Shown: in pieces, positions 1 to 64,000 of the stretch
How the letters are laid out: each line of letters starts with the position of its first letter
How positions within the stretch are numbered: position 1 is the stretch's first letter
Origin: Corynebacterium rouxii
GTDB lineage: Bacteria > Actinomycetota > Actinomycetes > Mycobacteriales > Mycobacteriaceae
Assembly: GCF_902702935.1 (NCBI RefSeq)
Contig: NZ_LR738855.1
Coordinates: forward strand, 1,054,001 to 1,118,000
Direction: 5' to 3'
Length of the DNA: 64,000 nt
Position numbers and translations under genes: made by a program
Notes under the pieces: model-generated
What the model was told of the DNA's origin: nothing
Databases searched by the model: none
Seen by the model: only the letters and a program-made list of their open reading frames with translations

Positions 1-180
1 CGTTATCAGAAAAAGATGGTCGCACAATTTGGTGAGTTTAGAGAGTTATCTGAGCAGCAGCGGGATGCGATTCGTGAGCTCAAAGCTGATGGTCGCTTCG
101 TAGAGGCTGTACGGAAAGTCCGCGTCTGGTACCCGAGTTTGGGGCTGGTAGAGGCTAAAAAGCTGGTAGACGAGCTTTAA
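1..180 (+). CDS. C-terminal part of an uncharacterised protein (5' end outside window)
   Basis: Frame 1 is open from the first base to the TAA at 178-180 and encodes about 59 residues. The fragment is charged and helical and ends in GLVEAKKLVDEL, which resembles the C-terminal domain of ribosomal protein L7/L12 (the ...EAKxxVE... helix). Small actinobacterial proteins carrying an L7/L12-like C-terminal domain are known, and this may be one of them. The start lies upstream of the window, so the length and identity cannot be judged. The next gene begins 73 bases downstream with its own leaderless promoter. Confidence 0.55.
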   Translation, partial: RYQKKMVAQFGEFRELSEQQRDAIRELKADGRFVEAVRKVRVWYPSLGLVEAKKLVDEL

Positions 181-240
181 TCAAACCCTTATAACGTGGG
201 TGATTGTGTGCAAAATTGCATCACCTCCACTGGCATTCGG

Positions 241-246
241 TAGGAT
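241..246 (+). promoter_or_regulatory. Leaderless -10 element of the FAH-family gene
   Basis: TAGGAT sits 7 nt before ATG 254. This matches the TANNNT-N6-8-start arrangement repeated at many genes in this window and implies that transcription begins at or next to the start codon. Confidence 0.5.
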
Positions 247-253
247 CGCCTCT

Positions 254-1051
254 ATGCGTTTTGGACGAATTGCCACACCGGATGGAATGTGTTTCTGCGT
301 TGTTGAGGGCGATGAGGCCCAAGCAATCTGCAAAGAAATCGAAGGAACCCCGTTTACCGAGCCTAAATTTACGGGACGTCAGTGGAAGTTGGACGAGGTG
401 CGCTTGCTCGCACCTATGCTGCCTTCCAAAATCGTGGCCATCGGCCGAAATTATGCGGATCACGTTAAAGAGGTTTTTCAAAAGAGCGCTGAGCATCTGC
501 CACCAACGCTGTTTTTAAAGCCTCCAACGGCTGTTGTTGGGCCAGGGGCTGCTATTCGGATTCCCGAGTTTGCCACCAAGGTGGAATTCGAGGGTGAGCT
601 GGCCATGGTTATTGCTAAGCCTTGTAAGAATGTGAAGAAGGAAGACTGGAAGTCTGTAGTCTTAGGCTTTACTATCATCAACGATGTGTCGTCTCGTGAC
701 TTGCAGTTTGCTGATGGTCAGTGGGCGCGAGCAAAAGGCATTGATACTTTCGCGCCACTTGGTCCATGGATTGAGACGGATATCGATTCTATTGAAACCG
801 ATAATCTTCCGATCAAGGCTCACCTGACTCACGATGGAGTTACGGAAACCAAGCAGGATTCAAATTCGAATCAGATGATTATGGATCTCGGTGAGATCAT
901 CGAGTTTATTACTGCATCGTTTACATTGCTGCCGGGCGACGTCATCTGTACTGGTTCACCCGCGGGTACCGCGGCGATGGTTCCTGGCGACTTTATTGAA
1001 ATCGAAATCCCAGGCATTGGCCGATTAGGTAATCCGGTAGCTAAAGCCTAG
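254..1051 (+). CDS. FAH-family hydrolase/decarboxylase, probable oxaloacetate decarboxylase
   Basis: The 265-residue product has the fumarylacetoacetate hydrolase fold: an N-terminal cap (MRFGRIATPDG), then KIVAIGRNYADHVKE, metal-binding acidic residues in KVEFEGELAMVIGK-like context (E-x-E), NDVSSRDLQ, and the C-terminal LLPGDVICTGSPAGT loop. Family members cleave C-C bonds in beta-keto or acyl-pyruvate type substrates with Mg/Mn. From memory it closely resembles the Corynebacterium glutamicum oxaloacetate decarboxylase of this family, so that activity is inferred, not proven. The start was set at ATG 254 because TAGGAT at 241-246 lies 7 nt upstream, as for leaderless genes, and the preceding in-frame residues look non-coding. 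Confidence 0.85.
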   Translation: MRFGRIATPDGMCFCVVEGDEAQAICKEIEGTPFTEPKFTGRQWKLDEVRLLAPMLPSKIVAIGRNYADHVKEVFQKSAEHLPPTLFLKPPTAVVGPGAAIRIPEFATKVEFEGELAMVIAKPCKNVKKEDWKSVVLGFTIINDVSSRDLQFADGQWARAKGIDTFAPLGPWIETDIDSIETDNLPIKAHLTHDGVTETKQDSNSNQMIMDLGEIIEFITASFTLLPGDVICTGSPAGTAAMVPGDFIEIEIPGIGRLGNPVAKA

Positions 1052-1073
1052 GAGTAGCGGTACTCTCTGGGGT

Positions 1074-1718
1074 ATGTCAACTACTCATAATAGCCTCCCT
1101 GCATCCTCTGATAAGCATCATGATGAACGCGGGGAGGCTTCTTTGTATTACGACTCGCACGGTCACGTATGGTCGGGTAATCCCAACTACACACTGACGC
1201 AGCTCATTCCTGAATTGAAGATTAATCTAGGTTACAGTCTTGATATTGGTTCTGGGGAGGGAGCTGATGTCGCTTGGCTTGCCGGCCTTGGTTGGCGAGC
1301 TGTCGGTTTGGAACCATCTGACATTGCTGTTGAGCGATCGCGTGAACTCGCCTCCAATGCGACGTTCATCCAAGGGCAAGCGCCTCAAGACCTTGACCGA
1401 TGCGGCGGGCCCTTCGACCTTGTCACAGGGTTTTATATTCCGGTCGCTGGTGAGAAAGTATGGCGCGATATTAGTCGTCAGGTAGCTGATGGTGGATATT
1501 TAATCTACGTCCACCACAATCTTGACGAGCTTCGCGCCAAGGGCCACCCGCTTCTTGGCCGAGACGATCTTCTTATGCCTTTCGACGCAGCGGATCTTGC
1601 TCCTAGTGATGCATGGGACATTGTGGTTCGCGAAACTCGCCATCGTGAGATCGCAGGTGGGCATGGGCACCATCACCATCTTGATGATGTTGTGGTGCTT
1701 AAGCGTCGAATGAAGTAA
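1074..1718 (+). CDS. Class I SAM-dependent methyltransferase with His-rich tail
   Basis: The product has 214 residues with a Rossmann-type methyltransferase core. The SAM-binding motif I is LDIGSGEGADVAWLAGLG around residue 56, followed by an acidic motif II (VGLEPSD). The substrate is unknown. The C-terminus contains GGHGHHHHLDD, a cluster of five histidines within a short stretch, and thiopurine/tellurite (TehB-type) methyltransferases are among the relatives. A leaderless -10 (TACTCT at 1061-1066) supports the ATG at 1074. The last 20 bases overlap the 3' end of the convergent isochorismate synthase gene, so there is no room for a terminator between them. Confidence 0.8.
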   Translation: MSTTHNSLPASSDKHHDERGEASLYYDSHGHVWSGNPNYTLTQLIPELKINLGYSLDIGSGEGADVAWLAGLGWRAVGLEPSDIAVERSRELASNATFIQGQAPQDLDRCGGPFDLVTGFYIPVAGEKVWRDISRQVADGGYLIYVHHNLDELRAKGHPLLGRDDLLMPFDAADLAPSDAWDIVVRETRHREIAGGHGHHHHLDDVVVLKRRMK

Positions 1719-2832
1719 TACCCAAGGCTTTCATGATGGTGCGAAGTTTCGCAGTTGTTTCTTCGACTTCAGCGGCCGCATCAGATTCTGCGACAATTCC
1801 TCCACCAGCCCATGCTCGTGCGGAGGTGCCGTCACCGCTTACCTCGGCACACCGAATAGACACCATGAATTCACCGTCGCCGTGGCTGTCTGCCCAGCCC
1901 ACGGTTCCTGCGTAGAATCTGCGATCTCCTTCCGCAATGCTGATGAGCTCTTCGGCTGCATCTGTGGGGGTACCGCAGATGGCAGGGGTGGGGTGAGTAC
2001 GCATTGCTAATTCAAGTGCAGTAAGCGATGTGTCCTTTAAGGTTCCGGCAACAGGAGTGGCAAGGTGCCACATTTCGTTGGTCTTGGTGAGTTCGGGATT
2101 AGTGGGGATGGTGAGCTTCGAGCAAAGGGGCTCTAATACGTTGCGAAGATGTTCTACAACATAAGAGTGTTCTTGTAGATCTTTATGGGAACGTCGTAGA
2201 AGTTCTGCGTTGGTAGCGTCTATGACGGCATCTGTGCTTCGAGGTGCGGAACCGGCAAGGGGATACGCCGTCACGGTTGACCCTTGTTTTTTAATGAGCA
2301 CTTCTGGTGACGAGCCAACGAGCATTGCCCCTGCAAAATCTTCGCCGGCAGGGGTGAGGTCTGCAATGAAACCGTCGCGGTTGCGGGATAGATCAATCAG
2401 GCGTGCGGCGATAAGTCGTGGATCGACGGCGGGGGAGAACGTCATGTCCACTGCGCGCGCCAAGACGACCTTTTTCAAGGATGTGGACTTGATTGTATTG
2501 ATTGCCGCTGCTACGCGAGCGTGATGCTCTTCGAGGGATGGGACGAGTTTGTCCACTTGGGCATTAACGATGCTGCCTGGGCCTTGTCGGTAATAGGCGT
2601 GTGGTTCTAGCGGGCCTTCTTCTCGGATGATCGAGCGAGGAACCGTAAGTGCGCAGGCGTGGTCGCGTCGAAAAGCAAGGGCGCCGACAACGAGCTCTAC
2701 GCGCCCGCTACGTAAGGCTTCTACCGCTTTCCATGGGTCGGAAAACGTCTCTACGGCACCTTGGGTACGGATAGAACCGTGGCTACGAGAGAGTAAAAAA
2801 TCGGGGGCAGTAGCGGGTCGATGGGCACACAT
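1699..2832 (-). CDS. Isochorismate synthase (MenF/EntC/DhbC family)
   Basis: The 377-residue protein belongs to the chorismate-binding family. It converts chorismate to isochorismate, the entry to menaquinone or siderophore synthesis. Typical C-terminal landmarks are visible: KKVVLARA, FAGAMLVGSSPEVLIKK, the AYPLAGSAPRS stretch, HATPVAGTL-like MWHLATPVAGTL, HPTPAICGTPTDAA, and RRFYAGTVGWADSHGDGEFMVSIR. These are hallmark active-site segments of the family. No isochorismatase or 2,3-DHB genes are adjacent, so menaquinone synthesis is the likelier role (inference). ATG 2832 is preceded on its strand by TAGACT and 8 nt, suggesting a leaderless transcript. Confidence 0.88.
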   Translation of the reverse strand: MCAHRPATAPDFLLSRSHGSIRTQGAVETFSDPWKAVEALRSGRVELVVGALAFRRDHACALTVPRSIIREEGPLEPHAYYRQGPGSIVNAQVDKLVPSLEEHHARVAAAINTIKSTSLKKVVLARAVDMTFSPAVDPRLIAARLIDLSRNRDGFIADLTPAGEDFAGAMLVGSSPEVLIKKQGSTVTAYPLAGSAPRSTDAVIDATNAELLRRSHKDLQEHSYVVEHLRNVLEPLCSKLTIPTNPELTKTNEMWHLATPVAGTLKDTSLTALELAMRTHPTPAICGTPTDAAEELISIAEGDRRFYAGTVGWADSHGDGEFMVSIRCAEVSGDGTSARAWAGGGIVAESDAAAEVEETTAKLRTIMKALGITSFDA

Positions 2833-2840
2833 GTCTTGCC

Positions 2841-2858
2841 AGTCTAGTGCACTAGTCT
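2841..2858. promoter_or_regulatory. Back-to-back leaderless promoters of entC-like gene and gltX
   Basis: The 38-bp gap between the divergent genes holds a perfect 12-bp palindrome, CTAGTGCACTAG (2844-2855). Its two edges form -10 elements: TAGACT on the minus strand (2846-2841) facing the isochorismate synthase and TAGTCT on the plus strand (2853-2858) facing gltX. The two polymerase sites must overlap, so mutual interference is likely. Confidence 0.5.
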
Positions 2859-2870
2859 ACGATGAACGTT

Positions 2871-4355
2871 ATGTCTGATGTTCGTGTACGTTTTTGTCCA
2901 TCGCCGACCGGCACGCCACATGTTGGTATGGTTCGCACCGCTTTGTTTAACTGGGCCCATGCTCGCCACACGGGGGGCAAGCTGATTTTCCGTATTGAGG
3001 ATACGGATGCTGCCCGCGATAGCGAAGAGTCTTACCAGGCGATTATTGACTCTCTGAAGTGGCTCGGAATGGATTGGGACGAGGGCGTTATTGTTGGCGG
3101 CCCTCATGAGCCTTATCGCCAAAGCCAGCGTATGGACGTCTACAAGGATGTCTTGGAAAAACTGAAAGAGGCCGGCTTTGTCTACCCTGCGTACTCGACT
3201 GCTCAGGAAGTGGAGGAGCGCCACAAGGCGGCAGGCCGCGACCCCAAGCTTGGCTATGACAACTTCGACCGCACTCTGACCGATGAGCAAATTGCGGCAT
3301 TTGAGGCAGAAGGCCGTCAGCCGGTATGGCGTTTGCGCATGCCAGAGCAGGATTGGAAGTGGAACGATCTTGTCCGTGGCGAGATTGAGTTCAAGAGCTC
3401 TACTCAGCCTGACTATGTTGTGGCGCGTTCCAACGGTGCACCGTTGTACACCTTGGTTAACCCCGTCGATGACGCATTGATGGGCATTACCCACGTGCTG
3501 CGTGGTGAGGATCTCCTGCCTTCTACTCCTCGTCAGTTGGCTCTTTACGAGGCTCTCAAGGCAATCGGCGTAGCCCAGCAGACCCCTGAGTTTGGCCACC
3601 TGCCGTTCGTTATGGGTGAGGGGAACAAGAAGCTTTCCAAGCGTGATCCTCAGTCCAACCTGTTTAACCACCGTGATGCCGGCATTATCCCAGAGGGCAT
3701 GCTGAACTACCTTGCATTGCTGGGCTGGTCGCTTGCCGGTGAAAAAGACATCTTCTCGGTTGATGAGCTCGTAGAAAACTTCGATGTGACCAACGTCTTG
3801 GCAAACCCAGCTCGTTTCGACCAGAAGAAGCTTGAGGCGATCAACGCAGATCACATCCGTCTTCTTGAGCCCAAGGATTTCGAGCAGCGTTTGCGCGCAT
3901 ATCTCACCGAGTACACGGATTTCCCAGCGGATTATCCGGTAGAGAAGTTCGCAATCGCCGCCGAGTTGGTGCAAACACGCATCAAGGTGCTTGGCGACGC
4001 TTACGGTTTGCTGAGCTTCCTAGCGATCGCTGATGAGGATCTCACCTTGGATGAGAAGTCGGCGAAGAAGAATCTCAAGGAGACGGCAATTCCTGCGCTG
4101 GATGCAGGTATCGCTGCCCTTGAAGAGGTGGAGGAATGGACCACTCCTGCTATTGAAGCTGCTTTGCATAAGGCACTGATTGAGGATCTTGAGCTCAAGC
4201 CTCGCGTTGCTTTTGGTGCTCTGCGTGTTGGCATTTCTGGTCAGGCTGTGTCACCACCTTTGTTCGAGTCGATGGAGCTCTTGGGCAAGGAGTCGACGTT
4301 GACTCGTTTGCGCGCTACTCGTGCGGTTACCCCGTATCAGGTTGCTGCTGAGTAA
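2871..4355 (+). CDS. gltX: Glutamyl-tRNA synthetase
   Basis: Class I aminoacyl-tRNA synthetase of 494 residues that charges tRNA-Glu (and, in many actinobacteria, tRNA-Gln for later amidation). The HIGH-type motif is in [14 protein letters not shown] near the N-terminus and the KMSKS-type motif is KLSKR. RIEDTD and [13 protein letters not shown] are also characteristic. ATG 2871 (MSDVRVRF) fits the family N-terminus better than ATG 2862, which lies only 3 nt after the -10. The gene ends at a strong intrinsic terminator. tRNA-Gln and tRNA-Glu genes follow 1.3 kb downstream, a fitting neighbourhood. Confidence 0.96.
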
Positions 4356-4371
4356 GTTCACATCAGACATT

Positions 4372-4402
4372 CCCCTAGGCCACTGGCCTAGGGGATTTGT
4401 TG
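4372..4402 (+). terminator. Intrinsic terminator of gltX
   Basis: CCCCTAGGCC (4372-4381) pairs with GGCCTAGGGG (4385-4394) across a 3-nt loop, followed by a T-rich tail. Confidence 0.8.
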
Positions 4403-4513
4403 TTTTGGGGAAGAAAAACTGTTGCGACTATTGAATATGTTGCTTATGTGACTAATGTTAAACAAGTGATATTTGGGTATGTGGGCCTTGGTGGCCGAAG
4501 AAAAGGTGCAGTG

Positions 4514-5551
4514 GTGTTCGATGCGACGCGGGCGGCGTTTTTGGGGGCGGCCGTTTTTATTAGCGTGTTACTCGTTGCATCTTTCTTCAGTCCCACCCAA
4601 GGGAGAGCGGTGGAGCCGGCGCCAGCCGGGGCTCCAGCGCAGCAAGGCTCTTTGCCTAACGACGCTCTTGGTTCTATCGAACCGATCCATGATGTGGATC
4701 TGGGAGGGGCAGACCAGCAACCACCATTGCCGGCTCCGGTTGATCCTGATCCAACTTTTAATCCACAGCCACCTTTTGTGCCGGGTGAATTGCGTGAAGG
4801 CTTTGTCGATGTGGGGAATGGAAACATTCGCCGTTATCTGATTCATGTGGGAACGAACTATCGGCCACATGCCCCAGAATTAACGCCTGTGGTCTTCGGC
4901 TTTGGTGGTTGGAAAGATACCCCGGAAAAGTTTGCGGAGTACTCGCGATTTGAGCTCACCGACTTTGGTGCGAACGCCATCATTATTTACCCGGAAGGAA
5001 TTGCACGTGCGTGGGAAGGTGCTCCGTATGCGGCAACTCGAGTGGGGGATGATGTTCACTTTGTGCGAACAATCCTGAATACGATTGATGCTGATTATCG
5101 AATCGATCGCGGTCGTGTTTATGCGGTGGGAATGTCTAACGGTGGCGGCATGGCGGCTTCTCTTGCGTGTCATGCCCCTGATCTCGTTGCAGGCGTTGTG
5201 GGTGTGTCAGCCGCCTATTATGAGCCTGTGGTGGCCGATTGTGTGCCCGGTGCAGTGGCAACTCTCGACATTCACGGAACGCATGATGAGGTTATTGCAT
5301 ATCAAGGTGGCATGCGTCACGGTGCACCATTCCTTGGTGCTGAACAGACCGTGGCGGGAGTTGCTGCCCGTAATGGCTGTGGGCCTGCATTACCGCCGCG
5401 ATGGATTGAGGGCCCTGCAGAGCATTATGGGTTTGCTGGCTGTGCTGCGCCGGTGGAGCATATCCGAGTTCTGGGGCAAAAACATGTGTGGAATGGGGTT
5501 CCGCATGCCACCACGTTGGCGTGGGAGTTCTTGCATCATCAGCACAAATAA
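4514..5551 (+). CDS. Secreted/membrane-anchored alpha/beta hydrolase, PHB-depolymerase/LpqC-like esterase
   Basis: The N-terminus carries one hydrophobic segment (AAFLGAAVFISVLLVASFF) followed by a Pro/Ala-rich linker, so the enzyme is exported or anchored outside. The catalytic part has the nucleophile elbow GMSNGGGM (G-x-S-x-G), an acidic residue in DIHGTHDEVI, and a late His in NGVPHATTLAWEF. This order fits the poly(3-hydroxybutyrate) depolymerase/feruloyl-esterase-like family. The natural substrate is unknown, and cell-envelope esters are a reasonable guess. The frame is open back to 4397, but GTG 4514 was preferred because a purine-rich SD-like run (gaagaaaagg) sits just upstream and the hydrophobic segment then starts near residue 7. 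GTG 4511 is equally possible. Confidence 0.75.
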   Translation: MFDATRAAFLGAAVFISVLLVASFFSPTQGRAVEPAPAGAPAQQGSLPNDALGSIEPIHDVDLGGADQQPPLPAPVDPDPTFNPQPPFVPGELREGFVDVGNGNIRRYLIHVGTNYRPHAPELTPVVFGFGGWKDTPEKFAEYSRFELTDFGANAIIIYPEGIARAWEGAPYAATRVGDDVHFVRTILNTIDADYRIDRGRVYAVGMSNGGGMAASLACHAPDLVAGVVGVSAAYYEPVVADCVPGAVATLDIHGTHDEVIAYQGGMRHGAPFLGAEQTVAGVAARNGCGPALPPRWIEGPAEHYGFAGCAAPVEHIRVLGQKHVWNGVPHATTLAWEFLHHQHK

Positions 5552-5653
5552 ATAAAGTGCCGTTTACCAGCAGATTTGTGGGATTCTCTGCCTTATGGTT
5601 ATATTAATCCCCGTTGAACAGCACGGCTCACAGAGAGCAAGCTGGTAAACAAG

Positions 5654-5725
5654 TGGCCTATGGTGTAATTGGCAACACTACGGTTTCTGGTACCGTCATT
5701 CTAGGTTCGAGTCCTGGTAGGCCAG
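5654..5725 (+). tRNA. tRNA-Gln (anticodon CTG)
   Basis: A 72-nt cloverleaf. The acceptor TGGCCTA pairs with TAGGCCA, the anticodon stem ACGGT/ACCGT encloses loop TTCTGGT (anticodon CTG), and the T-loop is TTCGAGT. CCA is not encoded. It lies 33 bp before a tRNA-Glu and is probably co-transcribed with it. Confidence 0.92.
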
Positions 5726-5758
5726 CAGCGAGAAATCGCTAGCTTGAAAAAGTTCTAT

Positions 5759-5831
5759 GCCCCGTTCGTCTAGCGGCCTAGGACGTCGGCCTCTCACGCC
5801 GGTAACACGGGTTCAAATCCCGTACGGGGTA
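5759..5831 (+). tRNA. tRNA-Glu (anticodon CTC), copy 1
   Basis: A 73-nt cloverleaf. The acceptor GCCCCGT pairs with ACGGGGT, the anticodon loop is CTCTCAC (anticodon CTC), and the T-loop is TTCAAAT. It is base-for-base identical to the copy at 8664-8736. An intrinsic terminator follows. Confidence 0.93.
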
Positions 5832-5836
5832 CAAAT

Positions 5837-5868
5837 AGCCTCCACTCTTTTGGGTGGAGGCTTTTTTA
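5837..5868 (+). terminator. Intrinsic terminator after tRNA-Gln/tRNA-Glu
   Basis: AGCCTCCAC (5837-5845) pairs with GTGGAGGCT (5854-5862), followed by a T6 run. Confidence 0.85.
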
Positions 5869-5871
5869 TGT

Positions 5872-6191
5872 CTAAATATTGCCCCTCGGTTGAGGCATTA
5901 GCGGGAAGCCATCAATGATGGCACCGATGGTTGCGGTGAAGTAATCGTCGGCTTCGGGGCTACTGGGGGTTTGGATTGCGGTCATTACGACCGCGTGCAC
6001 GGTGGCAACAGTGAGTTCAACGCGAAGTAGTTGGTCGATCTTGTTGTGTTCGCTAGTGATGGTGTTTTGACAATTTTCGGAAAGATTGGGGCTACCTTTC
6101 CCAAGGTGAGAGGGGATCCGCTGCGTAGGAGGTTCTCTGCGGTAGCAAGGATGGCGGTTCGTCGCTGTTCTGAGCTTTCTGGCTGCAACAT
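5872..6191 (-). pseudogene. Broken TetR-family regulator
   Basis: On the minus strand, ATG 6191 opens a typical TetR N-terminus (RRTAILATAENLLRSG, then SPLTLGKVA). After GKVA the sense shifts frame: another frame continues coherently as SPNLSENCQ...EHNKIDQLLRVE and then TVATVHAVVMTAIQT...DDYFTATIGAIIDGF to a TAG at 5872. The recognition helix and part of the core are missing, so an internal deletion with a frameshift is the simplest reading. Only about 105 codons remain, against about 190-200 for the family. It probably once regulated the neighbouring MMPL transporter, whose remnant lies immediately upstream on the opposite strand. Confidence 0.65.
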
Positions 6192-6394
6192 TTGCCGTGC
6201 TGATGCCGCAGCCTATCCGCGAGCTCTACCAATTCGGTATGGCCATGATGCCCGGCATTGTGATCGTCACCTTCATCATCCGACCGCTCATGGCACCGGC
6301 AATCGTTACTTTCCTAGGCGATTGCGCGCTGCTGCCAGCGAAGCCGGGGAAGGAGAGCCACGAGGCTTCCTCGCAGCCTGCATCTGTCTCATAG
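6170..6394 (+). pseudogene. 3' remnant of an MMPL/RND-type transporter gene
   Basis: The frame encodes LSFLAATFAVLMPQPI..., then FIIRPLMAPAIVTFLGD and a short basic/polar tail. The RPLMAPA(I/L)V..LG pattern is the last transmembrane helix and end of MmpL-type exporters. Nothing resembling the upstream 700 or so residues is present, because the frame runs straight into the start of the broken TetR gene. The 5' edge is approximate. Confidence 0.6.
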
Positions 6395-6512
6395 GAGATC
6401 CTTAACATGCGAAGGGGGTAATTGGTTAGGCATGATTAAAAACTAGAGGGAATGTGCCTTAGACTGAGAAAGTCTTAATCAAAAAATTTCAGCTGTTTTA
6501 GGGGAAACGAAG

Positions 6513-7973
6513 ATGTCGCGTGCGACGTTGGGTATTCGTTCATCGTGGGTCGGATTTGTCGCGGCAGCGACCACCGCAATGGCTAGCACTATTGCTCCTG
6601 TTGTGCATGCACAAGTAGTACATCACGTGCCGGATGATGGATGCAGCGCAGTCGAGGTTGCAGTAGTTGGCGGAACAACTCAAGCAAATATTCGCGACGA
6701 TCCCCATGACGTGTACAGCTTTGGCAAGGGAACCAACTTTGCGGTGAATATGACGCGGCGATTCCATAACGTCACCGCGTGGCAATTGCCTTATTACGCA
6801 TCGGCAGGAATCACAGCCTCGAGCAATGACGCTGAACAAGAAGAGTTCCCGCCCTATGCAGTTTCTAAAAACCGCGGAGTTGATGCGCTTGATGCGCACC
6901 TCTCTGAGCAGGCTGTGAAGTGTCCAGATACCCAATTTGTGATCGCAGGTTTTTCCCAAGGGGCACACATCGCAGGTGATATGGCTGAGCGTATTTCCCG
7001 TGGCAAGACTAATCCCGCACTTACTCCGGAACGTGTTCTTGGCGTTTATCTTTTGGCAGACCCCGGTCGCTCGGATCTGCCCATGAACCCAGTACAAGGG
7101 CAAACGACGACGGGCAAAGGTGGTCCATTGACTGAAAATGGTGCCGTGCTGATCGAAACAAACCTCGGTCTTCCCGGTGCAGGTTCTGTGGGCATTGCAG
7201 GGCCACGCGCGGCAGGGGCATTTAGCAATCTTCCTGGAAAAGTCCGCTCAATCTGCAGTAGCGGTGATCCCGCCTGCGCGGTCCATCCCAAAGGCCTGCT
7301 GGCATCCGTGGGCAAGTGGGCAAACGATCAAAACGATTTTGAGCATGTACCTGTGGAATCAGTGCGCACGATGATGCTCAACGGCTCATTCTTTATGTCG
7401 CTTGCACCCCAGATAAGCAAGATCTTGGGGGCAATGTACGATTCGGATCCGGTTGCGCTCAAACAACACTTTGACGAGGCTTCCATGCACCCGCGCCTCA
7501 CACAACCTGAACGCAACACACTGCATCTGGTTGGCGCAGAAATCGCTGGACTTATGGGGCACCTTAAACAAGAGCGCGATCAGCTAGCGGTTGGATCTAG
7601 TGATACTGGGCTCAGCAGCGGTGGACCACGCGATCGGCTTATGGCCTTGGAAAAAATTGTGCAGAAGCAAACTGGGCTTGTGGAACTTCAGCTCGCTGTT
7701 GGGTTGATGATCGTTCACCTGAGCTACACAGGGGATAGCCGTGAGGTCAGCACAGTGGGTGCGCAGCGCGCCGATGACTGGATCGATAGTGACATGACAC
7801 AGTTGCTTAGCGAATACTTGAACACCCCTTCAGTGCGTGCACCCTACGTCACGCTTGGCGAACGCCATACGTTCGTTCAAAAAATGGGTTGGCCAATTTG
7901 GTGGGTTGTGAGCTCAATTTTGGGGCAACGCAATCATGCTGCCCGCGGGGTATGGGAGTTCTTCGGACTCTAG
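6513..7973 (+). CDS. Secreted cutinase-family serine esterase with extra C-terminal domain
   Basis: A 486-residue protein with a signal peptide (two-arginine/serine start, hydrophobic core FVAAATTAMASTIAPVV, likely cleavage after VHA near residue 33). The cutinase fold is shown by VEVAVVGGTTQ, the nucleophile elbow VIAGFSQGAHIAGD (Ser of G-F-S-Q-G), the disulphide-type cysteines in CSSGDPAC, and the late DFEHVPV near residue 280 placing the Asp/His. Corynebacterial and mycobacterial members hydrolyse lipids or other esters outside the cell. Typical cutinases have about 200-300 residues, whereas this one continues for about 200 residues with no family I recognise. An SD-like aggggaaacgaag precedes ATG 6513. 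Confidence 0.85.
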   Translation: MSRATLGIRSSWVGFVAAATTAMASTIAPVVHAQVVHHVPDDGCSAVEVAVVGGTTQANIRDDPHDVYSFGKGTNFAVNMTRRFHNVTAWQLPYYASAGITASSNDAEQEEFPPYAVSKNRGVDALDAHLSEQAVKCPDTQFVIAGFSQGAHIAGDMAERISRGKTNPALTPERVLGVYLLADPGRSDLPMNPVQGQTTTGKGGPLTENGAVLIETNLGLPGAGSVGIAGPRAAGAFSNLPGKVRSICSSGDPACAVHPKGLLASVGKWANDQNDFEHVPVESVRTMMLNGSFFMSLAPQISKILGAMYDSDPVALKQHFDEASMHPRLTQPERNTLHLVGAEIAGLMGHLKQERDQLAVGSSDTGLSSGGPRDRLMALEKIVQKQTGLVELQLAVGLMIVHLSYTGDSREVSTVGAQRADDWIDSDMTQLLSEYLNTPSVRAPYVTLGERHTFVQKMGWPIWWVVSSILGQRNHAARGVWEFFGL

Positions 7974-7998
7974 CTTGCGCGCAATGTCAAGGAGAGTT

Positions 7999-8094
7999 AT
8001 GTCTCAACAAAAATACTGTTTTAACAGGTATAACCCTCCTACAATTAGGTCTTGTCAGGGTGATCGGATCGCTCGAACAATCCCCGCTATCTAA
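7999..8094 (+). CDS. Possible 31-residue peptide with a strong ribosome binding site
   Basis: AAGGAG (about 7989-7994) lies 5-6 nt before ATG 7999, opening 31 codons (MSQQKYCFNRYN...TIPAI) to TAA. The sequence matches nothing I recognise and has two Cys. It could be the head of a destroyed gene or a leader peptide. It starts 26 bases after the cutinase stop. Confidence 0.25.
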   Translation: MSQQKYCFNRYNPPTIRSCQGDRIARTIPAI

Positions 8095-8175
8095 CGGGAA
8101 CACTCATTTTCATCCGAGCTAACCGGCACTGTGACGCTTGTCAGCGTTTTGTCGATCAAGCGAAAAGGAGGTTGT

Positions 8176-8529
8176 GTGGCAGGAATCGAACAACCAGAAC
8201 ATCACGGTTACCGTGTAGGTGAGTCTTCCGCCGGCACTGCCATGATTCGGGATTCCAAGCGCCAGGGATGTGCGAACCCGAAGCTAAAGAACAATATCTT
8301 CTCGGTAACTTCTCACAATTGCGCAGGAATGCTGAACTAAAAAGTGAGCCCGTCACCCGCGTACCCACAGGTATGAAGCGGATGAAGCAGCGAGATGCTG
8401 GCTTACGAGACTTCCGCTCAGAGACGCGAACTCATACTCAGTCATAGAGACGCATTCCTTGCCGCACACAACGTTGATGTACGCGATAGAGAGGAGACCT
8501 TTATCGGACACGGAGAAATAACAGGGTAA
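8176..8529 (+). pseudogene. Decayed small gene of unknown family
   Basis: A very strong SD (AAAAGGAGG, about 8162-8170) precedes GTG 8176, which opens VAGIEQPEHHGYRVGESSAG. The frame ends at 8340. The +2 frame gives a coherent charged stretch, MCEPEAKEQYLLGNFSQLRR and onward (8268-8447), and the first frame then resumes as MLAYETSAQRRELILSH...DREETFIGHGEITG (8395-8529). Two compensating frameshifts would join these into one protein of about 115 residues. No function is recognised. A hairpin follows at 8537. Independent small overlapping ORFs are the alternative, but only the first has an SD. Confidence 0.35.
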
Positions 8530-8536
8530 ATAATGT

Positions 8537-8557
8537 GCCCCACGATAAACGTGGGGC
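8537..8557 (+). terminator. Hairpin, possible terminator
   Basis: GCCCCACG pairs with CGTGGGGC across a 5-nt AT loop (8545-8549). There is no real T tract, so it is a weak terminator candidate for the decayed gene upstream. Confidence 0.4.
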
Positions 8558-8663
8558 CAAATTCTTATCTGACCTGTGGATTTGGTGATTTATAGAAACT
8601 CAATCTACTATCTTCTTACACCGCTTCGCACGATGTGTTTACATCATGTGAAACGTCGAACAC

Positions 8664-8736
8664 GCCCCGTTCGTCTAGCGGCCTAGGACGTCGGCCTCTC
8701 ACGCCGGTAACACGGGTTCAAATCCCGTACGGGGTA
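8664..8736 (+). tRNA. tRNA-Glu (anticodon CTC), copy 2
   Basis: Identical over all 73 nt to the gene at 5759-5831. The flanks differ completely: upstream is AT-rich sequence without tRNA-Gln, and downstream is the 40-bp terminator repeat that recurs at 17618. It is the probable anchor of the island that follows. Confidence 0.93.
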
Positions 8737-8738
8737 CC

Positions 8739-8778
8739 AACAAAGCAGCCAACGAAAGTTGGCTGCTTTTCTTTTTGT
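8739..8778 (+). repeat. Left 40-bp direct repeat / tRNA-Glu terminator (island boundary)
   Basis: The sequence from AACAAAGCAGCCAAC to TTTTTGT is repeated at 17618-17657 with one mismatch (loop GAAA here, GAAG there). It is itself an intrinsic terminator: AGCAGCCAAC pairs with GTTGGCTGCT across a GAAA loop, followed by TTTCTTTTT. Its position 2 bases after a tRNA gene suits an integration (att) site. Confidence 0.8.
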
Positions 8779-8881
8779 TTATTCCAAAAGCACGGAATGA
8801 AAATCATTCGTCAAAATACCTGTTTACATTACAATTTATTGCATTGTTATTAAGTGGCGTTAGCCGTAGCAGGGACGTATT

Positions 8882-11645
8882 TTGAATACTTATTTTCAAA
8901 GAGAAACCGCCGTTGAAACCTATGGAATGACGGAGAGGAATTTTGCAACTCAACTCTCTGACTATCAAGCAAAATACTTTGCGCACGAACTTGAGCGTAG
9001 CTATGCCAATGACCACGTAGGCAAACTAGCGGGACTGTTATTTGATGCCCAAGTAGAGCCTAAACCACACCAGATCGAGGCAGCGCTATTTGCGCTTAAA
9101 GGTAACGCTACACGCGGCGTGATCCTAGCTGATGAGGTGGGTTTGGGTAAAACGATCGAAGCGGGCATCGTGATTACCCAGCATTGGGCTGAGCGTAAAC
9201 GTAATATCCTGATCATTGCACCAGCGAGCCTTCGGCAACAGTGGAAACAGGAACTATACGAAAAGTTCATGATTCCGTCCGAGCTTTTAGACTCAAAGAC
9301 AAAGTCTGACCTGCTTAGCGGCCAAGGTCGATGCCAAGTCCTCATCACGTCATATGAATTTGTTCAGCAAAACAAGGCTGATTTACTTCGGGTGTGGGAT
9401 CTCATCGTGGCTGATGAGGCACATCGATGACGTAACTTTTATAAGGGGCGTAATCAGGCCAAAGTTGCATCTTCCGGCGGCGACATAATGGATGGTGCGA
9501 AGAAGGTTGTGCTGTTAACAGCTACGTCACTACAGAACAAACTCGAAGAAATCTACGGACTTATTTCTTTGTTTGAGCCAGACTATTTCCGCTCTCTGGA
9601 TGTTTTCCGAGACCGATATGTTAAAGCGAAAAGTACATTCGCTTTACGCTTTTAGTAAATCGCAACGAGCGTTGTCTTCACAGGTGATGCGTAAACGCCT
9701 CGGTTCATCCACCTACGCAGTCGGAATTACTCTTCGCAAGACAGCTCAGCGTTTGGCAGAAGAACTAGCGATGGGTGGACGTAAATCTGGGCAGAAATTC
9801 TTCTTTGATCTCGAGGATGACCTTCTTGATGAGGACCAAGCCGCTATAGAATCTTTTGGTAGTTTTTCAGAACCAGAGGATAACTGGACAACCCCAAAGA
9901 TTCGACAGAAAGTTCAGCAAGAAATCGATGAGTTAAATAAGTACGCTTTGCTAGCGGAGTCTATTCATCAAAACCAAAAGTCGCTCAAACTTGGAGAAGC
10001 CATTGAGCAGGGATTTGCGCGCTTGCGTGATATTGGTGCCCCAGAAAAAGCAATTATTTTCACTGAATACACAGATACCCAAGAATTTTTAGCAGAAACG
10101 CTTCGTAAAACTGGGTACGGTGATGGCCTCGTTTTATTTAACGGTCAAAACAATTCTCCCGAGGCCACACAGATTTACCGCGCGTGGCTTGAGAAAAATA
10201 ATGGTAGTGATGTTATTACCGGTAACGTTTCAGCTGATCGCCGCAAAGCCTTGGTAGATTATTTCTGGGATGAAGGCTCAATCATGATTGCAACCGAAGC
10301 GGCTTCCGAAGGCATCAACCTTCAATTCTGTTCGATGCTCATTAACTACGATCTGCCCTGGAATCCCCAACGCGTTGAGCAGCGTATCGGTCGTATTCAT
10401 CGTTTTGGGCAGAAATACGACGTAGTTATCGTTAACTTTTTTAACGAGGGCAACGCAGCCGAGGCACGTATCTTAGAGCTGCTTCAGAATAAGTTCCATT
10501 TGTTTGACAGTGTCTTCGGAGTCAGTGATGAGGTGCTGGGCCGCATCGAAAGCGGCTTTGATTTCGCTCAAGAAATCGCTGCGATTTATGACAACTACCG
10601 TACTGCTGAAGAAATCAATAAGGCATTTGAAGAACTAGAAGAAAAATATGCCGATACCGTGAGCCAAGACATGGCAGAAGCGCGCGCAGGTGTTTGACAA
10701 CCTAGATCCTTCAGTTCGAGATCGTTTGAAGTCTTATGATGAGCAATCCGGTGAAGTTCTGAATAAGTTTGAACAACTTTTACTCATGCTAACGATCAAT
10801 CGTCTTCAAAATATGCAGATTTTGATGGTGACGGGCGTAATTTCACGCTTAGGCAATCCCCACAAGAAGACATTGTGACCGGGCACTACCACTTTAAATC
10901 CTTGCCGAGTGAGAACTCTAAGCAATATCGATACCACAGCAAACTCGCTCAATATGTGATCGATGGCGCATTAGACTGCGACACTCCTACACGGGAGTTA
11001 GTGTTCAGCATCGGTCAATCTCACCGAGTAAGTTCTCGCATGAAACAATTAGTTGGGCAGTCTGGCACCTTGACGGTCAAAGGTCTGACTTTCACGATGA
11101 AGGCCAACGACAGCGATGTTTCAGAAAGTTATCTTTTAGCTGCGGGTGTTTCTGATAACGGTGAGACTCTTAATCAAGAAGACGTTGCAGAAATGATGGA
11201 TCTAAGCGTTTCTGCGCAAAATGAAGCAGTAGCGAAGATTGACCCAGCAGGCTTTGCTAGAGCTATTGATCAGCAAAAAGCCTCGCTTGAAAAAGAGGTA
11301 CAACACCGAAACTCAAGTTACTACAACCAGCAGGAAGAACTTCTCGAAAGTCAGATTCTCGATCTCGATACAGAACGCCGAAAAGAAGTTCGAGAACTGG
11401 AATATAAACGTAAAGATTTACGCAAGCAAGCAAGCCAAGCAGATGATCCAATGGACCAGCTGAGGCTAAAAAAGAAAGCTCGTGCGTTCGCTGACCAAAT
11501 CGACGAGGTAGAGGCCAAATACCGAAAAGAAAAGCGAGAATTGCGCGACAATGTCGACGAATTGCTTATTCTAATTAGGCAGTCGCTACAGGGTAAACGA
11601 CAGGAAAAAGAACTGTTTACTATCAGGTGGCAGGTCAAAGCTTAA
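8882..11645 (+). pseudogene. SNF2/RapA-type helicase gene, multiply disrupted
   Basis: The pieces assemble into a DISARM DrmD/RapA-like SNF2 helicase. The first piece (8882 or ATG 8927 to 9430) has the Walker A motif ADEVGLGKTIEAG, APASLRQQWK and the DEAH box. A TGA at 9428-9430 interrupts DEAHR|RNFYKGRNQAK, and the same frame continues with LLTATSLQNKLEEIYGLISL. At about 9640 a frame change and apparent loss of roughly 80-90 codons joins it to LYAFSKSQRALSS. The helicase C-lobe (AIIFTEYTDTQEF, ATEAASEGINLQF, RIGRIHRFGQ) follows. Two more frameshifts occur near 10690 and 10815. The last part (10875-11645) ends in a coiled coil. The gene cannot make an intact enzyme. Confidence 0.85.
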
Positions 11646-11668
11646 AAATGATGTACAAGGAGAACAAA

Positions 11669-13585
11669 GTGGACCACGAACTGAACGAGATCAATGAAGT
11701 TTCGGGCAGCAGTCCAGATTTTCGTACTGAGCTAGCGGAGCAATTGGCTGAGCTTGCGCCAGAAGCAATTGCTGATGGCAAGATCGATGTAGAAAAGCTT
11801 AAGGAGCTTCTCGAGGGCGACGCCTCTGACACCAGCGAGCGCTTTGGTCTGTTCTGGCCTGGTAAGAAGCGGGCGATGCGTGCCGCGCAGACCCCAACCA
11901 CTGCAACGCTCGTCCCGGACAAGGAGAACTCTAAGGATTGGGATACCACTAAGAACGTCTTTATTGAGGGCGATAACCTCGAAGTACTCAAGATTCTGCA
12001 GAAGCACTACCACGGCAAGATCAAAATGATCTACATCGATCCGCCGTATAACACCGGCAAAGATTTTGTTTACCCAGATAATTACAAAGAAGGTCTTGAT
12101 ACTTACCTTGAGTGGTCAAAGCAGGTCAACGAAGAGGGGAAGAAGCTTTCGTCCAACTCTGAGTCTGAAGGTCGCTTTCACTCGAACTGGTTGAACATGA
12201 TGTATCCCAGGTTGAAGTTGGCGCGTAATCTACTTACAGCGGATGGGGTAATGGCGGTCAGCATTGATGACGATGAGATTCCGCGATTACGCATGATTTT
12301 GGAAGAGATTTTTGGTGAGGGGAACTTTTACGCTCAAATTGTTTGGCAGAAAAAGTATTCCCCAGCAAATGATGCAAAGAAGTTTTCTGATATGCATGAC
12401 TATGTCGTTCTCATCTCAAGATCAGGAAAATTCAAAAGGAATTTATTTCCGAGAACCGAAGAAAACAATAAGCCATATGTCCATGACGACGGCGATGGAA
12501 GAGGTCGGTATCGTACCGGCGACCTCTCGGTTCGAACGTATTCTGCGGCAAATGATTTTAGTATCAGTAATCCGAATACTGGTCAGGACTTTAGGCCTCC
12601 CGCTGGCCGGTGTTGGGCCTTTTCTAAAGCAAATATGGAAGTATTGCTTCGTGAAAATCGAATTTTTTGGGGAAAGACGGGAGAAGGCGCGCCTCAACTG
12701 AAACGATATCTTTCCGAGGTCCAACAGGGAACGGTGCCGACAACTTGGTGGGGGCATGAATTTGCAGGCCACACGGATGCTGCGCGCAAAGAGATACGAA
12801 CTTTGTTCGGTACAACCGCCGTTTTCGATACACCAAAACCAACGTCGCTCATTTGTCGTATTCTCCAAGTAGCAACTTTACCAAAAGAGGATTCTATCGT
12901 TCTGGACTTCTTTGCTGGCTCGGGGACCACCGGTCACGCTGTTATGCTGCAAAATGTCGAGGACGGTGGCAATCGTCGCTTTATTCAAGTGCAATTGCCC
13001 GAGCCTCTTAAGCCCACTCAAACGATCGGAGAACAAGTGCTGTCGACCATCTTTGAGATCTCGATGGAGCGTACCCGAAGAGCGGGAGAAAAAATTCGGC
13101 AAGACTTCGCTGCGGAGATCGGCGAGCGCGAAAAACCGCTTGACGTTGGCTTTCGAGCTTTCAAGCTTTCAGATACTAATTTTGTTAAGTGGTGTACGGA
13201 ATCAAATACGGATGTAACTAAGTTAGAACAGCATCTCTTGGACCTCCGTGGCAGTGCTGACGATAATGCTTCGGCTGACGGGCTCTTGACCGAAATTCTC
13301 ATCAAGCAGGGCTATTCATTGGTCGAACAGATTCGTGAGGTTGAGATTGACGATCTGTCATACAAGGCGGTGGTCCGTGTTGATGAAGACGGAGACGAGG
13401 ACACACTGGTGTTGGCTTACCTCGATGAGCACACCAAGCCAACTTTGGCGCAGCTTCGAGCCGCTATAAATACCAAGCCGGTGCAGTTCATCTTTTTGGA
13501 AGATGCCTTCCAGGGTGATGATCAGCTGAAGACTAACTTGGTGCAGATTTGTAAAACTAACGACGTTGAACTTTGGACGGCATAG
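11669..13585 (+). CDS. Type III-like DNA methyltransferase (Mod), beta-class N6-adenine/N4-cytosine
   Basis: An intact 638-residue enzyme. Catalytic motif IV is DPPYNTG (in MIYIDPPYNTGKDF, about residue 130) and comes before the SAM-binding motif I, FAGSGTTGH (about residue 420). That order defines the beta class used by type III Mod subunits. The region between them is the probable target recognition domain, and the C-terminus is acidic and helical. GTG 11669 was chosen because AAGGAG (11657-11662) sits 6 nt upstream, whereas the frame's earlier start (11627) lies inside the helicase tail. The res gene begins 2 bases after its stop. It should still methylate the chromosome even if Res is off. 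Confidence 0.9.
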   Translation: MDHELNEINEVSGSSPDFRTELAEQLAELAPEAIADGKIDVEKLKELLEGDASDTSERFGLFWPGKKRAMRAAQTPTTATLVPDKENSKDWDTTKNVFIEGDNLEVLKILQKHYHGKIKMIYIDPPYNTGKDFVYPDNYKEGLDTYLEWSKQVNEEGKKLSSNSESEGRFHSNWLNMMYPRLKLARNLLTADGVMAVSIDDDEIPRLRMILEEIFGEGNFYAQIVWQKKYSPANDAKKFSDMHDYVVLISRSGKFKRNLFPRTEENNKPYVHDDGDGRGRYRTGDLSVRTYSAANDFSISNPNTGQDFRPPAGRCWAFSKANMEVLLRENRIFWGKTGEGAPQLKRYLSEVQQGTVPTTWWGHEFAGHTDAARKEIRTLFGTTAVFDTPKPTSLICRILQVATLPKEDSIVLDFFAGSGTTGHAVMLQNVEDGGNRRFIQVQLPEPLKPTQTIGEQVLSTIFEISMERTRRAGEKIRQDFAAEIGEREKPLDVGFRAFKLSDTNFVKWCTESNTDVTKLEQHLLDLRGSADDNASADGLLTEILIKQGYSLVEQIREVEIDDLSYKAVVRVDEDGDEDTLVLAYLDEHTKPTLAQLRAAINTKPVQFIFLEDAFQGDDQLKTNLVQICKTNDVELWTA

Positions 13586-13587
13586 GG

Positions 13588-16535
13588 ATGTCCATGAAGT
13601 TTAAGTTTGATGCGAAACAGGAGTACCAGCTTGCCGCGATTGATTCGGTTGTAGACCTTTTTGATGGTCAGCCGAATGATGCTGGTGATTTCCTTACGAC
13701 GTTCCGGTCGACGCGCGCGCTACCGGAAGTTGATGGTACGCAGGCGCTGGATTTTGATTTGAGTCAAGAAGTTGGTGCGGTCGGTAATAACTTCCTTCTC
13801 GATGAGGAGACGGTGCTTGAGAACCTGAAGGTGGTTCAGAATGCTCGAGGGCTAGAGCCTGCTCAGGCGCTCAAGGATGGACTGCAGTTTGATATTGAGA
13901 TGGAGACCGGCACCGGTAAGACATATGTCTACCTGCGTACTATCTTCGAACTAGCCCAGAAGTACAACTTCACCAAGTTCGTTATCTTAGTTCCGAGTGT
14001 GGCTATCCGGGAGGGCGTGAAGACCAGCATCGATTTGATGCATGATCATTTCCGACAGCTCTATCCGGATCTGCCGTTTGACCATATGGTCTATAGCGGT
14101 AAGAATGCCGAAGAGGTGCAGTCTTTTGCGACCTCGACCAGCATCCAGATCATGATCATGACGATTGGTTCGGTTCGTGGCCGGGGCAATCACCTGATCA
14201 TGAACCAGAACCGAGACAAACTCAATGGTCTGAGGCCAATCGACTTCCTCAAAGCGACCCGTCCGGTCCTGATTATGGATGAGCCGCAGAATATGGAGTC
14301 GGATCTGTCTAAGTCAGCTCTGGTGGGGATGGACCCAGCCTTTGTCCTGCGTTACAGTGCAACTCACCGCAAGACCCGTAACGTGACCTACCGCTTGGAT
14401 CCGGTCGATGCGCATGAGCTTGGGTTGGTTAAGCAGATTGTGGTGGCTGAAGCGACAGAGCACGGTGGGGATGCCAAGCCGTATATCAAGTTGCTAGAGG
14501 TTAAGAGTAATCCTTGGCAGGCTACCTTAGAGTTGGTGTGTCGGAAGAAGGATGGATCTTTTGATCGTCAGGTCAAGAAGGTCAAGCAAGGCCAAGACCT
14601 AGAGAAAGTGACCAACAATCCGGTCTACGACAACAACTGGAGGATCAATGAAATCAATCTTGAGGGTCCTGGTTTTATCGAGCTGACCAACCACGGGATC
14701 CTTCATGTCGGTGAGGCGATTGGCAACAACGATGAAGCTGTTTACAAGGAGATGATCCGGGAAACCATCCGGGAGCATTTCCGTAAAGAGTCGTTGATGC
14801 GCAAGTACGGGATCAAAGTGCTGAGTTTGTTTTTCGTTGACAAAGTTGCCAGTTATTTGGGTGATGGCACTGATAATGCCACCGCCGACGGCAAGTTTGC
14901 CCAGTGGTTTGATGAGTTGTTCATTGAAGAACGGGAGAGATTCCCTCAATACAAGGAACTGCTGCCGCAGGATCCGGTCGAGCTTCGTCGAGCGTACTTC
15001 TCGCAGATCAAGAAGGGCGTCTTTGGTGATACCTCCGGCGCGACTGCTAAAGACGACGACTCTTATGATCTGATCATGAAAGACAAGGCTCGTCTGCTTA
15101 GCGAGGACGAGCCAGTGCGTTTTATCTTCTCTCACTCGGCCTTGCGTGAAGGTTGGGATAATCCGAATGTTTTCCAGATCTGTACGCTGCGAGAAATGGG
15201 GTCAGAGACGGAGCGTCGCCAGACTATCGGACGCGGTCTACGTTTGCCAGTGAACCAGGATGGCGAGCGCGTTTCCGACCGATCTATAGCTCAGTTGACG
15301 GTTATTGCAAATGAGTCTTACCAGCAGTTCGCCAACAATTTGCAGAATGAGTATAAGAAGGCTGGCGTGGCAATTGGATATATCCGTAAAGGAGACTTTG
15401 CCAAGCTGCCGAAGCCGGAGTCTAATGGCGACGAAAACCTGGGATATACCGCGTCCATGGAAATCTGGGAGGATCTCAAGGCCCGAGGTTATCTAGATAA
15501 GGATGGCTATGTCACGGACAAGTTCACCCCAGAGGAGGACGGTTTCGCCCTAGATCTGGACGATGAATATAGCCCGGTTGAAACGGCGATTGTGGAGATT
15601 CTCCGTCGTGCGAACATCTCCCATTATGTTAAGTCGAAGCGTGCCCGGAAAACGCGCAAGCTGAATAAGCAGTTGTACTTCACGTCGCGTGAGTTTGAAG
15701 AATTCTGGGAGAAGATTAGTCGGCGCACGACGTACAGCGTGACGGTGGATCGCGATGTTCTGATCAAGAATGCGGTCCAAAAGATCAAGCGGGCCGAGCA
15801 GATTGATCCTCTGCGTATTGAGGTGAAGAAGGCCAAGCTGACAATTGCGCGTGGTGGAACGAAGGGCGCTGAGACAAGTAGCCGGACTACCGATCTCCGG
15901 GGGGGGGACACAAACTGCCCGATATTGTGACGGAGCTGCAGGAGGCGACGTCGCTGACGCGTAAGACGATCATCGATATCCTCATCCAAAGTGGTCGTCT
16001 TGAGGAGTTCATTTCCAACCCGAACGACTACATAAAAATGGTTAGAGGAATTATCGAAGCTGAATTGGCTGCCATCGTGACCGAGGGCGTGCAATACGAG
16101 AAAATTGGCGGAAGCATTTATTCTCTGACAGAACTCCAGGAAGACGGGGTAGAGGAGAAGCAATACTTCCTGGACAACCTATATAAGGTGAAGAACCAGG
16201 AGAAAACCGACTACGACTTCATTGTTTACGACTCTGAGACGGAGCGACAGTTCGCCGAACTTCTTGATAGTCGTGAAGACATCAAGCTCTTTTTGAAACT
16301 GCCGCCGAAGTTCAAGATTGGCACCCCGGTTGGCCCCTACAACCCAGACTGGGCGATTGTGAAGCACGAGGATGGCGAGGACACGCTCTACATGATTCGA
16401 GAAACGAAGAGCACGATGAACGAGAATCTCCTGCGTGCGACTGAACAAGCCAAAATTGACGCTGCTACAGAGCATTTCAAGACCATTGGAGTGAGCTATG
16501 CCAAGGCGGCGCCAGGGAAGTGGAATATTGACTAG
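13588..16535 (+). pseudogene. Type III-like restriction helicase-nuclease (Res), interrupted at a G9 tract
   Basis: ATG 13588 opens a DEAD/SF2 translocase: Walker A METGTGKTYVYLRT (about residue 105), motif II LIMDEPQNMES, and motif VI RRQTIGRGLRLP. The reading ends early at TGA 15928-15930, just after nine Gs at 15899-15907. The +2 frame (15909-16535) carries the missing C-terminal domain, beginning HKLPDIVTELQEATSLTRKT and containing the PD-(D/E)xK-type nuclease residues NPDWAIV...YMIRETKS. One extra G (G10), or loss of two (G7), would restore a 982-residue protein. As read, translation gives a helicase without nuclease. The gene is either a phase-variable gene in its OFF state or a pseudogene. 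Confidence 0.85.
15899..15907 (+). repeat. Poly-G (G9) tract inside res
   Basis: Nine consecutive Gs follow ...GATCTCC and precede ACACAAACTG. This is the only homopolymer this long in the island's genes and it coincides exactly with the frame break, as in contingency loci that vary by slipped-strand mispairing. Confidence 0.9.
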
Positions 16536-16710
16536 ACGTGCAAAATCAGACATCGGCTTGGCACTCAGCTCTGCGGGCCGGTGCCCACCTCTCGGAGTTG
16601 CTGCACATAAAATAGGGGATGAAGCTGAGAATGAGCCCAAAATAAGACCTCATCGGTTAGCACGGTGATTTTGCTACCCACCATTTGGCGGCATCGAAAA
16701 CGGTGGGTAA
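16536..16710. other. Non-coding scar between res and the AAA ATPase remnant
   Basis: No sustained reading frame and no recognisable gene in these 175 bases. The frame of the following ATPase fragment is closed by a TAA at 16708-16710. This is probably the junction left when the front of the ATPase gene was lost. Confidence 0.4.
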
Positions 16711-17448
16711 TTCCAAAGGGACCACATCATCATTGTTGACGATCCCGTCTCGAGTCTTGATAGTGAAGTATTCATGGGCGTATCGACATACCTATGGGAT
16801 CAAGTTCTTACTGCGGGCCATATCTGTCAGCTGTTCTTAATGACCCACAATTTTGAGCTGTTTCGTCAGTGGGATATTCAATTGCAAGGTGCGAAGAAGT
16901 ATGTAAAAGGCTGTACATATGAGATTCTATCGCGTCATCGTCCCGTTAAGGGTGAGATTATTCGTGAACCTGTAATCAAGAATTGGCCTCCGAACCGTGC
17001 AGTTCGAAAAAAGATGAGGTCGAATTATCATCATGGTTTTATGCTCCTAGAAGAAGCAAAACGATCATTGGATCAGAAGGATAACATGGAGACTAGATTG
17101 GATGCTCAGTTATTGTTCCCCAATGTCGCTCGTCGAGTTCTGGAAACGTTCTTGGCTTTCAAGATCCCTAGCATGGTCGGAAATTTTGACGGCTCCATGC
17201 GCGAGGCGGGAAATCTACTGGAGCGACAGGGATATCAGGGCGCTAACGCGCTTCGTCTGCGTACTACGCGCTTTTTGCACGCACTTTCGCATGATGACAC
17301 ACCTGAATCGGGTGCGGTAATCCAACCTGATGAAACGCGTGCAGCGCTAGCCGCAGTATTTGAGTTTATGAATGCACTTGATAGCGAACATATGGACGGC
17401 CTCTGTGATGTTCTTGGTCTGGACAAGGCAACGCTATTGACCTCTTAG
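16711..17448 (+). pseudogene. 3' remnant of an AAA-family ATPase (AAA_13/RloC-like)
   Basis: The open frame begins FQRDHIIIVDDPVSSLDSEVF, whose VDDPVSSLD is the Walker B/D-loop block of SMC/ABC-like AAA ATPases, a group that includes anticodon nucleases and phage-defence ATPases. About 230 further residues follow to the TAG at 17446-17448. The Walker A and coiled-coil portions (normally 400-600 residues) are absent. A start at ATG 16774 would omit even the Walker B, so it is best read as a truncated gene. It sits at the right end of the defence-type island. Confidence 0.7.
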
Positions 17449-17617
17449 CTTTGGTGCGTGATCTATTCTTTTAGATATCTATCAAGCTCAATTGAGCCAA
17501 TTTTCGTAGCATTTTAAGAGGCTTATCCCTCTAACTTAATATTCTGTTCTGCTATATTGGATTGCCTTAGTAATGCTTGACAAGTCGCTACATATGTTGA
17601 ATGCTACATGGAGAACA
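17449..17617. other. AT-rich non-coding stretch at the right end of the island
   Basis: No gene is visible. Sequence such as ATATTCTGTTCTGCTATATTGG is AT-rich compared with the surroundings and may contain stray promoter-like elements. It ends at the right copy of the 40-bp repeat. No integrase fragment or tRNA piece was found here. Confidence 0.4.
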
Positions 17618-17657
17618 AACAAAGCAGCCAACGAAGGTTGGCTGCTTTTCTTTTTGT
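17618..17657 (+). repeat. Right 40-bp direct repeat (island boundary)
   Basis: 39 of 40 bases match 8739-8778, in the same orientation. The stem of the hairpin is kept and the loop is GAAG instead of GAAA. Unlike the left copy it has no tRNA in front, so it looks like the duplicated target or attachment site at the far end of the insertion. Core gene ppc begins 135 bases later. Confidence 0.8.
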
Positions 17658-17792
17658 CTCGGCATCCTCTTTCTGCCCCGAACCTAACCTACATGGGGGA
17701 TATATCAATCAATATGCCGAGCATACTTGGTGATCTGCGCTACATTGATGGGCACACTTTGTATCCATCACTTTTGTAGGAAGGCTGAGCTC

Positions 17793-20501
17793 GTGACTGC
17801 TGCCACTTCTGATCGTGTCCGTGAAGATATCCGATTGCTGGGACGCGTACTAGGACGAGTTATTGCGCAGCAAGAGGGTGAAGAGGTCTATGAGCTGGTA
17901 GAAGCTACTAGGCGCATGGCGTTTGATGTTTCTCATGGTGATGCTGATCCTGAAGATTTAATGGTGATCTTTAGGGATCTTGATATCACTAAAACCAACC
18001 TTGTTGCTCGTGCTTTTAGTTATTTTGCGCTGTTGGCTAATTTGGCTGAGGATCTTGATGATGAATCCGTAGAGGCGGATGTTTCATTGCGTAAAACTTT
18101 TGCCAAGCTTAAGCAAGAGGGGGTATCCGCAGCTGATGCTGCGAGTGTGATTCGTAGTGCTGAGGTTGCACCGGTGCTTACGGCGCATCCTACGGAGACG
18201 CGTCGTCGTACGGTGTTTGACACTCAGACTCGGATCAAGCAGTTGCTCAAAGACGCCCATCATGGTGGGGATATGCAGGCCATTGAGCAGGAAATGTATC
18301 TGCGGATGACGCTCTTGTGGCAAACCGCGCTGATTCGTATTGCGCGCCCAACACTGGAGGATGAGATCGATGTGGGGTTGCGCTATTACAAGAAGTCGCT
18401 GCTGGAGCAGGTTCCGGCGTTGAATCGTTCGATTCGTCATTCCATGAGGGAGACGTTTGGTTTGCAGTTGCCAGATATTGCAGTGATGCGGCCTGCCTCG
18501 TGGATTGGTGGCGATCACGATGGTAATCCGTATGTTAATGCTCGTACGTTGACGTATGCGACGCGTCAGGCCGCCAAGACAGTGGCGCGTTATTACGTAG
18601 AGCAGTTGGGTGAATTGGAACGTGAGCTGTCGCTGTCTGATCGTTATTCTTCTTGTTCCAAGGAGCTGCTTGCGTTGGCCGAGGCTTCGGGCAACAACTG
18701 GGAATCGCGTGTTGATGAGCCGTATCGTCGTGCAGTCTATGGGATGCGTGCTCGTATGAAGTCCAATGTGGACGCTTTGGAGCGTCCGGAGAAAACAGCG
18801 GGGAAGAAGGCGTCGAAACGCACGCCTTATGCAACCCCTGAGGAGTTTCTGCGCGATCTTGATGCAATTGATCGATCATTGCGTGCACACAACGATGATG
18901 TGATCGCTGATGATCGGTTAGCGCGTATCCGCTCGGCTGTAACCACTTTTGGGTTCCATTTGTATACTCTCGATATCCGTCAGAATTCTGAGTCTTTTGA
19001 GGCTGTGATCGAGGAGGTATTCGCGGCAGCGCGTCGTGTACCCGGCGGTAAGCGTTATTCGGAGCTTGCTGAGGCAGAAAAGGTCGAGCTGCTTATCCAG
19101 GAGCTGCAAACTCCGCGTCCGCTGTTGTTCCCCGGCGCGCTTGAGATCGAGGGCGCGTTTAGCGCTGATACCACTAAGGAACTGGGGATTTTCTTAGCTG
19201 CCGCGCAGGCGGTGCGGGATTTTGGATCGCGGTCAATTGCGCATTGCATTATTTCGATGACGGCTACGGTGTCCGACATTTTGGAGCCTATGGTGCTGTT
19301 GAAGGAAGTCGGATTGCGTGATGTTGATGTGGTTCCGCTTTTTGAGACTATCGACGATCTTCGCTGCGGTGCTGCTATTTTGCGCGAGCTGTGGTCGCAT
19401 CCGTTTTATCGTGAGCATCTTCGTGCCCGTGGGGATATCCAAGAGGTGATGTTGGGGTATTCCGATTCCAACAAGGACGGCGGGTATTTGCAAGCTAACT
19501 GGGCGTTGTATGACGCTGAGCTGGACTTGGTGGAGTTGTGTCGTGAGCACAATATTGAGTTGCGTTTGGCTCATGGTCGTGGTGGCGCTGTGGGCCGTGG
19601 TGGTGGGCCTACTTACGATGCGATTTTGGCGCAGCCGAAGGGGGCGGTGTCGGGGTCTGTGCGTATCACGGAGCAGGGCGAGGTGATTTCTGCGAAGTAT
19701 GGTGCGCCTGAGACGGCGCGTCGTCACTTGGAGGCGTTTGTTTCGGGGGCGTTGGAGGCGTCGCTTTTAGATACTGAGCCGATTGCGGATCCGGATCGTG
19801 CGTATGCGATTATGCGTGAGCTTGCTGGCTTTAGCGGTCAGAGGTATCAGGAGTTGGTGGCAGATCCTGGGTTTATTGAGTACTTCACGCAGTCGACTCC
19901 GTTGCATGAGATTGGCGAGCTTAATCTGGGGTCGCGTCCTGCTGCGCGTAAACAAACGACGGCTATTTCAGATCTTCGTGCTATTCCGTGGGTGTTGTCG
20001 TGGTCGCAGTCGCGGACCAATATTCCTGGTTGGTTTGGTGTTGGTAGTGCGGTGAGTCGTTTTGTGTCGGCGGTGCCGGAGAAGGAGCGGGAGTCACGGT
20101 GGCAGGAGTTGCGTGATTTGTATGCAACGTGGCCATTTTTCCGCTCGGTGATGTCGAATATGGCGCAGGTTATGGCCAAGGCAGAGATCTCGCTGGCGAG
20201 GTTGTATGCCGATTTGGTGGATGATCCCGAGGTTGCTGACCGGATTTATGCGTTGATTGCGGAGGAGTTTGAGCTTACGCGTCGTGCGTACTTGGCTATT
20301 ACTGGTAATGAGGCGCTGGTGTCGGAAAACCAGCGCCAAGCCCGTTCACTTAAGCGGCGGTACCCGTATTTGCTGCCGCTTAATGCCATTCAGCTGGAGT
20401 TGCTGCGGCGTTATCGTGGTGGCGATGATCAATTCTTGGTGTCTAAGACTATTCAGGTCACCATGAATGGTTTGGCCACTGCGTTGCGTAATGCGGGGTA
20501 G
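17793..20501 (+). CDS. ppc: Phosphoenolpyruvate carboxylase
   Basis: A 902-residue enzyme that carboxylates PEP with bicarbonate to oxaloacetate, replenishing the TCA cycle. Hallmarks seen are TAHPTETRRRTVFD (catalytic His), SWIGGDHDGNPYVN, SDSNKDGGY, AHGRGGAVGRGGGPTY (catalytic His/Arg and glycine loop), FRSVMSNMAQVM, and the C-terminal TMNGLATALRNAG ending. The size is normal. GTG 17793 was chosen over the upstream in-frame GTG 17727 because TAGGAAGG (17777-17784) is well placed and the protein then begins TAATSDRVREDIRLLGRVLG like its family. The coding strand is markedly G+T rich. The FAH-family oxaloacetate decarboxylase candidate at 254 would work against it. Confidence 0.96.
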   Translation: MTAATSDRVREDIRLLGRVLGRVIAQQEGEEVYELVEATRRMAFDVSHGDADPEDLMVIFRDLDITKTNLVARAFSYFALLANLAEDLDDESVEADVSLRKTFAKLKQEGVSAADAASVIRSAEVAPVLTAHPTETRRRTVFDTQTRIKQLLKDAHHGGDMQAIEQEMYLRMTLLWQTALIRIARPTLEDEIDVGLRYYKKSLLEQVPALNRSIRHSMRETFGLQLPDIAVMRPASWIGGDHDGNPYVNARTLTYATRQAAKTVARYYVEQLGELERELSLSDRYSSCSKELLALAEASGNNWESRVDEPYRRAVYGMRARMKSNVDALERPEKTAGKKASKRTPYATPEEFLRDLDAIDRSLRAHNDDVIADDRLARIRSAVTTFGFHLYTLDIRQNSESFEAVIEEVFAAARRVPGGKRYSELAEAEKVELLIQELQTPRPLLFPGALEIEGAFSADTTKELGIFLAAAQAVRDFGSRSIAHCIISMTATVSDILEPMVLLKEVGLRDVDVVPLFETIDDLRCGAAILRELWSHPFYREHLRARGDIQEVMLGYSDSNKDGGYLQANWALYDAELDLVELCREHNIELRLAHGRGGAVGRGGGPTYDAILAQPKGAVSGSVRITEQGEVISAKYGAPETARRHLEAFVSGALEASLLDTEPIADPDRAYAIMRELAGFSGQRYQELVADPGFIEYFTQSTPLHEIGELNLGSRPAARKQTTAISDLRAIPWVLSWSQSRTNIPGWFGVGSAVSRFVSAVPEKERESRWQELRDLYATWPFFRSVMSNMAQVMAKAEISLARLYADLVDDPEVADRIYALIAEEFELTRRAYLAITGNEALVSENQRQARSLKRRYPYLLPLNAIQLELLRRYRGGDDQFLVSKTIQVTMNGLATALRNAG

Positions 20502-20510
20502 GAGGGGGAT

Positions 20511-20666
20511 CTATACGATCTTTTTCACCACTGCTGGTTTGAGGATCATCTGGCCAAAGCCGTCGATTTTGCATTCGATGTTGTGATCCTCAGGTCCGGT
20601 GCCTACTTCCGGCTTGAAGACGGCGTCGCCGTCGCTTAGAACGTTTCCTACGGAATCGACAATCAC
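20511..20666 (-). CDS. Small ORF overlapping the end of bioB, or frameshifted BioB C-terminus
   Basis: On the minus strand GTG 20666 overlaps the bioB stop as GTGA and opens 51 codons (VIVDSVGNVLSDGDAVF... to ...QMILKPAVVKKIV). The same frame stays open upstream, inside bioB, as DAAADAEETST. That stretch has better codons for this genome than bioB's own last eleven residues (MPQPTQKKPPR). Two readings are possible: a translationally coupled small protein, or a one-base deletion that cut off a C-terminal extension of BioB. The single Cys argues against the Cys-rich BioB auxiliary proteins of mycobacteria. Confidence 0.45.
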   Translation of the reverse strand: MIVDSVGNVLSDGDAVFKPEVGTGPEDHNIECKIDGFGQMILKPAVVKKIV

Positions 20667-21691
20667 CGTGGAGGTTTCTTCTGCGTCGGCTGCGGCATCT
20701 CGTAGGTGTATTCGTCCAAGGTGACGGTGTATCCGAGATCTTTGACTAGTGCCATGTCACTGGCGATGGTGGTGCCGGTGGTGGTGAGCATGTCGCCGCT
20801 GATGGCGGAGTTTGCGCCGGATTGGAAGCAGGCCTTGCCGTCGTCGCCAAGTAGTTCGCGGCCGCCGGCGAGCCTAATTGCCGCTTGGGGGAGGATAAAA
20901 CGGAAGATGGCTACGCAGCGTTGTACCTCTTCGGGGCTGAGTTGTTCGGTTCCAGCCAGCGGGGTGCCTTCGATGGCCACGAGTACATTGACGGGGAATG
21001 AGTTGACCCCGAGCTCACGGGCGGAGAGTGCCATGTCGATGCGGTCTTCCATGGACTCGCCAAGCCCTAGAATTCCGCCGGAGCACAGGCTCATGCCTTC
21101 GTCGCGTGCTGCTTGTAGGGTTGCGATTTTATCGTCAAAGGTGTGTGAGGTGCAGATGCTCGGGAAGTATGCGCGGGAGGTTTCTAGGTTGCAGTGCACG
21201 CGAGAAATACCGGCATCGTGGAGAGCTTGGAAGTCTTCGGCGCTTAGTAAACCTGCGGAGATACATACTTCGATGCCGACTTCTTGTTTGATTCGGCGTA
21301 CGCCCTCGCAAATATGGCGAACTTCGTCTCGGCGTAGCTTGCGGCCGGAGGTGACGATGGAAAATCGGATTACGCCTTTGTCTTTGTTTTCTTGTGCTTG
21401 TCGTACGAGTTCGTCTGCGGTGATCAGCGGGTAAGAGTCCACGCTGATGGTGGGGTACCTGATGCTTTGCGCGCAGAAGGTGCAGTTTTCTGGGCAGCGA
21501 CCGGATTTGGCGTTGATAATGCTGCACATGTCGAATCCGTCACCACACATCTGTGCGCGGATGCGGTCGGCTGCTGCGCTGAGTTCGTCAAGGGGTGCGT
21601 CGATAAGCGCGAGTGCTTCCTCGCGTGTGATGGCAGTACCAGCGAGTACCGACGCTTCGAGATCCTGAACTATGTTCAATGTGGCAGTCAT
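20663..21691 (-). CDS. bioB: Biotin synthase
   Basis: A radical SAM enzyme of 342 residues that inserts sulphur into dethiobiotin. The 4Fe-4S ligands are in CPENCTFCAQS (C-x3-C-x2-C), with LETSRAYFP and the GLGESMEDR glycine motif as further family marks. The 2Fe-2S cluster cysteines lie in the mid-domain. The C-terminal ten or so residues look out of register (see the overlapping small ORF). ATG 21691 has a purine-rich SD (GAAAGG) upstream. Two TGAAC-type palindromes overlap the leader and first codons, suggesting repression by a BioQ-type TetR regulator. Confidence 0.93.
   Translation of the reverse strand: MTATLNIVQDLEASVLAGTAITREEALALIDAPLDELSAAADRIRAQMCGDGFDMCSIINAKSGRCPENCTFCAQSIRYPTISVDSYPLITADELVRQAQENKDKGVIRFSIVTSGRKLRRDEVRHICEGVRRIKQEVGIEVCISAGLLSAEDFQALHDAGISRVHCNLETSRAYFPSICTSHTFDDKIATLQAARDEGMSLCSGGILGLGESMEDRIDMALSARELGVNSFPVNVLVAIEGTPLAGTEQLSPEEVQRCVAIFRFILPQAAIRLAGGRELLGDDGKACFQSGANSAISGDMLTTTGTTIASDMALVKDLGYTVTLDEYTYEMPQPTQKKPPR
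21666..21678. promoter_or_regulatory. BioQ-like operator 1
   Basis: TGAAC-TAT-GTTCA is a perfect 5-bp inverted repeat with a 3-bp centre, close to the corynebacterial BioQ consensus as I remember it (TGAAC-N3-GTTxx). It lies within the first codons of bioB. Confidence 0.5.
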
Positions 21692-21700
21692 AGTCTCTAT

Positions 21701-21713
21701 TGAACACCTTTCA
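21701..21713. promoter_or_regulatory. BioQ-like operator 2
   Basis: TGAAC-ACC-TTTCA has the same spacing as operator 1 with one mismatch, and lies 10 bp before the bioB start over the SD region. The centre-to-centre distance to operator 1 is 35 bp. Confidence 0.4.
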
Positions 21714-21771
21714 ATCGTGAAGATCTGCTGTAACGACTGTGGTGTTCGACGCGTTAGCTTAGGATGGGCTC

Positions 21772-22329
21772 ATGATTAGCCCGCGACTTGCCCACGCAAT
21801 CTCCATTGCTGCCTATGCCCATCGCAATCAGATACGCAAAGCCACCAGCATCCCTTATATCTGTCACCCGTACTCGGTGATGGTGATAGCCCAAAGCTGT
21901 ACGCGCGATGAGGACGTGTTCATCGCAGCGTTGCTTCACGACGTCCTTGAAGACGCGGCGGAGGAGTATTCCGAGCACGACATGCTCAACGATTTTGGTC
22001 CCCGAGTGGTGTCTATCGTGAAGGAGGTGACTAAAGACTCGAGCTTGCCTATGTGGCAAGAGCGTGCGGATTCCTACTTAACGCACCTCGAAACCGCTAG
22101 CCATGAGGCGCTAATTGTGTGTTTAGCCGATAAAACCCACAACCTCATGTCCATGGTGGCGGATTATGAGGCTGTGGGTGATGCTTTGTGGGCGCGGTTT
22201 AATGCCGGAAAAGACCGCCAATTATGGTGGTATTCCAGCGTGTGGGATGTGCTGGAGCGCAGGCTTGGCAAAGATTTTCCAGGGGTGGCGGACTATGCCC
22301 GCCTGCTAAGCACATTTGCTAAGGCATAA
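21772..22329 (+). CDS. HD-domain protein, small (p)ppGpp hydrolase-like (Mesh1/SpoT-type)
   Basis: A 185-residue single-domain HD protein. The metal ligands appear in IPYICHPYSV, ALLHDVLEDAAEE (the HD pair) and the later CLADKTHNLMSM (Asp). This set is the hydrolase half of RelA/SpoT enzymes, standing alone as in small alarmone hydrolases. It would remove pyrophosphate from (p)ppGpp or a related nucleotide, but this is inferred from family. It is divergent from bioB. TAGGAT at 21760-21765, 6 nt before ATG 21772, supports a leaderless start. Confidence 0.85.
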   Translation: MISPRLAHAISIAAYAHRNQIRKATSIPYICHPYSVMVIAQSCTRDEDVFIAALLHDVLEDAAEEYSEHDMLNDFGPRVVSIVKEVTKDSSLPMWQERADSYLTHLETASHEALIVCLADKTHNLMSMVADYEAVGDALWARFNAGKDRQLWWYSSVWDVLERRLGKDFPGVADYARLLSTFAKA

Positions 22330-22339
22330 TGGGTAATAC

Positions 22340-23065
22340 CTAGAGCGACTGTGATAGATGTGCCGCAGCTTCGGTTAGTTGCTGTGACCATAGTGCGGAA
22401 GGTGATGGGCGCAGGCGCTCGGTGGGGCCGGAAACAGACAGGACGGCGATGAAAAGACCTTCGCTGTCGAAGACGGGGGCAGAAATACTTGCGAGGCCAA
22501 CTTCGCGTTCGCTAATCGATTCTGACCAGCCACGATCGCGGGCTTCTTCAAGGTCTTCGGGGGTAAACTGCGCTCCTGATGCCAGCATGGCATCGCGCAA
22601 TGTAGGGGAGGAGTAGGCAAGAAAGACCTTTGCCGCGGATCCAGCGGTAAGTGGTAGGCGCGTACCAACAGGGACAGTGTTTTGTAGCCCAATGGTGGGC
22701 TCTTGGGCTGCAATGCATACGCGGGTTGCGCCTGCTAGTTGGTACAGCTGGACGGATTCGCCAGTTTCGTTCATGAGGCTAGCCATGATCGGGGTGGCTA
22801 CGTCGATAAGCTTGGTGGAGCTGCCGGCCCCGAGCGAGCTCAAGACTGCGCCGATGGTCCATTTGCCATCGGAGGTGCGTGTCAAGATGTTATGGGTTTC
22901 TAGCGCTGTGGCCAGTCTGTGTGCTGTGGCTCGGGGGAGATTGGTCACGTCGCACAGTTCGGTCAGTGATAGTGGACGTTCCGCGACTGCGAGCATGATG
23001 GAGACAGCGCGGTCGAGAACCTTAATGCCGCTTGTTGCAGCAGGATCTGTGTTAATCTTTCCCAT
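22340..23065 (-). CDS. ltbR: IclR-family regulator, probable LtbR (leucine/tryptophan biosynthesis)
   Basis: The N-terminal winged helix (GIKVLDRAVSIML, LTELCDVTNLPRATAHRLATALE) and the C-terminal IclR effector domain (VQLYQLAGATRVC, GLASISAPVF, AVLSVSGPTERL) are clear. It is divergent from leuCD, the arrangement in which corynebacterial LtbR represses leuCD, leuB and trp genes. That assignment rests on context and memory. The frame opens at 23101, but ATG 23065 was chosen because TAATAT (23073-23078, minus strand) sits 7 nt before it, a leaderless signal, and the protein then starts MGKINTDPAATSGIKVL. Confidence 0.87.
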   Translation of the reverse strand: MGKINTDPAATSGIKVLDRAVSIMLAVAERPLSLTELCDVTNLPRATAHRLATALETHNILTRTSDGKWTIGAVLSSLGAGSSTKLIDVATPIMASLMNETGESVQLYQLAGATRVCIAAQEPTIGLQNTVPVGTRLPLTAGSAAKVFLAYSSPTLRDAMLASGAQFTPEDLEEARDRGWSESISEREVGLASISAPVFDSEGLFIAVLSVSGPTERLRPSPSALWSQQLTEAAAHLSQSL

Positions 23066-23154
23066 GAGATGAATATTAGCATTCCATTGCGCGGGATTCA
23101 CCTGTGGGTCGTTTGATGTAGTGGAAAATTTATGTAGAAGAGGTGATTCGATTC

Positions 23155-24597
23155 ATGACCAGCCCCATGACATCGAAGGGTTCAAAACTCACGCTCGCTG
23201 AAAAAGTCTGGCGTGACCACGTTGTTTCTCAAGGAGAAGGCGACCAACCAGATCTTATCTTCATTGACCTCCAATTACTGCATGAAGTCACCTCACCTCA
23301 GGCTTTCGACGGCCTACGCATGGCCGGACGCACACTGCGACACCCAGAACTGCACCTAGCGACCGAAGACCACAACGTTCCCACCGAAGGGATCCACAAC
23401 GGTTCCCTCTTGGAAATCAACGATCTTGTCTCACGCACCCAGGTAGAAACCCTGCGGAAAAACTGCGAAGAATTTGGAGTGCGCCTCCACGCCATGGGCG
23501 ATAAAAAACAAGGCATCGTGCACCAGGTAGGCCCACAATTAGGTGCCACCCAGCCAGGCATGACCATCGTGTGCGGCGACTCACACACTTCTACACACGG
23601 AGCCTTCGGTGCAATGGCCTTTGGCATCGGAACCTCCGAAGTAGAACACGTGATGGCAACCCAAACACTGTCACTGAAACCATTTAAAACCATGGCCATT
23701 AACGTCACCGGCGAGCTGCAACCAGGGGTCACCGCCAAAGACCTCATTTTGGCTATCATCGCAACCATCGGCACCGGCGGCGGACAAGGCCACGTGATCG
23801 AATACCGCGGCGAAGCAATCGAAAAACTGTCGATGGAAGCGCGCATGACAGTTTGCAACATGTCCATCGAAGCAGGCGCTCGCGCCGGCATGATCGCCCC
23901 CGACGAGACCACATTCGACTACATCAAAGGCCGTGAAATGGCACCCACCGGCCAAGACTGGGACGACGCTGTCGCCTATTGGAAGACCCTGCCTACCGAC
24001 GAAGGAGCCGAATTCGATACCGAAATCACCATCGACGGCTCCGCGATCACACCATTTATCACATGGGGAACAAACCCAGGCCAAGGCCTACCGCTGTCAA
24101 GCGTGGTGCCCTCACTAGAAGACTTCCCAGGAGACAACGAAAAAGCTGCAGCCGAAAAAGCACTCGCCTACATGGGGCTAACCCCAGGAACCCCACTACG
24201 CGACATCACAATCGACACAGTCTTCCTCGGATCCTGTACCAACGCCCGCATGGATGACCTCCGCATTGCAGCCGACATCCTGCGCGGCCGAACCATCGCC
24301 GACTCCGTGCGCATGATGGTCGTCCCATCCTCAACCATGATCAAAGAGCAAGCAGAGGCAGAAGGCCTAGACAAGATCTTCATCGAAGCCGGCGCACAAT
24401 GGCGCACCGCGGGATGCTCCATGTGCCTAGGAATGAACCCTGACCAACTCACCCCAGGCGAGCGCTGCGCATCCACCTCGAACCGCAACTTCGAAGGCCG
24501 CCAAGGCCCAGGTGGACGCACCCACCTCGTATCACCAGCAGTTGCCGCCGCAACCGCAATCAAAGGAACCCTGGCAACCCCCGCCGATCTGGACTAA
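23155..24597 (+). CDS. leuC: 3-isopropylmalate dehydratase large subunit
   Basis: An aconitase-family enzyme of 480 residues that isomerises 2- to 3-isopropylmalate with LeuD. The 4Fe-4S cysteines are in [13 protein letters not shown] and [10 protein letters not shown], and [14 protein letters not shown] is also diagnostic. ATG 23155 follows GAAGAGG (23137-23143), and the in-frame GTG 23143 lies inside that SD. It is co-transcribed with leuD (12-base gap). Codons are strongly C-ended, unlike neighbouring ppc. Confidence 0.96.
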
Positions 24598-24609
24598 GGA
24601 AGAAAAACA

Positions 24610-25200
24610 ATGGAAAAATTCACCACCCACACCGGTATCGGTGTACCGCTGACCCGCTCCAACGTCGACACCGACCAGATCATCCCAGCCGTCTACCTCA
24701 AACGCGTCACCCGCACCGGATTCGAAGACGGACTCTTTAACAACTGGCGCACCAACGACCCCAACTTCGTCCTCAACAACGACGCCTACCGCAACGGATC
24801 CGTCCTCGTCGCCGGACCAGACTTCGGCACCGGATCATCACGCGAACACGCAGTATGGGCACTTATGGATTACGGATTCGCCGTCGTCCTTTCTTCGCGA
24901 TTCGCCGACATCTTCCGCGGAAACGCCGGAAAAGCCGGATTACTGGCAGCTCAAATGGAACAAACCGACATCGAGCTGCTGTGGAAACAACTCGAACAAA
25001 CACCCGGCGCGCAGGTCACCGTAAGCCTCGAAGAACGCACCGTCACCTGCGAAGGAAACGTGTACCCATTCTTCGTCGACGACTATACGCGGTGGCGTCT
25101 CATGGAAGGACTTGACGACGTAGGACTCACCCTGCGCAAAGAAGCCGAGATTGCAGCCTTTGAAGCACGCCGGCCATCCTTCAAACCCGTAACACAATAA
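24610..25200 (+). CDS. leuD: 3-isopropylmalate dehydratase small subunit
   Basis: The 196-residue swivel subunit of isopropylmalate isomerase, partner of LeuC. Family marks are [20 protein letters not shown], the [13 protein letters not shown] substrate-binding loop, and [18 protein letters not shown]. It starts 12 bases after leuC with an AGGAAG SD at the leuC stop. A bidirectional hairpin follows. Confidence 0.96.
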
Positions 25201-25210
25201 CACCTCAGCC

Positions 25211-25258
25211 GCAAAGAAAAGTGGGGCCTCCTAGAGCGAACAACTCTAGGAGGCCCCA
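25211..25258 (-). terminator. Perfect 15-bp hairpin between leuD and the convergent NUDIX gene
   Basis: TGGGGCCTCCTAGAG (25222-25236) pairs with CTCTAGGAGGCCCCA (25244-25258). The T-rich tail (CTTTTCTTTG on the minus strand) makes it chiefly a terminator for the minus-strand gene. It may also stop leuD transcripts less efficiently. Confidence 0.75.
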
Positions 25259-25278
25259 TAGCTGTGTCAGGAAAGTGA

Positions 25279-26289
25279 TTACTTCACGCCCAAGGGGCTC
25301 ACCAAATAATCCGCACCTGTTAGTTCACCCTCGTGGAAAGACAGCACCCAAGCACTAGCCTTCTTCGCCTCAATGGTCTCTAACGGCAACCGTCCCTGAG
25401 CGGACAACCATGCAATAGCATCAGGAATAAAAAGACCTTGACTGACCACCACATGAGTACCAGGAGTTGCAATCAGCTCCTCACAAGCCTTCTGGGCAAC
25501 GGTCATACGCGATAGCCACGCCTCATCATCAAAACGATCATCAACTATGACCTCCAACCCCGTAAGCTCAGATAGCGGTGCAGCGGTTTGCTGGCACCGC
25601 GCCGGGGTGGCGGAGTGAATACTTGTTGGGCCATAAGCTGCCAGCATGGGAGCAAGTAGGTCTGCTTGGCGCTGGCCCTTTTTCTCCAGTGGTCGGATGC
25701 TGTCATTGCCTGCCCAATTGTGACGTTGATGTGCTTTAGCATGACGCACCAAAATCACTCGAGTAGTGGTGGGCAACGTAAGACGTTTATAGGCCTTGTC
25801 TAGCACCAGGCGGTCAACGTCGTAGCTGAGAATTTCTCGAGCCTCGGTGTAGGGGAGCCAGCGTAGTTCGTCTACTTCGTTATTTTCTTCGAAGGCCTCA
25901 TCGTGAACTTGGGCGGTCCAGTAGTACACCACTTTGGTGCGCTCCCCAACGGGGTAGGACACTTTCCCGAGAAGCTTTCCCAAGTGAACGTGGTAGCCAG
26001 TCTCTTCACGGATCTCGCGTTCAGCGGTAACTGGTAGCGATTCGCCTGGATCAACTTTGCCTTTGGCAAGGGACCAATCGTCGTAATGCGGGCGGTGGAT
26101 TACAGCGAATTCCACTGCTGGGTTTTCAGTGATTGTAGAGTTGTGGCGCCATAGAACAGCACCCGCTGCCAGAGTTGGTTTGGAAAATTCTTTTGTGGGA
26201 TGAGCTGAAATTGTTTGGTAGCGGCCTGTGATGTCGAAAGCTGACTGTTGGTCTTTGTCTACTTCGTGGAGCTTGTTAGAAGACGTCAT
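25279..26289 (-). CDS. NUDIX hydrolase - histidine phosphatase fusion (MutT1-like)
   Basis: A 336-residue two-domain protein. The NUDIX box is GKVDPGESLPVTAEREIREE followed by TGY, fitting G-x5-E-x7-REUxEExGU around residues 77-99. The C-terminal half begins VILVRHAKAHQR, the catalytic RH motif of phosphoglycerate-mutase-like phosphatases. Actinobacterial MutT1 has this architecture and hydrolyses 8-oxo-dGTP/8-oxo-GTP or diadenosine polyphosphates, so a sanitising role is inferred. SD GAAAGG precedes ATG 26289. Confidence 0.88.
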   Translation of the reverse strand: MTSSNKLHEVDKDQQSAFDITGRYQTISAHPTKEFSKPTLAAGAVLWRHNSTITENPAVEFAVIHRPHYDDWSLAKGKVDPGESLPVTAEREIREETGYHVHLGKLLGKVSYPVGERTKVVYYWTAQVHDEAFEENNEVDELRWLPYTEAREILSYDVDRLVLDKAYKRLTLPTTTRVILVRHAKAHQRHNWAGNDSIRPLEKKGQRQADLLAPMLAAYGPTSIHSATPARCQQTAAPLSELTGLEVIVDDRFDDEAWLSRMTVAQKACEELIATPGTHVVVSQGLFIPDAIAWLSAQGRLPLETIEAKKASAWVLSFHEGELTGADYLVSPLGVK

Positions 26290-26483
26290 GGAAATGCGTG
26301 ACCTTTCTCGCAGTGCATGCGGTTTTCAACAATCTTAAGCCTTGATTACGCCGTCGGTGGCATTGCCATCACCCCAATACCATCGCATAGCAATAGTCTT
26401 ATGTATAGGGAGATGCTGGGAACAGATATAGTCGAATGCAACAAGTGTTATGGAGTTTATCCGTGCGAACTAGGAGGCAAGTT

Positions 26484-27479
26484 ATGAAGATCGGCGTGAT
26501 GGGTGCCGGTTCTTGGGGAACTACCTTGGCTAAAGTCTTTTCCGACGCAGGCTGTGATGTCACCTTGTGGGCACGTCGTGAAGAAGTCGCCCGAGAAATC
26601 AACACCGAGCACACAAATTCCGCCTATCTTCGAGGTATTGCGTTGCCGCACACCCTTACGGCCACAACGCAGCCAACGCAGGCACTGTGCGATGCCGATG
26701 TTGTTGTCCTCGCTGTTCCCAGCCAAACTCTGCGCGGAAATCTTGCCGAATGGCGTGGAGATATTCCACAGGATGCTTTGTTGCTGAGCTTGGCAAAAGG
26801 TATCGAAAAAGAGACATTTTTGCGCATGAGTGAAGTAATCGCGGAGGTTACGGGTGTGCAACCTGACAAAGTGGCTGTCTTGTCAGGTCCGAATCTGGCT
26901 CGTGAGATTGCAGAGGAACAACCAGCGGCCACCGTTATTGCCTGCACAAATGAGAAAAATGCCCAGCGTATCCAGCATGCTTTGGCGGCTCCTTATTTCC
27001 GTCCGTATACCAACACAGATGTTATCGGTTGTGAGATCGGCGGGGCTTGCAAAAATGTGATCGCCCTTGCCTGCGGTATGGCATCTGGTAGGGGGCTAGG
27101 AGAGAACACTCTGGCAACGTTGATGACGCGTGGTCTAGCGGAGATCTCACGTTTGGGTGTAGCCATAGGTGCAGATCCGCGAACCCTATCAGGCTTAGCT
27201 GGGTTGGGAGACTTGGTAGCTACATGTTCATCGCCGTTGTCGCGTAACCGCACCTTTGGTGCCCGTTTGGGTGAAGGCAAGACTTTAGACGAAGCCCGTG
27301 CAGCGACAAACGGGCAAGTAGCCGAAGGAGTTATATCCTCGCAATCTATTGCGCGGCTAGCAGATTCCTTGGGGGTCGATATGCCCATTACCCGTGCGGT
27401 ATTCGGAGTATGTCATCGTGATCAAAATGTTGCCGACATGGTGGCTGCATTGATGGGGCGTACCAAGAAATCTGAGTAG
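26484..27479 (+). CDS. gpsA: NAD(P)H-dependent glycerol-3-phosphate dehydrogenase
   Basis: A 331-residue enzyme that makes sn-glycerol 3-phosphate from DHAP for phospholipid synthesis. The Rossmann dinucleotide motif [13 protein letters not shown] is at the N-terminus, then [22 protein letters not shown], and the catalytic Lys in [20 protein letters not shown] 26484 follows an ideal AGGAGG (26472-26477) with a 6-nt gap, while the in-frame extension to 26436 is not conserved in style. ddl starts 22 bases downstream and is probably in the same transcript. Confidence 0.95.
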
Positions 27480-27501
27480 CTACAGGGTAAAGTTTGCGTC
27501 T

Positions 27502-28599
27502 GTGAGCCAAAATCTTTCAGCACAGAACTCTTCAGAAACTCCTCGTATTAAAGTTGCCATCATCTACGGTGGCCGCAGCTCAGAACATTCCGTGTCGTGT
27601 GTATCTGCTGGCGCTATTATGGCGCACCTGGATCCGCAGCGCTACGAGGTGTTCCCAGTAGGTATCACGCACGACGGTGAGTGGACCGTGGGGGAATCGG
27701 ATCCGAGTCGTCTTAAGACTGTCGACCGCGTGATGCCCGAGGTACAGTTCACAAGGGAAGTATCGTTGTCGGTCAATCCAACCGCCGCTGGCGAGCTACG
27801 TTTCGAGGATGGATCGCTTTATGCCAAAGTCGATGTAGTCTTCCCAGTCTTGCATGGTCGCTTTGGTGAAGACGGCACGATCCAAGGTCTATTTGAGCTC
27901 TCTGGTGTGCCCTACGTTGGAACTGGTGTATTGAGCTCCGCCTGCGGAATGGATAAGGAATTTACTAAGAAACTCATGGCGGCTGAAGGTTTGCCAGTTG
28001 GCAAGGAAGTTATCCTTCGCGGCTCGGAAACGTTGACTGAAGAACATAAGCGCGAACTCGGTCTGCCAGTGTTTGTTAAACCCGCACGCGGTGGATCATC
28101 CATTGGTATTTCTCGGGTAGCTGATTGGAACGAATGGGACGCGGCGTTAAGCCTCGCACGCGAGCACGATTCTAAGGTGATCGTCGAAGCTGAAATTGTG
28201 GGTGTAGAGGTCGAATGCGGTGTGCTTGAGCGTATCGACGGCTCCTTGGTGGCGTCTGTTCCCGCCCAGCTGCAAGATACTGATGAGGGCGACGAAGGTT
28301 TCTATGGTTTCGATACCAAATACCTTGATGATGTGGTGACCGCTCACATTCCAGCGCCCTTCGATGCGGAAACTACTGAGTTGATTCAAGAGCTGTCACT
28401 GAAGGCTTTCACAGCTTTAAGCTGCCGTGGCTTGGCACGCGTGGACTTTTTTATCACTGATCACGGACCCGTACTCAACGAGATCAATACGATGCCAGGT
28501 TTTACCCCGATCTCGATGTACCCCCAGGTATTCGAAGCGACCGGAATCGGTTATGCACAGCTGCTCGATAACTTGATCAAGCAAGCCTTGCACAAATAA
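27502..28599 (+). CDS. ddl: D-alanine--D-alanine ligase
   Basis: A 365-residue ATP-grasp enzyme making D-Ala-D-Ala for peptidoglycan. Motifs seen are IIYGGRSSEHSVSCVSAGA, HGRFGEDGTIQGLFEL, FVKPARGGSSIGISRV (ATP-binding loop), and LNEINTMPGFTPISMYPQ (metal and product site). GTG 27502 follows an aggg purine stretch. It is next to gpsA, a common actinobacterial pairing. Confidence 0.95.
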   Translation: MSQNLSAQNSSETPRIKVAIIYGGRSSEHSVSCVSAGAIMAHLDPQRYEVFPVGITHDGEWTVGESDPSRLKTVDRVMPEVQFTREVSLSVNPTAAGELRFEDGSLYAKVDVVFPVLHGRFGEDGTIQGLFELSGVPYVGTGVLSSACGMDKEFTKKLMAAEGLPVGKEVILRGSETLTEEHKRELGLPVFVKPARGGSSIGISRVADWNEWDAALSLAREHDSKVIVEAEIVGVEVECGVLERIDGSLVASVPAQLQDTDEGDEGFYGFDTKYLDDVVTAHIPAPFDAETTELIQELSLKAFTALSCRGLARVDFFITDHGPVLNEINTMPGFTPISMYPQVFEATGIGYAQLLDNLIKQALHK

Positions 28600-28605
28600 T
28601 TCGCG

Positions 28606-29544
28606 TTAGCGGATCGACTCCAACGCCTCAGTAATTGCTACGAGCGCGGCGTTACCAGCCTCATGTGGCAGGTTCACCGCGACCGTAGCTTTTTGGTCTA
28701 ACGCGTAGTGCGTCGATGCGGTCGTACCATTACGCAATGTGGTGTCTTCAAACCACGGAACCGAATTGATCTGGTTGAGACGTTCACCAGCTTTATACGA
28801 TTTCGGGAACTCAACTCCACAACGCAGCACTACGGGCTCAAAACCAGCCGCAGTCCACACAACGCTGCCATCAGGAAGCGAAACATCGGTGGTCTTGCGG
28901 TAGGTGATGTCGCTACCAAAGCTATCTGGAACCGACTTTAGTAGTGCACGGCACGTCGCAGAGCGATCCTCGCCAGCATGAACCTGAAGATCCGTCAGCG
29001 GAATAGGATGAGGCTTAGTTTCTTTACTCTCCAAAGTAGACACAACACCCCCCAACTCTTCTAGAGGACTCGCATGATCACCTAGTGCTTCAGCATCCGC
29101 TGTAACAGCAACAATAGGGAAGCGGTTAACCGAATACCACGTCCGCAATGTGGAACCCGGCGTAGCATCGCCTACCTCCATCCATGCGGCGTTGGCGGCG
29201 TCGATACGCTCAGATAATGCGGTGTATTGCAACGGTGCATCTACCCCACAACGGATCGTGACGCGCCTCGTAGAATCGGACTGCCACGCGGCAGCCCCTG
29301 CAGGCGCAGGATCAGCAATCTGGGCACGCTTATGACCTAAAACATGCTCGGGGAGAGCCTCCAAAAATTCCTGGCATTGTGCAGAATCACCCAACGGAGA
29401 ACCCACATCCGACATCGCCACCGGCTGGTGTGCCGCCTTGTCATACACAAGTTTTGCGCCCACCAAAACACCGACAACCAACACAATGGATAACACCAAA
29501 GCGACAACAATCGGGCCGCAGCGAAAAGAATCATCAGAGTGCAT
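28606..29544 (-). CDS. DUF3515-family membrane-anchored protein
   Basis: An N-terminal transmembrane anchor (CGPIVVALVLSIVLVVGVLVG) is followed by an extracytoplasmic region of about 270 residues with paired cysteines (CQEFLEALP, IRCGVD, CRALLKSVP, LRCGVEFP). The two halves look like repeated units, each with a Cys-x-x-hLxxhP start and an (I/L)RCGV end. This matches the actinobacterial DUF3515 family, whose function is unknown. The 3' end lies 6 bases from ddl's stop (convergent). ATG 29544 is preceded by TACTAT and 6 nt on its strand, a leaderless signal, so it is preferred to the frame's start at 29550. Confidence 0.8.
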   Translation of the reverse strand: MHSDDSFRCGPIVVALVLSIVLVVGVLVGAKLVYDKAAHQPVAMSDVGSPLGDSAQCQEFLEALPEHVLGHKRAQIADPAPAGAAAWQSDSTRRVTIRCGVDAPLQYTALSERIDAANAAWMEVGDATPGSTLRTWYSVNRFPIVAVTADAEALGDHASPLEELGGVVSTLESKETKPHPIPLTDLQVHAGEDRSATCRALLKSVPDSFGSDITYRKTTDVSLPDGSVVWTAAGFEPVVLRCGVEFPKSYKAGERLNQINSVPWFEDTTLRNGTTASTHYALDQKATVAVNLPHEAGNAALVAITEALESIR

Positions 29545-29635
29545 AAGCACATAGTAGATCAGATAGAGAACCTGCCAAGAAGTGGCCTACTATCGAAACC
29601 ACACCGGACCCCACCACCGAGGAGTACCCACCACC

Positions 29636-30625
29636 GTGACTGAAGAACACATCCGAAACAACCCCACCCTCAAAGAAGTCGGCGAACAAGCCGCCATCAA
29701 TGTCATCACCGCACACGCACCAAGCTCCCGCAATGGTGATGACGCAGCAGTCCTAAGTCACGCAGGCGCCAACTCCAGAGCAGTCGTAACCACTGACATG
29801 CTCGTAGAAAACCGACACTTCCGCCTCGACTGGTCCACCCCAGCAGAAATCGGCCGCAAAGCCATCACCCAAAACTTCGCCGACATCGAAGCTATGGGAG
29901 CGCGCCCCGTCGCAGCCCTGCTAGCCATATCCGCACCCGCATATACACGATTGCAGTTCGTCTCCGACTTAGCACGCGGAATCGCAGAACGCGTCAGCGA
30001 CTACTCAGCAGAACTCGTCGGCGGCGACATCACCGACGGCGACGCCATCGTGTTATCCGTAACAGCCGTAGGCCAACTCGGCGGATCACTACCCGAACTT
30101 GCCCTCGACCGTGCCCGCTCTGGTCACACTGTCATCGCCAGTGGAGTGATCGGCGAATCAGCCGCAGGACTAGCCTTGCTCAACAGATTTGGTAGGGACG
30201 GCGTCCCCGAACGATTCATGCCACTAGTATCAGCACACTGCGCAACCTACGTCCCCGAAGGACGAGGCTTTGTCGCACGTGCCGCAGGTGTATCCTCCCT
30301 TACCGACAACTCCGATGGCCTCATCGTGGATTTGCGCACCATGGCTCGAAAATCCGGCGTAGTCATGGACTTGGACCCGAGTGCCATCCAACCCAGCACA
30401 CTGATGTATGAAGCAGCCGAAATCCTCGAAGAAGACCCATGGCACTGGGTCCTAGGCGGTGGGGAAGACCACACGCTCATGGGAACAACATCGCACGCAG
30501 TACCTACCGGATTCCGAAAAATCGGCACAGTAATCAAACGCAGCAACCAACCAACTCACGCTGCCGGCGAAGTCCTCGTCGGCGGCGAAGCACCAGCATA
30601 CGACGACGGATGGGTGAGCTTCTAA
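29636..30625 (+). CDS. thiL: Thiamine-monophosphate kinase
   Basis: A PurM/AIR-synthase-fold ATPase of 329 residues that phosphorylates ThMP to the coenzyme ThDP. Motifs are [50 protein letters not shown], and [13 protein letters not shown] 29636 is preceded by GAGGAG (29619-29624). The open frame back to 29582 begins at the divergent promoter region. ung follows 1 base after the stop. Confidence 0.92.
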
Positions 30626-30626
30626 C

Positions 30627-31295
30627 ATGAACAACACACCACTGCCAGTTCATCCCTCATGGATAGAACCACTAGCGCCCGTGACTGACAACATCCACGC
30701 CATGGGAGACTTCCTCCGCAATGAAATCGCCCAAGGCCGTGGCTACTTGCCCGCAGGATCAGACATCCTCCGCGCATTCCAATACCCATTCGACGACATC
30801 AAAGTGCTCATCGTTGGCCAAGATCCCTACCCAACACCAGGACACGCCATGGGCCTATCCTTTTCCACACAACCCGGCGTACGCCCACTGCCACGCAGCC
30901 TCGCCAATATTTTCAAAGAACTGTCCACCGACCTCGGCATCCCAGCTCCCACAGACGGCGACCTCACCGCATGGTCGCGCCAAGGAGTGGCACTGTTCAA
31001 CAGAGTCCTTAGCGTCCAACCTGGAAACGCCGGCTCTCACCGCAAAAAAGGATGGGAAACCATCACAGAAACCGCCATCCGAGCACTCGCACAACGCAAC
31101 ACACCACTCGTCGCAATCCTGTGGGGCAAAGACGCCCAAACAACCCAAGCATTCCTCGGCAACACCCCCGTCATCACCTCACCACACCCCTCACCCCTAT
31201 CAGCATCCCGTGGTTTCTTCGGATCCCGCCCCTTTAGCCGAGCCAACACCATCCTCGAACAACTAGGCACCACCCCCATCAACTGGGAACTATAA
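30627..31295 (+). CDS. ung: Uracil-DNA glycosylase
   Basis: A family 1 UDG of 222 residues removing uracil from DNA. The catalytic water-activating loop [20 protein letters not shown] and the Leu-intercalation/His motif [18 protein letters not shown] are intact. It starts 1 base after thiL and is probably translated from the same mRNA. Codons are strongly C-ended. Confidence 0.96.
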
Positions 31296-31349
31296 AAACC
31301 CTGTGCCAAACCAACCCCCACCCACCTTCAACCACTACACTATTTTTCC

Positions 31350-32966
31350 ATGCCAAACATCACGTTCATCGGTGCACACGACCTTCTCACATGGGCTACC
31401 ACCGCCACCGCAGAACTCGTTGCGCGCCGGGACGAGATCAACGCCCTTAACGTATTTCCCGTGCCAGATTCCGACACCGGATCCAACATGGCACACACGA
31501 TGACAGCCGCTGTGCAACAAGCCCAAGGCGTTGACAACCCAGACGACCTAGCAGCAGTCGCCATGGCATTGGCCACCGGAGCGGTGAAAGGCGCGCGGGG
31601 AAATTCTGGCGTCGTGCTCAGCCAAGTCCTTCGCGGCATCGCACACCACGCGGACAGCGGGCGTATCGACGCCCACGCGATTCAGGAAGCTCTGCAATCC
31701 TCCCTAGACTTCGTAGCCGCAGCGATCTCAGATCCCGTTGAAGGAACTGTCATCACCGTGCTACGCACAGCTGCTATCGCTGCAACGAACTCCGAAGATC
31801 GAAGTCTCGCAGCAGTGGTAAGCGTAGCTGCCCATGCTGCGCGCATCGCTTTGGCAGAAACACCATCACAACTACAAGTCCTCCGTGACGCAAAAGTCGT
31901 CGATGCCGGTGGCCAAGGCCTTGTCATTCTCCTTGACTGTCTCGAACACGTCGTGACCGGTACCGCAACAAGTTACGACCCCCACATAATCGAAACAACA
32001 GAACAACAGCAATCTCACGGCACCAGTGGCTACCTAGAAGTTATGTGTTTCATCGAGGGGGTAGAAGTATCCCACCTTCATGACCTGCTAGCACCCCTTG
32101 GAGACTGCCTTGTTATCGGGCCGATCAATGATACCTCGGCAACCGTACATATCCACTCCGCCGACGCAGCTACCGTGATTTCAGCGCTATACGCAACAGG
32201 AACGATCACGGACCTCCACATCGAAGTCCTCCCCGAAACCCCCAAGGTTGTTCACCCCAAACGCATCGTTCTCGCACTTACCCCACCAGGCGACCTTGCC
32301 CGGCTCTATACCGACGCAGGAGCCCTTGTCGTCGTTCGTGACGGGCACCACTTTGCCATTGCCCGAAGCACCAACTTAGGCCAAGCCGAAACCCCACTTG
32401 CCGACGGCATCGAGATTGTTAACGAACTCGTCACACGATCCCACCAAAGCGGAGCACAAGAAGTCATACTCCTACCCAACGGATTACTGACCACCCAAGA
32501 AATGGCAGCCGTCGAACGCTCCAGCCAAGCCTTCAAACAATCCATCACAATGCTGCCCACTGGAAGCCTCGTACGCGGCCTCGCGGCACTATCCGTCCAC
32601 GACCCACAACAAAGCCTTGCCGTAGCAACCTATGCCATGACCGAAGCCATGAGCGGAATGCGCACCGCAGTCATCGAACGCGCAGAGCATGCAGCACTCA
32701 CCCCTGCCGGCGCCTGCGCCAAAGGCGACCTCCTCGTCCACCTTGGCACCGAACCCATCGCCGTAGCAGAACAACCCGACGAAGCACTTCGAATTGCCTG
32801 CCGCCGCCTCCTCGACATCGGCGGCGAGCAAATACTCATCCTCGCACGCAAAGAACTAGCCCTTACCCCCGATAACCACTCACTGACCAGTCCACACACC
32901 GATGTAGAAATCAACCAGTACGATGTAGATCGTCTCGGAGCTCTCATCGAAATCGGAGTGGAATAA
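31350..32966 (+). CDS. DAK2-domain kinase, fatty acid kinase FakA/YloV-like
   Basis: A 538-residue protein whose N-terminal DAK2 domain carries the metal/ATP-binding block INALNVFPVPDSDTGSNMAHTM and KGARGNSGVVLSQVLRG. The middle and C-terminal regions resemble YloV/FakA, which phosphorylates fatty acids bound to FakB (DegV). No degV/fakB is adjacent. ATG 31350 is preceded by TACACT at 31336-31341 with 8 nt between, so it is likely leaderless and starts a new transcript. recG starts 4 bases after the stop, the usual actinobacterial partner. Confidence 0.87.
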   Translation: MPNITFIGAHDLLTWATTATAELVARRDEINALNVFPVPDSDTGSNMAHTMTAAVQQAQGVDNPDDLAAVAMALATGAVKGARGNSGVVLSQVLRGIAHHADSGRIDAHAIQEALQSSLDFVAAAISDPVEGTVITVLRTAAIAATNSEDRSLAAVVSVAAHAARIALAETPSQLQVLRDAKVVDAGGQGLVILLDCLEHVVTGTATSYDPHIIETTEQQQSHGTSGYLEVMCFIEGVEVSHLHDLLAPLGDCLVIGPINDTSATVHIHSADAATVISALYATGTITDLHIEVLPETPKVVHPKRIVLALTPPGDLARLYTDAGALVVVRDGHHFAIARSTNLGQAETPLADGIEIVNELVTRSHQSGAQEVILLPNGLLTTQEMAAVERSSQAFKQSITMLPTGSLVRGLAALSVHDPQQSLAVATYAMTEAMSGMRTAVIERAEHAALTPAGACAKGDLLVHLGTEPIAVAEQPDEALRIACRRLLDIGGEQILILARKELALTPDNHSLTSPHTDVEINQYDVDRLGALIEIGVE

Positions 32967-32970
32967 CACC

Positions 32971-35085
32971 ATGCTCGGCTGGCACGACCAACGACCACTG
33001 GCACAACTATTGCCAGCCAAAGAAGCAAAAGCGTTCGCTCGACACTTCAGCTTCACCACCGTCGAAGACCTACTCCAACACTTTCCCCGCGGATATGCAG
33101 CCCACGGCACTGGACTCGCAGCCGAAGCCGCAGAAGAAGGTGACATCATCACCTGCGTGGGAACCATTGTCGACACCCACGAGCACCCCGATCGCAACGG
33201 ATACAGCATCTACTCCGTTGTAATCTCCGACGGCTTTACCCGCAGCACCGCCACATTTTTCCGTGCCACATGGATCAAAAAAGTCCTCACCCGCGGAGCA
33301 CAAGGAATCTTCACCGGAAAACTCAAATTCTTCCGAAACGCCCCACAACTCCAGCACCCCGACTTCTTTCTCTTCCCAGAAAAAGGCAAAAAAGCAACCG
33401 GAACCGGCGGAATGCAAGCACTATCAACAACCGGCGAACTCGACGACATCACCGACATCCTCGTCTCCATGAGCTACCTACCGGTCTACCCAGCCAAAAA
33501 AGCAATCCCCACCTGGCGCATCCTCGGTGCAGTCCACAACATTCTTACACACACCCCACACATCGCAGACCCACTCCACGAATTCGCACCCCAAGACCTT
33601 CCCAGCTTCGACCAAGCACTACGCGGCATCCACGAACCAGACGAGCAGGGCCCCCAACCCTACATCACCCGTATCAAATACGACGAAGCACTCACACTCG
33701 CCCTCGTCATGGCACTACGACGCGCCGACACACAACGTCGACACGCATACCCCATGCCCCCAACCAACGACGGCCTACGTGCACACATGCTCAGCCACCT
33801 CCCATTCGAGCTCACCAAAGGCCAACACAACGTCCTCACCGAAATCAGCGCAGACCTCGCACAGCCCACCCCCATGTCCCGCCTCCTACAAGGCGAAGTA
33901 GGCTCCGGAAAAACCATCGTCTCACTCCTCGCCATGCTCCAAGTCATTGACGACGGAAAACAATGCGTACTACTCGCACCCACAGAAGTACTCGCAGCAC
34001 AACACGCGACATCCATCACCCAACAACTCACCAACGCCGGCATCAACATCAACGTCACCCTCCTCACCGGATCACTGCCCACCGAACAACGCAAAAAAGC
34101 CCTCCTCGACATCATCTCCGGCGACGCAAACCTCATTATCGGAACCCACGCCCTCATCCAAGAAGGAATCGAATTCTTCGACCTAGCCCTCTGCGTCGTC
34201 GACGAACAACACCGATTTGGAGTCGAACAACGCGACCACCTCCGCAACCAAGGACGCGACACCAACACCCCACACGTCCTCGTCATGACAGCAACTCCCA
34301 TCCCACGATCCATCGCCATGACAGTCTTCGGCGACCTCAGCGTCTCAACCCTCAAACAACTCCCCGGCGGACGACGCCCCATACACAGCTACGTCATCGA
34401 CCACCAACACATCACATGGACCACACGCATGTGGGAACGCATACGCGAAGAAATAGACAAAGGCCACCAAATCTACATAGTCTGCCCCAAAATCAAAGAC
34501 TCCGGCGGAGTAGAAGAGACCACCCACCAACTCACCAACGGCATACTCGCCAACTACCGCATCGCCATGCTCCACGGCGCCATGCACCCCGAAGACAAAG
34601 ACACCACCATGAAAGCCTTTGCCGCTGGAACTATCGACGTCCTCGTAGCCACCACCGTCATCGAAGTCGGAATCGACGTCCCCAACGCCACCGTCATGCT
34701 CATCCGCGAATCCGAAAACTTCGGCGTATCACAACTCCACCAACTCCGCGGCCGAGTCGGACGAGGAGGCAACGAATCCATCTGCTTCTTCCACACAACA
34801 GCACAACCAACAACTCCCGCCCACAACCGAGTCACAGCCGTTGCCGCAACCACAGACGGATTCGAACTCGCCGAAATCGACCTCACATACCGACACGAAG
34901 GCAACATCCTCGGCACACAACAATCCGGCCACACCAACAAAATCATCAGCTTCATCCACGACAAAGACCTCATCGAACGCGCCAACACAGACGCAACCCA
35001 CATCGTCACACACAACCCCCAACTAGCACGCCACCTCGTCGCCGACATTGACGACACCACCCAGACCTACATCGATAAGTCATAA
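32971..35085 (+). CDS. recG: ATP-dependent DNA helicase RecG
   Basis: A branch-migration helicase of 704 residues for stalled forks and Holliday junctions. It has an N-terminal wedge/OB domain (HFPRGYAAHG, GFTRSTATFFRATW), Walker A LLQGEVGSGKTIVSLLAM, the DEQH box VVDEQHRFGVEQ, TATPIPRSIAM, and motif VI QLRGRVGRGGN. It follows the DAK2 gene by 4 bases. The coding strand is unusually rich in A and C, with almost every third position C or A, unlike genes from 35.3 kb on. Confidence 0.96.
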   Translation: MLGWHDQRPLAQLLPAKEAKAFARHFSFTTVEDLLQHFPRGYAAHGTGLAAEAAEEGDIITCVGTIVDTHEHPDRNGYSIYSVVISDGFTRSTATFFRATWIKKVLTRGAQGIFTGKLKFFRNAPQLQHPDFFLFPEKGKKATGTGGMQALSTTGELDDITDILVSMSYLPVYPAKKAIPTWRILGAVHNILTHTPHIADPLHEFAPQDLPSFDQALRGIHEPDEQGPQPYITRIKYDEALTLALVMALRRADTQRRHAYPMPPTNDGLRAHMLSHLPFELTKGQHNVLTEISADLAQPTPMSRLLQGEVGSGKTIVSLLAMLQVIDDGKQCVLLAPTEVLAAQHATSITQQLTNAGININVTLLTGSLPTEQRKKALLDIISGDANLIIGTHALIQEGIEFFDLALCVVDEQHRFGVEQRDHLRNQGRDTNTPHVLVMTATPIPRSIAMTVFGDLSVSTLKQLPGGRRPIHSYVIDHQHITWTTRMWERIREEIDKGHQIYIVCPKIKDSGGVEETTHQLTNGILANYRIAMLHGAMHPEDKDTTMKAFAAGTIDVLVATTVIEVGIDVPNATVMLIRESENFGVSQLHQLRGRVGRGGNESICFFHTTAQPTTPAHNRVTAVAATTDGFELAEIDLTYRHEGNILGTQQSGHTNKIISFIHDKDLIERANTDATHIVTHNPQLARHLVADIDDTTQTYIDKS

Positions 35086-35111
35086 CCGCCCCCATGCGAT
35101 AGAGTAAAACC

Positions 35112-35333
35112 ATGAAAATCTGCGCCCCATTCGCCGGAATAGTCCGTTACAAAGTCTCCCAAGGAGACGCAGTCACCACCGGACAAGAACTCGCCTCCGT
35201 CGAAGCAACCAAACTCGAAGCACCCATCATCGCGCCAGGGCCAGGTATCGTCGCTGAGATAACGAGTAACGATTTTGACGATGTTGTTGGGGGAGACATA
35301 CTCCTCCGAGTCGTGAGTCAGGAGAAGCCATGA
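35112..35333 (+). CDS. Biotin/lipoyl-attachment single-domain protein
   Basis: A 73-residue biotinyl-domain protein: AGIVRYKVSQGDAV, the turn VEATKLEAPIIAPGPG with the Lys that would carry biotin (the usual M-K-M is T-K-L here), then a final half-motif GDIL. Such stand-alone BCCP-like domains occur next to rsmD in corynebacteria. The partner carboxylase is unknown and modification is not proven. ATG 35112 has TAGAGT 6 nt upstream (leaderless). The stop overlaps rsmD's start by 4 bases (ATGA). Confidence 0.8.
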   Translation: MKICAPFAGIVRYKVSQGDAVTTGQELASVEATKLEAPIIAPGPGIVAEITSNDFDDVVGGDILLRVVSQEKP

Positions 35334-35908
35334 CCCGTATCATTTCAGGGGAAGCCCGTGGACGAACCATTAAAGTTCCAGAGCATGGGACGAGGCCCAC
35401 ATCAGATAGAGCGCGCGAAGGCCTATTCTCCTCACTGCAAGTACGTTTTGGTTTTGCCGGTGCACGTGTCCTTGATTTATTCGCTGGATCTGGTGCATTG
35501 GGGTTAGAAGCTGCTAGCCGTGGTGCCGACTCGGTTGTTTTGGTAGAAAACAATCCGAAGGCTGTCGCTATCATCCGTCATAATATTGCCGTTGTTGGAC
35601 ACCCCCACATTGACGTCGTAGAGATGAAAGCATCTACCTATGTCGCTTCAGCGCCGCAAAATCATTTCGATATGGTGTTAGCAGACCCTCCCTATGATCT
35701 TGATGATCAGGCAGTCGTCGAAATGCTCCATGCGCTCATTCCGGCATTGGTAGACGGGGCAGCAGTAGTGGTTGAACGGCACCGTGATTCTGCCGAAACG
35801 GCATGGCCATCATGCTTCGTGCCTACCACTCAGAAACTAAAAAAACGCACATTCGGTATTGCGCGGATGGACATGGCCGTTTTCCACGCTGAGCTGGTAG
35901 AGGAGTAA
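35330..35908 (+). CDS. rsmD: 16S rRNA (guanine(966)-N2)-methyltransferase
   Basis: A 192-residue SAM enzyme acting on the small ribosomal subunit. RIISGEARGRTIKVPEH, RPTSDRAREGLFSSL, LDLFAGSGALGLEAASRGA (motif I) and ADPPYDL (motif IV) are diagnostic. It is translationally coupled to the biotinyl-domain gene by an ATGA overlap and is followed by coaD at 7 bases, a widely conserved pair. Confidence 0.95.
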   Translation: MTRIISGEARGRTIKVPEHGTRPTSDRAREGLFSSLQVRFGFAGARVLDLFAGSGALGLEAASRGADSVVLVENNPKAVAIIRHNIAVVGHPHIDVVEMKASTYVASAPQNHFDMVLADPPYDLDDQAVVEMLHALIPALVDGAAVVVERHRDSAETAWPSCFVPTTQKLKKRTFGIARMDMAVFHAELVEE

Positions 35909-35915
35909 ACACATC

Positions 35916-36395
35916 ATGCGTAAAGCAGTGTGCCCAGGGTCTTTTGACCCTGTGACTATGGGGCATCTCGATATCATCGGAAGGGCCGCTCAGCAATACG
36001 ACGAAGTCACTGTCCTAGTGACTGCTAATCCTAATAAGCCTTCAGGTATGTTCACTGTCGATGAACGCCTTGCTCTTATTAAAGAATCCACTGCACATTT
36101 TGTGAACGTCAAAGTGGATAACTGGGCAGGCCTTCTCGTGGATTACACTACCGCTCACGGTATCGATGCGATCGTCAAAGGGCTTCGATCGGCACTGGAT
36201 TACGAGTATGAGCTACCCATGGCTCAGATGAATCGAAAACTATCTGGTGTAGACACCCTGTTTTTGATGACAGATCCACAATATGGTTACATTTCTTCTA
36301 CACTTTGTAAGGAAGTAACTAAATATGGTGGAGATGTCTCTGATATGTTGCCATCAGCTGTAGCCGCAGCGATTGTGGAGAAAGTAAAAAGTTAA
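35916..36395 (+). CDS. coaD: Phosphopantetheine adenylyltransferase
   Basis: A 159-residue nucleotidyltransferase making dephospho-CoA. It has the N-terminal PGSFDPVTMGHLDIIGRA (T/HxGH motif), KGLRSALDYEYELPMAQMN, and YGYISSTLCKEV. The length is standard. coaE, the next CoA enzyme, is in the same window at 51.5 kb. Confidence 0.96.
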   Translation: MRKAVCPGSFDPVTMGHLDIIGRAAQQYDEVTVLVTANPNKPSGMFTVDERLALIKESTAHFVNVKVDNWAGLLVDYTTAHGIDAIVKGLRSALDYEYELPMAQMNRKLSGVDTLFLMTDPQYGYISSTLCKEVTKYGGDVSDMLPSAVAAAIVEKVKS

Positions 36396-36397
36396 CT

Positions 36398-37141
36398 ATG
36401 GGATTTGCACTTGTTGTCTTAATAATCGTAATTATCGGTTCATTACTTCAACGAGTGTCTGGAATGGGGCTTGGGCTTGTCGCCGGCCCCATTCTTACAT
36501 TACTCCTTGGCCCCGTCGAGGGAATTCTCGTACTCAATATATTGGCGGCCATCAACGCGGTTTTCATCACCATCAATGTTCGTAAACATGTCGAATGGAA
36601 AAAGTGCGCGTTGATCGGTTCAGTGCTCATTCTTGGAGCAATCCCAGGCGCCTGGCTAATCACCCAAGTTTCGACATCATTACTTCAACTTCTAGTAGGA
36701 CTTCTTCTCCTAGTCGCATTGGCATTAGTGGTATTCGGAGCGGTTTATCTGCCACCGGCACGTGGAAAGATTCCTGCAATAGTGGCGGGTATCGCTGGTG
36801 GGTTTATGAATACCCTTGCAGGGGTTGCAGGTCCTGCGATCACCGTGTATGCCCAAGCGTCAAAGTGGGACCAACAGCGCTTCGCTGCCACTCTACAACC
36901 CATATTTGTTATTTCGGGCCTTGTATCCTTCATCGTAAAAATTGTCTCAGGTGCAGGAACAATTTCGCAGATATCGGCATGGGTATGGATCCTAGGCATT
37001 GCGGGAATGTTTATAGGTATCAGTCTCGGTGCCAGGGCTTCGAGAATAGTGAGCAGAACCCACGCACGAAAGCTCGCTTTGCTCCTAGCTACCGGTGGTG
37101 GGGTATCCGCTGTTGTTCGCGGATTGGTGGGGATCCTATAA
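36398..37141 (+). CDS. TauE/SafE-family membrane permease
   Basis: A 247-residue protein with about seven to eight hydrophobic segments in two halves. Each half carries a Gly/Pro signature (GMGLGLVAGPILTLLLGP; GFMNTLAGVAGPAITVY). This is the sulfite-exporter TauE/SafE fold, associated with export of sulfite, sulfoacetate or other organic anions. The substrate is unknown. It starts 2 bases after coaD, so it shares its transcript, and ends at a hairpin. Confidence 0.82.
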   Translation: MGFALVVLIIVIIGSLLQRVSGMGLGLVAGPILTLLLGPVEGILVLNILAAINAVFITINVRKHVEWKKCALIGSVLILGAIPGAWLITQVSTSLLQLLVGLLLLVALALVVFGAVYLPPARGKIPAIVAGIAGGFMNTLAGVAGPAITVYAQASKWDQQRFAATLQPIFVISGLVSFIVKIVSGAGTISQISAWVWILGIAGMFIGISLGARASRIVSRTHARKLALLLATGGGVSAVVRGLVGIL

Positions 37142-37180
37142 AAAAGGGTGCCCCACGACAGAGATCGTCGTGGGGCACCC
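37141..37180 (-). terminator. Intrinsic terminator of the amino acid ABC operon
   Basis: GGGTGCCCCACGAC (37146-37159) pairs with GTCGTGGGGCACCC (37167-37180). On the minus strand it is followed by a run of Ts, so it serves the minus-strand operon. It also lies just after the convergent TauE gene. Confidence 0.8.
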
Positions 37181-37203
37181 TCGTACCTTTATGGGCTCAG
37201 CAC

Positions 37204-37971
37204 TTACAGAAGGCTTGAAAGGAACGCCTTGGTGCGCTCGTGCTGCGGGTTATCAATGACCTGTTCAGCTGGGCCTTGCTCTACAATGACGCCGCCATCC
37301 ATGAAAGCAACGGTATCGGCAACCTCGCGTGCGAAGCCCATCTCATGGGTAACCACAAGCATGGTCATTCCACCTTGGGCAAGCTCTCGCATGACGCGTA
37401 GAACTTCACCAACAAGCTCAGGGTCGAGAGCCGAAGTAGGTTCGTCGAAAAGCATGAGCTTTGGCTCCATAGCAACCGCGCGGGCGATCGCTACACGCTG
37501 CTGTTGACCACCGGACAACTGGGCTGGATACGCGTCTGCCTTATGTTCCAATCCAACTTGCTTGAGGAGCGCCATTCCGCGAGAACGAGCCTCCGATTCC
37601 GAAACGCCCTTAACATGCACAGGCGCCTCGATAATATTTTCAATGACTGTCCTATGCGGGAACAAATTGAAGTTTTGGAACACCATGCCGATACCGGAAC
37701 GCTGTCGGGCAGCCTCTTTTTCGGAGATTTCATACAAAACTCCACCGCGTTCGCGATACCCAATGAGTTCACCGTCAACATAAAGGCGACCACCGGAGAT
37801 TTTCTCGAGGTGATTCACACAGCGAAGCAGTGTGGATTTACCTGAGCCAGACGGGCCGATAAGACAAGTAACTGTTCCTTGGGGAACTTGGAGATCGATA
37901 CCTTTGAGCACACTCAACTGGCCGTAGTTTTTACACAGTTTCTGTGCATCAATCATGAGATTGTCTGTCAT
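37204..37971 (-). CDS. Polar amino acid ABC transporter, ATP-binding protein
   Basis: A 255-residue ABC ATPase of the GlnQ/HisP type. Walker A is [20 protein letters not shown], the signature is [17 protein letters not shown], Walker B is [14 protein letters not shown], and the H-loop is VVTHEMGFA. It powers uptake through the permease encoded 3 bases upstream. It is the last gene of the three-gene minus-strand operon. Glutamine, cystine, histidine or arginine are all possible substrates. Confidence 0.93.
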
Positions 37972-37974
37972 GGC

Positions 37975-38919
37975 TTAGGCGCCTTTCTTAGGGGTGCGGG
38001 GAGTGTGAGGCTTGGGTGCTTCTGCGATGATGTCAACATTCTTTGGAAGGGTGCCTTCAGCGTCAGCAAGTGCTGCGAGTTGACGTGCAGTGAGCTGGCG
38101 TGTTGCGCCACGATCGTAATACTTTTCCAAGTAGTGCTGGGCAACCATGAGCAACGACGTAATCACCAGGTACCACGTTGCCGCCACGAGCAAAAGCGGT
38201 ACTGGGTCGAAAAGCGCCGCTGCGATATCGGTTGCGCGACCGTACAACTCAGAGGTGTAAGGGATTGCCACAACCAGCGAGGTGGTCTTCAGCAAAGAAA
38301 TAAACTCATTGCCAGTAGGTGGGACGATGATACGCATCGCCTGTGGCAATACAGTACGACGAATGGTCATCCACCAGCTCATACCTAAAGCCTTAGATGC
38401 TTCTGTCTGTCCCTCGGGAACTGCCTGGATACCAGAGCGGACAATCTCAGACATGTAAGCAGCCTCATTAAGTCCAAGACCAACGACTGCAAGAATAAAC
38501 ATGTTGGAAAGCAAGTTTTCCAACGAAATTTCGGTAAAGCCCAAGTTGATGCCACTGTAAATAGATCCCAATAGTCCCCAGAACACCAACTGGACGTAGA
38601 CCGGAGTACCTCGGAAGATCCACAAATAGAACCACGAAATACCACGCAAAACGGGGTTTGGCGACATACGCATAATCGCTACAATGCAGCCTAAAATGAC
38701 ACCCATGAGCATCGATAAAATCGTGATAGCTAGCGTATGTACTGCAGCAGAAGCGATGCGTGTATCAAAAAGGTACTGGCGATAAATATCCCAGCCGTAT
38801 GCATCGTTAGTAGCAGCGCTAATAAGAAACCAAACAAACAGCGCGAGAATAATAATGGCAGCTACCCAGCGGCCCGGATGCCGCAATGGTTTTGCCTGAA
38901 TAGGTTGTGGGGAAGTCAT
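37975..38919 (-). CDS. Polar amino acid ABC transporter, permease
   Basis: A 314-residue HisM/GlnP-type permease with five or so membrane segments. The EAA loop is in LNEAAYMSEIVRSGIQAVPEGQTEASKALGM. A C-terminal cytoplasmic tail of about 50 residues rich in Ala, Pro and Lys is longer than usual. It is the middle gene of the operon. The start (ATG 38919) lies 57 bases after the binding-protein stop. Confidence 0.92.
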   Translation of the reverse strand: MTSPQPIQAKPLRHPGRWVAAIIILALFVWFLISAATNDAYGWDIYRQYLFDTRIASAAVHTLAITILSMLMGVILGCIVAIMRMSPNPVLRGISWFYLWIFRGTPVYVQLVFWGLLGSIYSGINLGFTEISLENLLSNMFILAVVGLGLNEAAYMSEIVRSGIQAVPEGQTEASKALGMSWWMTIRRTVLPQAMRIIVPPTGNEFISLLKTTSLVVAIPYTSELYGRATDIAAALFDPVPLLLVAATWYLVITSLLMVAQHYLEKYYDRGATRQLTARQLAALADAEGTLPKNVDIIAEAPKPHTPRTPKKGA

Positions 38920-38976
38920 GGATAAGTCCTTTTAACGAGGGGAAATAAACAGGGAAGTTGCACGCAAAGTGTCGAT

Positions 38977-39870
38977 TTAGACGGGTTTTTCGTTGATCAT
39001 TCCTTGCTCAACATAACCTTCTTTGACTCCCCACATGTTCAAAATCTTTTGGTAATCGCCAGTCTTGATGAGATGTTCTAAAGCTGCGGCGATTGCTGGT
39101 CCCAAGGGCGAACCTTTAGGCACGGCAAAACCGTAAGGAGCCGCGTCGAAGATTTCACCAGTAGTAGTGAGCTTGCCCTCTGCACGTTCGACAGCCCATC
39201 CCAACACAGGGGAGTCCGCGGAAAAGACATCTGCGCGCCCTAGAACTAGCGCGGTAGCCGCCTGATCAGATGTGGCATAAGGAAGAATTTCTACTGGTTT
39301 TTTACCCTCGGCGATACATTTTTCCCGCAAAGGATACGCATCGTCGGTTTCTGCCACCGTGGTGCGTTGTACTGCGATGGTCAGACCGCAGGGATCTTCG
39401 CGAGAGACCGAAGAGTCCTTTTGCACGCCCCATTGAATGCCGGCATACAAAAAATCGACGAAATCATAGTTTTCACGACGCTCGTCGTTATCTGTAAAAC
39501 CAGAGGCACCCACGTCGATTGTTCCTGCGCTTAACGACGGAAGAATCAATGAAAAGTCTTGCTGCTGAGCCTCATATTTCAGACCCATTACCGCTGATAC
39601 TGCCCGCATCAAATCCATCTCCATCCCAATGATGTTGTGATTGGAGTCCTTGAATTCGAATGGTGCGAACGGTGGGTTAGCGCCTGCCACCAAGGTGCCG
39701 CGATTGGCTAGATCTTGCGGAACCATGGCGGCGATCTCGGGGACAACGGCTGGGGTTACTTCCACCCAAGAATCCGGATGGCCTTGTTCTTCGTTGGTAA
39801 CACACGCAGTAAGCGGTAATGTCAACGCGGCCGTGGCGCATACAGCCACAACGTGAGAGCGGATTGTCAT
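38977..39870 (-). CDS. Polar amino acid ABC transporter, substrate-binding lipoprotein
   Basis: A 297-residue solute-binding protein. The lipobox is LTLPLTACV (Cys about residue 22), so it is tethered to the membrane. It has the family-3 binding-protein core: FAPFEFKDSNHNIIGMEMDL, DVGASGFTDNDERRENYDF, and the late GSPLGPAIAAALEHLI. It is the first gene of the operon. ATG 39870 has TATTAT (39878-39883, minus strand) 7 nt upstream, so the operon probably starts leaderless. Confidence 0.92.
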   Translation of the reverse strand: MTIRSHVVAVCATAALTLPLTACVTNEEQGHPDSWVEVTPAVVPEIAAMVPQDLANRGTLVAGANPPFAPFEFKDSNHNIIGMEMDLMRAVSAVMGLKYEAQQQDFSLILPSLSAGTIDVGASGFTDNDERRENYDFVDFLYAGIQWGVQKDSSVSREDPCGLTIAVQRTTVAETDDAYPLREKCIAEGKKPVEILPYATSDQAATALVLGRADVFSADSPVLGWAVERAEGKLTTTGEIFDAAPYGFAVPKGSPLGPAIAAALEHLIKTGDYQKILNMWGVKEGYVEQGMINEKPV

Positions 39871-39939
39871 TCTTAAAATAATACAGTGATGTTCATAATA
39901 TTAAGAATTCCTATCGCGGGTATCCACAAAACGGGGTAG

Positions 39940-40872
39940 CTATTTGTGGTGTAAGTTCTTGCGCTCGAGCAAAATTTCCGTGAGCACTACGCAAGCTACA
40001 ACTGCTGCGCCCAAGGCAATAAATCCAAATGTTGTGCCTGAACTAGCTGGTGGCCAGAGAAGATTGGCATTGTCCGTTTGCCATGGCCATAGTGCGCGAA
40101 GGGAACCGAGCATCATGCCAGCCATGGTGGCCAAGGTTAGCGTGTGGTGGCGAGTCATGAGAACATCGAGGATCTTGATAAAACATGCCAAGCCTGTGAT
40201 AGCGCCAGCAGCGAATACTGCGATGATGGTGAAGTTACGGTCACTTACCGCTTGGATTATTGGCTCGTAAAAACCCAGCGCCAGCAAAATAAATGAGCCG
40301 GATACGCCAGGTAGGACGAGCGCACACACGGCAACCATTGCTACAAAGAAAACGGCTAGTAGCGATGGGTCAGTCTTAGGTTCTGAGGTCATGCTCGTGG
40401 CAAAGAACGTAGCAATAGTGCCAATAACAAACAGAAGTAGGGCTGGCAATTTCTGAGAGTTCAAACTTTCAGCCCGGATCATACGCAATGGAACCACGAT
40501 TGATATCGCAACCATTCCTAGGAACAGGGCACGCGCTGTCACAGGGTGGTGATCAACAAAGTGGTGCATCACGGAAGACATTGTAAATACGGCGCCGATC
40601 ATGCCTACGGCTACCGATGCCAAAAATCCCCACTCCACATTTTGGATGGAAGTTTTAAGCTGGGATCGATCACTTATTAGGACACGCACAATATGGACCA
40701 GGGCGTTGCCATTGTGGATTGCTCGTTCATAAATGCCGGCGACTAGAGCAACGGTGCCGCCAGAAACGCCTGGCACCAACTCTGCGAGTCCGATCAATGC
40801 ACCAAAAACCACATTGATTACTGCGTTGATGGGGCGAGTCTTACTAGTATTGGCCTTCACAGGGGAGGTCAT
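39940..40872 (-). CDS. DUF368 membrane protein, candidate polyprenyl-phosphate (C55-P) transporter
   Basis: A 310-residue polytopic protein with the DUF368 hallmarks IGLAELVPGVSGGTVALVAGIYE and VLPGVSGSFILLALGFYEP, two internally repeated PGVSG re-entrant motifs. DUF368 proteins (PopT) have been shown in other bacteria to recycle undecaprenyl phosphate across the membrane for envelope synthesis, and the same role is inferred here. ATG 40872 was chosen (MTSPVKANTSK) since GAGAAAG sits upstream. The frame's earlier start at 40893 adds an unlikely MRRESRT. Confidence 0.85.
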   Translation of the reverse strand: MTSPVKANTSKTRPINAVINVVFGALIGLAELVPGVSGGTVALVAGIYERAIHNGNALVHIVRVLISDRSQLKTSIQNVEWGFLASVAVGMIGAVFTMSSVMHHFVDHHPVTARALFLGMVAISIVVPLRMIRAESLNSQKLPALLLFVIGTIATFFATSMTSEPKTDPSLLAVFFVAMVAVCALVLPGVSGSFILLALGFYEPIIQAVSDRNFTIIAVFAAGAITGLACFIKILDVLMTRHHTLTLATMAGMMLGSLRALWPWQTDNANLLWPPASSGTTFGFIALGAAVVACVVLTEILLERKNLHHK

Positions 40873-41041
40873 GGTTCTACTTTCTCGTCTCAAAGAGCGC
40901 GGTTGAATGAACTCTCCACTGTAACCTACTGCGTTAAGAGAACCTGTTTTTATTGTGAAATCTCGTCAAATTTGTGACGCGATTAAGAAAGCGCGCTCGG
41001 ATGTGAGCCTGTCTATTGGATTAGGGAAAGTAGGAAAAACG

Positions 41042-41083
41042 AAAAACGCCTTGTACTAGAGAAAATTCTAGCGACAAGACGTT
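41042..41083 (-). terminator. Terminator of the tRNA-Leu gene
   Basis: On the minus strand AACGTCTTGT...GCTAGA (41083-41067) pairs with TCTAGTACAAGGCGTT (41060-41045), with minor mismatches, followed by TTTTT. Confidence 0.7.
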
Positions 41084-41091
41084 ATAAGTAG

Positions 41092-41165
41092 TGCCCCTGG
41101 TGAGACTCGAACTCACACTGCACGGGTTTTGAATCCGTTTCCTCTGCCAATTGGGATACAGGGGC
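41092..41165 (-). tRNA. tRNA-Leu (anticodon CAA) with a short variable loop
   Basis: A 74-nt cloverleaf on the minus strand. The acceptor GCCCCTG pairs with CAGGGGC, the discriminator is A, the D-loop contains AATTGG, and the anticodon stem ACGGA/CCCGT (one A-C mismatch) encloses TTCAAAA (anticodon CAA). The T-arm is GTGAG-TTCGAGT-CTCAC. The variable region is only 5 nt (GCAGT), although leucine tRNAs normally carry a long extra arm. The anticodon says Leu and the architecture is class I. Confidence 0.85.
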
Positions 41166-41266
41166 GCTGGAAAAAACTATAGACCATCAAGGTAGGTTTA
41201 TGCCAAATCGCCTGTTCGTAGGGTGGATTCGGGCAAATGTTAGATGTACTCGTTAGACTGGCTGCC

Positions 41267-43936
41267 GTGACTTCCAATGCGAACCGACTCATGCTTATCG
41301 ACGGCCACTCGATGGCCTTCCGCGCGTTCTACGCGCTGCCTGCGGAGAACTTCTCTACATCTGGTGGACAGGCGACGAATGCCGTTTACGGATTTCTGTC
41401 GATGTTGTCGTCTCTGCTCGTTGAAGAAAAGCCAACCCACGTAGCAGTTGCGTTCGATGTTGGCCGCCAAACATTTCGAACCGAGATGTTCCCTGAATAC
41501 AAAGCGCAGCGTGAGGCTGCACCACCAGAATTCAAGGGACAGGTGGAGATTATTAAAGAGGTCCTAGAGACTTTGGGAATCACCACCTTGGAAAAAGACA
41601 ACTTTGAAGCGGACGATATTATCGCCACGTTGGCTACGGCGGCGGGTCCACTTGGTTTTGAGACGTATATCGTTACTGGTGATCGCGATTCTTTCCAATT
41701 AGTAAACGAATCAACCACGGTGTTGTATCCCATGCGTGGTGTATCTGTTCTTCATCGTTTCACCCCAGAAGCGGTGGAAGAGAAATATGGGTTAACGCCA
41801 GCGCAGTATCCAGATTTTGCGGCATTGCGAGGGGATCCTTCAGATAATTTGCCTAATATCCCAGGTGTTGGCGAGAAAACCGCCACAAAGTGGATTGTCC
41901 AATATGGAAGCTTGGAATCCTTGCTTGCTCATGCCGATGAGATTAAAGGCAAAGCTGGTAATAGCTTCCGCGAGCGTTTAGACCAAGTGCGGATGAATCG
42001 GACTTTGACTGAGATGGTCAAGGATCTCGAACTTCCTTATGTCCCAGATCAGCTGGAGCGCAAACCCGCTGATGCCTCGGCAATTGCATCTAAGTTTGAT
42101 GAACTCGAATTTGGATCGAATCTTCGTGATCGTGTGATCCATGCAGTTGATGCGCAGGGAAATGTGCCTGAGGGGTCTGAAGAAGACAAACCTGAAGTCG
42201 TCATCGATCATGAAAAACTAGCATCATGGCTTGCCAATCGCGCTGGGCAGTCGCTGGCATTGTATGTGCGCGGCCATGGTAGCCCCGCCGGCGGTGATGC
42301 TGAGTCGGCGGCGATCGTCGATAAGCAATATCATGCCGTAGCACTTGATTTCAGTGATCTTGACGCAGATGATGACCAAGCATTTGCGCAGTGGATTGCT
42401 AGTGATTCGCCTAAATACCTACATGAAGCTAAAGCTGTATTTCATATGCTCGCAGGCAGGGGCTACACCCTCAACGGGATTGAGCATGATACTGCAATCG
42501 CAGGGTACTTATTGCGTCCCGGTCAGCGTACGTATGATCTGAAAGATGTGTATCAGCGCCATTTGCAACGTCAACTAAGTGGGGGCACTAGCGAAAGCGG
42601 TCAACTCTCGTTGCTTGACGCGCCTGATGCTCAAGAACTTGTTGACAATGCTGTAGCGATTTTGGAATTAAGCAGTTCGCTCACCGCGCAGCTACAAGCC
42701 ATCGATGCGTATGAGCTTTACCGGGAAATGGAGCTTCCACTTGTCGGTGTGCTGGCGCGCATGGAGGCAACTGGAATTTGTGTCGATGTGGCCACATTGC
42801 GGGAACAGCGAGACGTATTTGTTGAGCAGGTTCGGGAGGAAGAACGCGCTGCTCGGGAACTTGCGGGGGATGAGGCGTTAAATCTGTCGAGCCCTAAGCA
42901 GCTTCAAGTGGTTTTGTTCGACACCTTGGGGCTTCCTAAGACTAAGAAGACCAAGACTGGATACTCCACGGCAGCAAAAGAAATAGAATCGCTGGCTGTT
43001 AAAAATCCCCATCCATTCCTTGATCATCTCTTGGCGCATCGAGAGTTCCAAAAGATGAAAACGACTCTCGACGGCCTCATTAAAGCAGTCGGAGATGACG
43101 GCCGTATTCACACTACGTTTAATCAAACAGTCGCCTCAACTGGTCGTTTAAGCTCAACCGAACCGAACTTGCAAAACATTCCTGTGCGTACTCCGGCAGG
43201 AAGGAAAATCCGCTCAGCTTTTGTCGTAGGCCAGGGATATGAGTCCCTGCTTACTGCAGACTATTCACAGATTGAGATGCGTGTTATGGCGCACCTTTCT
43301 GAGGACCCAGGTTTGATCGAGGCTTATCAAACGGGCGAGGATCTCCACAATTACGTGGGTTCGAAGGTCTTCGATGTGCCAGTTGATCAGGTAACTCCTG
43401 AATTACGCCGCCGAGTTAAAGCGATGAGCTATGGGTTGGTTTATGGGCTTTCTGCATTTGGGCTTTCGCAGCAATTAAACATCCCTGCTGGTGAAGCCAA
43501 AGTGATCATGGAGAGTTACTTCGAACGATTTGGAGGGGTAAAGCGATACCTTGATCAAGTAGTCGAACAAGCCCGAAAGGATGGGTTCACGTCGACCTTG
43601 TTTGGCCGTCGACGTTACTTACCGGAGCTTTCTTCAGATAATCGAGTGGCACGGGAAAATGCCGAACGAGCTGCCTTGAATGCTCCAATTCAAGGCACGG
43701 CAGCAGACATTATTAAGATTGCAATGCTGCGTGTCGACGCCCGCCTTACCGCCGAAAACTGTCAATCGAGGGTGCTTCTTCAAGTTCACGACGAATTAGT
43801 ACTCGAGGTAGCTTCAGGGGAACAAGAAAAGGTTCAACAACTTGTAGAAGAAGAAATGGACGCGGCTATTTCACTGCGCGTACCGCTGGAGGTTTCTGCA
43901 GGTGTCGGTTCTAACTGGGAAGAAGCTGCACACTAA
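41267..43936 (+). CDS. polA: DNA polymerase I
   Basis: An 889-residue polymerase for Okazaki-fragment and repair synthesis. It has an N-terminal 5'-3' exonuclease (LMLIDGHSMAFRAFYA, VTGDRDSFQLV, PGVGEKTA), a middle domain resembling a degenerate 3'-5' exonuclease, and a C-terminal polymerase domain with DYSQIEMRVMAHLS (motif A), RRVKAMSYGLVYGLSAFGL (motif B) and QVHDELVLEV (motif C). GTG 41267 was preferred to ATG 41237 because TAGACT at 41254-41259 lies 7 nt before it, giving a leaderless mRNA and a protein that begins just before the conserved LMLIDG. Confidence 0.95.
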   Translation: MTSNANRLMLIDGHSMAFRAFYALPAENFSTSGGQATNAVYGFLSMLSSLLVEEKPTHVAVAFDVGRQTFRTEMFPEYKAQREAAPPEFKGQVEIIKEVLETLGITTLEKDNFEADDIIATLATAAGPLGFETYIVTGDRDSFQLVNESTTVLYPMRGVSVLHRFTPEAVEEKYGLTPAQYPDFAALRGDPSDNLPNIPGVGEKTATKWIVQYGSLESLLAHADEIKGKAGNSFRERLDQVRMNRTLTEMVKDLELPYVPDQLERKPADASAIASKFDELEFGSNLRDRVIHAVDAQGNVPEGSEEDKPEVVIDHEKLASWLANRAGQSLALYVRGHGSPAGGDAESAAIVDKQYHAVALDFSDLDADDDQAFAQWIASDSPKYLHEAKAVFHMLAGRGYTLNGIEHDTAIAGYLLRPGQRTYDLKDVYQRHLQRQLSGGTSESGQLSLLDAPDAQELVDNAVAILELSSSLTAQLQAIDAYELYREMELPLVGVLARMEATGICVDVATLREQRDVFVEQVREEERAARELAGDEALNLSSPKQLQVVLFDTLGLPKTKKTKTGYSTAAKEIESLAVKNPHPFLDHLLAHREFQKMKTTLDGLIKAVGDDGRIHTTFNQTVASTGRLSSTEPNLQNIPVRTPAGRKIRSAFVVGQGYESLLTADYSQIEMRVMAHLSEDPGLIEAYQTGEDLHNYVGSKVFDVPVDQVTPELRRRVKAMSYGLVYGLSAFGLSQQLNIPAGEAKVIMESYFERFGGVKRYLDQVVEQARKDGFTSTLFGRRRYLPELSSDNRVARENAERAALNAPIQGTAADIIKIAMLRVDARLTAENCQSRVLLQVHDELVLEVASGEQEKVQQLVEEEMDAAISLRVPLEVSAGVGSNWEEAAH

Positions 43937-43985
43937 TTCCAAGCTGGAATTGGGCCCGTGGCCGAGCATGGAATTCAGTCACGGG

Positions 43986-44753
43986 CTAACGGCAATGAGT
44001 GACAAAAATAGCCGTTCCTGGAAAGATTCGACCTCTCAGCGGTGACCATTGGCCCCATGTTTCAGTGAGATTGGTAGGCCATTCTGGTTCAATGAGACGA
44101 TCTAGCATGAATCCAGAGGCATTAAGGAGCTCGATCCAATCACCCATAGTGCGATGGAATTCTGCGTAGGTTATTTTGCCATTCTTATCGCGTTCTATGT
44201 AACTTCGATCAAAATAAGACAGCTCAGCGCATAATCCTGCTTCGGTGGGATCGTCTGGGAAGATCCATCGCATGGGATGATTTGTGGAAAACACGAATCT
44301 GCCACGAGGCTTAAGGCACCGTGCAATGTCTTCTAACACTGGGCCCAAATTTTCTATGAAGGGGAAGGCGCCAAAAGCGGAAAATACTACATCGAAGCTG
44401 TTGTCTTTATAGGGAAGATTCATGGCGTTAGCCTGGGCGAGAGGCACGTTGAGGGGGCAGTGCCGAAGCATGCCCATTGATAGATCAAATCCCGTAACAA
44501 AGGCATCATAATTATTTGATAGCCAGCGAGAACATGGGGCAGATCCGCATCCTATCTCCAAAACATTTAGTCCTGAAATATCACCCAATAGATGTGCCTC
44601 GCTTTCTGCGAGCATTTCTGGGCACCAATGAAATCCATTGAGATATGCCGCATGGTCGTTGTGATAACGCTGGGCATCTGAATCCCACCAATCTCGATTG
44701 GCGTCCGAGATTTCTTGATTGTTGTGGTGGTCTTTATAAGAGGTGTTCATCAT
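43986..44753 (-). CDS. Class I SAM-dependent methyltransferase (UbiE/type 11)
   Basis: A 255-residue methyltransferase. SAM motif I is LNVLEIGCGSAPCSRWL, then FDLSMGML (motif II), and NSFDVVFSAFGAFPFIE followed by LKPRGRFVFSTNHPMRW. The fold is common to small-molecule methylases and the substrate cannot be read from sequence. It is convergent with polA. A GCCCGTG/CACGGGC inverted repeat at 43954-43986 overlaps its stop. Confidence 0.85.
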   Translation of the reverse strand: MMNTSYKDHHNNQEISDANRDWWDSDAQRYHNDHAAYLNGFHWCPEMLAESEAHLLGDISGLNVLEIGCGSAPCSRWLSNNYDAFVTGFDLSMGMLRHCPLNVPLAQANAMNLPYKDNSFDVVFSAFGAFPFIENLGPVLEDIARCLKPRGRFVFSTNHPMRWIFPDDPTEAGLCAELSYFDRSYIERDKNGKITYAEFHRTMGDWIELLNASGFMLDRLIEPEWPTNLTETWGQWSPLRGRIFPGTAIFVTHCR

Positions 44754-44963
44754 CGATCATTCTTTTCCATTCAAACTGCTTGATCTAGCTGGGATTATGT
44801 ACTACTGTTGTCACAGCGTGTCTGTGCTTAAGTTGCAGGTTGTCTTAGTAGGAGGATGGCACTGTAACTCTAGTGGGATCAAACACCAAGGTTATGCGGT
44901 GTTTTGAGAGACGCGTTCCTGTCCATCAACGATTCCTGCATTATTTTCGGAGCATTTATACAT

Positions 44964-46424
44964 ATGCCAACCAACAACGTCCCTCAGGTTGCGATTAACG
45001 ACATCGGAACCGCTGAGGATTTCCTCGCTGCAGTCGACGCAACCATCAAGTACTTCAACGATGGTGACATCGTCGAGGGCACCGTGGTCAAGGTTGACCA
45101 TGATGAGGTTTTGCTTGACATCGGATACAAGACCGAAGGTGTTATCCCTTCCCGCGAGCTGTCCATCAAGCACGACGTCGATCCAGATGAGGTTGTCGAA
45201 GTCGGCGACCAGATCGACGCACTTGTTCTCACCAAGGAGGACAAGGAAGGCCGTTTGATCCTTTCCAAGAAGCGTGCACAGTACGAGCGTGCATGGGGCG
45301 CTATCGAGGAGCTCAAGGAGAAGGACGAGCCAGTTACCGGTACCGTTATCGAGGTTGTCAAGGGTGGCCTCATCCTCGACATCGGACTGCGTGGCTTCTT
45401 GCCTGCATCCCTCGTTGAAATGCGTCGTGTTCGCGACCTCGATCCTTACATCGGTCAGCAGATCGAAGCAAAGATCATCGAGTTGGACAAGCAGCGCAAC
45501 AACGTTGTTCTGTCCCGTCGTGCATGGCTTGAGCAGACCCAGTCTGAGGTTCGCTCCGAGTTCCTGCACCAGCTGCAAAAGGGTCAGGTCCGCAAGGGTG
45601 TCGTTTCCTCTATCGTCAACTTCGGCGCATTCGTCGATCTCGGCGGTGTCGACGGCCTCGTTCACGTTTCCGAGCTGTCCTGGAAGCATATCGATCACCC
45701 ATCTGAGGTTGTCACCGTTGGTGACGAGGTCACCGTTGAGGTTCTCGACGTCGATCTCGACCGTGAGCGCGTTTCCCTCTCCCTGAAGGCAACTCAGGAA
45801 GATCCATGGCGCGTATTCGCACGCACCCACGCTGTTGGCCAGATCGTTCCAGGTCGCGTCACCAAGCTCGTTCCATTCGGTGCGTTCGTTCGCGTCGAAG
45901 AGGGCATCGAGGGCTTGGTTCACATCTCCGAGTTGGCTCAGCGCCACGTTGAGGTTCCAGATCAGGTCGTTAACGTCGGCGATGAGGCTATGGTCAAGGT
46001 CATCGACATCGACCTTGAGCGTCGTCGTATCTCCTTGTCCCTCAAGCAGGCTGACGAAGACTACACCGAAGAGTTCGATCCATCCAAGTACGGTATGGCT
46101 GACTCTTACGACGAGCAGGGTAACTACATCTTCCCTGAGGGCTTCGATCCAGAGACCAACGAATGGCTCGAGGGCTTCGACGAGCAGCGTCAGGCTTGGG
46201 AGGCTCGCTACGCTGAGTCCGAGCGTCGCTTCCAGCTCCACACTGTTCAGATTGAGAAGAACCGTGTTGCTGCCGCTGAAGCTGCAGCAACAGGCGAAGC
46301 TACCAACTACTCCTCTGAGTCCGCTGAGGCAGCTCCGGCCGCAGCTAACACCGAGGCAGAAGGTGGCTCCTTGGCTTCCGACGAGCAGCTCGCTGCTCTG
46401 CGCGAGAAGCTCGCTGGTAGCTAA
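44964..46424 (+). CDS. rpsA: 30S ribosomal protein S1
   Basis: A 486-residue protein with four S1 RNA-binding motifs in tandem, each recognisable by G-x-V-...-GGxxV/GAFV...GxxGLVHxSE (for example GVVSSIVNFGAFVDLGGVDG and the following repeat). Actinobacterial S1 is this size and lacks two of the six E. coli repeats. The Ala/Glu-rich C-terminal tail follows the last motif. It helps mRNA binding on the 30S subunit. ATG 44964 (MPTNNVPQVAIND) follows CGGAG. The frame is open from 44904 but the extra residues are not family-like. Codons are highly biased, as expected for strong expression. Confidence 0.96.
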   Translation: MPTNNVPQVAINDIGTAEDFLAAVDATIKYFNDGDIVEGTVVKVDHDEVLLDIGYKTEGVIPSRELSIKHDVDPDEVVEVGDQIDALVLTKEDKEGRLILSKKRAQYERAWGAIEELKEKDEPVTGTVIEVVKGGLILDIGLRGFLPASLVEMRRVRDLDPYIGQQIEAKIIELDKQRNNVVLSRRAWLEQTQSEVRSEFLHQLQKGQVRKGVVSSIVNFGAFVDLGGVDGLVHVSELSWKHIDHPSEVVTVGDEVTVEVLDVDLDRERVSLSLKATQEDPWRVFARTHAVGQIVPGRVTKLVPFGAFVRVEEGIEGLVHISELAQRHVEVPDQVVNVGDEAMVKVIDIDLERRRISLSLKQADEDYTEEFDPSKYGMADSYDEQGNYIFPEGFDPETNEWLEGFDEQRQAWEARYAESERRFQLHTVQIEKNRVAAAEAAATGEATNYSSESAEAAPAAANTEAEGGSLASDEQLAALREKLAGS

Positions 46425-46446
46425 TCAGTACTGATTAGAAGCCTTT

Positions 46447-46492
46447 AAAGGTGGTAGCCCTAGCAAATGTGCTAGGGCTACCACCTTTTTCT
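46447..46492 (+). terminator. Strong intrinsic terminator of rpsA
   Basis: A 19-bp arm at 46447-46465 (AAAGGTGGTAGCCCTAGCA) pairs perfectly with 46470-46488 across a 4-nt loop, then T5. Confidence 0.9.
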
Positions 46493-46507
46493 TCGACGCA
46501 TGGCGTG

Positions 46508-47920
46508 CTAAACGTGAATGAAAATGAACGCAAACACCACGTTCAAAATCGTGGCAACAATCATGGGTACAGATGTACGTTTGACGAGTTTGATAGGGCT
46601 GACATTAATCGCAGTCGAAACAATAATGACTGCCGCGTTAACGGGGGACACCTGGCGCATCAAATTGGACGTTCCCCAAATTGCCGTAAGCATTTGAACA
46701 GGTAAAACGCCAGTCTGGGCTGCAAGCGACGGTACGACTTCAGAGAATGCGAAGTAAGGAGCTGTACCAGATCCCGTTAAAGCTGACATGAGTGCTGTGG
46801 AAGCAACGAATGCCAAAATGATAATTACAGCAGCGCCAGAGGATCCCTCAGTAGCATTAATCAGCATATCGATCACACCTAGTTGGGTGACGCCTTCGAC
46901 GAGTACCGCAGCTGCAACCAATAGTGCGACGACACCTGCAGCACCTTCTCCCATGCCCTTAAAAAAGAGTTTCACAGTTTCTAGTGCATCCATGAGGCTA
47001 CGATGACGGATGGATTCGATTATTAGTGAAATGAATAGAGACACAATTGTGACCGGTAAAATGCCAGCTTCAAAAGATAATAGGTCGGCGCGATGTAAGA
47101 CGGCCGTCACCAAAATAAGGAGAAGTGGTAGCAAGGGGAGGAGGGCATAGTAGGCGGGAAGTCCAGCTGCGCGACGGAGCGCGTCGTCTACTGCTGACGT
47201 GTCATGTTGAATCGACGTCGTGTCACTTGAGAGAAGCGCTGATTTGCGTTCATCTACTTTGTCGCAATGATGTTGCCAAGCCATGTGAACAAAAGCGGTG
47301 ATCACAAGAGTTGGAATAGTGGCCTTAGCAACGTTGCCGTACACATATTCTGAAATTGGCATACCCACGAGATCAGCACCTTGGATAAGACCAGCTTCCA
47401 AAGGAGTAGCGACGATGGTTGATGAGGTGACGATTATAGCGGCCACAGTGAGTGGAGTTAGACCGGCTGCGACGAGTGCTGGTAAAAGAGTAGCTACCAA
47501 TAGTAAGGAAAGTGCGGACGCTGAGGGCACGATCAGTGACAACGCAGTTCCAATGGTAAAACCGATCGGTACCATCCAGTAAGAACCGCGCATTTTTTGG
47601 AGGGGTGCAGATAAAAGAACGACTGCTTTGGCATCGGCTCCAATTGTGCGCATGTAGGAGACAAAACCAAAGAGCACCATGATGGCCATGCCAATTCCAG
47701 AAAATCTGGATTTAAAAAGTGCCTCTATGACAAGCAACTCATCGTAAAAACTATTACCAGATGGTTTGATTTCTACTGACGGCTCGGCTTTTCCGGAAAT
47801 AGCCGCAATCATAAGAAGAAGTACACCAACGAAGAAAATCGCAGCAGCAGCATTGACTTTCTTGATAATCAGGTACATCACTGCGGCGAAGGAAATGAGG
47901 GCTATGAGGAGATAAAGCAC
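46508..47920 (-). CDS. DcuC-family C4-dicarboxylate carrier
   Basis: A highly hydrophobic protein of about 470 residues with 12 or so membrane segments. It starts VLYLLIALISFAAVMYLIIKK and contains DcuC-type stretches such as IPIGFTIGTALSLIVPSASALS-like MVPIGFTIG, IIVTSSTIVATPLEAG, and SALTGSGTAPYFAFSEVVPSL. DcuC proteins move fumarate/succinate or related dicarboxylates, but the direction and substrate here are unknown. The frame is open to TTG 48004. GTG 47920 was chosen because GAAGGA lies 9 nt before it and the first helix then begins at the N-terminus. Confidence 0.82.
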   Translation of the reverse strand: MLYLLIALISFAAVMYLIIKKVNAAAAIFFVGVLLLMIAAISGKAEPSVEIKPSGNSFYDELLVIEALFKSRFSGIGMAIMVLFGFVSYMRTIGADAKAVVLLSAPLQKMRGSYWMVPIGFTIGTALSLIVPSASALSLLLVATLLPALVAAGLTPLTVAAIIVTSSTIVATPLEAGLIQGADLVGMPISEYVYGNVAKATIPTLVITAFVHMAWQHHCDKVDERKSALLSSDTTSIQHDTSAVDDALRRAAGLPAYYALLPLLPLLLILVTAVLHRADLLSFEAGILPVTIVSLFISLIIESIRHRSLMDALETVKLFFKGMGEGAAGVVALLVAAAVLVEGVTQLGVIDMLINATEGSSGAAVIIILAFVASTALMSALTGSGTAPYFAFSEVVPSLAAQTGVLPVQMLTAIWGTSNLMRQVSPVNAAVIIVSTAINVSPIKLVKRTSVPMIVATILNVVFAFIFIHV

Positions 47921-48139
47921 TATCTGAGGTCCTTCGGCATAGCGACCATCCGCGTCATGTAAGGAGTACTGGCCTTTGCTGGTGAAAACGTTCGATCTTG
48001 CCAAACTGACGCGGTGATCTCCCCGTGTGGCCTTAATCTAACACTTTCATGTAGTAACCACTTTAGCTAGAGGTTATGACCTCTGTGGAGAATATCTTCT
48101 ACTTGTGACCATTGACACGAGAAATACTACGACAATTGC

Positions 48140-48967
48140 CTAGCGATTGTCTGCGCCGAGGCGAGCGACGTGCAAGGTGAGGTAGGACACTTCTTCTGCT
48201 GTTAGAGGGGCATTCATACGTAATTCAATGATGGCCGAAAGAGCTTTGGCGCATTGCGCAGCGGTGGGGTATTGCTCGGCAATTGTGCTTGCTACCTGTG
48301 CTTTAGGTGAGTCAAGCTGTTTGTGCTCGGCCATGCGGACGAAAAGATAGCGCAGATGGGTAATAAACCGAGCGACGGAAATATCTTCTCCACTCAGTGT
48401 CGTTCCATAAAAACCGCCGATAATCTCCAAGAGCTGTTCAATAAGACCGGTCATCCGATACGTCCCAGATAGGTCTCCTACTGAAAAACCAGCATTAACA
48501 ATGTGGAGTGTTAATGCGATTGCCTCGGCTTCATCGAGAGGCTTTTGTAAATCGGCGTTAATTTCTTTGAGTAACCGCTGCGCACTATGAAAATCTTCGG
48601 CGTAAAGGTGGCGAACCTCTGCCTCTAGCGGGTACTCAACTGATTTGGTGCGAGTCGATGCTGCATGTACGTGATCGGCTAAGGCAATCACGAGAGTGAG
48701 TGTGCTGCGTAGTTTTTCTGACAAACCAGCGCGTTCCATGGCTTCGAGTACCAACCGAATGTACTCACCAGGAATAGCGGCAAGCATGAGCGCGGAGTGG
48801 TCTGGATCTCGGCCATCAGCAGGAACGAAAACGCGTGCCACCTTTGTGGGGTCGACGTCATCCCCAGTCTTAGCTTGGAATCCCAGGCCGCGGCCGGTCG
48901 CAATGACCTCTTCATCACCACGACGGGCGAGAACCACATTGTTGTTAAAAACGCGCAGAATTTGCAT
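48140..48967 (-). CDS. BglG/LicT-family transcription antiterminator
   Basis: A 275-residue protein with an N-terminal RNA-binding CAT domain (MQILRVFNNNVVLARR, VIATGRGLGFQAKTGD) and two PTS regulation domains with conserved His residues (LADHVHAAST, ALTLHIVNAGF, FLRYLF-like ITHLRYLFVRM, and YLTLHVARL near the end). It binds the RAT hairpin in the PTS leader to prevent termination. Its activity is set by phosphorylation by the permease (off) and HPr (on). It lies downstream of the PTS gene, separated by a terminator hairpin, the reverse of the usual order. Confidence 0.92.
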   Translation of the reverse strand: MQILRVFNNNVVLARRGDEEVIATGRGLGFQAKTGDDVDPTKVARVFVPADGRDPDHSALMLAAIPGEYIRLVLEAMERAGLSEKLRSTLTLVIALADHVHAASTRTKSVEYPLEAEVRHLYAEDFHSAQRLLKEINADLQKPLDEAEAIALTLHIVNAGFSVGDLSGTYRMTGLIEQLLEIIGGFYGTTLSGEDISVARFITHLRYLFVRMAEHKQLDSPKAQVASTIAEQYPTAAQCAKALSAIIELRMNAPLTAEEVSYLTLHVARLGADNR

Positions 48968-48982
48968 GAGTACTCATTCTAA

Positions 48983-49018
48983 AGCAGGGTCGCTTCCCAG
49001 AAAGGAAGCGACCCTGCT
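48983..49018 (-). terminator. Hairpin between the PTS gene and bglG
   Basis: AGCAGGGTCGCTTCC (48983-48997) pairs with GGAAGCGACCCTGCT (49004-49018). There is only a short TTT after it on the minus strand, so it may be a leaky terminator that keeps BglG levels low relative to the permease. Confidence 0.65.
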
Positions 49019-49078
49019 CTTGGCTATAAGTGACTTCGAAGGCTACCCTATAACAGGGTGCAGTATCGAATGTTCAGT

Positions 49079-51106
49079 TTATTGCGTAACAGTGAAGATG
49101 GTGTCACCCGCGCTGGCATGCTTGACGCCCGTTGGGGTTACGGCCTTCATAGCCTTGGTGTTGGTAACTGCAACGACGATGGTGGTGCCATATCCTGCTG
49201 CGCGGACCTTGTCGTAATCAACTGTGGCGAGTTTTTGCCCTGCTTCTACGCGATCGCCCTTTTGGACTGCAGGCGTGAAACCTTCGCCCTTCATCTGAAC
49301 GGTATCAATTCCGATGTGAACGAGAACCTCGACGCCGTCATCTGTCTTAATTCCGTAAGCATGTCCGGACTTCATTGCAGATTTAACGGTGCCGGAGACT
49401 GGCGAATAAACCTCTGTGCCAGCACCAGCGGTAGCCGTTGGATTGACTCCAACGCCATCGCCTAGAGTGCCTGCGGAAAATACAGGATCGGCGATTTCGG
49501 CCATAGGGAGTACCTCGCCGGTGATAGGGGAACCGACATTGCACTCACCGGCGGGCTTTACAGCTGCAGCTGCAGGCGCTGGGGTAGTAGCTGGGACTGT
49601 TGCTGCGGGAACGTCGTCAGCGTTGTCGTGACGAGCGAAGGCTTCTGCTTTTTCTTCTGCGGTGCGATAGTCGGTAATGAAGATGGCGAGGAATGCCACA
49701 GTGAAAGCGACCAAGATCGAAACCATGTAGATCCATGCGGGGTTAAACACGAACATGGTTGGGATCGAAGTAAAGACGAAGGCTTTGGTGGTAACTGGTT
49801 CGAAGATGGTGGACAATACAGCGATGGTCAAGCCACCTGCAAAACAACCGGCGAGCATACGTGGGTACACGCGCTTGAAGCGGAGGTGAATGCCGTAGAG
49901 GGAAGGCTCGGAGATGCCGCCGAGAAGACCTGCCGCAAGAGCAGAGCCAGCGGTCTGGCGCATTACGGTGTCCTTGTCGCGGATGGACAGTGCCAAGACG
50001 CCGGCGGTGGCGCCGAAGCAAGCGAAGTTCCAGGTACCCATTGGGCCTTGAATGAAGTCGTAGCCCAAGGTCTGAATGTTGATGAGCATCAAGGCGTTGA
50101 GAGGCCAGTGTAGGCCGAGTGGAACCAAGAATGGGTATAGCAGTGGAATAGCAAGTGCGAAAACGAATGGTGCGTTCTCATTCATCCACGACAAGCCAAG
50201 GCCGATACCGTTGCCAGCCCAAGTACCAAATGGGCCGATGATGAAGGCGGTCACAGGAATCATGATGACCAACGTCAAGAATGGCACGAAAACCATGTGG
50301 ACTGCGGTAGGAATGACTTTCTGGAAGCTCTTATAAACAACTGCAGCGACAGCGGCCATGATCAACGGCACGAAGACGTTTCCGCCGTAATCGGGGAAGG
50401 TCATGTTGATGCCGAAGATTGGAGCATGGCAGGTTTCGGTGCCCAAGGCTGCGTTGGTTACGCATTCAGCCGTAGAGCTCCCTTTAAGTCCAAGGAACTC
50501 TGGGGTAAATAGCGCAAACATAATGGCGGCTGGAACCCACGGGTCGATACGCAGTTTCTTACCCGCGTTGAAGGCCACCATGACTGGCAGGAAGTAGAAG
50601 ACCGAGCGCCACATCGCATCGACAAAGACCCAAGAAGCCGACTTGTCGGCTGCGCGGAAGTCGACGATGTGGAATGCATCGAGTACAGCGGTAAAAGCGA
50701 TAATGAGGGAAGCGCCCAGCAGCACGCCCAGAATTGGACGGAAAGAGTCGGATAGGTACTCAAAGAAAGAGTCCATCCATGGCAGTTTGCCCTTAGACTT
50801 TGCACGGGCAGCAGCCTTGATATCGGCATCTGAAGGAGTTGCAGAACTCATTTCAGGGAGGTGGGTCATGTCGTCGTAGACGTTGGCTACATCGCCACCA
50901 ATGACGACCTGATAATTGCGGCCGCCTTGTGGGACCGCACCCATGACCTTAGGGATAGATTCTAGGGCTGCTTTATCAACCTTGGAGGCGTCGGCAAGCT
51001 CGAAACGCAGGCGGGTCGCGCAGTGCGTAAACGATGTAATGTTGCCCGCACCACCGATGCCATCAAGGATGGCCCGAGCGGTATCTTCGCGGGTTTGCGT
51101 AGACAT
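49079..51106 (-). CDS. PTS permease EIIBCA, beta-glucoside/glucoside type
   Basis: A 675-residue permease with all three domains. EIIB has its phosphocysteine in SFTHCATRLRFEL (Cys about residue 29). EIIC has ten or so membrane segments (HWPLNALMLINIQTLGYDF, GLLGGISEPSLYGIHLRFK). An Ala/Pro linker leads to EIIA with the active His in VLVHIGIDTVQMKGEGF (about residue 597). It imports and phosphorylates a sugar, with beta-glucosides most likely given HCATRLRF and the BglG partner. Sucrose or glucose types are related. ATG 51106 follows GAAAGGAAAA. Expression is governed by the RAT/terminator leader at 51167-51220. Confidence 0.92.
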   Translation of the reverse strand: MSTQTREDTARAILDGIGGAGNITSFTHCATRLRFELADASKVDKAALESIPKVMGAVPQGGRNYQVVIGGDVANVYDDMTHLPEMSSATPSDADIKAAARAKSKGKLPWMDSFFEYLSDSFRPILGVLLGASLIIAFTAVLDAFHIVDFRAADKSASWVFVDAMWRSVFYFLPVMVAFNAGKKLRIDPWVPAAIMFALFTPEFLGLKGSSTAECVTNAALGTETCHAPIFGINMTFPDYGGNVFVPLIMAAVAAVVYKSFQKVIPTAVHMVFVPFLTLVIMIPVTAFIIGPFGTWAGNGIGLGLSWMNENAPFVFALAIPLLYPFLVPLGLHWPLNALMLINIQTLGYDFIQGPMGTWNFACFGATAGVLALSIRDKDTVMRQTAGSALAAGLLGGISEPSLYGIHLRFKRVYPRMLAGCFAGGLTIAVLSTIFEPVTTKAFVFTSIPTMFVFNPAWIYMVSILVAFTVAFLAIFITDYRTAEEKAEAFARHDNADDVPAATVPATTPAPAAAAVKPAGECNVGSPITGEVLPMAEIADPVFSAGTLGDGVGVNPTATAGAGTEVYSPVSGTVKSAMKSGHAYGIKTDDGVEVLVHIGIDTVQMKGEGFTPAVQKGDRVEAGQKLATVDYDKVRAAGYGTTIVVAVTNTKAMKAVTPTGVKHASAGDTIFTVTQ

Positions 51107-51160
51107 TCGCTTTTCCTTTCATTTATAGACGGGCTCGATCTCATGTAAAAAGCCTAGAAA

Positions 51161-51203
51161 CCACAAAAGACCTAGGGCGCTGCAATTAAACGTCCTAGGT
51201 CTT
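51161..51203 (-). terminator. Leader terminator (attenuator) of the PTS gene
   Basis: On the minus strand AAGACCTAGG (51203-51194) pairs with CCTAGGTCTT (51176-51167), followed by TTTGTGGTTT. The 5' arm is shared with the RAT, so BglG binding and termination exclude each other. Confidence 0.8.
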
Positions 51204-51220
51204 GCCCGAAGTAACAATCC
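51198..51220 (-). promoter_or_regulatory. RAT (ribonucleic antiterminator) site of the PTS gene
   Basis: On the minus strand the 23-nt element starts GGATTGTTACTTCGG (51220-51206) and ends GCAAGACC (51205-51198). It matches the classic BglG/LicT target, GGATTGTTACTG...GCAAAACC, and overlaps the first arm of the leader terminator. Confidence 0.85.
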
Positions 51221-51227
51221 ATGTTTG

Positions 51228-51257
51228 AGAATACAGCTAGCTACGCAGCAAAGACAA
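51228..51257 (-). promoter_or_regulatory. Candidate promoter of the PTS gene
   Basis: On the minus strand TTGTCT (51257-51252) and TATTCT (51233-51228) are 18 bp apart. Transcription would begin about 51221, putting the RAT at the very 5' end of a 115-nt leader. Confidence 0.4.
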
Positions 51258-51348
51258 TCGTGATGTGTATTTACCTTGTTGGAAAGGTGTGACCGTTGTT
51301 ATGCAAAGGTCTAAAGCTTGACCGATCCATTGGTATCAATGCCTCTAA

Positions 51349-51380
51349 GGATTGTTACTCTTTGTAAAAAAGCAGGTAAA
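51349..51380 (+). promoter_or_regulatory. Second RAT-like sequence on the opposite strand
   Basis: GGATTGTTACT (51349-51359) repeats exactly the first 11 nt of the PTS RAT but on the plus strand. It is followed after an A/T spacer by GCAGGTAAA, similar to the RAT 3' half GCAGGCAAA. No clear terminator follows. It would lie in a transcript running toward coaE. Confidence 0.35.
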
Positions 51381-51492
51381 GAGAAGTTTTTAAATAATTT
51401 TAGTAAGTCTGATGGGGTTAATTGGATCTGAATCACATTTTGATCTTTTCGGGGGTGGAGGGGCGTGATGGTCGTTGGGTTACAGTACGAGT

Positions 51493-52095
51493 ATGCGGAT
51501 TATTGGATTAACTGGCGGTATTGGCAGTGGCAAATCTACAGTCGCGAGGATTTGGCAAGGTTGTGGAGCAATCGTTATAGACGCTGATGCTATTGCTCGT
51601 GACCTGATGCAACCTGGGTCGAAGGTGCTTGAAGAAGTTGCTCAAGCTTTTGGCAGGGATCTCCTTGATGTGGAAGGAAAACTTCGGCGAGCGGAGTTGG
51701 CCGCGCGCGTTTTTATCTCCGAAGAGAAAACAGCGCAACTAAATTCCATTACTCATCCGGCAATTAGGTATCAGATTGGGATGGGTATCGAGCGTGCTCG
51801 GGTGGGAGGAGTTCAAGTCCTAGTGCTTGATCATCCGCTGCTGTTGGAATCTGGAATGTCGGATCTAGTGGACGATGTGGTTGTGGTGGATGTTCCGGCC
51901 GAGCTGAGAGTTCATAGGCTTGTGAAGTTGAGAGGCCTGGCGGAGGATGATGCGCGCCATCGGATAATGCGACAGATGAGCGATGAGGATCGTCGAATGC
52001 GCGCGGATTATGTGATTGATAACTCTGGATCTAGGGATGCTCTAGAGTGTTCGGCTTGTGAATTATGGCAACGTTTTGTTGAACAAGTGGAATGA
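51493..52095 (+). CDS. coaE: Dephospho-CoA kinase
   Basis: A P-loop kinase of 200 residues completing CoA synthesis. MRIIGLTGGIGSGKSTVARIW contains Walker A, followed by IDADAIARDLMQPGS, LDHPLLLESGM, VVDVPAELRVHRL and the lid RIMRQMSDEDRRMRADYVIDNSG. ATG 51493 was chosen: TACAGT at 51481-51486 lies 6 nt upstream, so the mRNA is probably leaderless. The frame's TTG 51475 lies upstream of that promoter element. Confidence 0.95.
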   Translation: MRIIGLTGGIGSGKSTVARIWQGCGAIVIDADAIARDLMQPGSKVLEEVAQAFGRDLLDVEGKLRRAELAARVFISEEKTAQLNSITHPAIRYQIGMGIERARVGGVQVLVLDHPLLLESGMSDLVDDVVVVDVPAELRVHRLVKLRGLAEDDARHRIMRQMSDEDRRMRADYVIDNSGSRDALECSACELWQRFVEQVE

Positions 52096-52155
52096 GCAGG
52101 AAGTTATGCATTTTGGAGTTGAGATTGTGATTGAGATGGCGCGGCCTTGATTACT

Positions 52156-52183
52156 GTTGCCTAACTAGATTTAGGTAGGCAAC
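52156..52183. promoter_or_regulatory. Inverted repeat upstream of the radical SAM gene
   Basis: GTTGCCTA (52156-52163) and TAGGCAAC (52176-52183) form an 8-bp inverted repeat around ACTAGATTTAGG. The inner CCTAA...TTAGG resembles half-sites of DtxR iron boxes, but a full 19-bp box is not present. It could be an operator or the coaE terminator. Confidence 0.35.
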
Positions 52184-52280
52184 TAGTTTCAAAATGGTTG
52201 ATATGGAAATCAATCAAAAGGTTGATTTGTAGATTACAGCTCAGTGGTTACTTTTGCCCCAAGCCGGAGGTCGACGTCAG

Positions 52281-53513
52281 GTGTCAACAACTTTCAACCC
52301 AACTTCGCTTCAAGTTCCTCATACATCAAGTGATGTTGCTGATTTTAAAGAGGTCCGGCACATTCGAGGAGACATTAACCTCAAACCATTCATCGCAATT
52401 TGGGAGGTAACGAGGGCTTGTGGCTTGGTGTGTCAGCATTGTCGGGCGGACGCACAGCACGAACCTCACCCTGAACAGCTGACCACTGAACAGGGAAAAC
52501 AATTGCTCTCAGACCTAGCATCATATGAACGACCTAAGCCATTGGTAGTGCTTACGGGGGGCGACCCCTTTGAGCGTCAAGACCTTGAAGAGTTGGTGGA
52601 TTACGGTACTTCTCTTGGCTTAAATGTTTCTCTGTCGCCGTCGGTCACCCCGCGTTTGATACCCGAAAGAATTCACCGACTTCATGAACTCGGCGGCAAA
52701 GCAATGTCGATGTCTTTAGATGGAGCAACCGCAGAAACGCATGATGCCTTTCGCGGTTTTAGTGGGACTTTCGACACGACGGTTGAGCGCGCAGCGGATA
52801 TTCTTCAAGCAGGTTTTAGGCTGCAAATTAATTCCACCCTTACGAAGTCCAACATCCGAGAAGCTCCAGCATTATTGAAGACAGTGATGGGGATGGGTGC
52901 AAAAATGTGGTACGTATTTTTCCTTGTGCCAACTGGGCGTGGTGCTGCCTTAAATGCGTTAAACCCTCACGAGCGTGAAGATGTTTTGCATTGGCTTGCC
53001 GACGTATCCGATCGTATTGCGATTAAAACTACTGAAGCGCCACAATATCGCCGCGTAGTGATCCAGCAGCGCTTACGGAAAGAAGGCCAGCTTGATAAGT
53101 ATCTTGGCGGTGAACTTTATCGATACCTAACCCAAAAAACTACGGAATTACTAGGGGCCCACCCAGTTCAACCACGCCGCCCACGTCCGCCGATGGCAGT
53201 AAATTCGGGATCAGGTTTTGTTTTTATTGATCACATCGGAGATGTCTATCCTAGTGGTTTCTTGCCAATTCACTGCGGCAATGTAAAACAAGCCTCAATT
53301 AAGACTATCTATTCACAATCGCCAACATTTCAAGCTTTAAGAGACCCTAACCACTGGCATGGTAAATGCTCAGTATGTGAGTTTCATGATGTCTGTGGTG
53401 GTTCGCGTTCGACTGCTTATGCGCTCACTGGTGACGTTCGTGCTTCAGATCCTACGTGTGTATATATACCGCAGCCGTGGTTAGATGCGGGTCATTCTGG
53501 CGTAGAAGATTAA
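52281..53513 (+). CDS. Radical SAM/SPASM-domain protein (AhbC/AhbD-like or TIGR04053-type)
   Basis: A 410-residue protein. The radical SAM cluster motif CGLVCQHC (C-x3-C-x2-C, about residue 45) follows [12 protein letters not shown], and [12 protein letters not shown] is the GGE-type SAM loop. The C-terminal SPASM-like cluster has CGNVK and [15 protein letters not shown]. Relatives modify peptides or decarboxylate haem precursors (AhbC/D). No precursor peptide or haem gene is adjacent, so function is open. GTG 52281 follows GGAGG (52266-52270). The open frame back to 52254 includes that SD. It is convergent with nothing and stands alone. Confidence 0.8.
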
Positions 53514-53562
53514 AAATTGGTGTTTCGGGCGAGAAAATGATTCAGCCACTACACTTTTGGAT

Positions 53563-55659
53563 ATGGCTTTTGCGGCGGAACATCCAGAGTTATCGGTTTC
53601 AGAATTTCGTCCGGTGGGTGATATTGAGCGTGCAGATGCGCGATTTGAGGTCATCTCCGAATATGAGCCGGCTGGTGACCAGCCAGCTGCTATCAAGGAA
53701 TTAGACGCACGATTGTCACGGGGAGAACGAGACGTTGTTTTATTAGGTGCAACGGGCACTGGTAAGTCTGCAACAGCTGCGTGGCTTATTGAGCAACAGC
53801 AGCGGCCTACTCTTGTGATGGCCCCGAACAAGACTCTAGCGGCGCAATTGGCTAATGAGCTACGTCAATTGCTTCCTAATAATGCGGTTGAGTATTTCGT
53901 TTCTTATTACGATTACTACCAGCCTGAAGCGTATATAGCGCAAACGGATACCTATATTGAAAAAGACTCCTCTATTAACGATGACGTCGAAAGGCTTAGG
54001 CACCGAGCCACCAGTTCGTTGCTGTCTCGACGCGACGTGGTGGTGGTGTCTTCAGTTTCCTGTATTTATGGTTTGGGAACTCCTCAGTCATATTTGGATC
54101 GATCTGTTGTTTTACGCGTAGATGAAGAAGTTGAACGAGATCGTTTTTTGAGACTACTCGTGGATATTCAATACGATCGCAATGATGTTGGTTTTACGCG
54201 AGGAACTTTCCGCGTAAAAGGTGACACAGTCGATATCATTCCCGCATATGAAGAGGTTGCGATCCGCGTTGAGTTCTTCGGTGATGATATTGACGCTTTG
54301 TATTACATTCATCCTTTAACTGGAGACGTTATTCGACGGGTAGACGAAGTTCGTATATTTCCTGCGACACACTACGTCGCGGGGCCAGAACGCATGGCAA
54401 AAGCTGTTGAGGATATTAAAGCTGAGTTGCATGATCGTCTCGAAGATTTAGAAAACAGAGGCAAGCTTCTAGAGGCACAGCGGTTACGTATGCGCACCGA
54501 ATATGACCTAGAAATGATCGAGCAGGTCGGTTTTTGCTCTGGTATTGAGAACTATTCTCGGCATCTAGATGGCCGACCAGCTGGGTCCGCACCGGCAACG
54601 TTGCTTGATTATTTCCCTGAAGATTTTTTGACGATTATCGACGAGTCCCATGTGACAGTTCCGCAGATTGGCGGAATGTTTGAGGGAGATATGTCGCGTA
54701 AGCGCAACTTGGTTGAATTTGGATTCCGGTTACCTTCGGCTCTCGACAATCGTCCCCTAACGTGGGAAGAATTTGAACAACGCGTTGGGCAAACGGTGTA
54801 TATGTCGGCAACTCCTGGAGATTACGAACTTGCGGCTTCGGGCGGTGAGTACGTGGAACAGGTTATTCGACCTACTGGTCTGGTAGATCCGGAAATTGAT
54901 GTACGACCGACTCGGGGCCAGATTGACGATCTCATTCATGAGATCAAACAGCGGACCGCCAAAGACGAGCGTGTATTAGTAACCACTCTGACAAAGAAAA
55001 TGGCCGAAGACCTCACAGATTATCTTCTAGAAAATGGTATTAGAGTGCGGTACCTGCATTCCGATATCGATACTTTGCAACGTGTTGAGTTACTGAGGCA
55101 GCTCAGATTAGGGGAATATGACGTTCTCGTTGGTATCAACTTGTTGCGCGAGGGTTTGGACTTACCGGAGGTGTCTCTCGTAGCTATTTTGGATGCCGAT
55201 AAAGAAGGATTCCTTCGATCAACTAAATCGTTGATTCAGACTATTGGTCGTGCAGCCCGAAATGTTTCAGGCGCTGTGATTATGTACGCAGATAAGATCA
55301 CAGATTCTATGCAATATGCGATCGATGAGACCGAGCGGCGTCGAGAAAAACAGATTGCATACAACAAGGAGCATGGAATCGATCCACAGCCGCTACGCAA
55401 AAAGATCGCGGATATCTTGGAACAGGTTCAAGAAAGTAAGGCCGAAGGTACGGCACCTTCGTCTGACGCCGTGGTTGTTTCTAAAGCGAATACGTCGTCG
55501 ATGCCCGTGGCAGAGTTGCGATCGCTTATCGACGACCTTACGACCCAGATGGGTACAGCAGCGCGGGAATTAAAGTTTGAATTAGCTGGACGTTTACGTG
55601 ATGAGATCGCCGAATTGAAGAAAGAACTTCGCGGTATGGAAGAAATAGGGCTTGCATAA
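53563..55659 (+). CDS. uvrB: Excinuclease ABC subunit B
   Basis: A 698-residue helicase-like damage-verification protein of nucleotide excision repair. Walker A is [15 protein letters not shown], the beta-hairpin region is [12 protein letters not shown], motif II is IIDESHV, the late helicase motif is QTIGRAARN, and a C-terminal UvrC-binding UVR motif is in [22 protein letters not shown] 53563 was chosen because TACACT (53550-53555) lies 7 nt before it (leaderless). uvrA is 5 kb downstream in the same window. Confidence 0.96.
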
Positions 55660-55887
55660 ATGGGTGTTTTCTAGGCCACTGTTGTGAGTATGGATATTGA
55701 ATTTTCCTATTGTGACGTGCCTTAATCCTGCTATCTGCTTGTTATAACGTCACCATTCGATTGGTATTTAAAAACGCAATATATTGTTAAACTTACAGTT
55801 ATTGCGCTTGCCTGCCATGCTCTTAATTTAGGAGTAGGCTGGCTAGCAATTAAGCATGTAACGCGAGTTCAACAATGAAAGGCTCTC

Positions 55888-56328
55888 ATGAGCGATTATT
55901 CCACCATCGTTGTCGGTACAGATGGCTCCAAGTCCTCGATGCTAGCTGTCGAGCGTGCAGCAAAGATTGCTGCTGCTATGGACTGCACCTTGGTTGTCGG
56001 CTGTGCTTATTACGAAAATAAAGAAGATGCTTCCAAGACCCTGCGACAAGATTCTGTCACTGTGTTGGGTAACGATCCAGCTCAACAGAATTTGGATAAA
56101 GCAGCTGCAGTGGCAAAGGAGATTGGCGCTACCAAGATTGAGACTGCCATTCGTCCAGGAACTCCAGTTGAGGCATTGATGGCAATCGTTCGCGAGCACA
56201 ACGCAGATCTACTCGTTGTGGGAAACCGCGGAATTAACTCCCTGACCGGTCGTCTGCTCGGTTCGGTTCCTGCTGATGTTGCACGTCAGTCGGATTGTGA
56301 CGTCATGATTGTTCACACCGTAAGCTAA
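55888..56328 (+). CDS. Universal stress protein (UspA family)
   Basis: A 146-residue single-domain Usp. It starts STIVVGTDGSKSSMLAVERA and has the ATP-binding loop VVGNRGINSLTGRLLGSVPADVA (G-x2-G-x9-GS), so it is of the ATP-binding type. The ligand role and target are unknown. SD GAAAGG precedes ATG 55888. The 228-base gap upstream has AT-rich sequence consistent with a regulated promoter but no operator I can name. It ends at a strong terminator. Confidence 0.9.
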   Translation: MSDYSTIVVGTDGSKSSMLAVERAAKIAAAMDCTLVVGCAYYENKEDASKTLRQDSVTVLGNDPAQQNLDKAAAVAKEIGATKIETAIRPGTPVEALMAIVREHNADLLVVGNRGINSLTGRLLGSVPADVARQSDCDVMIVHTVS

Positions 56329-56341
56329 AGAGCAAATACGC

Positions 56342-56377
56342 AATGGTGCCATGCTTTATCGCATGGCACCATTTTTT
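56342..56377 (+). terminator. Intrinsic terminator of the usp gene
   Basis: AATGGTGCCATGC (56342-56354) pairs with GCATGGCACCATT (56361-56373), followed by T-rich sequence. The convergent helD-like gene ends at 56376 inside the tail. Confidence 0.88.
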
Positions 56378-58640
56378 ATGATAAATCAGGAAGATCGCCG
56401 ATGATACAAAGGGACTGCGTGGCCCGAGTTAGTGCAACGTAAAGATCTTGCCATCCCTGTGGGGATTCATTAACAATATTGATCGGGTTGATCAGAACAA
56501 CATGATCGTATTCCAACCCTTTGACATCTGAAACGCCGAGAATATCGTTGTTCGCCATGCTGTCAGGTCCAATGATGGCAGTAAGTCGTGACGGATCATT
56601 TCGGCGGAGCTCTTGTGCAATCTCACTTGCATGAACATCACTATTTTCGAAGCGTACTGGGGTACCTGATTGTCGTAGCGCTGTGCTTTCTACTGCGTCA
56701 GGTGCAAAAACGTGAAGGACTTTATTAGCCCATTCCATGATTTCTGTTGGCGTGCGGTAGTTAATGGTGAGGTGGTGGGTTACATAGCGACCGCTGACGA
56801 ACGGCTCTAGGGTTTCAGCCCAAGAGTCAACTCCGGCCGGAGAACTAGTTTGTGCGGTATCGCCTACGAGGGTCATCCATCGTGATGGACAGCGACGCAT
56901 AACCATTCGCCATTCCATGGGAGTGAGCTCTTGGGCTTCGTCGACAATGACATGGCCGTACGCCCACGCTAGATCTTCACGTGCACGTTGCGCTGTTGAT
57001 CTAATATCACGAACTTCTTGGCGTCGGGCTAACGTTTCTGCATCGATGACATCATGAGCTGAAAGGATCTCAGCGTCGGATTCATCATCTAGGTCTGTAT
57101 TAGCTGAACCGGTGAGGATTTCTAGTACATCCCGAGCTTCTTCGATTTGTTCGCGCCACGCTCTTTCTTGTTCGGCTCGCTCTTTTTCTGGATCCGGTAC
57201 CCCGATGATGACAGCTAGTTCGTCCAACAGTGCTGCATCTGAGGCAGCCCATGGGCTGCCTTGTTGTCTCCATAGAGCCTCTTGAGTTTCCTCGTCGTAG
57301 TCGTAGGCAACTTTGCTGATCATGCTGTGCGATTCAAGCAGACTCATCAATGTGTCTTGAGGATTAAGCTGTGGCCAGTACTCATCGACTAGCTTGGCAA
57401 CGACGGATTCTTCTAGCAGGTCATCGTGTAATTGCGCGATATCGGCAGCCGAGAGCAAATTCTTTCCGCCCATGGGGTCAGCACCAATAAGGTCTGCCAT
57501 TTGATGTGAAAGCAGCTCAGTCAACTGCTCGGTAAATAGTGGCCTTGCTTCATTGTGAGGTCGCCTTGATCTGCGAGCGCGCGTTCGCGCTTTTTTTACC
57601 ATGTTTGGAGTGACTGTGAGTTCTAGGCCATCGATTTTGATGGCAAATGGCTCCGAAGGAACCTGCTGATACTCCTGCACCAGCCGCCGGAGAACAGTGA
57701 CCATTTCCTCACTGCCTTTAATCTCACGTGTGAGTGAATCTTCAACAGAGGTGCCGTTAATACCAGGGTAGAGATCCCCAACAGTTGATAACACGACACC
57801 AGTTTCGCCTAATTCTGGAAGAACTCGAGAAATATAGTCCAAAAAACTACGGTTTGGACCTACGATGAGCACTCCAGTTTTTGCGAGTTGATCGCGCCAA
57901 GTATAGAGAAGGTACGCCACTCGGTGCAGCGCTACAGCAGTTTTACCTGTACCAGGTCCGCCTTCAACGACCATGACTCCACGTGTCGGGTCGCGAATAA
58001 TATCATCTTGTTCGCGTTGAATGGTTTCTACAATGGAATGCATGTGGCCGGTGCGTGCAGAACACATAGCGCGGTACAAAGCGGTTTCACTCACTACATC
58101 TGCGCACTCATTGTGAGTATTTTCTGCACCAGCACCACTGAGCACTTCATCATCTATACCTACGACTGAACGTCCTTGTGTACGGATGTGTCTACGATGC
58201 AAGACGCCTTCGGGGCGGGCAGTAGTAGCCAAGTAAAACGGTCGAGCTAATGGCGCACGCCAGTCCAATAGGAGAGTCCGGTAATCATTTTGGCGATCGT
58301 CAAGCCCCATGCGTCCGATATAACGACGGTCGACGTTTTCTGTTCCTGCGACCAAATTATCGATAAGGTCTGTGCGCTGGGTAGTTACGTCGATTCGGCC
58401 AAACGCTAATCCCAATTGGGCAATGTTGAGGCGGTCGATTTTTTCATTCAATGCGTGATATTCAGTTTCACGTCTGACCAATGCTTCCGCATCAGGGTTG
58501 GCAGGGTCGACGTGCAACATAACGTCGTTGAGTCGTTGATTCGCTGCTACAACTTCCTCGTCGAGTTTTCCAAATAGCTTATCGACGTAAGCCTGTTCAT
58601 CTTGGATCTCTGCAGAAGTTGAGTCAATGGGGTGTTTCAT
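56376..58640 (-). CDS. HelD-type UvrD/Rep-family ATPase (RNA polymerase recycling)
   Basis: A 754-residue SF1 ATPase. The N-terminal coiled coil (DEQAYVDKLFGKLDEEV..., LIDRLN region) and VDWRAP-like LLLDWRAPLARPFYLAT are HelD hallmarks. Walker A is VEGGPGTGKTAVALHRVAYL, motif II is VIVDEAQELTPMEW, and later motifs are INYRTPTEIM and YVALTRA. HelD frees stalled RNA polymerase from DNA, and some actinobacterial versions (HelR) protect against rifamycins. ATG 58640 (MKHPIDS) has AAAGG 10 nt upstream, and the frame's start at 58688 precedes that SD. Confidence 0.88.
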   Translation of the reverse strand: MKHPIDSTSAEIQDEQAYVDKLFGKLDEEVVAANQRLNDVMLHVDPANPDAEALVRRETEYHALNEKIDRLNIAQLGLAFGRIDVTTQRTDLIDNLVAGTENVDRRYIGRMGLDDRQNDYRTLLLDWRAPLARPFYLATTARPEGVLHRRHIRTQGRSVVGIDDEVLSGAGAENTHNECADVVSETALYRAMCSARTGHMHSIVETIQREQDDIIRDPTRGVMVVEGGPGTGKTAVALHRVAYLLYTWRDQLAKTGVLIVGPNRSFLDYISRVLPELGETGVVLSTVGDLYPGINGTSVEDSLTREIKGSEEMVTVLRRLVQEYQQVPSEPFAIKIDGLELTVTPNMVKKARTRARRSRRPHNEARPLFTEQLTELLSHQMADLIGADPMGGKNLLSAADIAQLHDDLLEESVVAKLVDEYWPQLNPQDTLMSLLESHSMISKVAYDYDEETQEALWRQQGSPWAASDAALLDELAVIIGVPDPEKERAEQERAWREQIEEARDVLEILTGSANTDLDDESDAEILSAHDVIDAETLARRQEVRDIRSTAQRAREDLAWAYGHVIVDEAQELTPMEWRMVMRRCPSRWMTLVGDTAQTSSPAGVDSWAETLEPFVSGRYVTHHLTINYRTPTEIMEWANKVLHVFAPDAVESTALRQSGTPVRFENSDVHASEIAQELRRNDPSRLTAIIGPDSMANNDILGVSDVKGLEYDHVVLINPINIVNESPQGWQDLYVALTRATQSLCIIGDLPDLS

Positions 58641-58737
58641 TGATCGCGTGCCTTTCGTGTGGTTATGAAAGAACAAGCTGTCAATCATACCGCTTCTAAA
58701 CTACGGTTAGCATTTAATCGTTGTAGTGGGAAATGCG

Positions 58738-58784
58738 AGTGCTGGCTTTATCACCGCCTCTCGTTAGGTGATAAAGCCAGCACT
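58738..58784 (-). terminator. 18-bp hairpin after the DoxX-like gene
   Basis: 58738-58755 pairs perfectly with 58767-58784 (AGTGCTGGCTTTATCACC and its complement) around an 11-nt loop. It separates the DoxX-like gene from the helD-like gene downstream on the same strand. Confidence 0.75.
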
Positions 58785-58810
58785 AGTTTCTGGATTGCAT
58801 GAAGGTGATT

Positions 58811-59668
58811 CTAGAAAGCTGAATCGAATCGTTTCATTGCTTTGTTCAGAGATTTTTCTGCTTTTCGCTGCAGTTGGTTAGCTTTTTTAGAAGCTCGTTT
58901 GGCGCTGCGGCCAGTAGATTTTTCTGCACTTTCATATGCTTGAGCTGCGCGTTCTTGAGCGCGTGCTGCAACTTTTACGGCTTTCTTTTTAGCCAAAATA
59001 GCGTTCTTTTGTGCAAGAGCTAGCCAATCATCTTTGTTATCTTCGAGGTAGTCTTGCGCTGTTTGGCTGTATTCAGAAACGGCATCAGTTGCTTCGTTCC
59101 ACAAATCCTTCGCTAAATCCTTCGCTGCGGATGCTGTCTGGTTTGCAACAGTAGATGCTTGGTCGCCAAATTTTTTGGTCTCAGATTTAGTAGGCAGGGC
59201 TTGCTGAATCTGCGTGGATGCTTTTTGTGCAGCTTTATCAGCACGCCATTTCAAACCTGGTTTTCCGGCGGTATCTGCGCTCGTGATTGCCAAACCGCCA
59301 AGTAATGCGATGCTCGTTAAAAAGCCCTGACGTCGGGCAATTTTTTCTTCACGATCTTGAGTTTCCCAAAACGCGTGGCGAGCGATGATAGTTGGAACGC
59401 TAATAGCAGCCAGAACAGTAGCGGAGGTGCGAGGTGCTTTACCGAGTGCGAGTGAGCTGCCAGCTAATACTTTGGTTGCTCCAACTGCCTGAGTGATTAC
59501 TTGTGGATCCTCTGGAAGTTTTTTCATATATTTGCGAGGAACAACCGTGTGCAGTCGGTTGATAACGGCCTGCGTGCCTTCCACATGAGCTTGGCTGTTG
59601 AGAACAACGTCGACACCGTCAGCCACATAAACGGAGGCGAGCATGGGGCGAGCAAATTTGCGGATCAT
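58811..59668 (-). CDS. DoxX-family membrane protein with Ala/Lys-rich coiled-coil tail
   Basis: A 285-residue protein. The first half resembles DoxX-type membrane proteins (RKFARPMLASVYVADGVDVV, VLAGSSLALGKAPRTSATVLAA, FLTSIALLGGLAITSAD). The second half (about residues 150-285) is a highly charged Ala/Lys/Gln/Ser helix that looks like a cytoplasmic coiled coil or a nucleic-acid-binding basic tail (KKKAVKVAARAQERAAQ, SKKANQLQRKAEKSLNK). The function is unknown. SD AGAAAGGGA precedes ATG 59668. Confidence 0.78.
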   Translation of the reverse strand: MIRKFARPMLASVYVADGVDVVLNSQAHVEGTQAVINRLHTVVPRKYMKKLPEDPQVITQAVGATKVLAGSSLALGKAPRTSATVLAAISVPTIIARHAFWETQDREEKIARRQGFLTSIALLGGLAITSADTAGKPGLKWRADKAAQKASTQIQQALPTKSETKKFGDQASTVANQTASAAKDLAKDLWNEATDAVSEYSQTAQDYLEDNKDDWLALAQKNAILAKKKAVKVAARAQERAAQAYESAEKSTGRSAKRASKKANQLQRKAEKSLNKAMKRFDSAF

Positions 59669-59852
59669 ATAGAATTCCCTTTCTCTTAAGCCCTTAAAAT
59701 CACTAGTTTTGATCGTTTAGTGTTCGGATCATCAAACCAGAATACGATGCCCATGCTACAGACCATTGCTTGTTCCTGCTCGCGATAATTGCAACAAGTT
59801 GGTAAAGACTATGGGCTTTATGTAAGAAGATCTGTGGGATGAACTGAGGTAA

Positions 59853-60482
59853 TTACCAACCGCGTTGATGCCATTGCTCCAGATGTGGACGCTCAGTTCC
59901 TAAAGTAGTAGGTTTTCCGTGGCCAGGATGTACAACAGCAGTATCTGGATATACATCGAATAGCCTAGTTTTAACGTCTGTGAGCAATTGATTGAAGTCC
60001 GCTGGTGTTGAGGTTTTTCCTACCCCTCCTGGGAAAAGGCTATCTCCGACAAATAGATGGTAGATGCCATCTATTTTGATGCTGAGTGCTAGCCCTTCTT
60101 GGGTGTGGCCGCGGAGAATATGGGCTCTCAAGATATGGCCTGCCCAGTGGAGGGCGTCGCCTTCGCCTAGCGTTGTGTCAGCGGATCGGGGGAGACGAGG
60201 GCTATCGCCGGAACTGGCATAATGTATTGCCTTAGTCGCGTCCAGGACATCCTCAAGTGCTCTGACATGATCAAAGTGCCGGTGCGTTGTTACAACAGCG
60301 GTGATGCGCGCGCCCGCTGATTCGGCCAAGTCTAGGATGGCTGGCGCGTTGTCGGCGGCGTCGATAAGCAAGCCTTGAGTGCCTTCATCCGACTCCGTGG
60401 TTAGTAGATAGCAGTTGTTGTCTAGATCAGATACTGAGATGTGGTGTAGTGAAATACCTTCAGCGGAAGATGTGTTAGTCAT
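59853..60482 (-). CDS. Metallo-beta-lactamase-fold hydrolase (glyoxalase II-like)
   Basis: A 209-residue enzyme with the zinc motif TTHRHFDHVRAL (H-x-H-x-D-H), a second His in ILRGHTQEGLAL, GDSLFPGGVGKT (the bridging Asp), and a last His in VVHPGHGKPTT. Such proteins hydrolyse thioesters or lactones, and the substrate is not known. It is divergent from uvrA. ATG 60482 was chosen over the frame's start at 60572 because TAGTGT (60490-60495, minus strand) is 7 nt before it, a leaderless promoter. Confidence 0.87.
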   Translation of the reverse strand: MTNTSSAEGISLHHISVSDLDNNCYLLTTESDEGTQGLLIDAADNAPAILDLAESAGARITAVVTTHRHFDHVRALEDVLDATKAIHYASSGDSPRLPRSADTTLGEGDALHWAGHILRAHILRGHTQEGLALSIKIDGIYHLFVGDSLFPGGVGKTSTPADFNQLLTDVKTRLFDVYPDTAVVHPGHGKPTTLGTERPHLEQWHQRGW

Positions 60483-60651
60483 AGTGTCCACACTAATCAA
60501 TTTTCCTTCGGTAGTATGTTCGAAATGATGTAGTGTTGGTTGTATATAGCTCGATAGTCTGGGCATGTCCAAGCGTGAACTAGCGATTTGTGCTGGTTAT
60601 CGCAATGGACTTTGTTCTTTTCCCATCCCCATGCGTAAGGAAGAATCGTTA

Positions 60652-63513
60652 GTGGTTGATCGTCTTGTAGTCCGCGGCGCCCGTGAACACAATCTCAAAG
60701 GTGTGGATATTGATATCCCACGCGACGCTATGGTTGTATTTACTGGCCTTTCGGGATCCGGTAAGTCTTCTCTAGCGTTCGACACGATCTTTGCAGAAGG
60801 GCAGCGGCGCTATGTTGAGTCGTTGTCTTCCTACGCGCGCATGTTTTTAGGCCAAATGGACAAGCCGGATGTTGATTTCATTGATGGATTGTCACCTGCG
60901 GTTTCGATCGATCAAAAGTCAACAAATCGTAATCCTCGGTCCACCGTTGGCACTATCACTGAAGTGTATGACTATCTTCGATTATTGTTTTCTCGCGCTG
61001 GCACTGCTCACTGCCCTGTGTGTGACGCCAAAGTCGAACGACAAACGCCACAGCAAATTGTTGATCAAGTCATGGATATGGAACAAGGGCTAAAATTCCA
61101 GGTTCTTGCTCCAGTAGTACGCACGCGCAAAGGGGAGTTCGTTGATCTTTTTGCGGACCTAGCAACTCAAGGCTATTCGCGTGTTCGCGTCGATGGTTCC
61201 ATCTATTCACTTTCGGAGCCGCCGACGCTTAAAAAACAGGTCAAGCATGATATTGACGTTGTTGTGGATCGTCTACAGGTAAAGGCATCGCAACAGCAGC
61301 GTTTGACTGATTCGGTAGAAACGGCACTGAAGCTTGCCGACGGCGTTGTAGCTCTCGAATTTGTGGACCTGAGTGAAGATGATCCACAGCGATTCGTTCG
61401 ATTTTCCGAGAAAAGATCATGTCCTAACGGGCATACATTAAGCGTCGATGAATTGGAGCCACGGGCATTTTCTTTTAATTCACCTTACGGTGCATGTCCC
61501 GCATGCGATGGCTTAGGTACACGAACAGTGGTTGATGCCGAACTATTGATTCCTGATACGCACGCCCCAGCGTTAAAAGCAATTCAGCCATGGAATTCAA
61601 GTCCCAACCACAAGTATTTTGAAAAACTCATTGAAGCCCTCGCTAAAGCTAAAGATTTTGATCCTGACACTCCTTTCGATGAACTATCAGCAGACCAGCG
61701 CGATGCGTTGATTCATGGATGTCAAGAAGAAGTAACCGTACGGTATAAAAACCGGTATGGCCGTGTGAGAACGTGGACCGCCCCTTTTGAAGGGGTCTTG
61801 GGTTACATCGAACGTAAATTGGAGCAAGCGGATACCGAGTCACAGAAAGATCGGTTGCTGCAATATACACGTGAGGTTGCATGTCCTACGTGTCATGGAT
61901 CGAGGCTAAAACCTGAAATCTTGGCTGTCCGATTAGCATCATCGAGCCATGGAGAGCTTTCAATCGCAGGATTGAGTGAGCTGTCTATTCAAGACGCATC
62001 TGATTTTCTTCAGGACTTAGTGCTGGGCAAACGAGAAGAAATTATTGCCGGCGCTGTTCTTAAAGAAATAAATGCGCGATTGCGGTTCCTTTTGGACGTC
62101 GGGCTGACATACCTAACCTTGAATCGTGCAGCAGGGACGCTGTCTGGCGGCGAGGCTCAGCGAATTCGTCTAGCCACCCAGATTGGGTCAGGCCTCGCAG
62201 GCGTATTGTATGTTCTCGATGAACCTTCTATTGGACTACATCAACGCGATAATCAGCGGTTGATCTCAACGCTCGAGCGACTCCGTGATATCGGAAACAC
62301 ACTGATCGTTGTCGAGCATGATGAAGATACGATTAGGGCAGCAGATTGGCTTATCGACGTAGGGCCAAAAGCGGGAGAATACGGTGGCGAAATCGTCTAC
62401 CAAGGTGAACCTGCGGGAATTGTTGACTGTAAAGAGTCCATCACAGGTGCGTATTTATCTGGGAAAAAAGTCCTTGGAGTACCTGAGAAACGGCGTGCGA
62501 TTGATCCGGACAGAGCACTGAAAATTGTTGGTGCGAAGGAGAACAACCTCAAGGGGATCAACGTCACGATCCCATTAGGTGTTTTGGCATGTGTGACAGG
62601 AGTATCGGGCTCGGGCAAATCCACACTGATAAACCAGATTCTGGCAAAAGTCTTGGCCAATGAACTTAATAGAGCTCGTACTGTTCCAGGGCGTGCCCAG
62701 CGAGTAGAAGGGATCGACAACCTCGATAAATTAGTTCAGGTTGATCAATCTCCCATTGGTCGAACACCGCGTTCAAACCCCGCTACATACACCGGCGTTT
62801 TTGATAAAGTTCGTAACCTTTTTGCAGAAACAACAGAAGCAAAAGTTCGGGGCTATAAGCCTGGTCGATTTTCCTTCAACGTCAAAGGTGGTCGTTGCGA
62901 GGCGTGCCAAGGCGACGGCACTTTAAAAATTGAGATGAATTTCCTGCCAGACGTGTATGTGCCGTGCGAAGTATGTCACGGTGCTCGATACAACCGAGAG
63001 ACGCTAGAGGTTAAATACAAAGGTAAGAACATTGCTGAAGTATTAGACATGCCAATTAGTGAGGCTGCAGAGTTTTTTGAACCCATTACTTCTATACATC
63101 GGTATCTTAAAACTCTTACCGAAGTAGGTCTTGGATATGTGCGTCTGGGACAGTCGGCTACCACATTGTCTGGTGGTGAGGCACAGCGAGTGAAACTTGC
63201 CGCGGAGCTTCAGAAGCGATCGAATGGTCGAACAGTCTATATTTTGGATGAGCCAACAACAGGTCTTCATTTTGAAGATATTCGTAAGCTTATGTTGGTG
63301 ATCCAAGGACTAGTTGATAAAGGCAATTCTGTCATTATCATCGAGCATAATCTGGACGTCATTAAGGCAGCCGATTGGGTAATCGACATGGGGCCGGAAG
63401 GTGGCTCTGGAGGCGGAACAGTGGTTGCTGAAGGAACCCCTGAACAAGTAGCTGAAGTTTCGGGTTCGTATACGGGAGGCTTCCTCAAAGAAGTTCTAGC
63501 AGCTTCGAAATAA
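60652..63513 (+). CDS. uvrA: Excinuclease ABC subunit A
   Basis: A 953-residue ABC-type damage sensor of nucleotide excision repair. It has two nucleotide-binding halves: Walker A in [14 protein letters not shown] and [14 protein letters not shown], and signatures [16 protein letters not shown] and [15 protein letters not shown]. Zinc-binding Cys pairs are [21 protein letters not shown] and [12 protein letters not shown] 60652 was chosen: AAGGAAG (60637-60643) is 8 nt upstream and the protein then begins [18 protein letters not shown] as the family does. The open frame back to 60565 gives a non-conserved extension. Confidence 0.96.
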
Positions 63514-63523
63514 CGAATGATAT

Positions 63524-63553
63524 TTTACAAATCTTGCTGTCTTCTGTTAGTAT
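63524..63553 (+). promoter_or_regulatory. Candidate promoter of infC
   Basis: TTTACA (63524-63529) and TAGTAT (63548-63553) are separated by 18 bp, just after the uvrA stop. Transcription would give a leader of about 220 nt. Confidence 0.45.
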
Positions 63554-63559
63554 TTCCGT

Positions 63560-63703
63560 ACTACCGCCTGATTGGTTCTTCTGATCGGGTCGCAAGTGGA
63601 GATCTTCCCACCTGAAGCCGCTGTTTACAGCTGGACAAAGGTCAAAGGGTATGGGTTTAACCCCAGCAAGCAGATCTCCCGCCTCTTGTGAGGCGGGCTT
63701 TTT
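63560..63703 (+). promoter_or_regulatory. Structured infC leader with attenuator terminator
   Basis: The leader contains a hairpin CCTGAT/ATCGGG (about 63567-63588), a small GTGG/CCAC hairpin (about 63596-63611), and an intrinsic terminator: CCCGCCTC (63678-63685) pairs with GAGGCGGG (63690-63697) plus T5, 81 bases before infC. GGAGATC (63598-63604) can also pair with GATCTCC (63673-63679), which touches the terminator. This suggests attenuation of the infC-rpmI-rplT operon. The mechanism is not shown by the sequence alone. Confidence 0.5.
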
Positions 63704-63783
63704 CTGTGTGTTCTTCCTTTGAAGAAGTTTCTATAAGCGATGGGCGCGGTATATCACATACATTTGCTACTTGAGGAGTCCCC

Positions 63784-64000
63784 ATCAGCGCTGAAGCTCG
63801 CATTAATGAGCGCATCCGAGTTCCCGAGGTTCGTCTAGTCGGACCGAACGGTGAACAGGTGGGCATCGTGCGTATCGACGACGCCCGTAAGCTTGCCTAC
63901 GAAGCAGACCTTGACTTGGTTGAGGTTGCTCCGAATGCTAAACCGCCAGTCTGCAAAATTATGGACTATGGAAAGTTCAAATACGAGCAGGCGCAGAAGG
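63784..64000 (+). CDS. infC: Translation initiation factor IF-3, 5' part, apparent AUC start
   Basis: The frame from 63784 reads [20 protein letters not shown], then [20 protein letters not shown] and [17 protein letters not shown] to the window end. It is the IF-3 N-domain. The only start that fits the family N-terminus (actinobacterial IF-3 begins [16 protein letters not shown] as I recall it) is the ATC at 63784-63786, with GAGGAG (63773-63778) 5 nt upstream. A TGA at 63772 closes the frame, and the first in-frame GTG lies deep in the conserved region. IF-3 genes are known for rare starts (AUU in E. coli) that allow self-control. The 3' end is outside the window. Confidence 0.9.

What the first reader, a model, noticed from the sequence alone, without database searches (positions are those of the whole stretch)
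15890..15935. G9 tract switches the nuclease domain of a type III-like Res out of frame
Nine Gs at 15899-15907 coincide with the end of the Res helicase frame. The nuclease domain lies in the next frame, and the two join exactly with G10 or G7. The rest of the gene has no other lesion and the nuclease residues (PDW...ETK) are conserved, which argues for a reversible OFF state, not old decay. Phase variation is well known for type III mod genes of mucosal pathogens but unusual in res and in Corynebacterium. Mod, which is intact, would then keep methylating without restriction.
Basis: partly seen in the sequence, partly recalled or inferred. Interest (0 to 1): 0.75.

Follow-up and report, generated by a model that had tools for sequence, protein, structure and literature searches.

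The report
Slippery G-run splits restriction gene
In a Corynebacterium diphtheriae-type genome a run of nine Gs cuts the DNA-cutting domain off a type III restriction enzyme; a near-identical intact copy exists, which suggests the run changes length between strains, but switching back and forth within one strain has not been shown.

Summary
G9 at 15899-15907 is the window's only G/C run of 7 or more and lies exactly where a type III Res gene changes frame. The length-switch idea is partly supported. A near-identical full-length Res exists (P0001); its last 200 residues equal those of a separate nuclease fragment (P0124), and the longest contigs behind the two are 75,138 and 75,139 bases. Five fragments besides the window's own, two named C. 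diphtheriae, argue against a base-count error. None of 19 fetched relatives' loci has a run of 7 or more in res, but 4 carry G/C runs of 8 or more inside mod, two of them splitting it. Of 13 loci with runs of 9 or more beside or inside a recognised gene, 6 or 7 are DNA-methyltransferase genes. Against a live switch here: a private change at a conserved nuclease residue, a multiply broken helicase gene upstream, an ATPase remnant downstream. No other strain's tract was read; reversibility is untested. Best reading: a slippage-prone tract in res that turns restriction, not methylation, on and off across strains.

The parts
8664..8739 (+). tRNA-Glu(CTC) at the left edge of the island
   Evidence: ARAGORN
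8736..8778 (.). left copy of a 43-base direct repeat (95%) flanking the island
   Evidence: blastn within the window
8882..11645 (+). pseudogene of a SNF2/DrmD-like helicase, broken into three ORFs: TGA at 9428, about 59 residues missing with a frame change near 9637, degenerate stretch about 10695-10830
   Evidence: One open frame of 951-980 codons in 4 of 4 relatives' loci looked at (two of them cut by the locus end); tblastn with L073's protein; Pfam and PADLOC
11669..13585 (+). mod: type III DNA methyltransferase, intact, no homopolymer run of 7 or more
   Evidence: PF01555; PADLOC MTase_III 1.4e-188; closest database protein 97% identical over the whole length
13588..15930 (+). res, helicase part, ending at TGA shortly after the tract
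   Evidence: PF04851; PADLOC REase_III; frame and stop
15899..15907 (+). G9 tract at the conserved Leu-Arg-Gly-Gly codons, where the frame changes
15927..16535 (+). res, nuclease part, in another frame; GTG 15927-15929 overlaps the stop 15928-15930 of the helicase frame
   Evidence: PF19778 1.7e-34
16774..17448 (+). remnant: C-terminal part of an AAA_13 ATPase
   Evidence: PF13166 profile positions 546-709 of 713; PDC-S06
17615..17657 (.). right copy of the 43-base direct repeat; the island between the copies is absent from the nearest held genome G001

Best explanation
The G run is a slippage-prone (contingency) tract between the helicase and nuclease domains of a type III Res. It arose in the C. 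diphtheriae lineage at conserved Arg-Gly-Gly codons, which in one relative (L001) are already nearly all G. Replication slippage changes its length; in some strains the frames meet and Res is whole, in others, this one included, Res ends just after the tract and lacks the nuclease. Mod is unaffected, so methylation stays while restriction is lost. Shown: the split here; an intact and a split form that agree in 200 of 200 nuclease residues; no run in the res of 19 relatives' loci; no MutS_V match in six Corynebacterium genomes; recurrent runs in mod of related systems. Inferred: that the strains differ in tract length, that the change is reversible, that it matters for phage defence or DNA uptake.
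For: P0001 (978 aa) differs from the window at 1 of its first 760 residues, at 2 in the nuclease part and by lacking the last residue, and shares the derived His at 772. P0124, a separate nuclease fragment, equals P0001 in all 200 residues after its start and shares the shorter end; the longest contigs of the two are 75,139 and 75,138 bases. Fragments P0121 (the window's own) to P0126 stand for 24 listed contigs and four distinct sequences over the shared stretch. In 6 of 6 close relatives the codons read LRGGY with no run longer than 4; 0 of 19 fetched loci have a run of 7 or more in res. Runs of 8 or more lie inside mod in 4 of 19 loci (in one locus, L078, the start of mod is missing), two in frame and two splitting it; 3 runs of 9 or more in mod+res against 0.17 expected, Poisson P about 0.0007, the window not counted. 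MutS_V: 0 of 6 genomes, 11 of 14 controls positive. NucS is described as unable to correct short indels (PMC8228993, passages).
Against: No tract length was read in any other strain; DNA-level comparison is with other species only, and the fragments' breaks were not seen in DNA. The window's nuclease has Gly at a position that is Asp in 174 of 233 matched proteins, Pro in 50, Glu in 5, Ser in 3, and Gly only in the window's own. The adjacent helicase is dead by several lesions. P0125 begins MGHKLP, which implies a start codon inside what is a pure G run here, so that lineage may be stably split (inference from protein only). In C. acnes, G/C tract variation followed clades, which the authors read as slow accumulation rather than active modification (PMC4746626, passages). 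The NucS review also says that DnaE proofreading may suppress almost all short indels.
Confidence: 0.56

Rival explanations
1. Ordinary loss of function: the G run was a mutation hotspot, one or a few slippage events split res, and the gene has since been drifting inside a decaying island. Nothing switches back in practice.
For: Helicase gene of the same island broken by several lesions; ATPase remnant downstream; private Asp-to-Gly change in the nuclease; separate nuclease fragments in several sequences; in C. acnes tract variation tracks clades and one R-M system was inactivated five times independently (PMC4746626, passages).
Against: Res otherwise has no stop or shift over 2.9 kb. An intact and a split form agree in 200 of 200 nuclease residues, so the break is recent or repeated there. 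Runs recur in mod of related systems.
Confidence: 0.33
2. The gene is leaky rather than off: RNA polymerase or the ribosome slips on the nine Gs and makes some full-length Res.
For: A run of nine identical bases at the junction.
Against: No signal for programmed shifting was looked for beyond the run. Relatives' res has no run (0 of 19 loci), so this would not be a conserved device.
Confidence: 0.05
3. The split gene works as two proteins: the stop of the helicase frame overlaps the GTG start of the nuclease frame, so ribosomes re-start and a separate nuclease chain assembles with Mod and the helicase chain.
For: Overlap at 15927-15930; separate nuclease fragments behind 24 listed contigs.
Against: The overlap follows from ordinary Val-Thr codons; I saw no ribosome-binding site at the usual distance (own reading). 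Of 21 matches with at least 49% identity and near-full coverage, 20 lie in frames of 978 or more codons; the exception, G258, has a res interrupted elsewhere.
Confidence: 0.03
4. The base count is a sequencing or assembly error in this genome.
For: Homopolymers are error-prone in some technologies (general knowledge).
Against: Separate nuclease fragments P0122-P0126 in other public assemblies, P0122 alone in 17 contigs, the longest of 2,362,553 bases. Their DNA was not seen, so they need not share the same break.
Confidence: 0.03

Closest known systems
EcoP15I (type III R-M; Res structure 4ZCF)
   Same: P0001 matches its Res (whole-sequence E 3e-64, best stretch residues 68-586); a weak second stretch (i-Evalue 0.0074) aligns the nuclease with the PD and ETK residues
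   Different: Here helicase and nuclease lie in two frames; switching of EcoP15I was not looked up
Phase-variable type III mod genes (phasevarions) of Haemophilus, Neisseria, Helicobacter, Moraxella
   Same: Repeat in the coding region of a type III R-M gene, frame-dependent expression (PMC3874151 and PMC6789123, passages)
   Different: There the repeat is in mod and methylation switches; here mod has no run and the nuclease part of res is cut off, so no methylation switch is expected
NgoAV hsdS poly-G (type I, N. gonorrhoeae)
   Same: Poly-G length change creates an early stop in an R-M subunit (PMC6789123, passages)
   Different: Type I; changes specificity; not a nuclease domain
Homopolymer phase variation in actinobacteria (M. 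tuberculosis espR and, by title listing and recall, glpK; C. acnes tracts)
   Same: Homopolymer indels described as high-frequency and reversible (PMC11898584, abstract; glpK: listing only) or as polymorphic (PMC4746626, passages)
   Different: Other genes; the C. acnes authors saw clade-wise, slow change

Membership tests
Type III restriction-modification system | Mod with N6/N4 methyltransferase domain | tested here: met
   PF01555 7.5e-35; PADLOC MTase_III
Type III restriction-modification system | Res with superfamily 2 helicase and a PD-(D/E)xK nuclease domain in one chain | tested here: not met
   Both domains present but in two frames in this genome; one chain in P0001 and in 20 of 21 close matches
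Type III restriction-modification system | mod and res adjacent, same strand | tested here: met
   mod ends 13585, res starts 13588 or 13594
Type III restriction-modification system | methylation and ATP-dependent cleavage activity | not testable with these tools
   needs biochemistry or methylome data
[quoted passage not shown]
[quoted passage not shown]
   P0001 intact and P0124 split, equal in 200 of 200 residues, longest contigs one base apart; repeat numbers not read
[quoted passage not shown]
   needs reads or colony typing
Phasevarion (methylation switch) | repeat in mod, so that methylation switches | tested here: not met
   no run of 7 or more in mod here; runs of 8-10 in mod of 4 of 19 relatives' loci
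Decaying pseudogene | additional inactivating lesions in res | tested here: inconclusive
   no other stop or shift; one private change at a conserved nuclease residue, effect unknown

The most novel reading that the evidence does not exclude
Corynebacterium as a genus uses G/C contingency tracts in restriction-modification genes: in type III mod, type I hsdM, type ISP and probably DUF1156 genes of several species, and, in C. diphtheriae, in res. There the switch sits in the nuclease, so a population varies its restriction barrier to phage and foreign DNA while keeping a constant methylome and constant self-protection: a restriction-only switch, the reverse of the phasevarion.
Probability: 0.38. 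Interest if true: 0.75.

Novelty: new variant of a known kind. Interest (0 to 1): 0.52.

Why it matters
Known type III switches toggle methylation and thereby gene expression. A switch confined to the nuclease would toggle only the barrier to incoming DNA, with no risk of self-cutting, because Mod never turns off. If real in C. diphtheriae, strains of one clone could differ in phage and plasmid acceptance. It also points to a genus in which tract-borne variation of R-M genes seems recurrent. I saw no report of it in the listings (19 of 19 papers listed; 3 of 3; 8 of 8; 15 of 57; 12 of 31); these cover open-licence papers only, and I saw titles and the beginnings of abstracts.

Tried and rejected
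Same-strain DNA: the window's assembly is not held. The nearest genome, G001 (96% over 2,501 bases at ppc), has no match to the nuclease part. Plasmid records gave only distant matches (0 of 152 records covered 80% of the query). A structure model of P0001 was poor (mean pLDDT 56.9, pTM 0.30) and was not used. Brevibacterium senegalense L039 has a res frame change near a G7 about 30 bases from the homologous site, but its res carries two other breaks, so I do not count it. The survey of type III mod repeats by Atack et al. 2018 is not held, so I cannot say whether it lists Corynebacterium.

Tract survey bookkeeping: 77 distinct runs of 9 or more in 17 genomes, counted by me from the listings. 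Of these, 74 were read in context (69 in L109-L173, five in L074, L076, L081 and L087) and three were not fetched (two of G034, one of G111); three more from G001 were read (L106-L108). G068 and G159 (267 and 30 overlapping matches) were left out; G005 (no match) and G007 (2 overlapping matches) were not used. Of the 72 runs in L106-L173, 28, in 25 loci, have a long open frame through or across them and 44 have none. I scanned 37 frame pieces from those 25 loci with Pfam; 10 loci gave a hit: L112, L114, L141 (R-M methyltransferase domains), L124 (DUF1156, a methyltransferase by my recall only; no Pfam hit on the far side of its run), and L126, L127, L131, L134, L135, L151 (other). In some of the last six the run may lie outside the gene proper; 15 loci gave no hit. 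With the mods of L074, L076 and L081 this makes 7 of 13, or 6 of 13 without DUF1156. P rests on an assumed 1-3% R-M share of genes: 1.6e-11 to 3.2e-8 for 7 of 13, 1.6e-9 to 1e-6 for 6 of 13, 2e-6 to 1.5e-4 for 4 of 10 and 1.1e-4 to 2.8e-3 for 3 of 10 without the type III mods. That share was not measured, and the genomes were chosen for carrying this Res family.

Full report
What is there. The window carries an 8.8-kb island between a tRNA-Glu(CTC) gene and ppc, flanked by 43-base direct repeats and absent from the nearest held genome, G001. It holds a broken helicase gene, an intact mod, a split res and the end of an AAA_13 ATPase gene. The species is inferred: a separate nuclease fragment differing from the window's at two residues is named C. 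diphtheriae by its source (P0122); the 96% match of the ppc region with G001 fits a sister species.

The observation. G9 lies at 15899-15907, the only G/C run of 7 or more in the window. A nine-G match is expected 0.18 times per window by shuffling. The helicase frame ends at TGA 15928-15930; the nuclease frame is open from 15882 to the TAG at 16533. Six relatives (L001, L009-L013; 84-91% identical in the matched parts) have the codons for LRGGY without a run, and the only length difference near the junction is at the end of the run. In L001 the codons CGG-GGT-GGG are one synonymous change from a long run, which suggests how the tract arose (inference).

Is it a type III Res? Yes by sequence: ResIII and RE_endonuc domains, PADLOC REase_III over both parts, and EcoP15I Res as the only solved relative found, with the PD and ETK residues aligned in a weak second stretch. 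Mod is intact and methyltransferase-like; the closest database Mod is 97% identical over its whole length.

Strain-level evidence. A search with the helicase part found P0001, a full-length Res of 978 residues from an assembly without a name. It differs from the window at 1 of the first 760 residues, at 2 residues of the nuclease part, and ends one residue earlier. A search with the nuclease part alone found separate fragments: the window's own (P0121) and P0122-P0126, two of them named C. diphtheriae; P0122 stands for 17 contigs, all six for 24. P0124 equals P0001 in all 200 residues after its start, including a His at 915 and the shorter end; its longest contig is 75,139 bases against 75,138 for P0001. 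P0001's cluster has 42 members whose state I could not see.

Genus context. Of 242 Corynebacterium genomes, 36 have a match to the nuclease part at E up to 1e-3. I fetched 19 loci from 17 of them. Runs of 8 or more G/C lie inside mod in four: L074 and L076 (G10, frame kept), L081 (G10, frame lost; its res is also interrupted) and L085 (C8, frame lost). L087 has a G10 about 240 bases before the mod match and another farther off. No res has a run of 7 or more. Three runs of 9 or more in mod+res stand against 0.17 expected from the genomes' own run counts, P about 0.0007; the window, being the starting point, is not counted. Other runs of 9 or more lie in a type I-like N6 methyltransferase (L112, frame kept), hsdM (L141, frame kept), a type ISP enzyme (L114, frame lost) and beside a DUF1156 domain (L124, frame change). 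With the three mods these are 7 of 13 loci with a Pfam hit next to or across the run, or 6 of 13 if DUF1156, a methyltransferase by my recall only, is left out; the other six are unrelated genes. Of 72 runs read, 44 have no long open frame through or across them. The genomes were selected for carrying this Res family, so this is a lead, not an unbiased rate.

Mechanism. Slippage in a G run may go uncorrected: MutS_V was found in 0 of 6 Corynebacterium genomes against 11 of 14 controls, and NucS, the actinobacterial substitute, is described as unable to correct short indels (PMC8228993, passages). The same review holds that DnaE proofreading may suppress almost all short indels, which weakens the point. 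In the split state Res keeps the helicase and loses the nuclease. Because type III restriction needs the Res nuclease while Mod can methylate on its own (established knowledge, recalled), restriction should be lost and methylation kept. None of this was measured.

Evidence against a live switch in this strain. Position 909, inside the nuclease next to NPDW, is Gly here; among 233 proteins that match the motif it is Asp in 174, Pro in 50, Glu in 5, Ser in 3 and Gly only in the window's own. The helicase gene has a stop, a missing stretch with a frame change and a degenerate stretch, where 4 of 4 relatives' loci looked at have one frame of 951-980 codons. P0125 begins MGHKLP, which needs a start codon within the run and so suggests an interrupted, stable tract in that lineage (inference). 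In C. acnes, tract variation was clade-wise and one R-M system was inactivated five times independently (PMC4746626, passages). I therefore hold a length-variable contingency tract at 0.56 and plain decay at 0.33.

Comparison with the known. Type III phase variation as read in PMC3874151 and PMC6789123 (passages) sits in mod; PMC3874151 adds that in such systems the nuclease may not be functional owing to mutations in res. A tract in res with an intact mod is the reverse arrangement. The listings (Corynebacterium terms) and (20 of 59 listed; 10 of 30 listed) showed me no report on Corynebacterium R-M tracts; subscription papers and the main survey were not available.

Noticed in passing
window 8882-11645: SNF2/DrmD-like helicase gene that accompanies this mod-res pair in several relatives is a multi-lesion pseudogene here.
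   Followed up: partly
window 16774-17448: C-terminal remnant of an AAA_13 ATPase, similar to the candidate defence family PDC-S06.
   Followed up: no
window 8664-8778 and 17615-17657: Island edges: tRNA-Glu(CTC) and a 43-base direct repeat that by eye holds a terminator-like hairpin; another tRNA-Glu, identical over 74 bases, lies at 5759-5832.
   Followed up: partly
L114 around 803; L112 around 774; L141 around 938; L124 around 884: G/C runs of 9-10 in a type ISP gene (frame lost), an N6 methyltransferase and an hsdM gene (frame kept), and beside a DUF1156 domain (frame change) of other Corynebacterium genomes.
   Followed up: partly
L081 about 6746 and 2488-3790; L085 about 5698: Type III mod genes split at a G10 and at a C8 run; in L081 res is also interrupted by about 1.3 kb.
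   Followed up: partly
L039 5939: Brevibacterium senegalense res changes frame near a G7 close to the homologous place, with further breaks; perhaps draft errors.
   Followed up: partly
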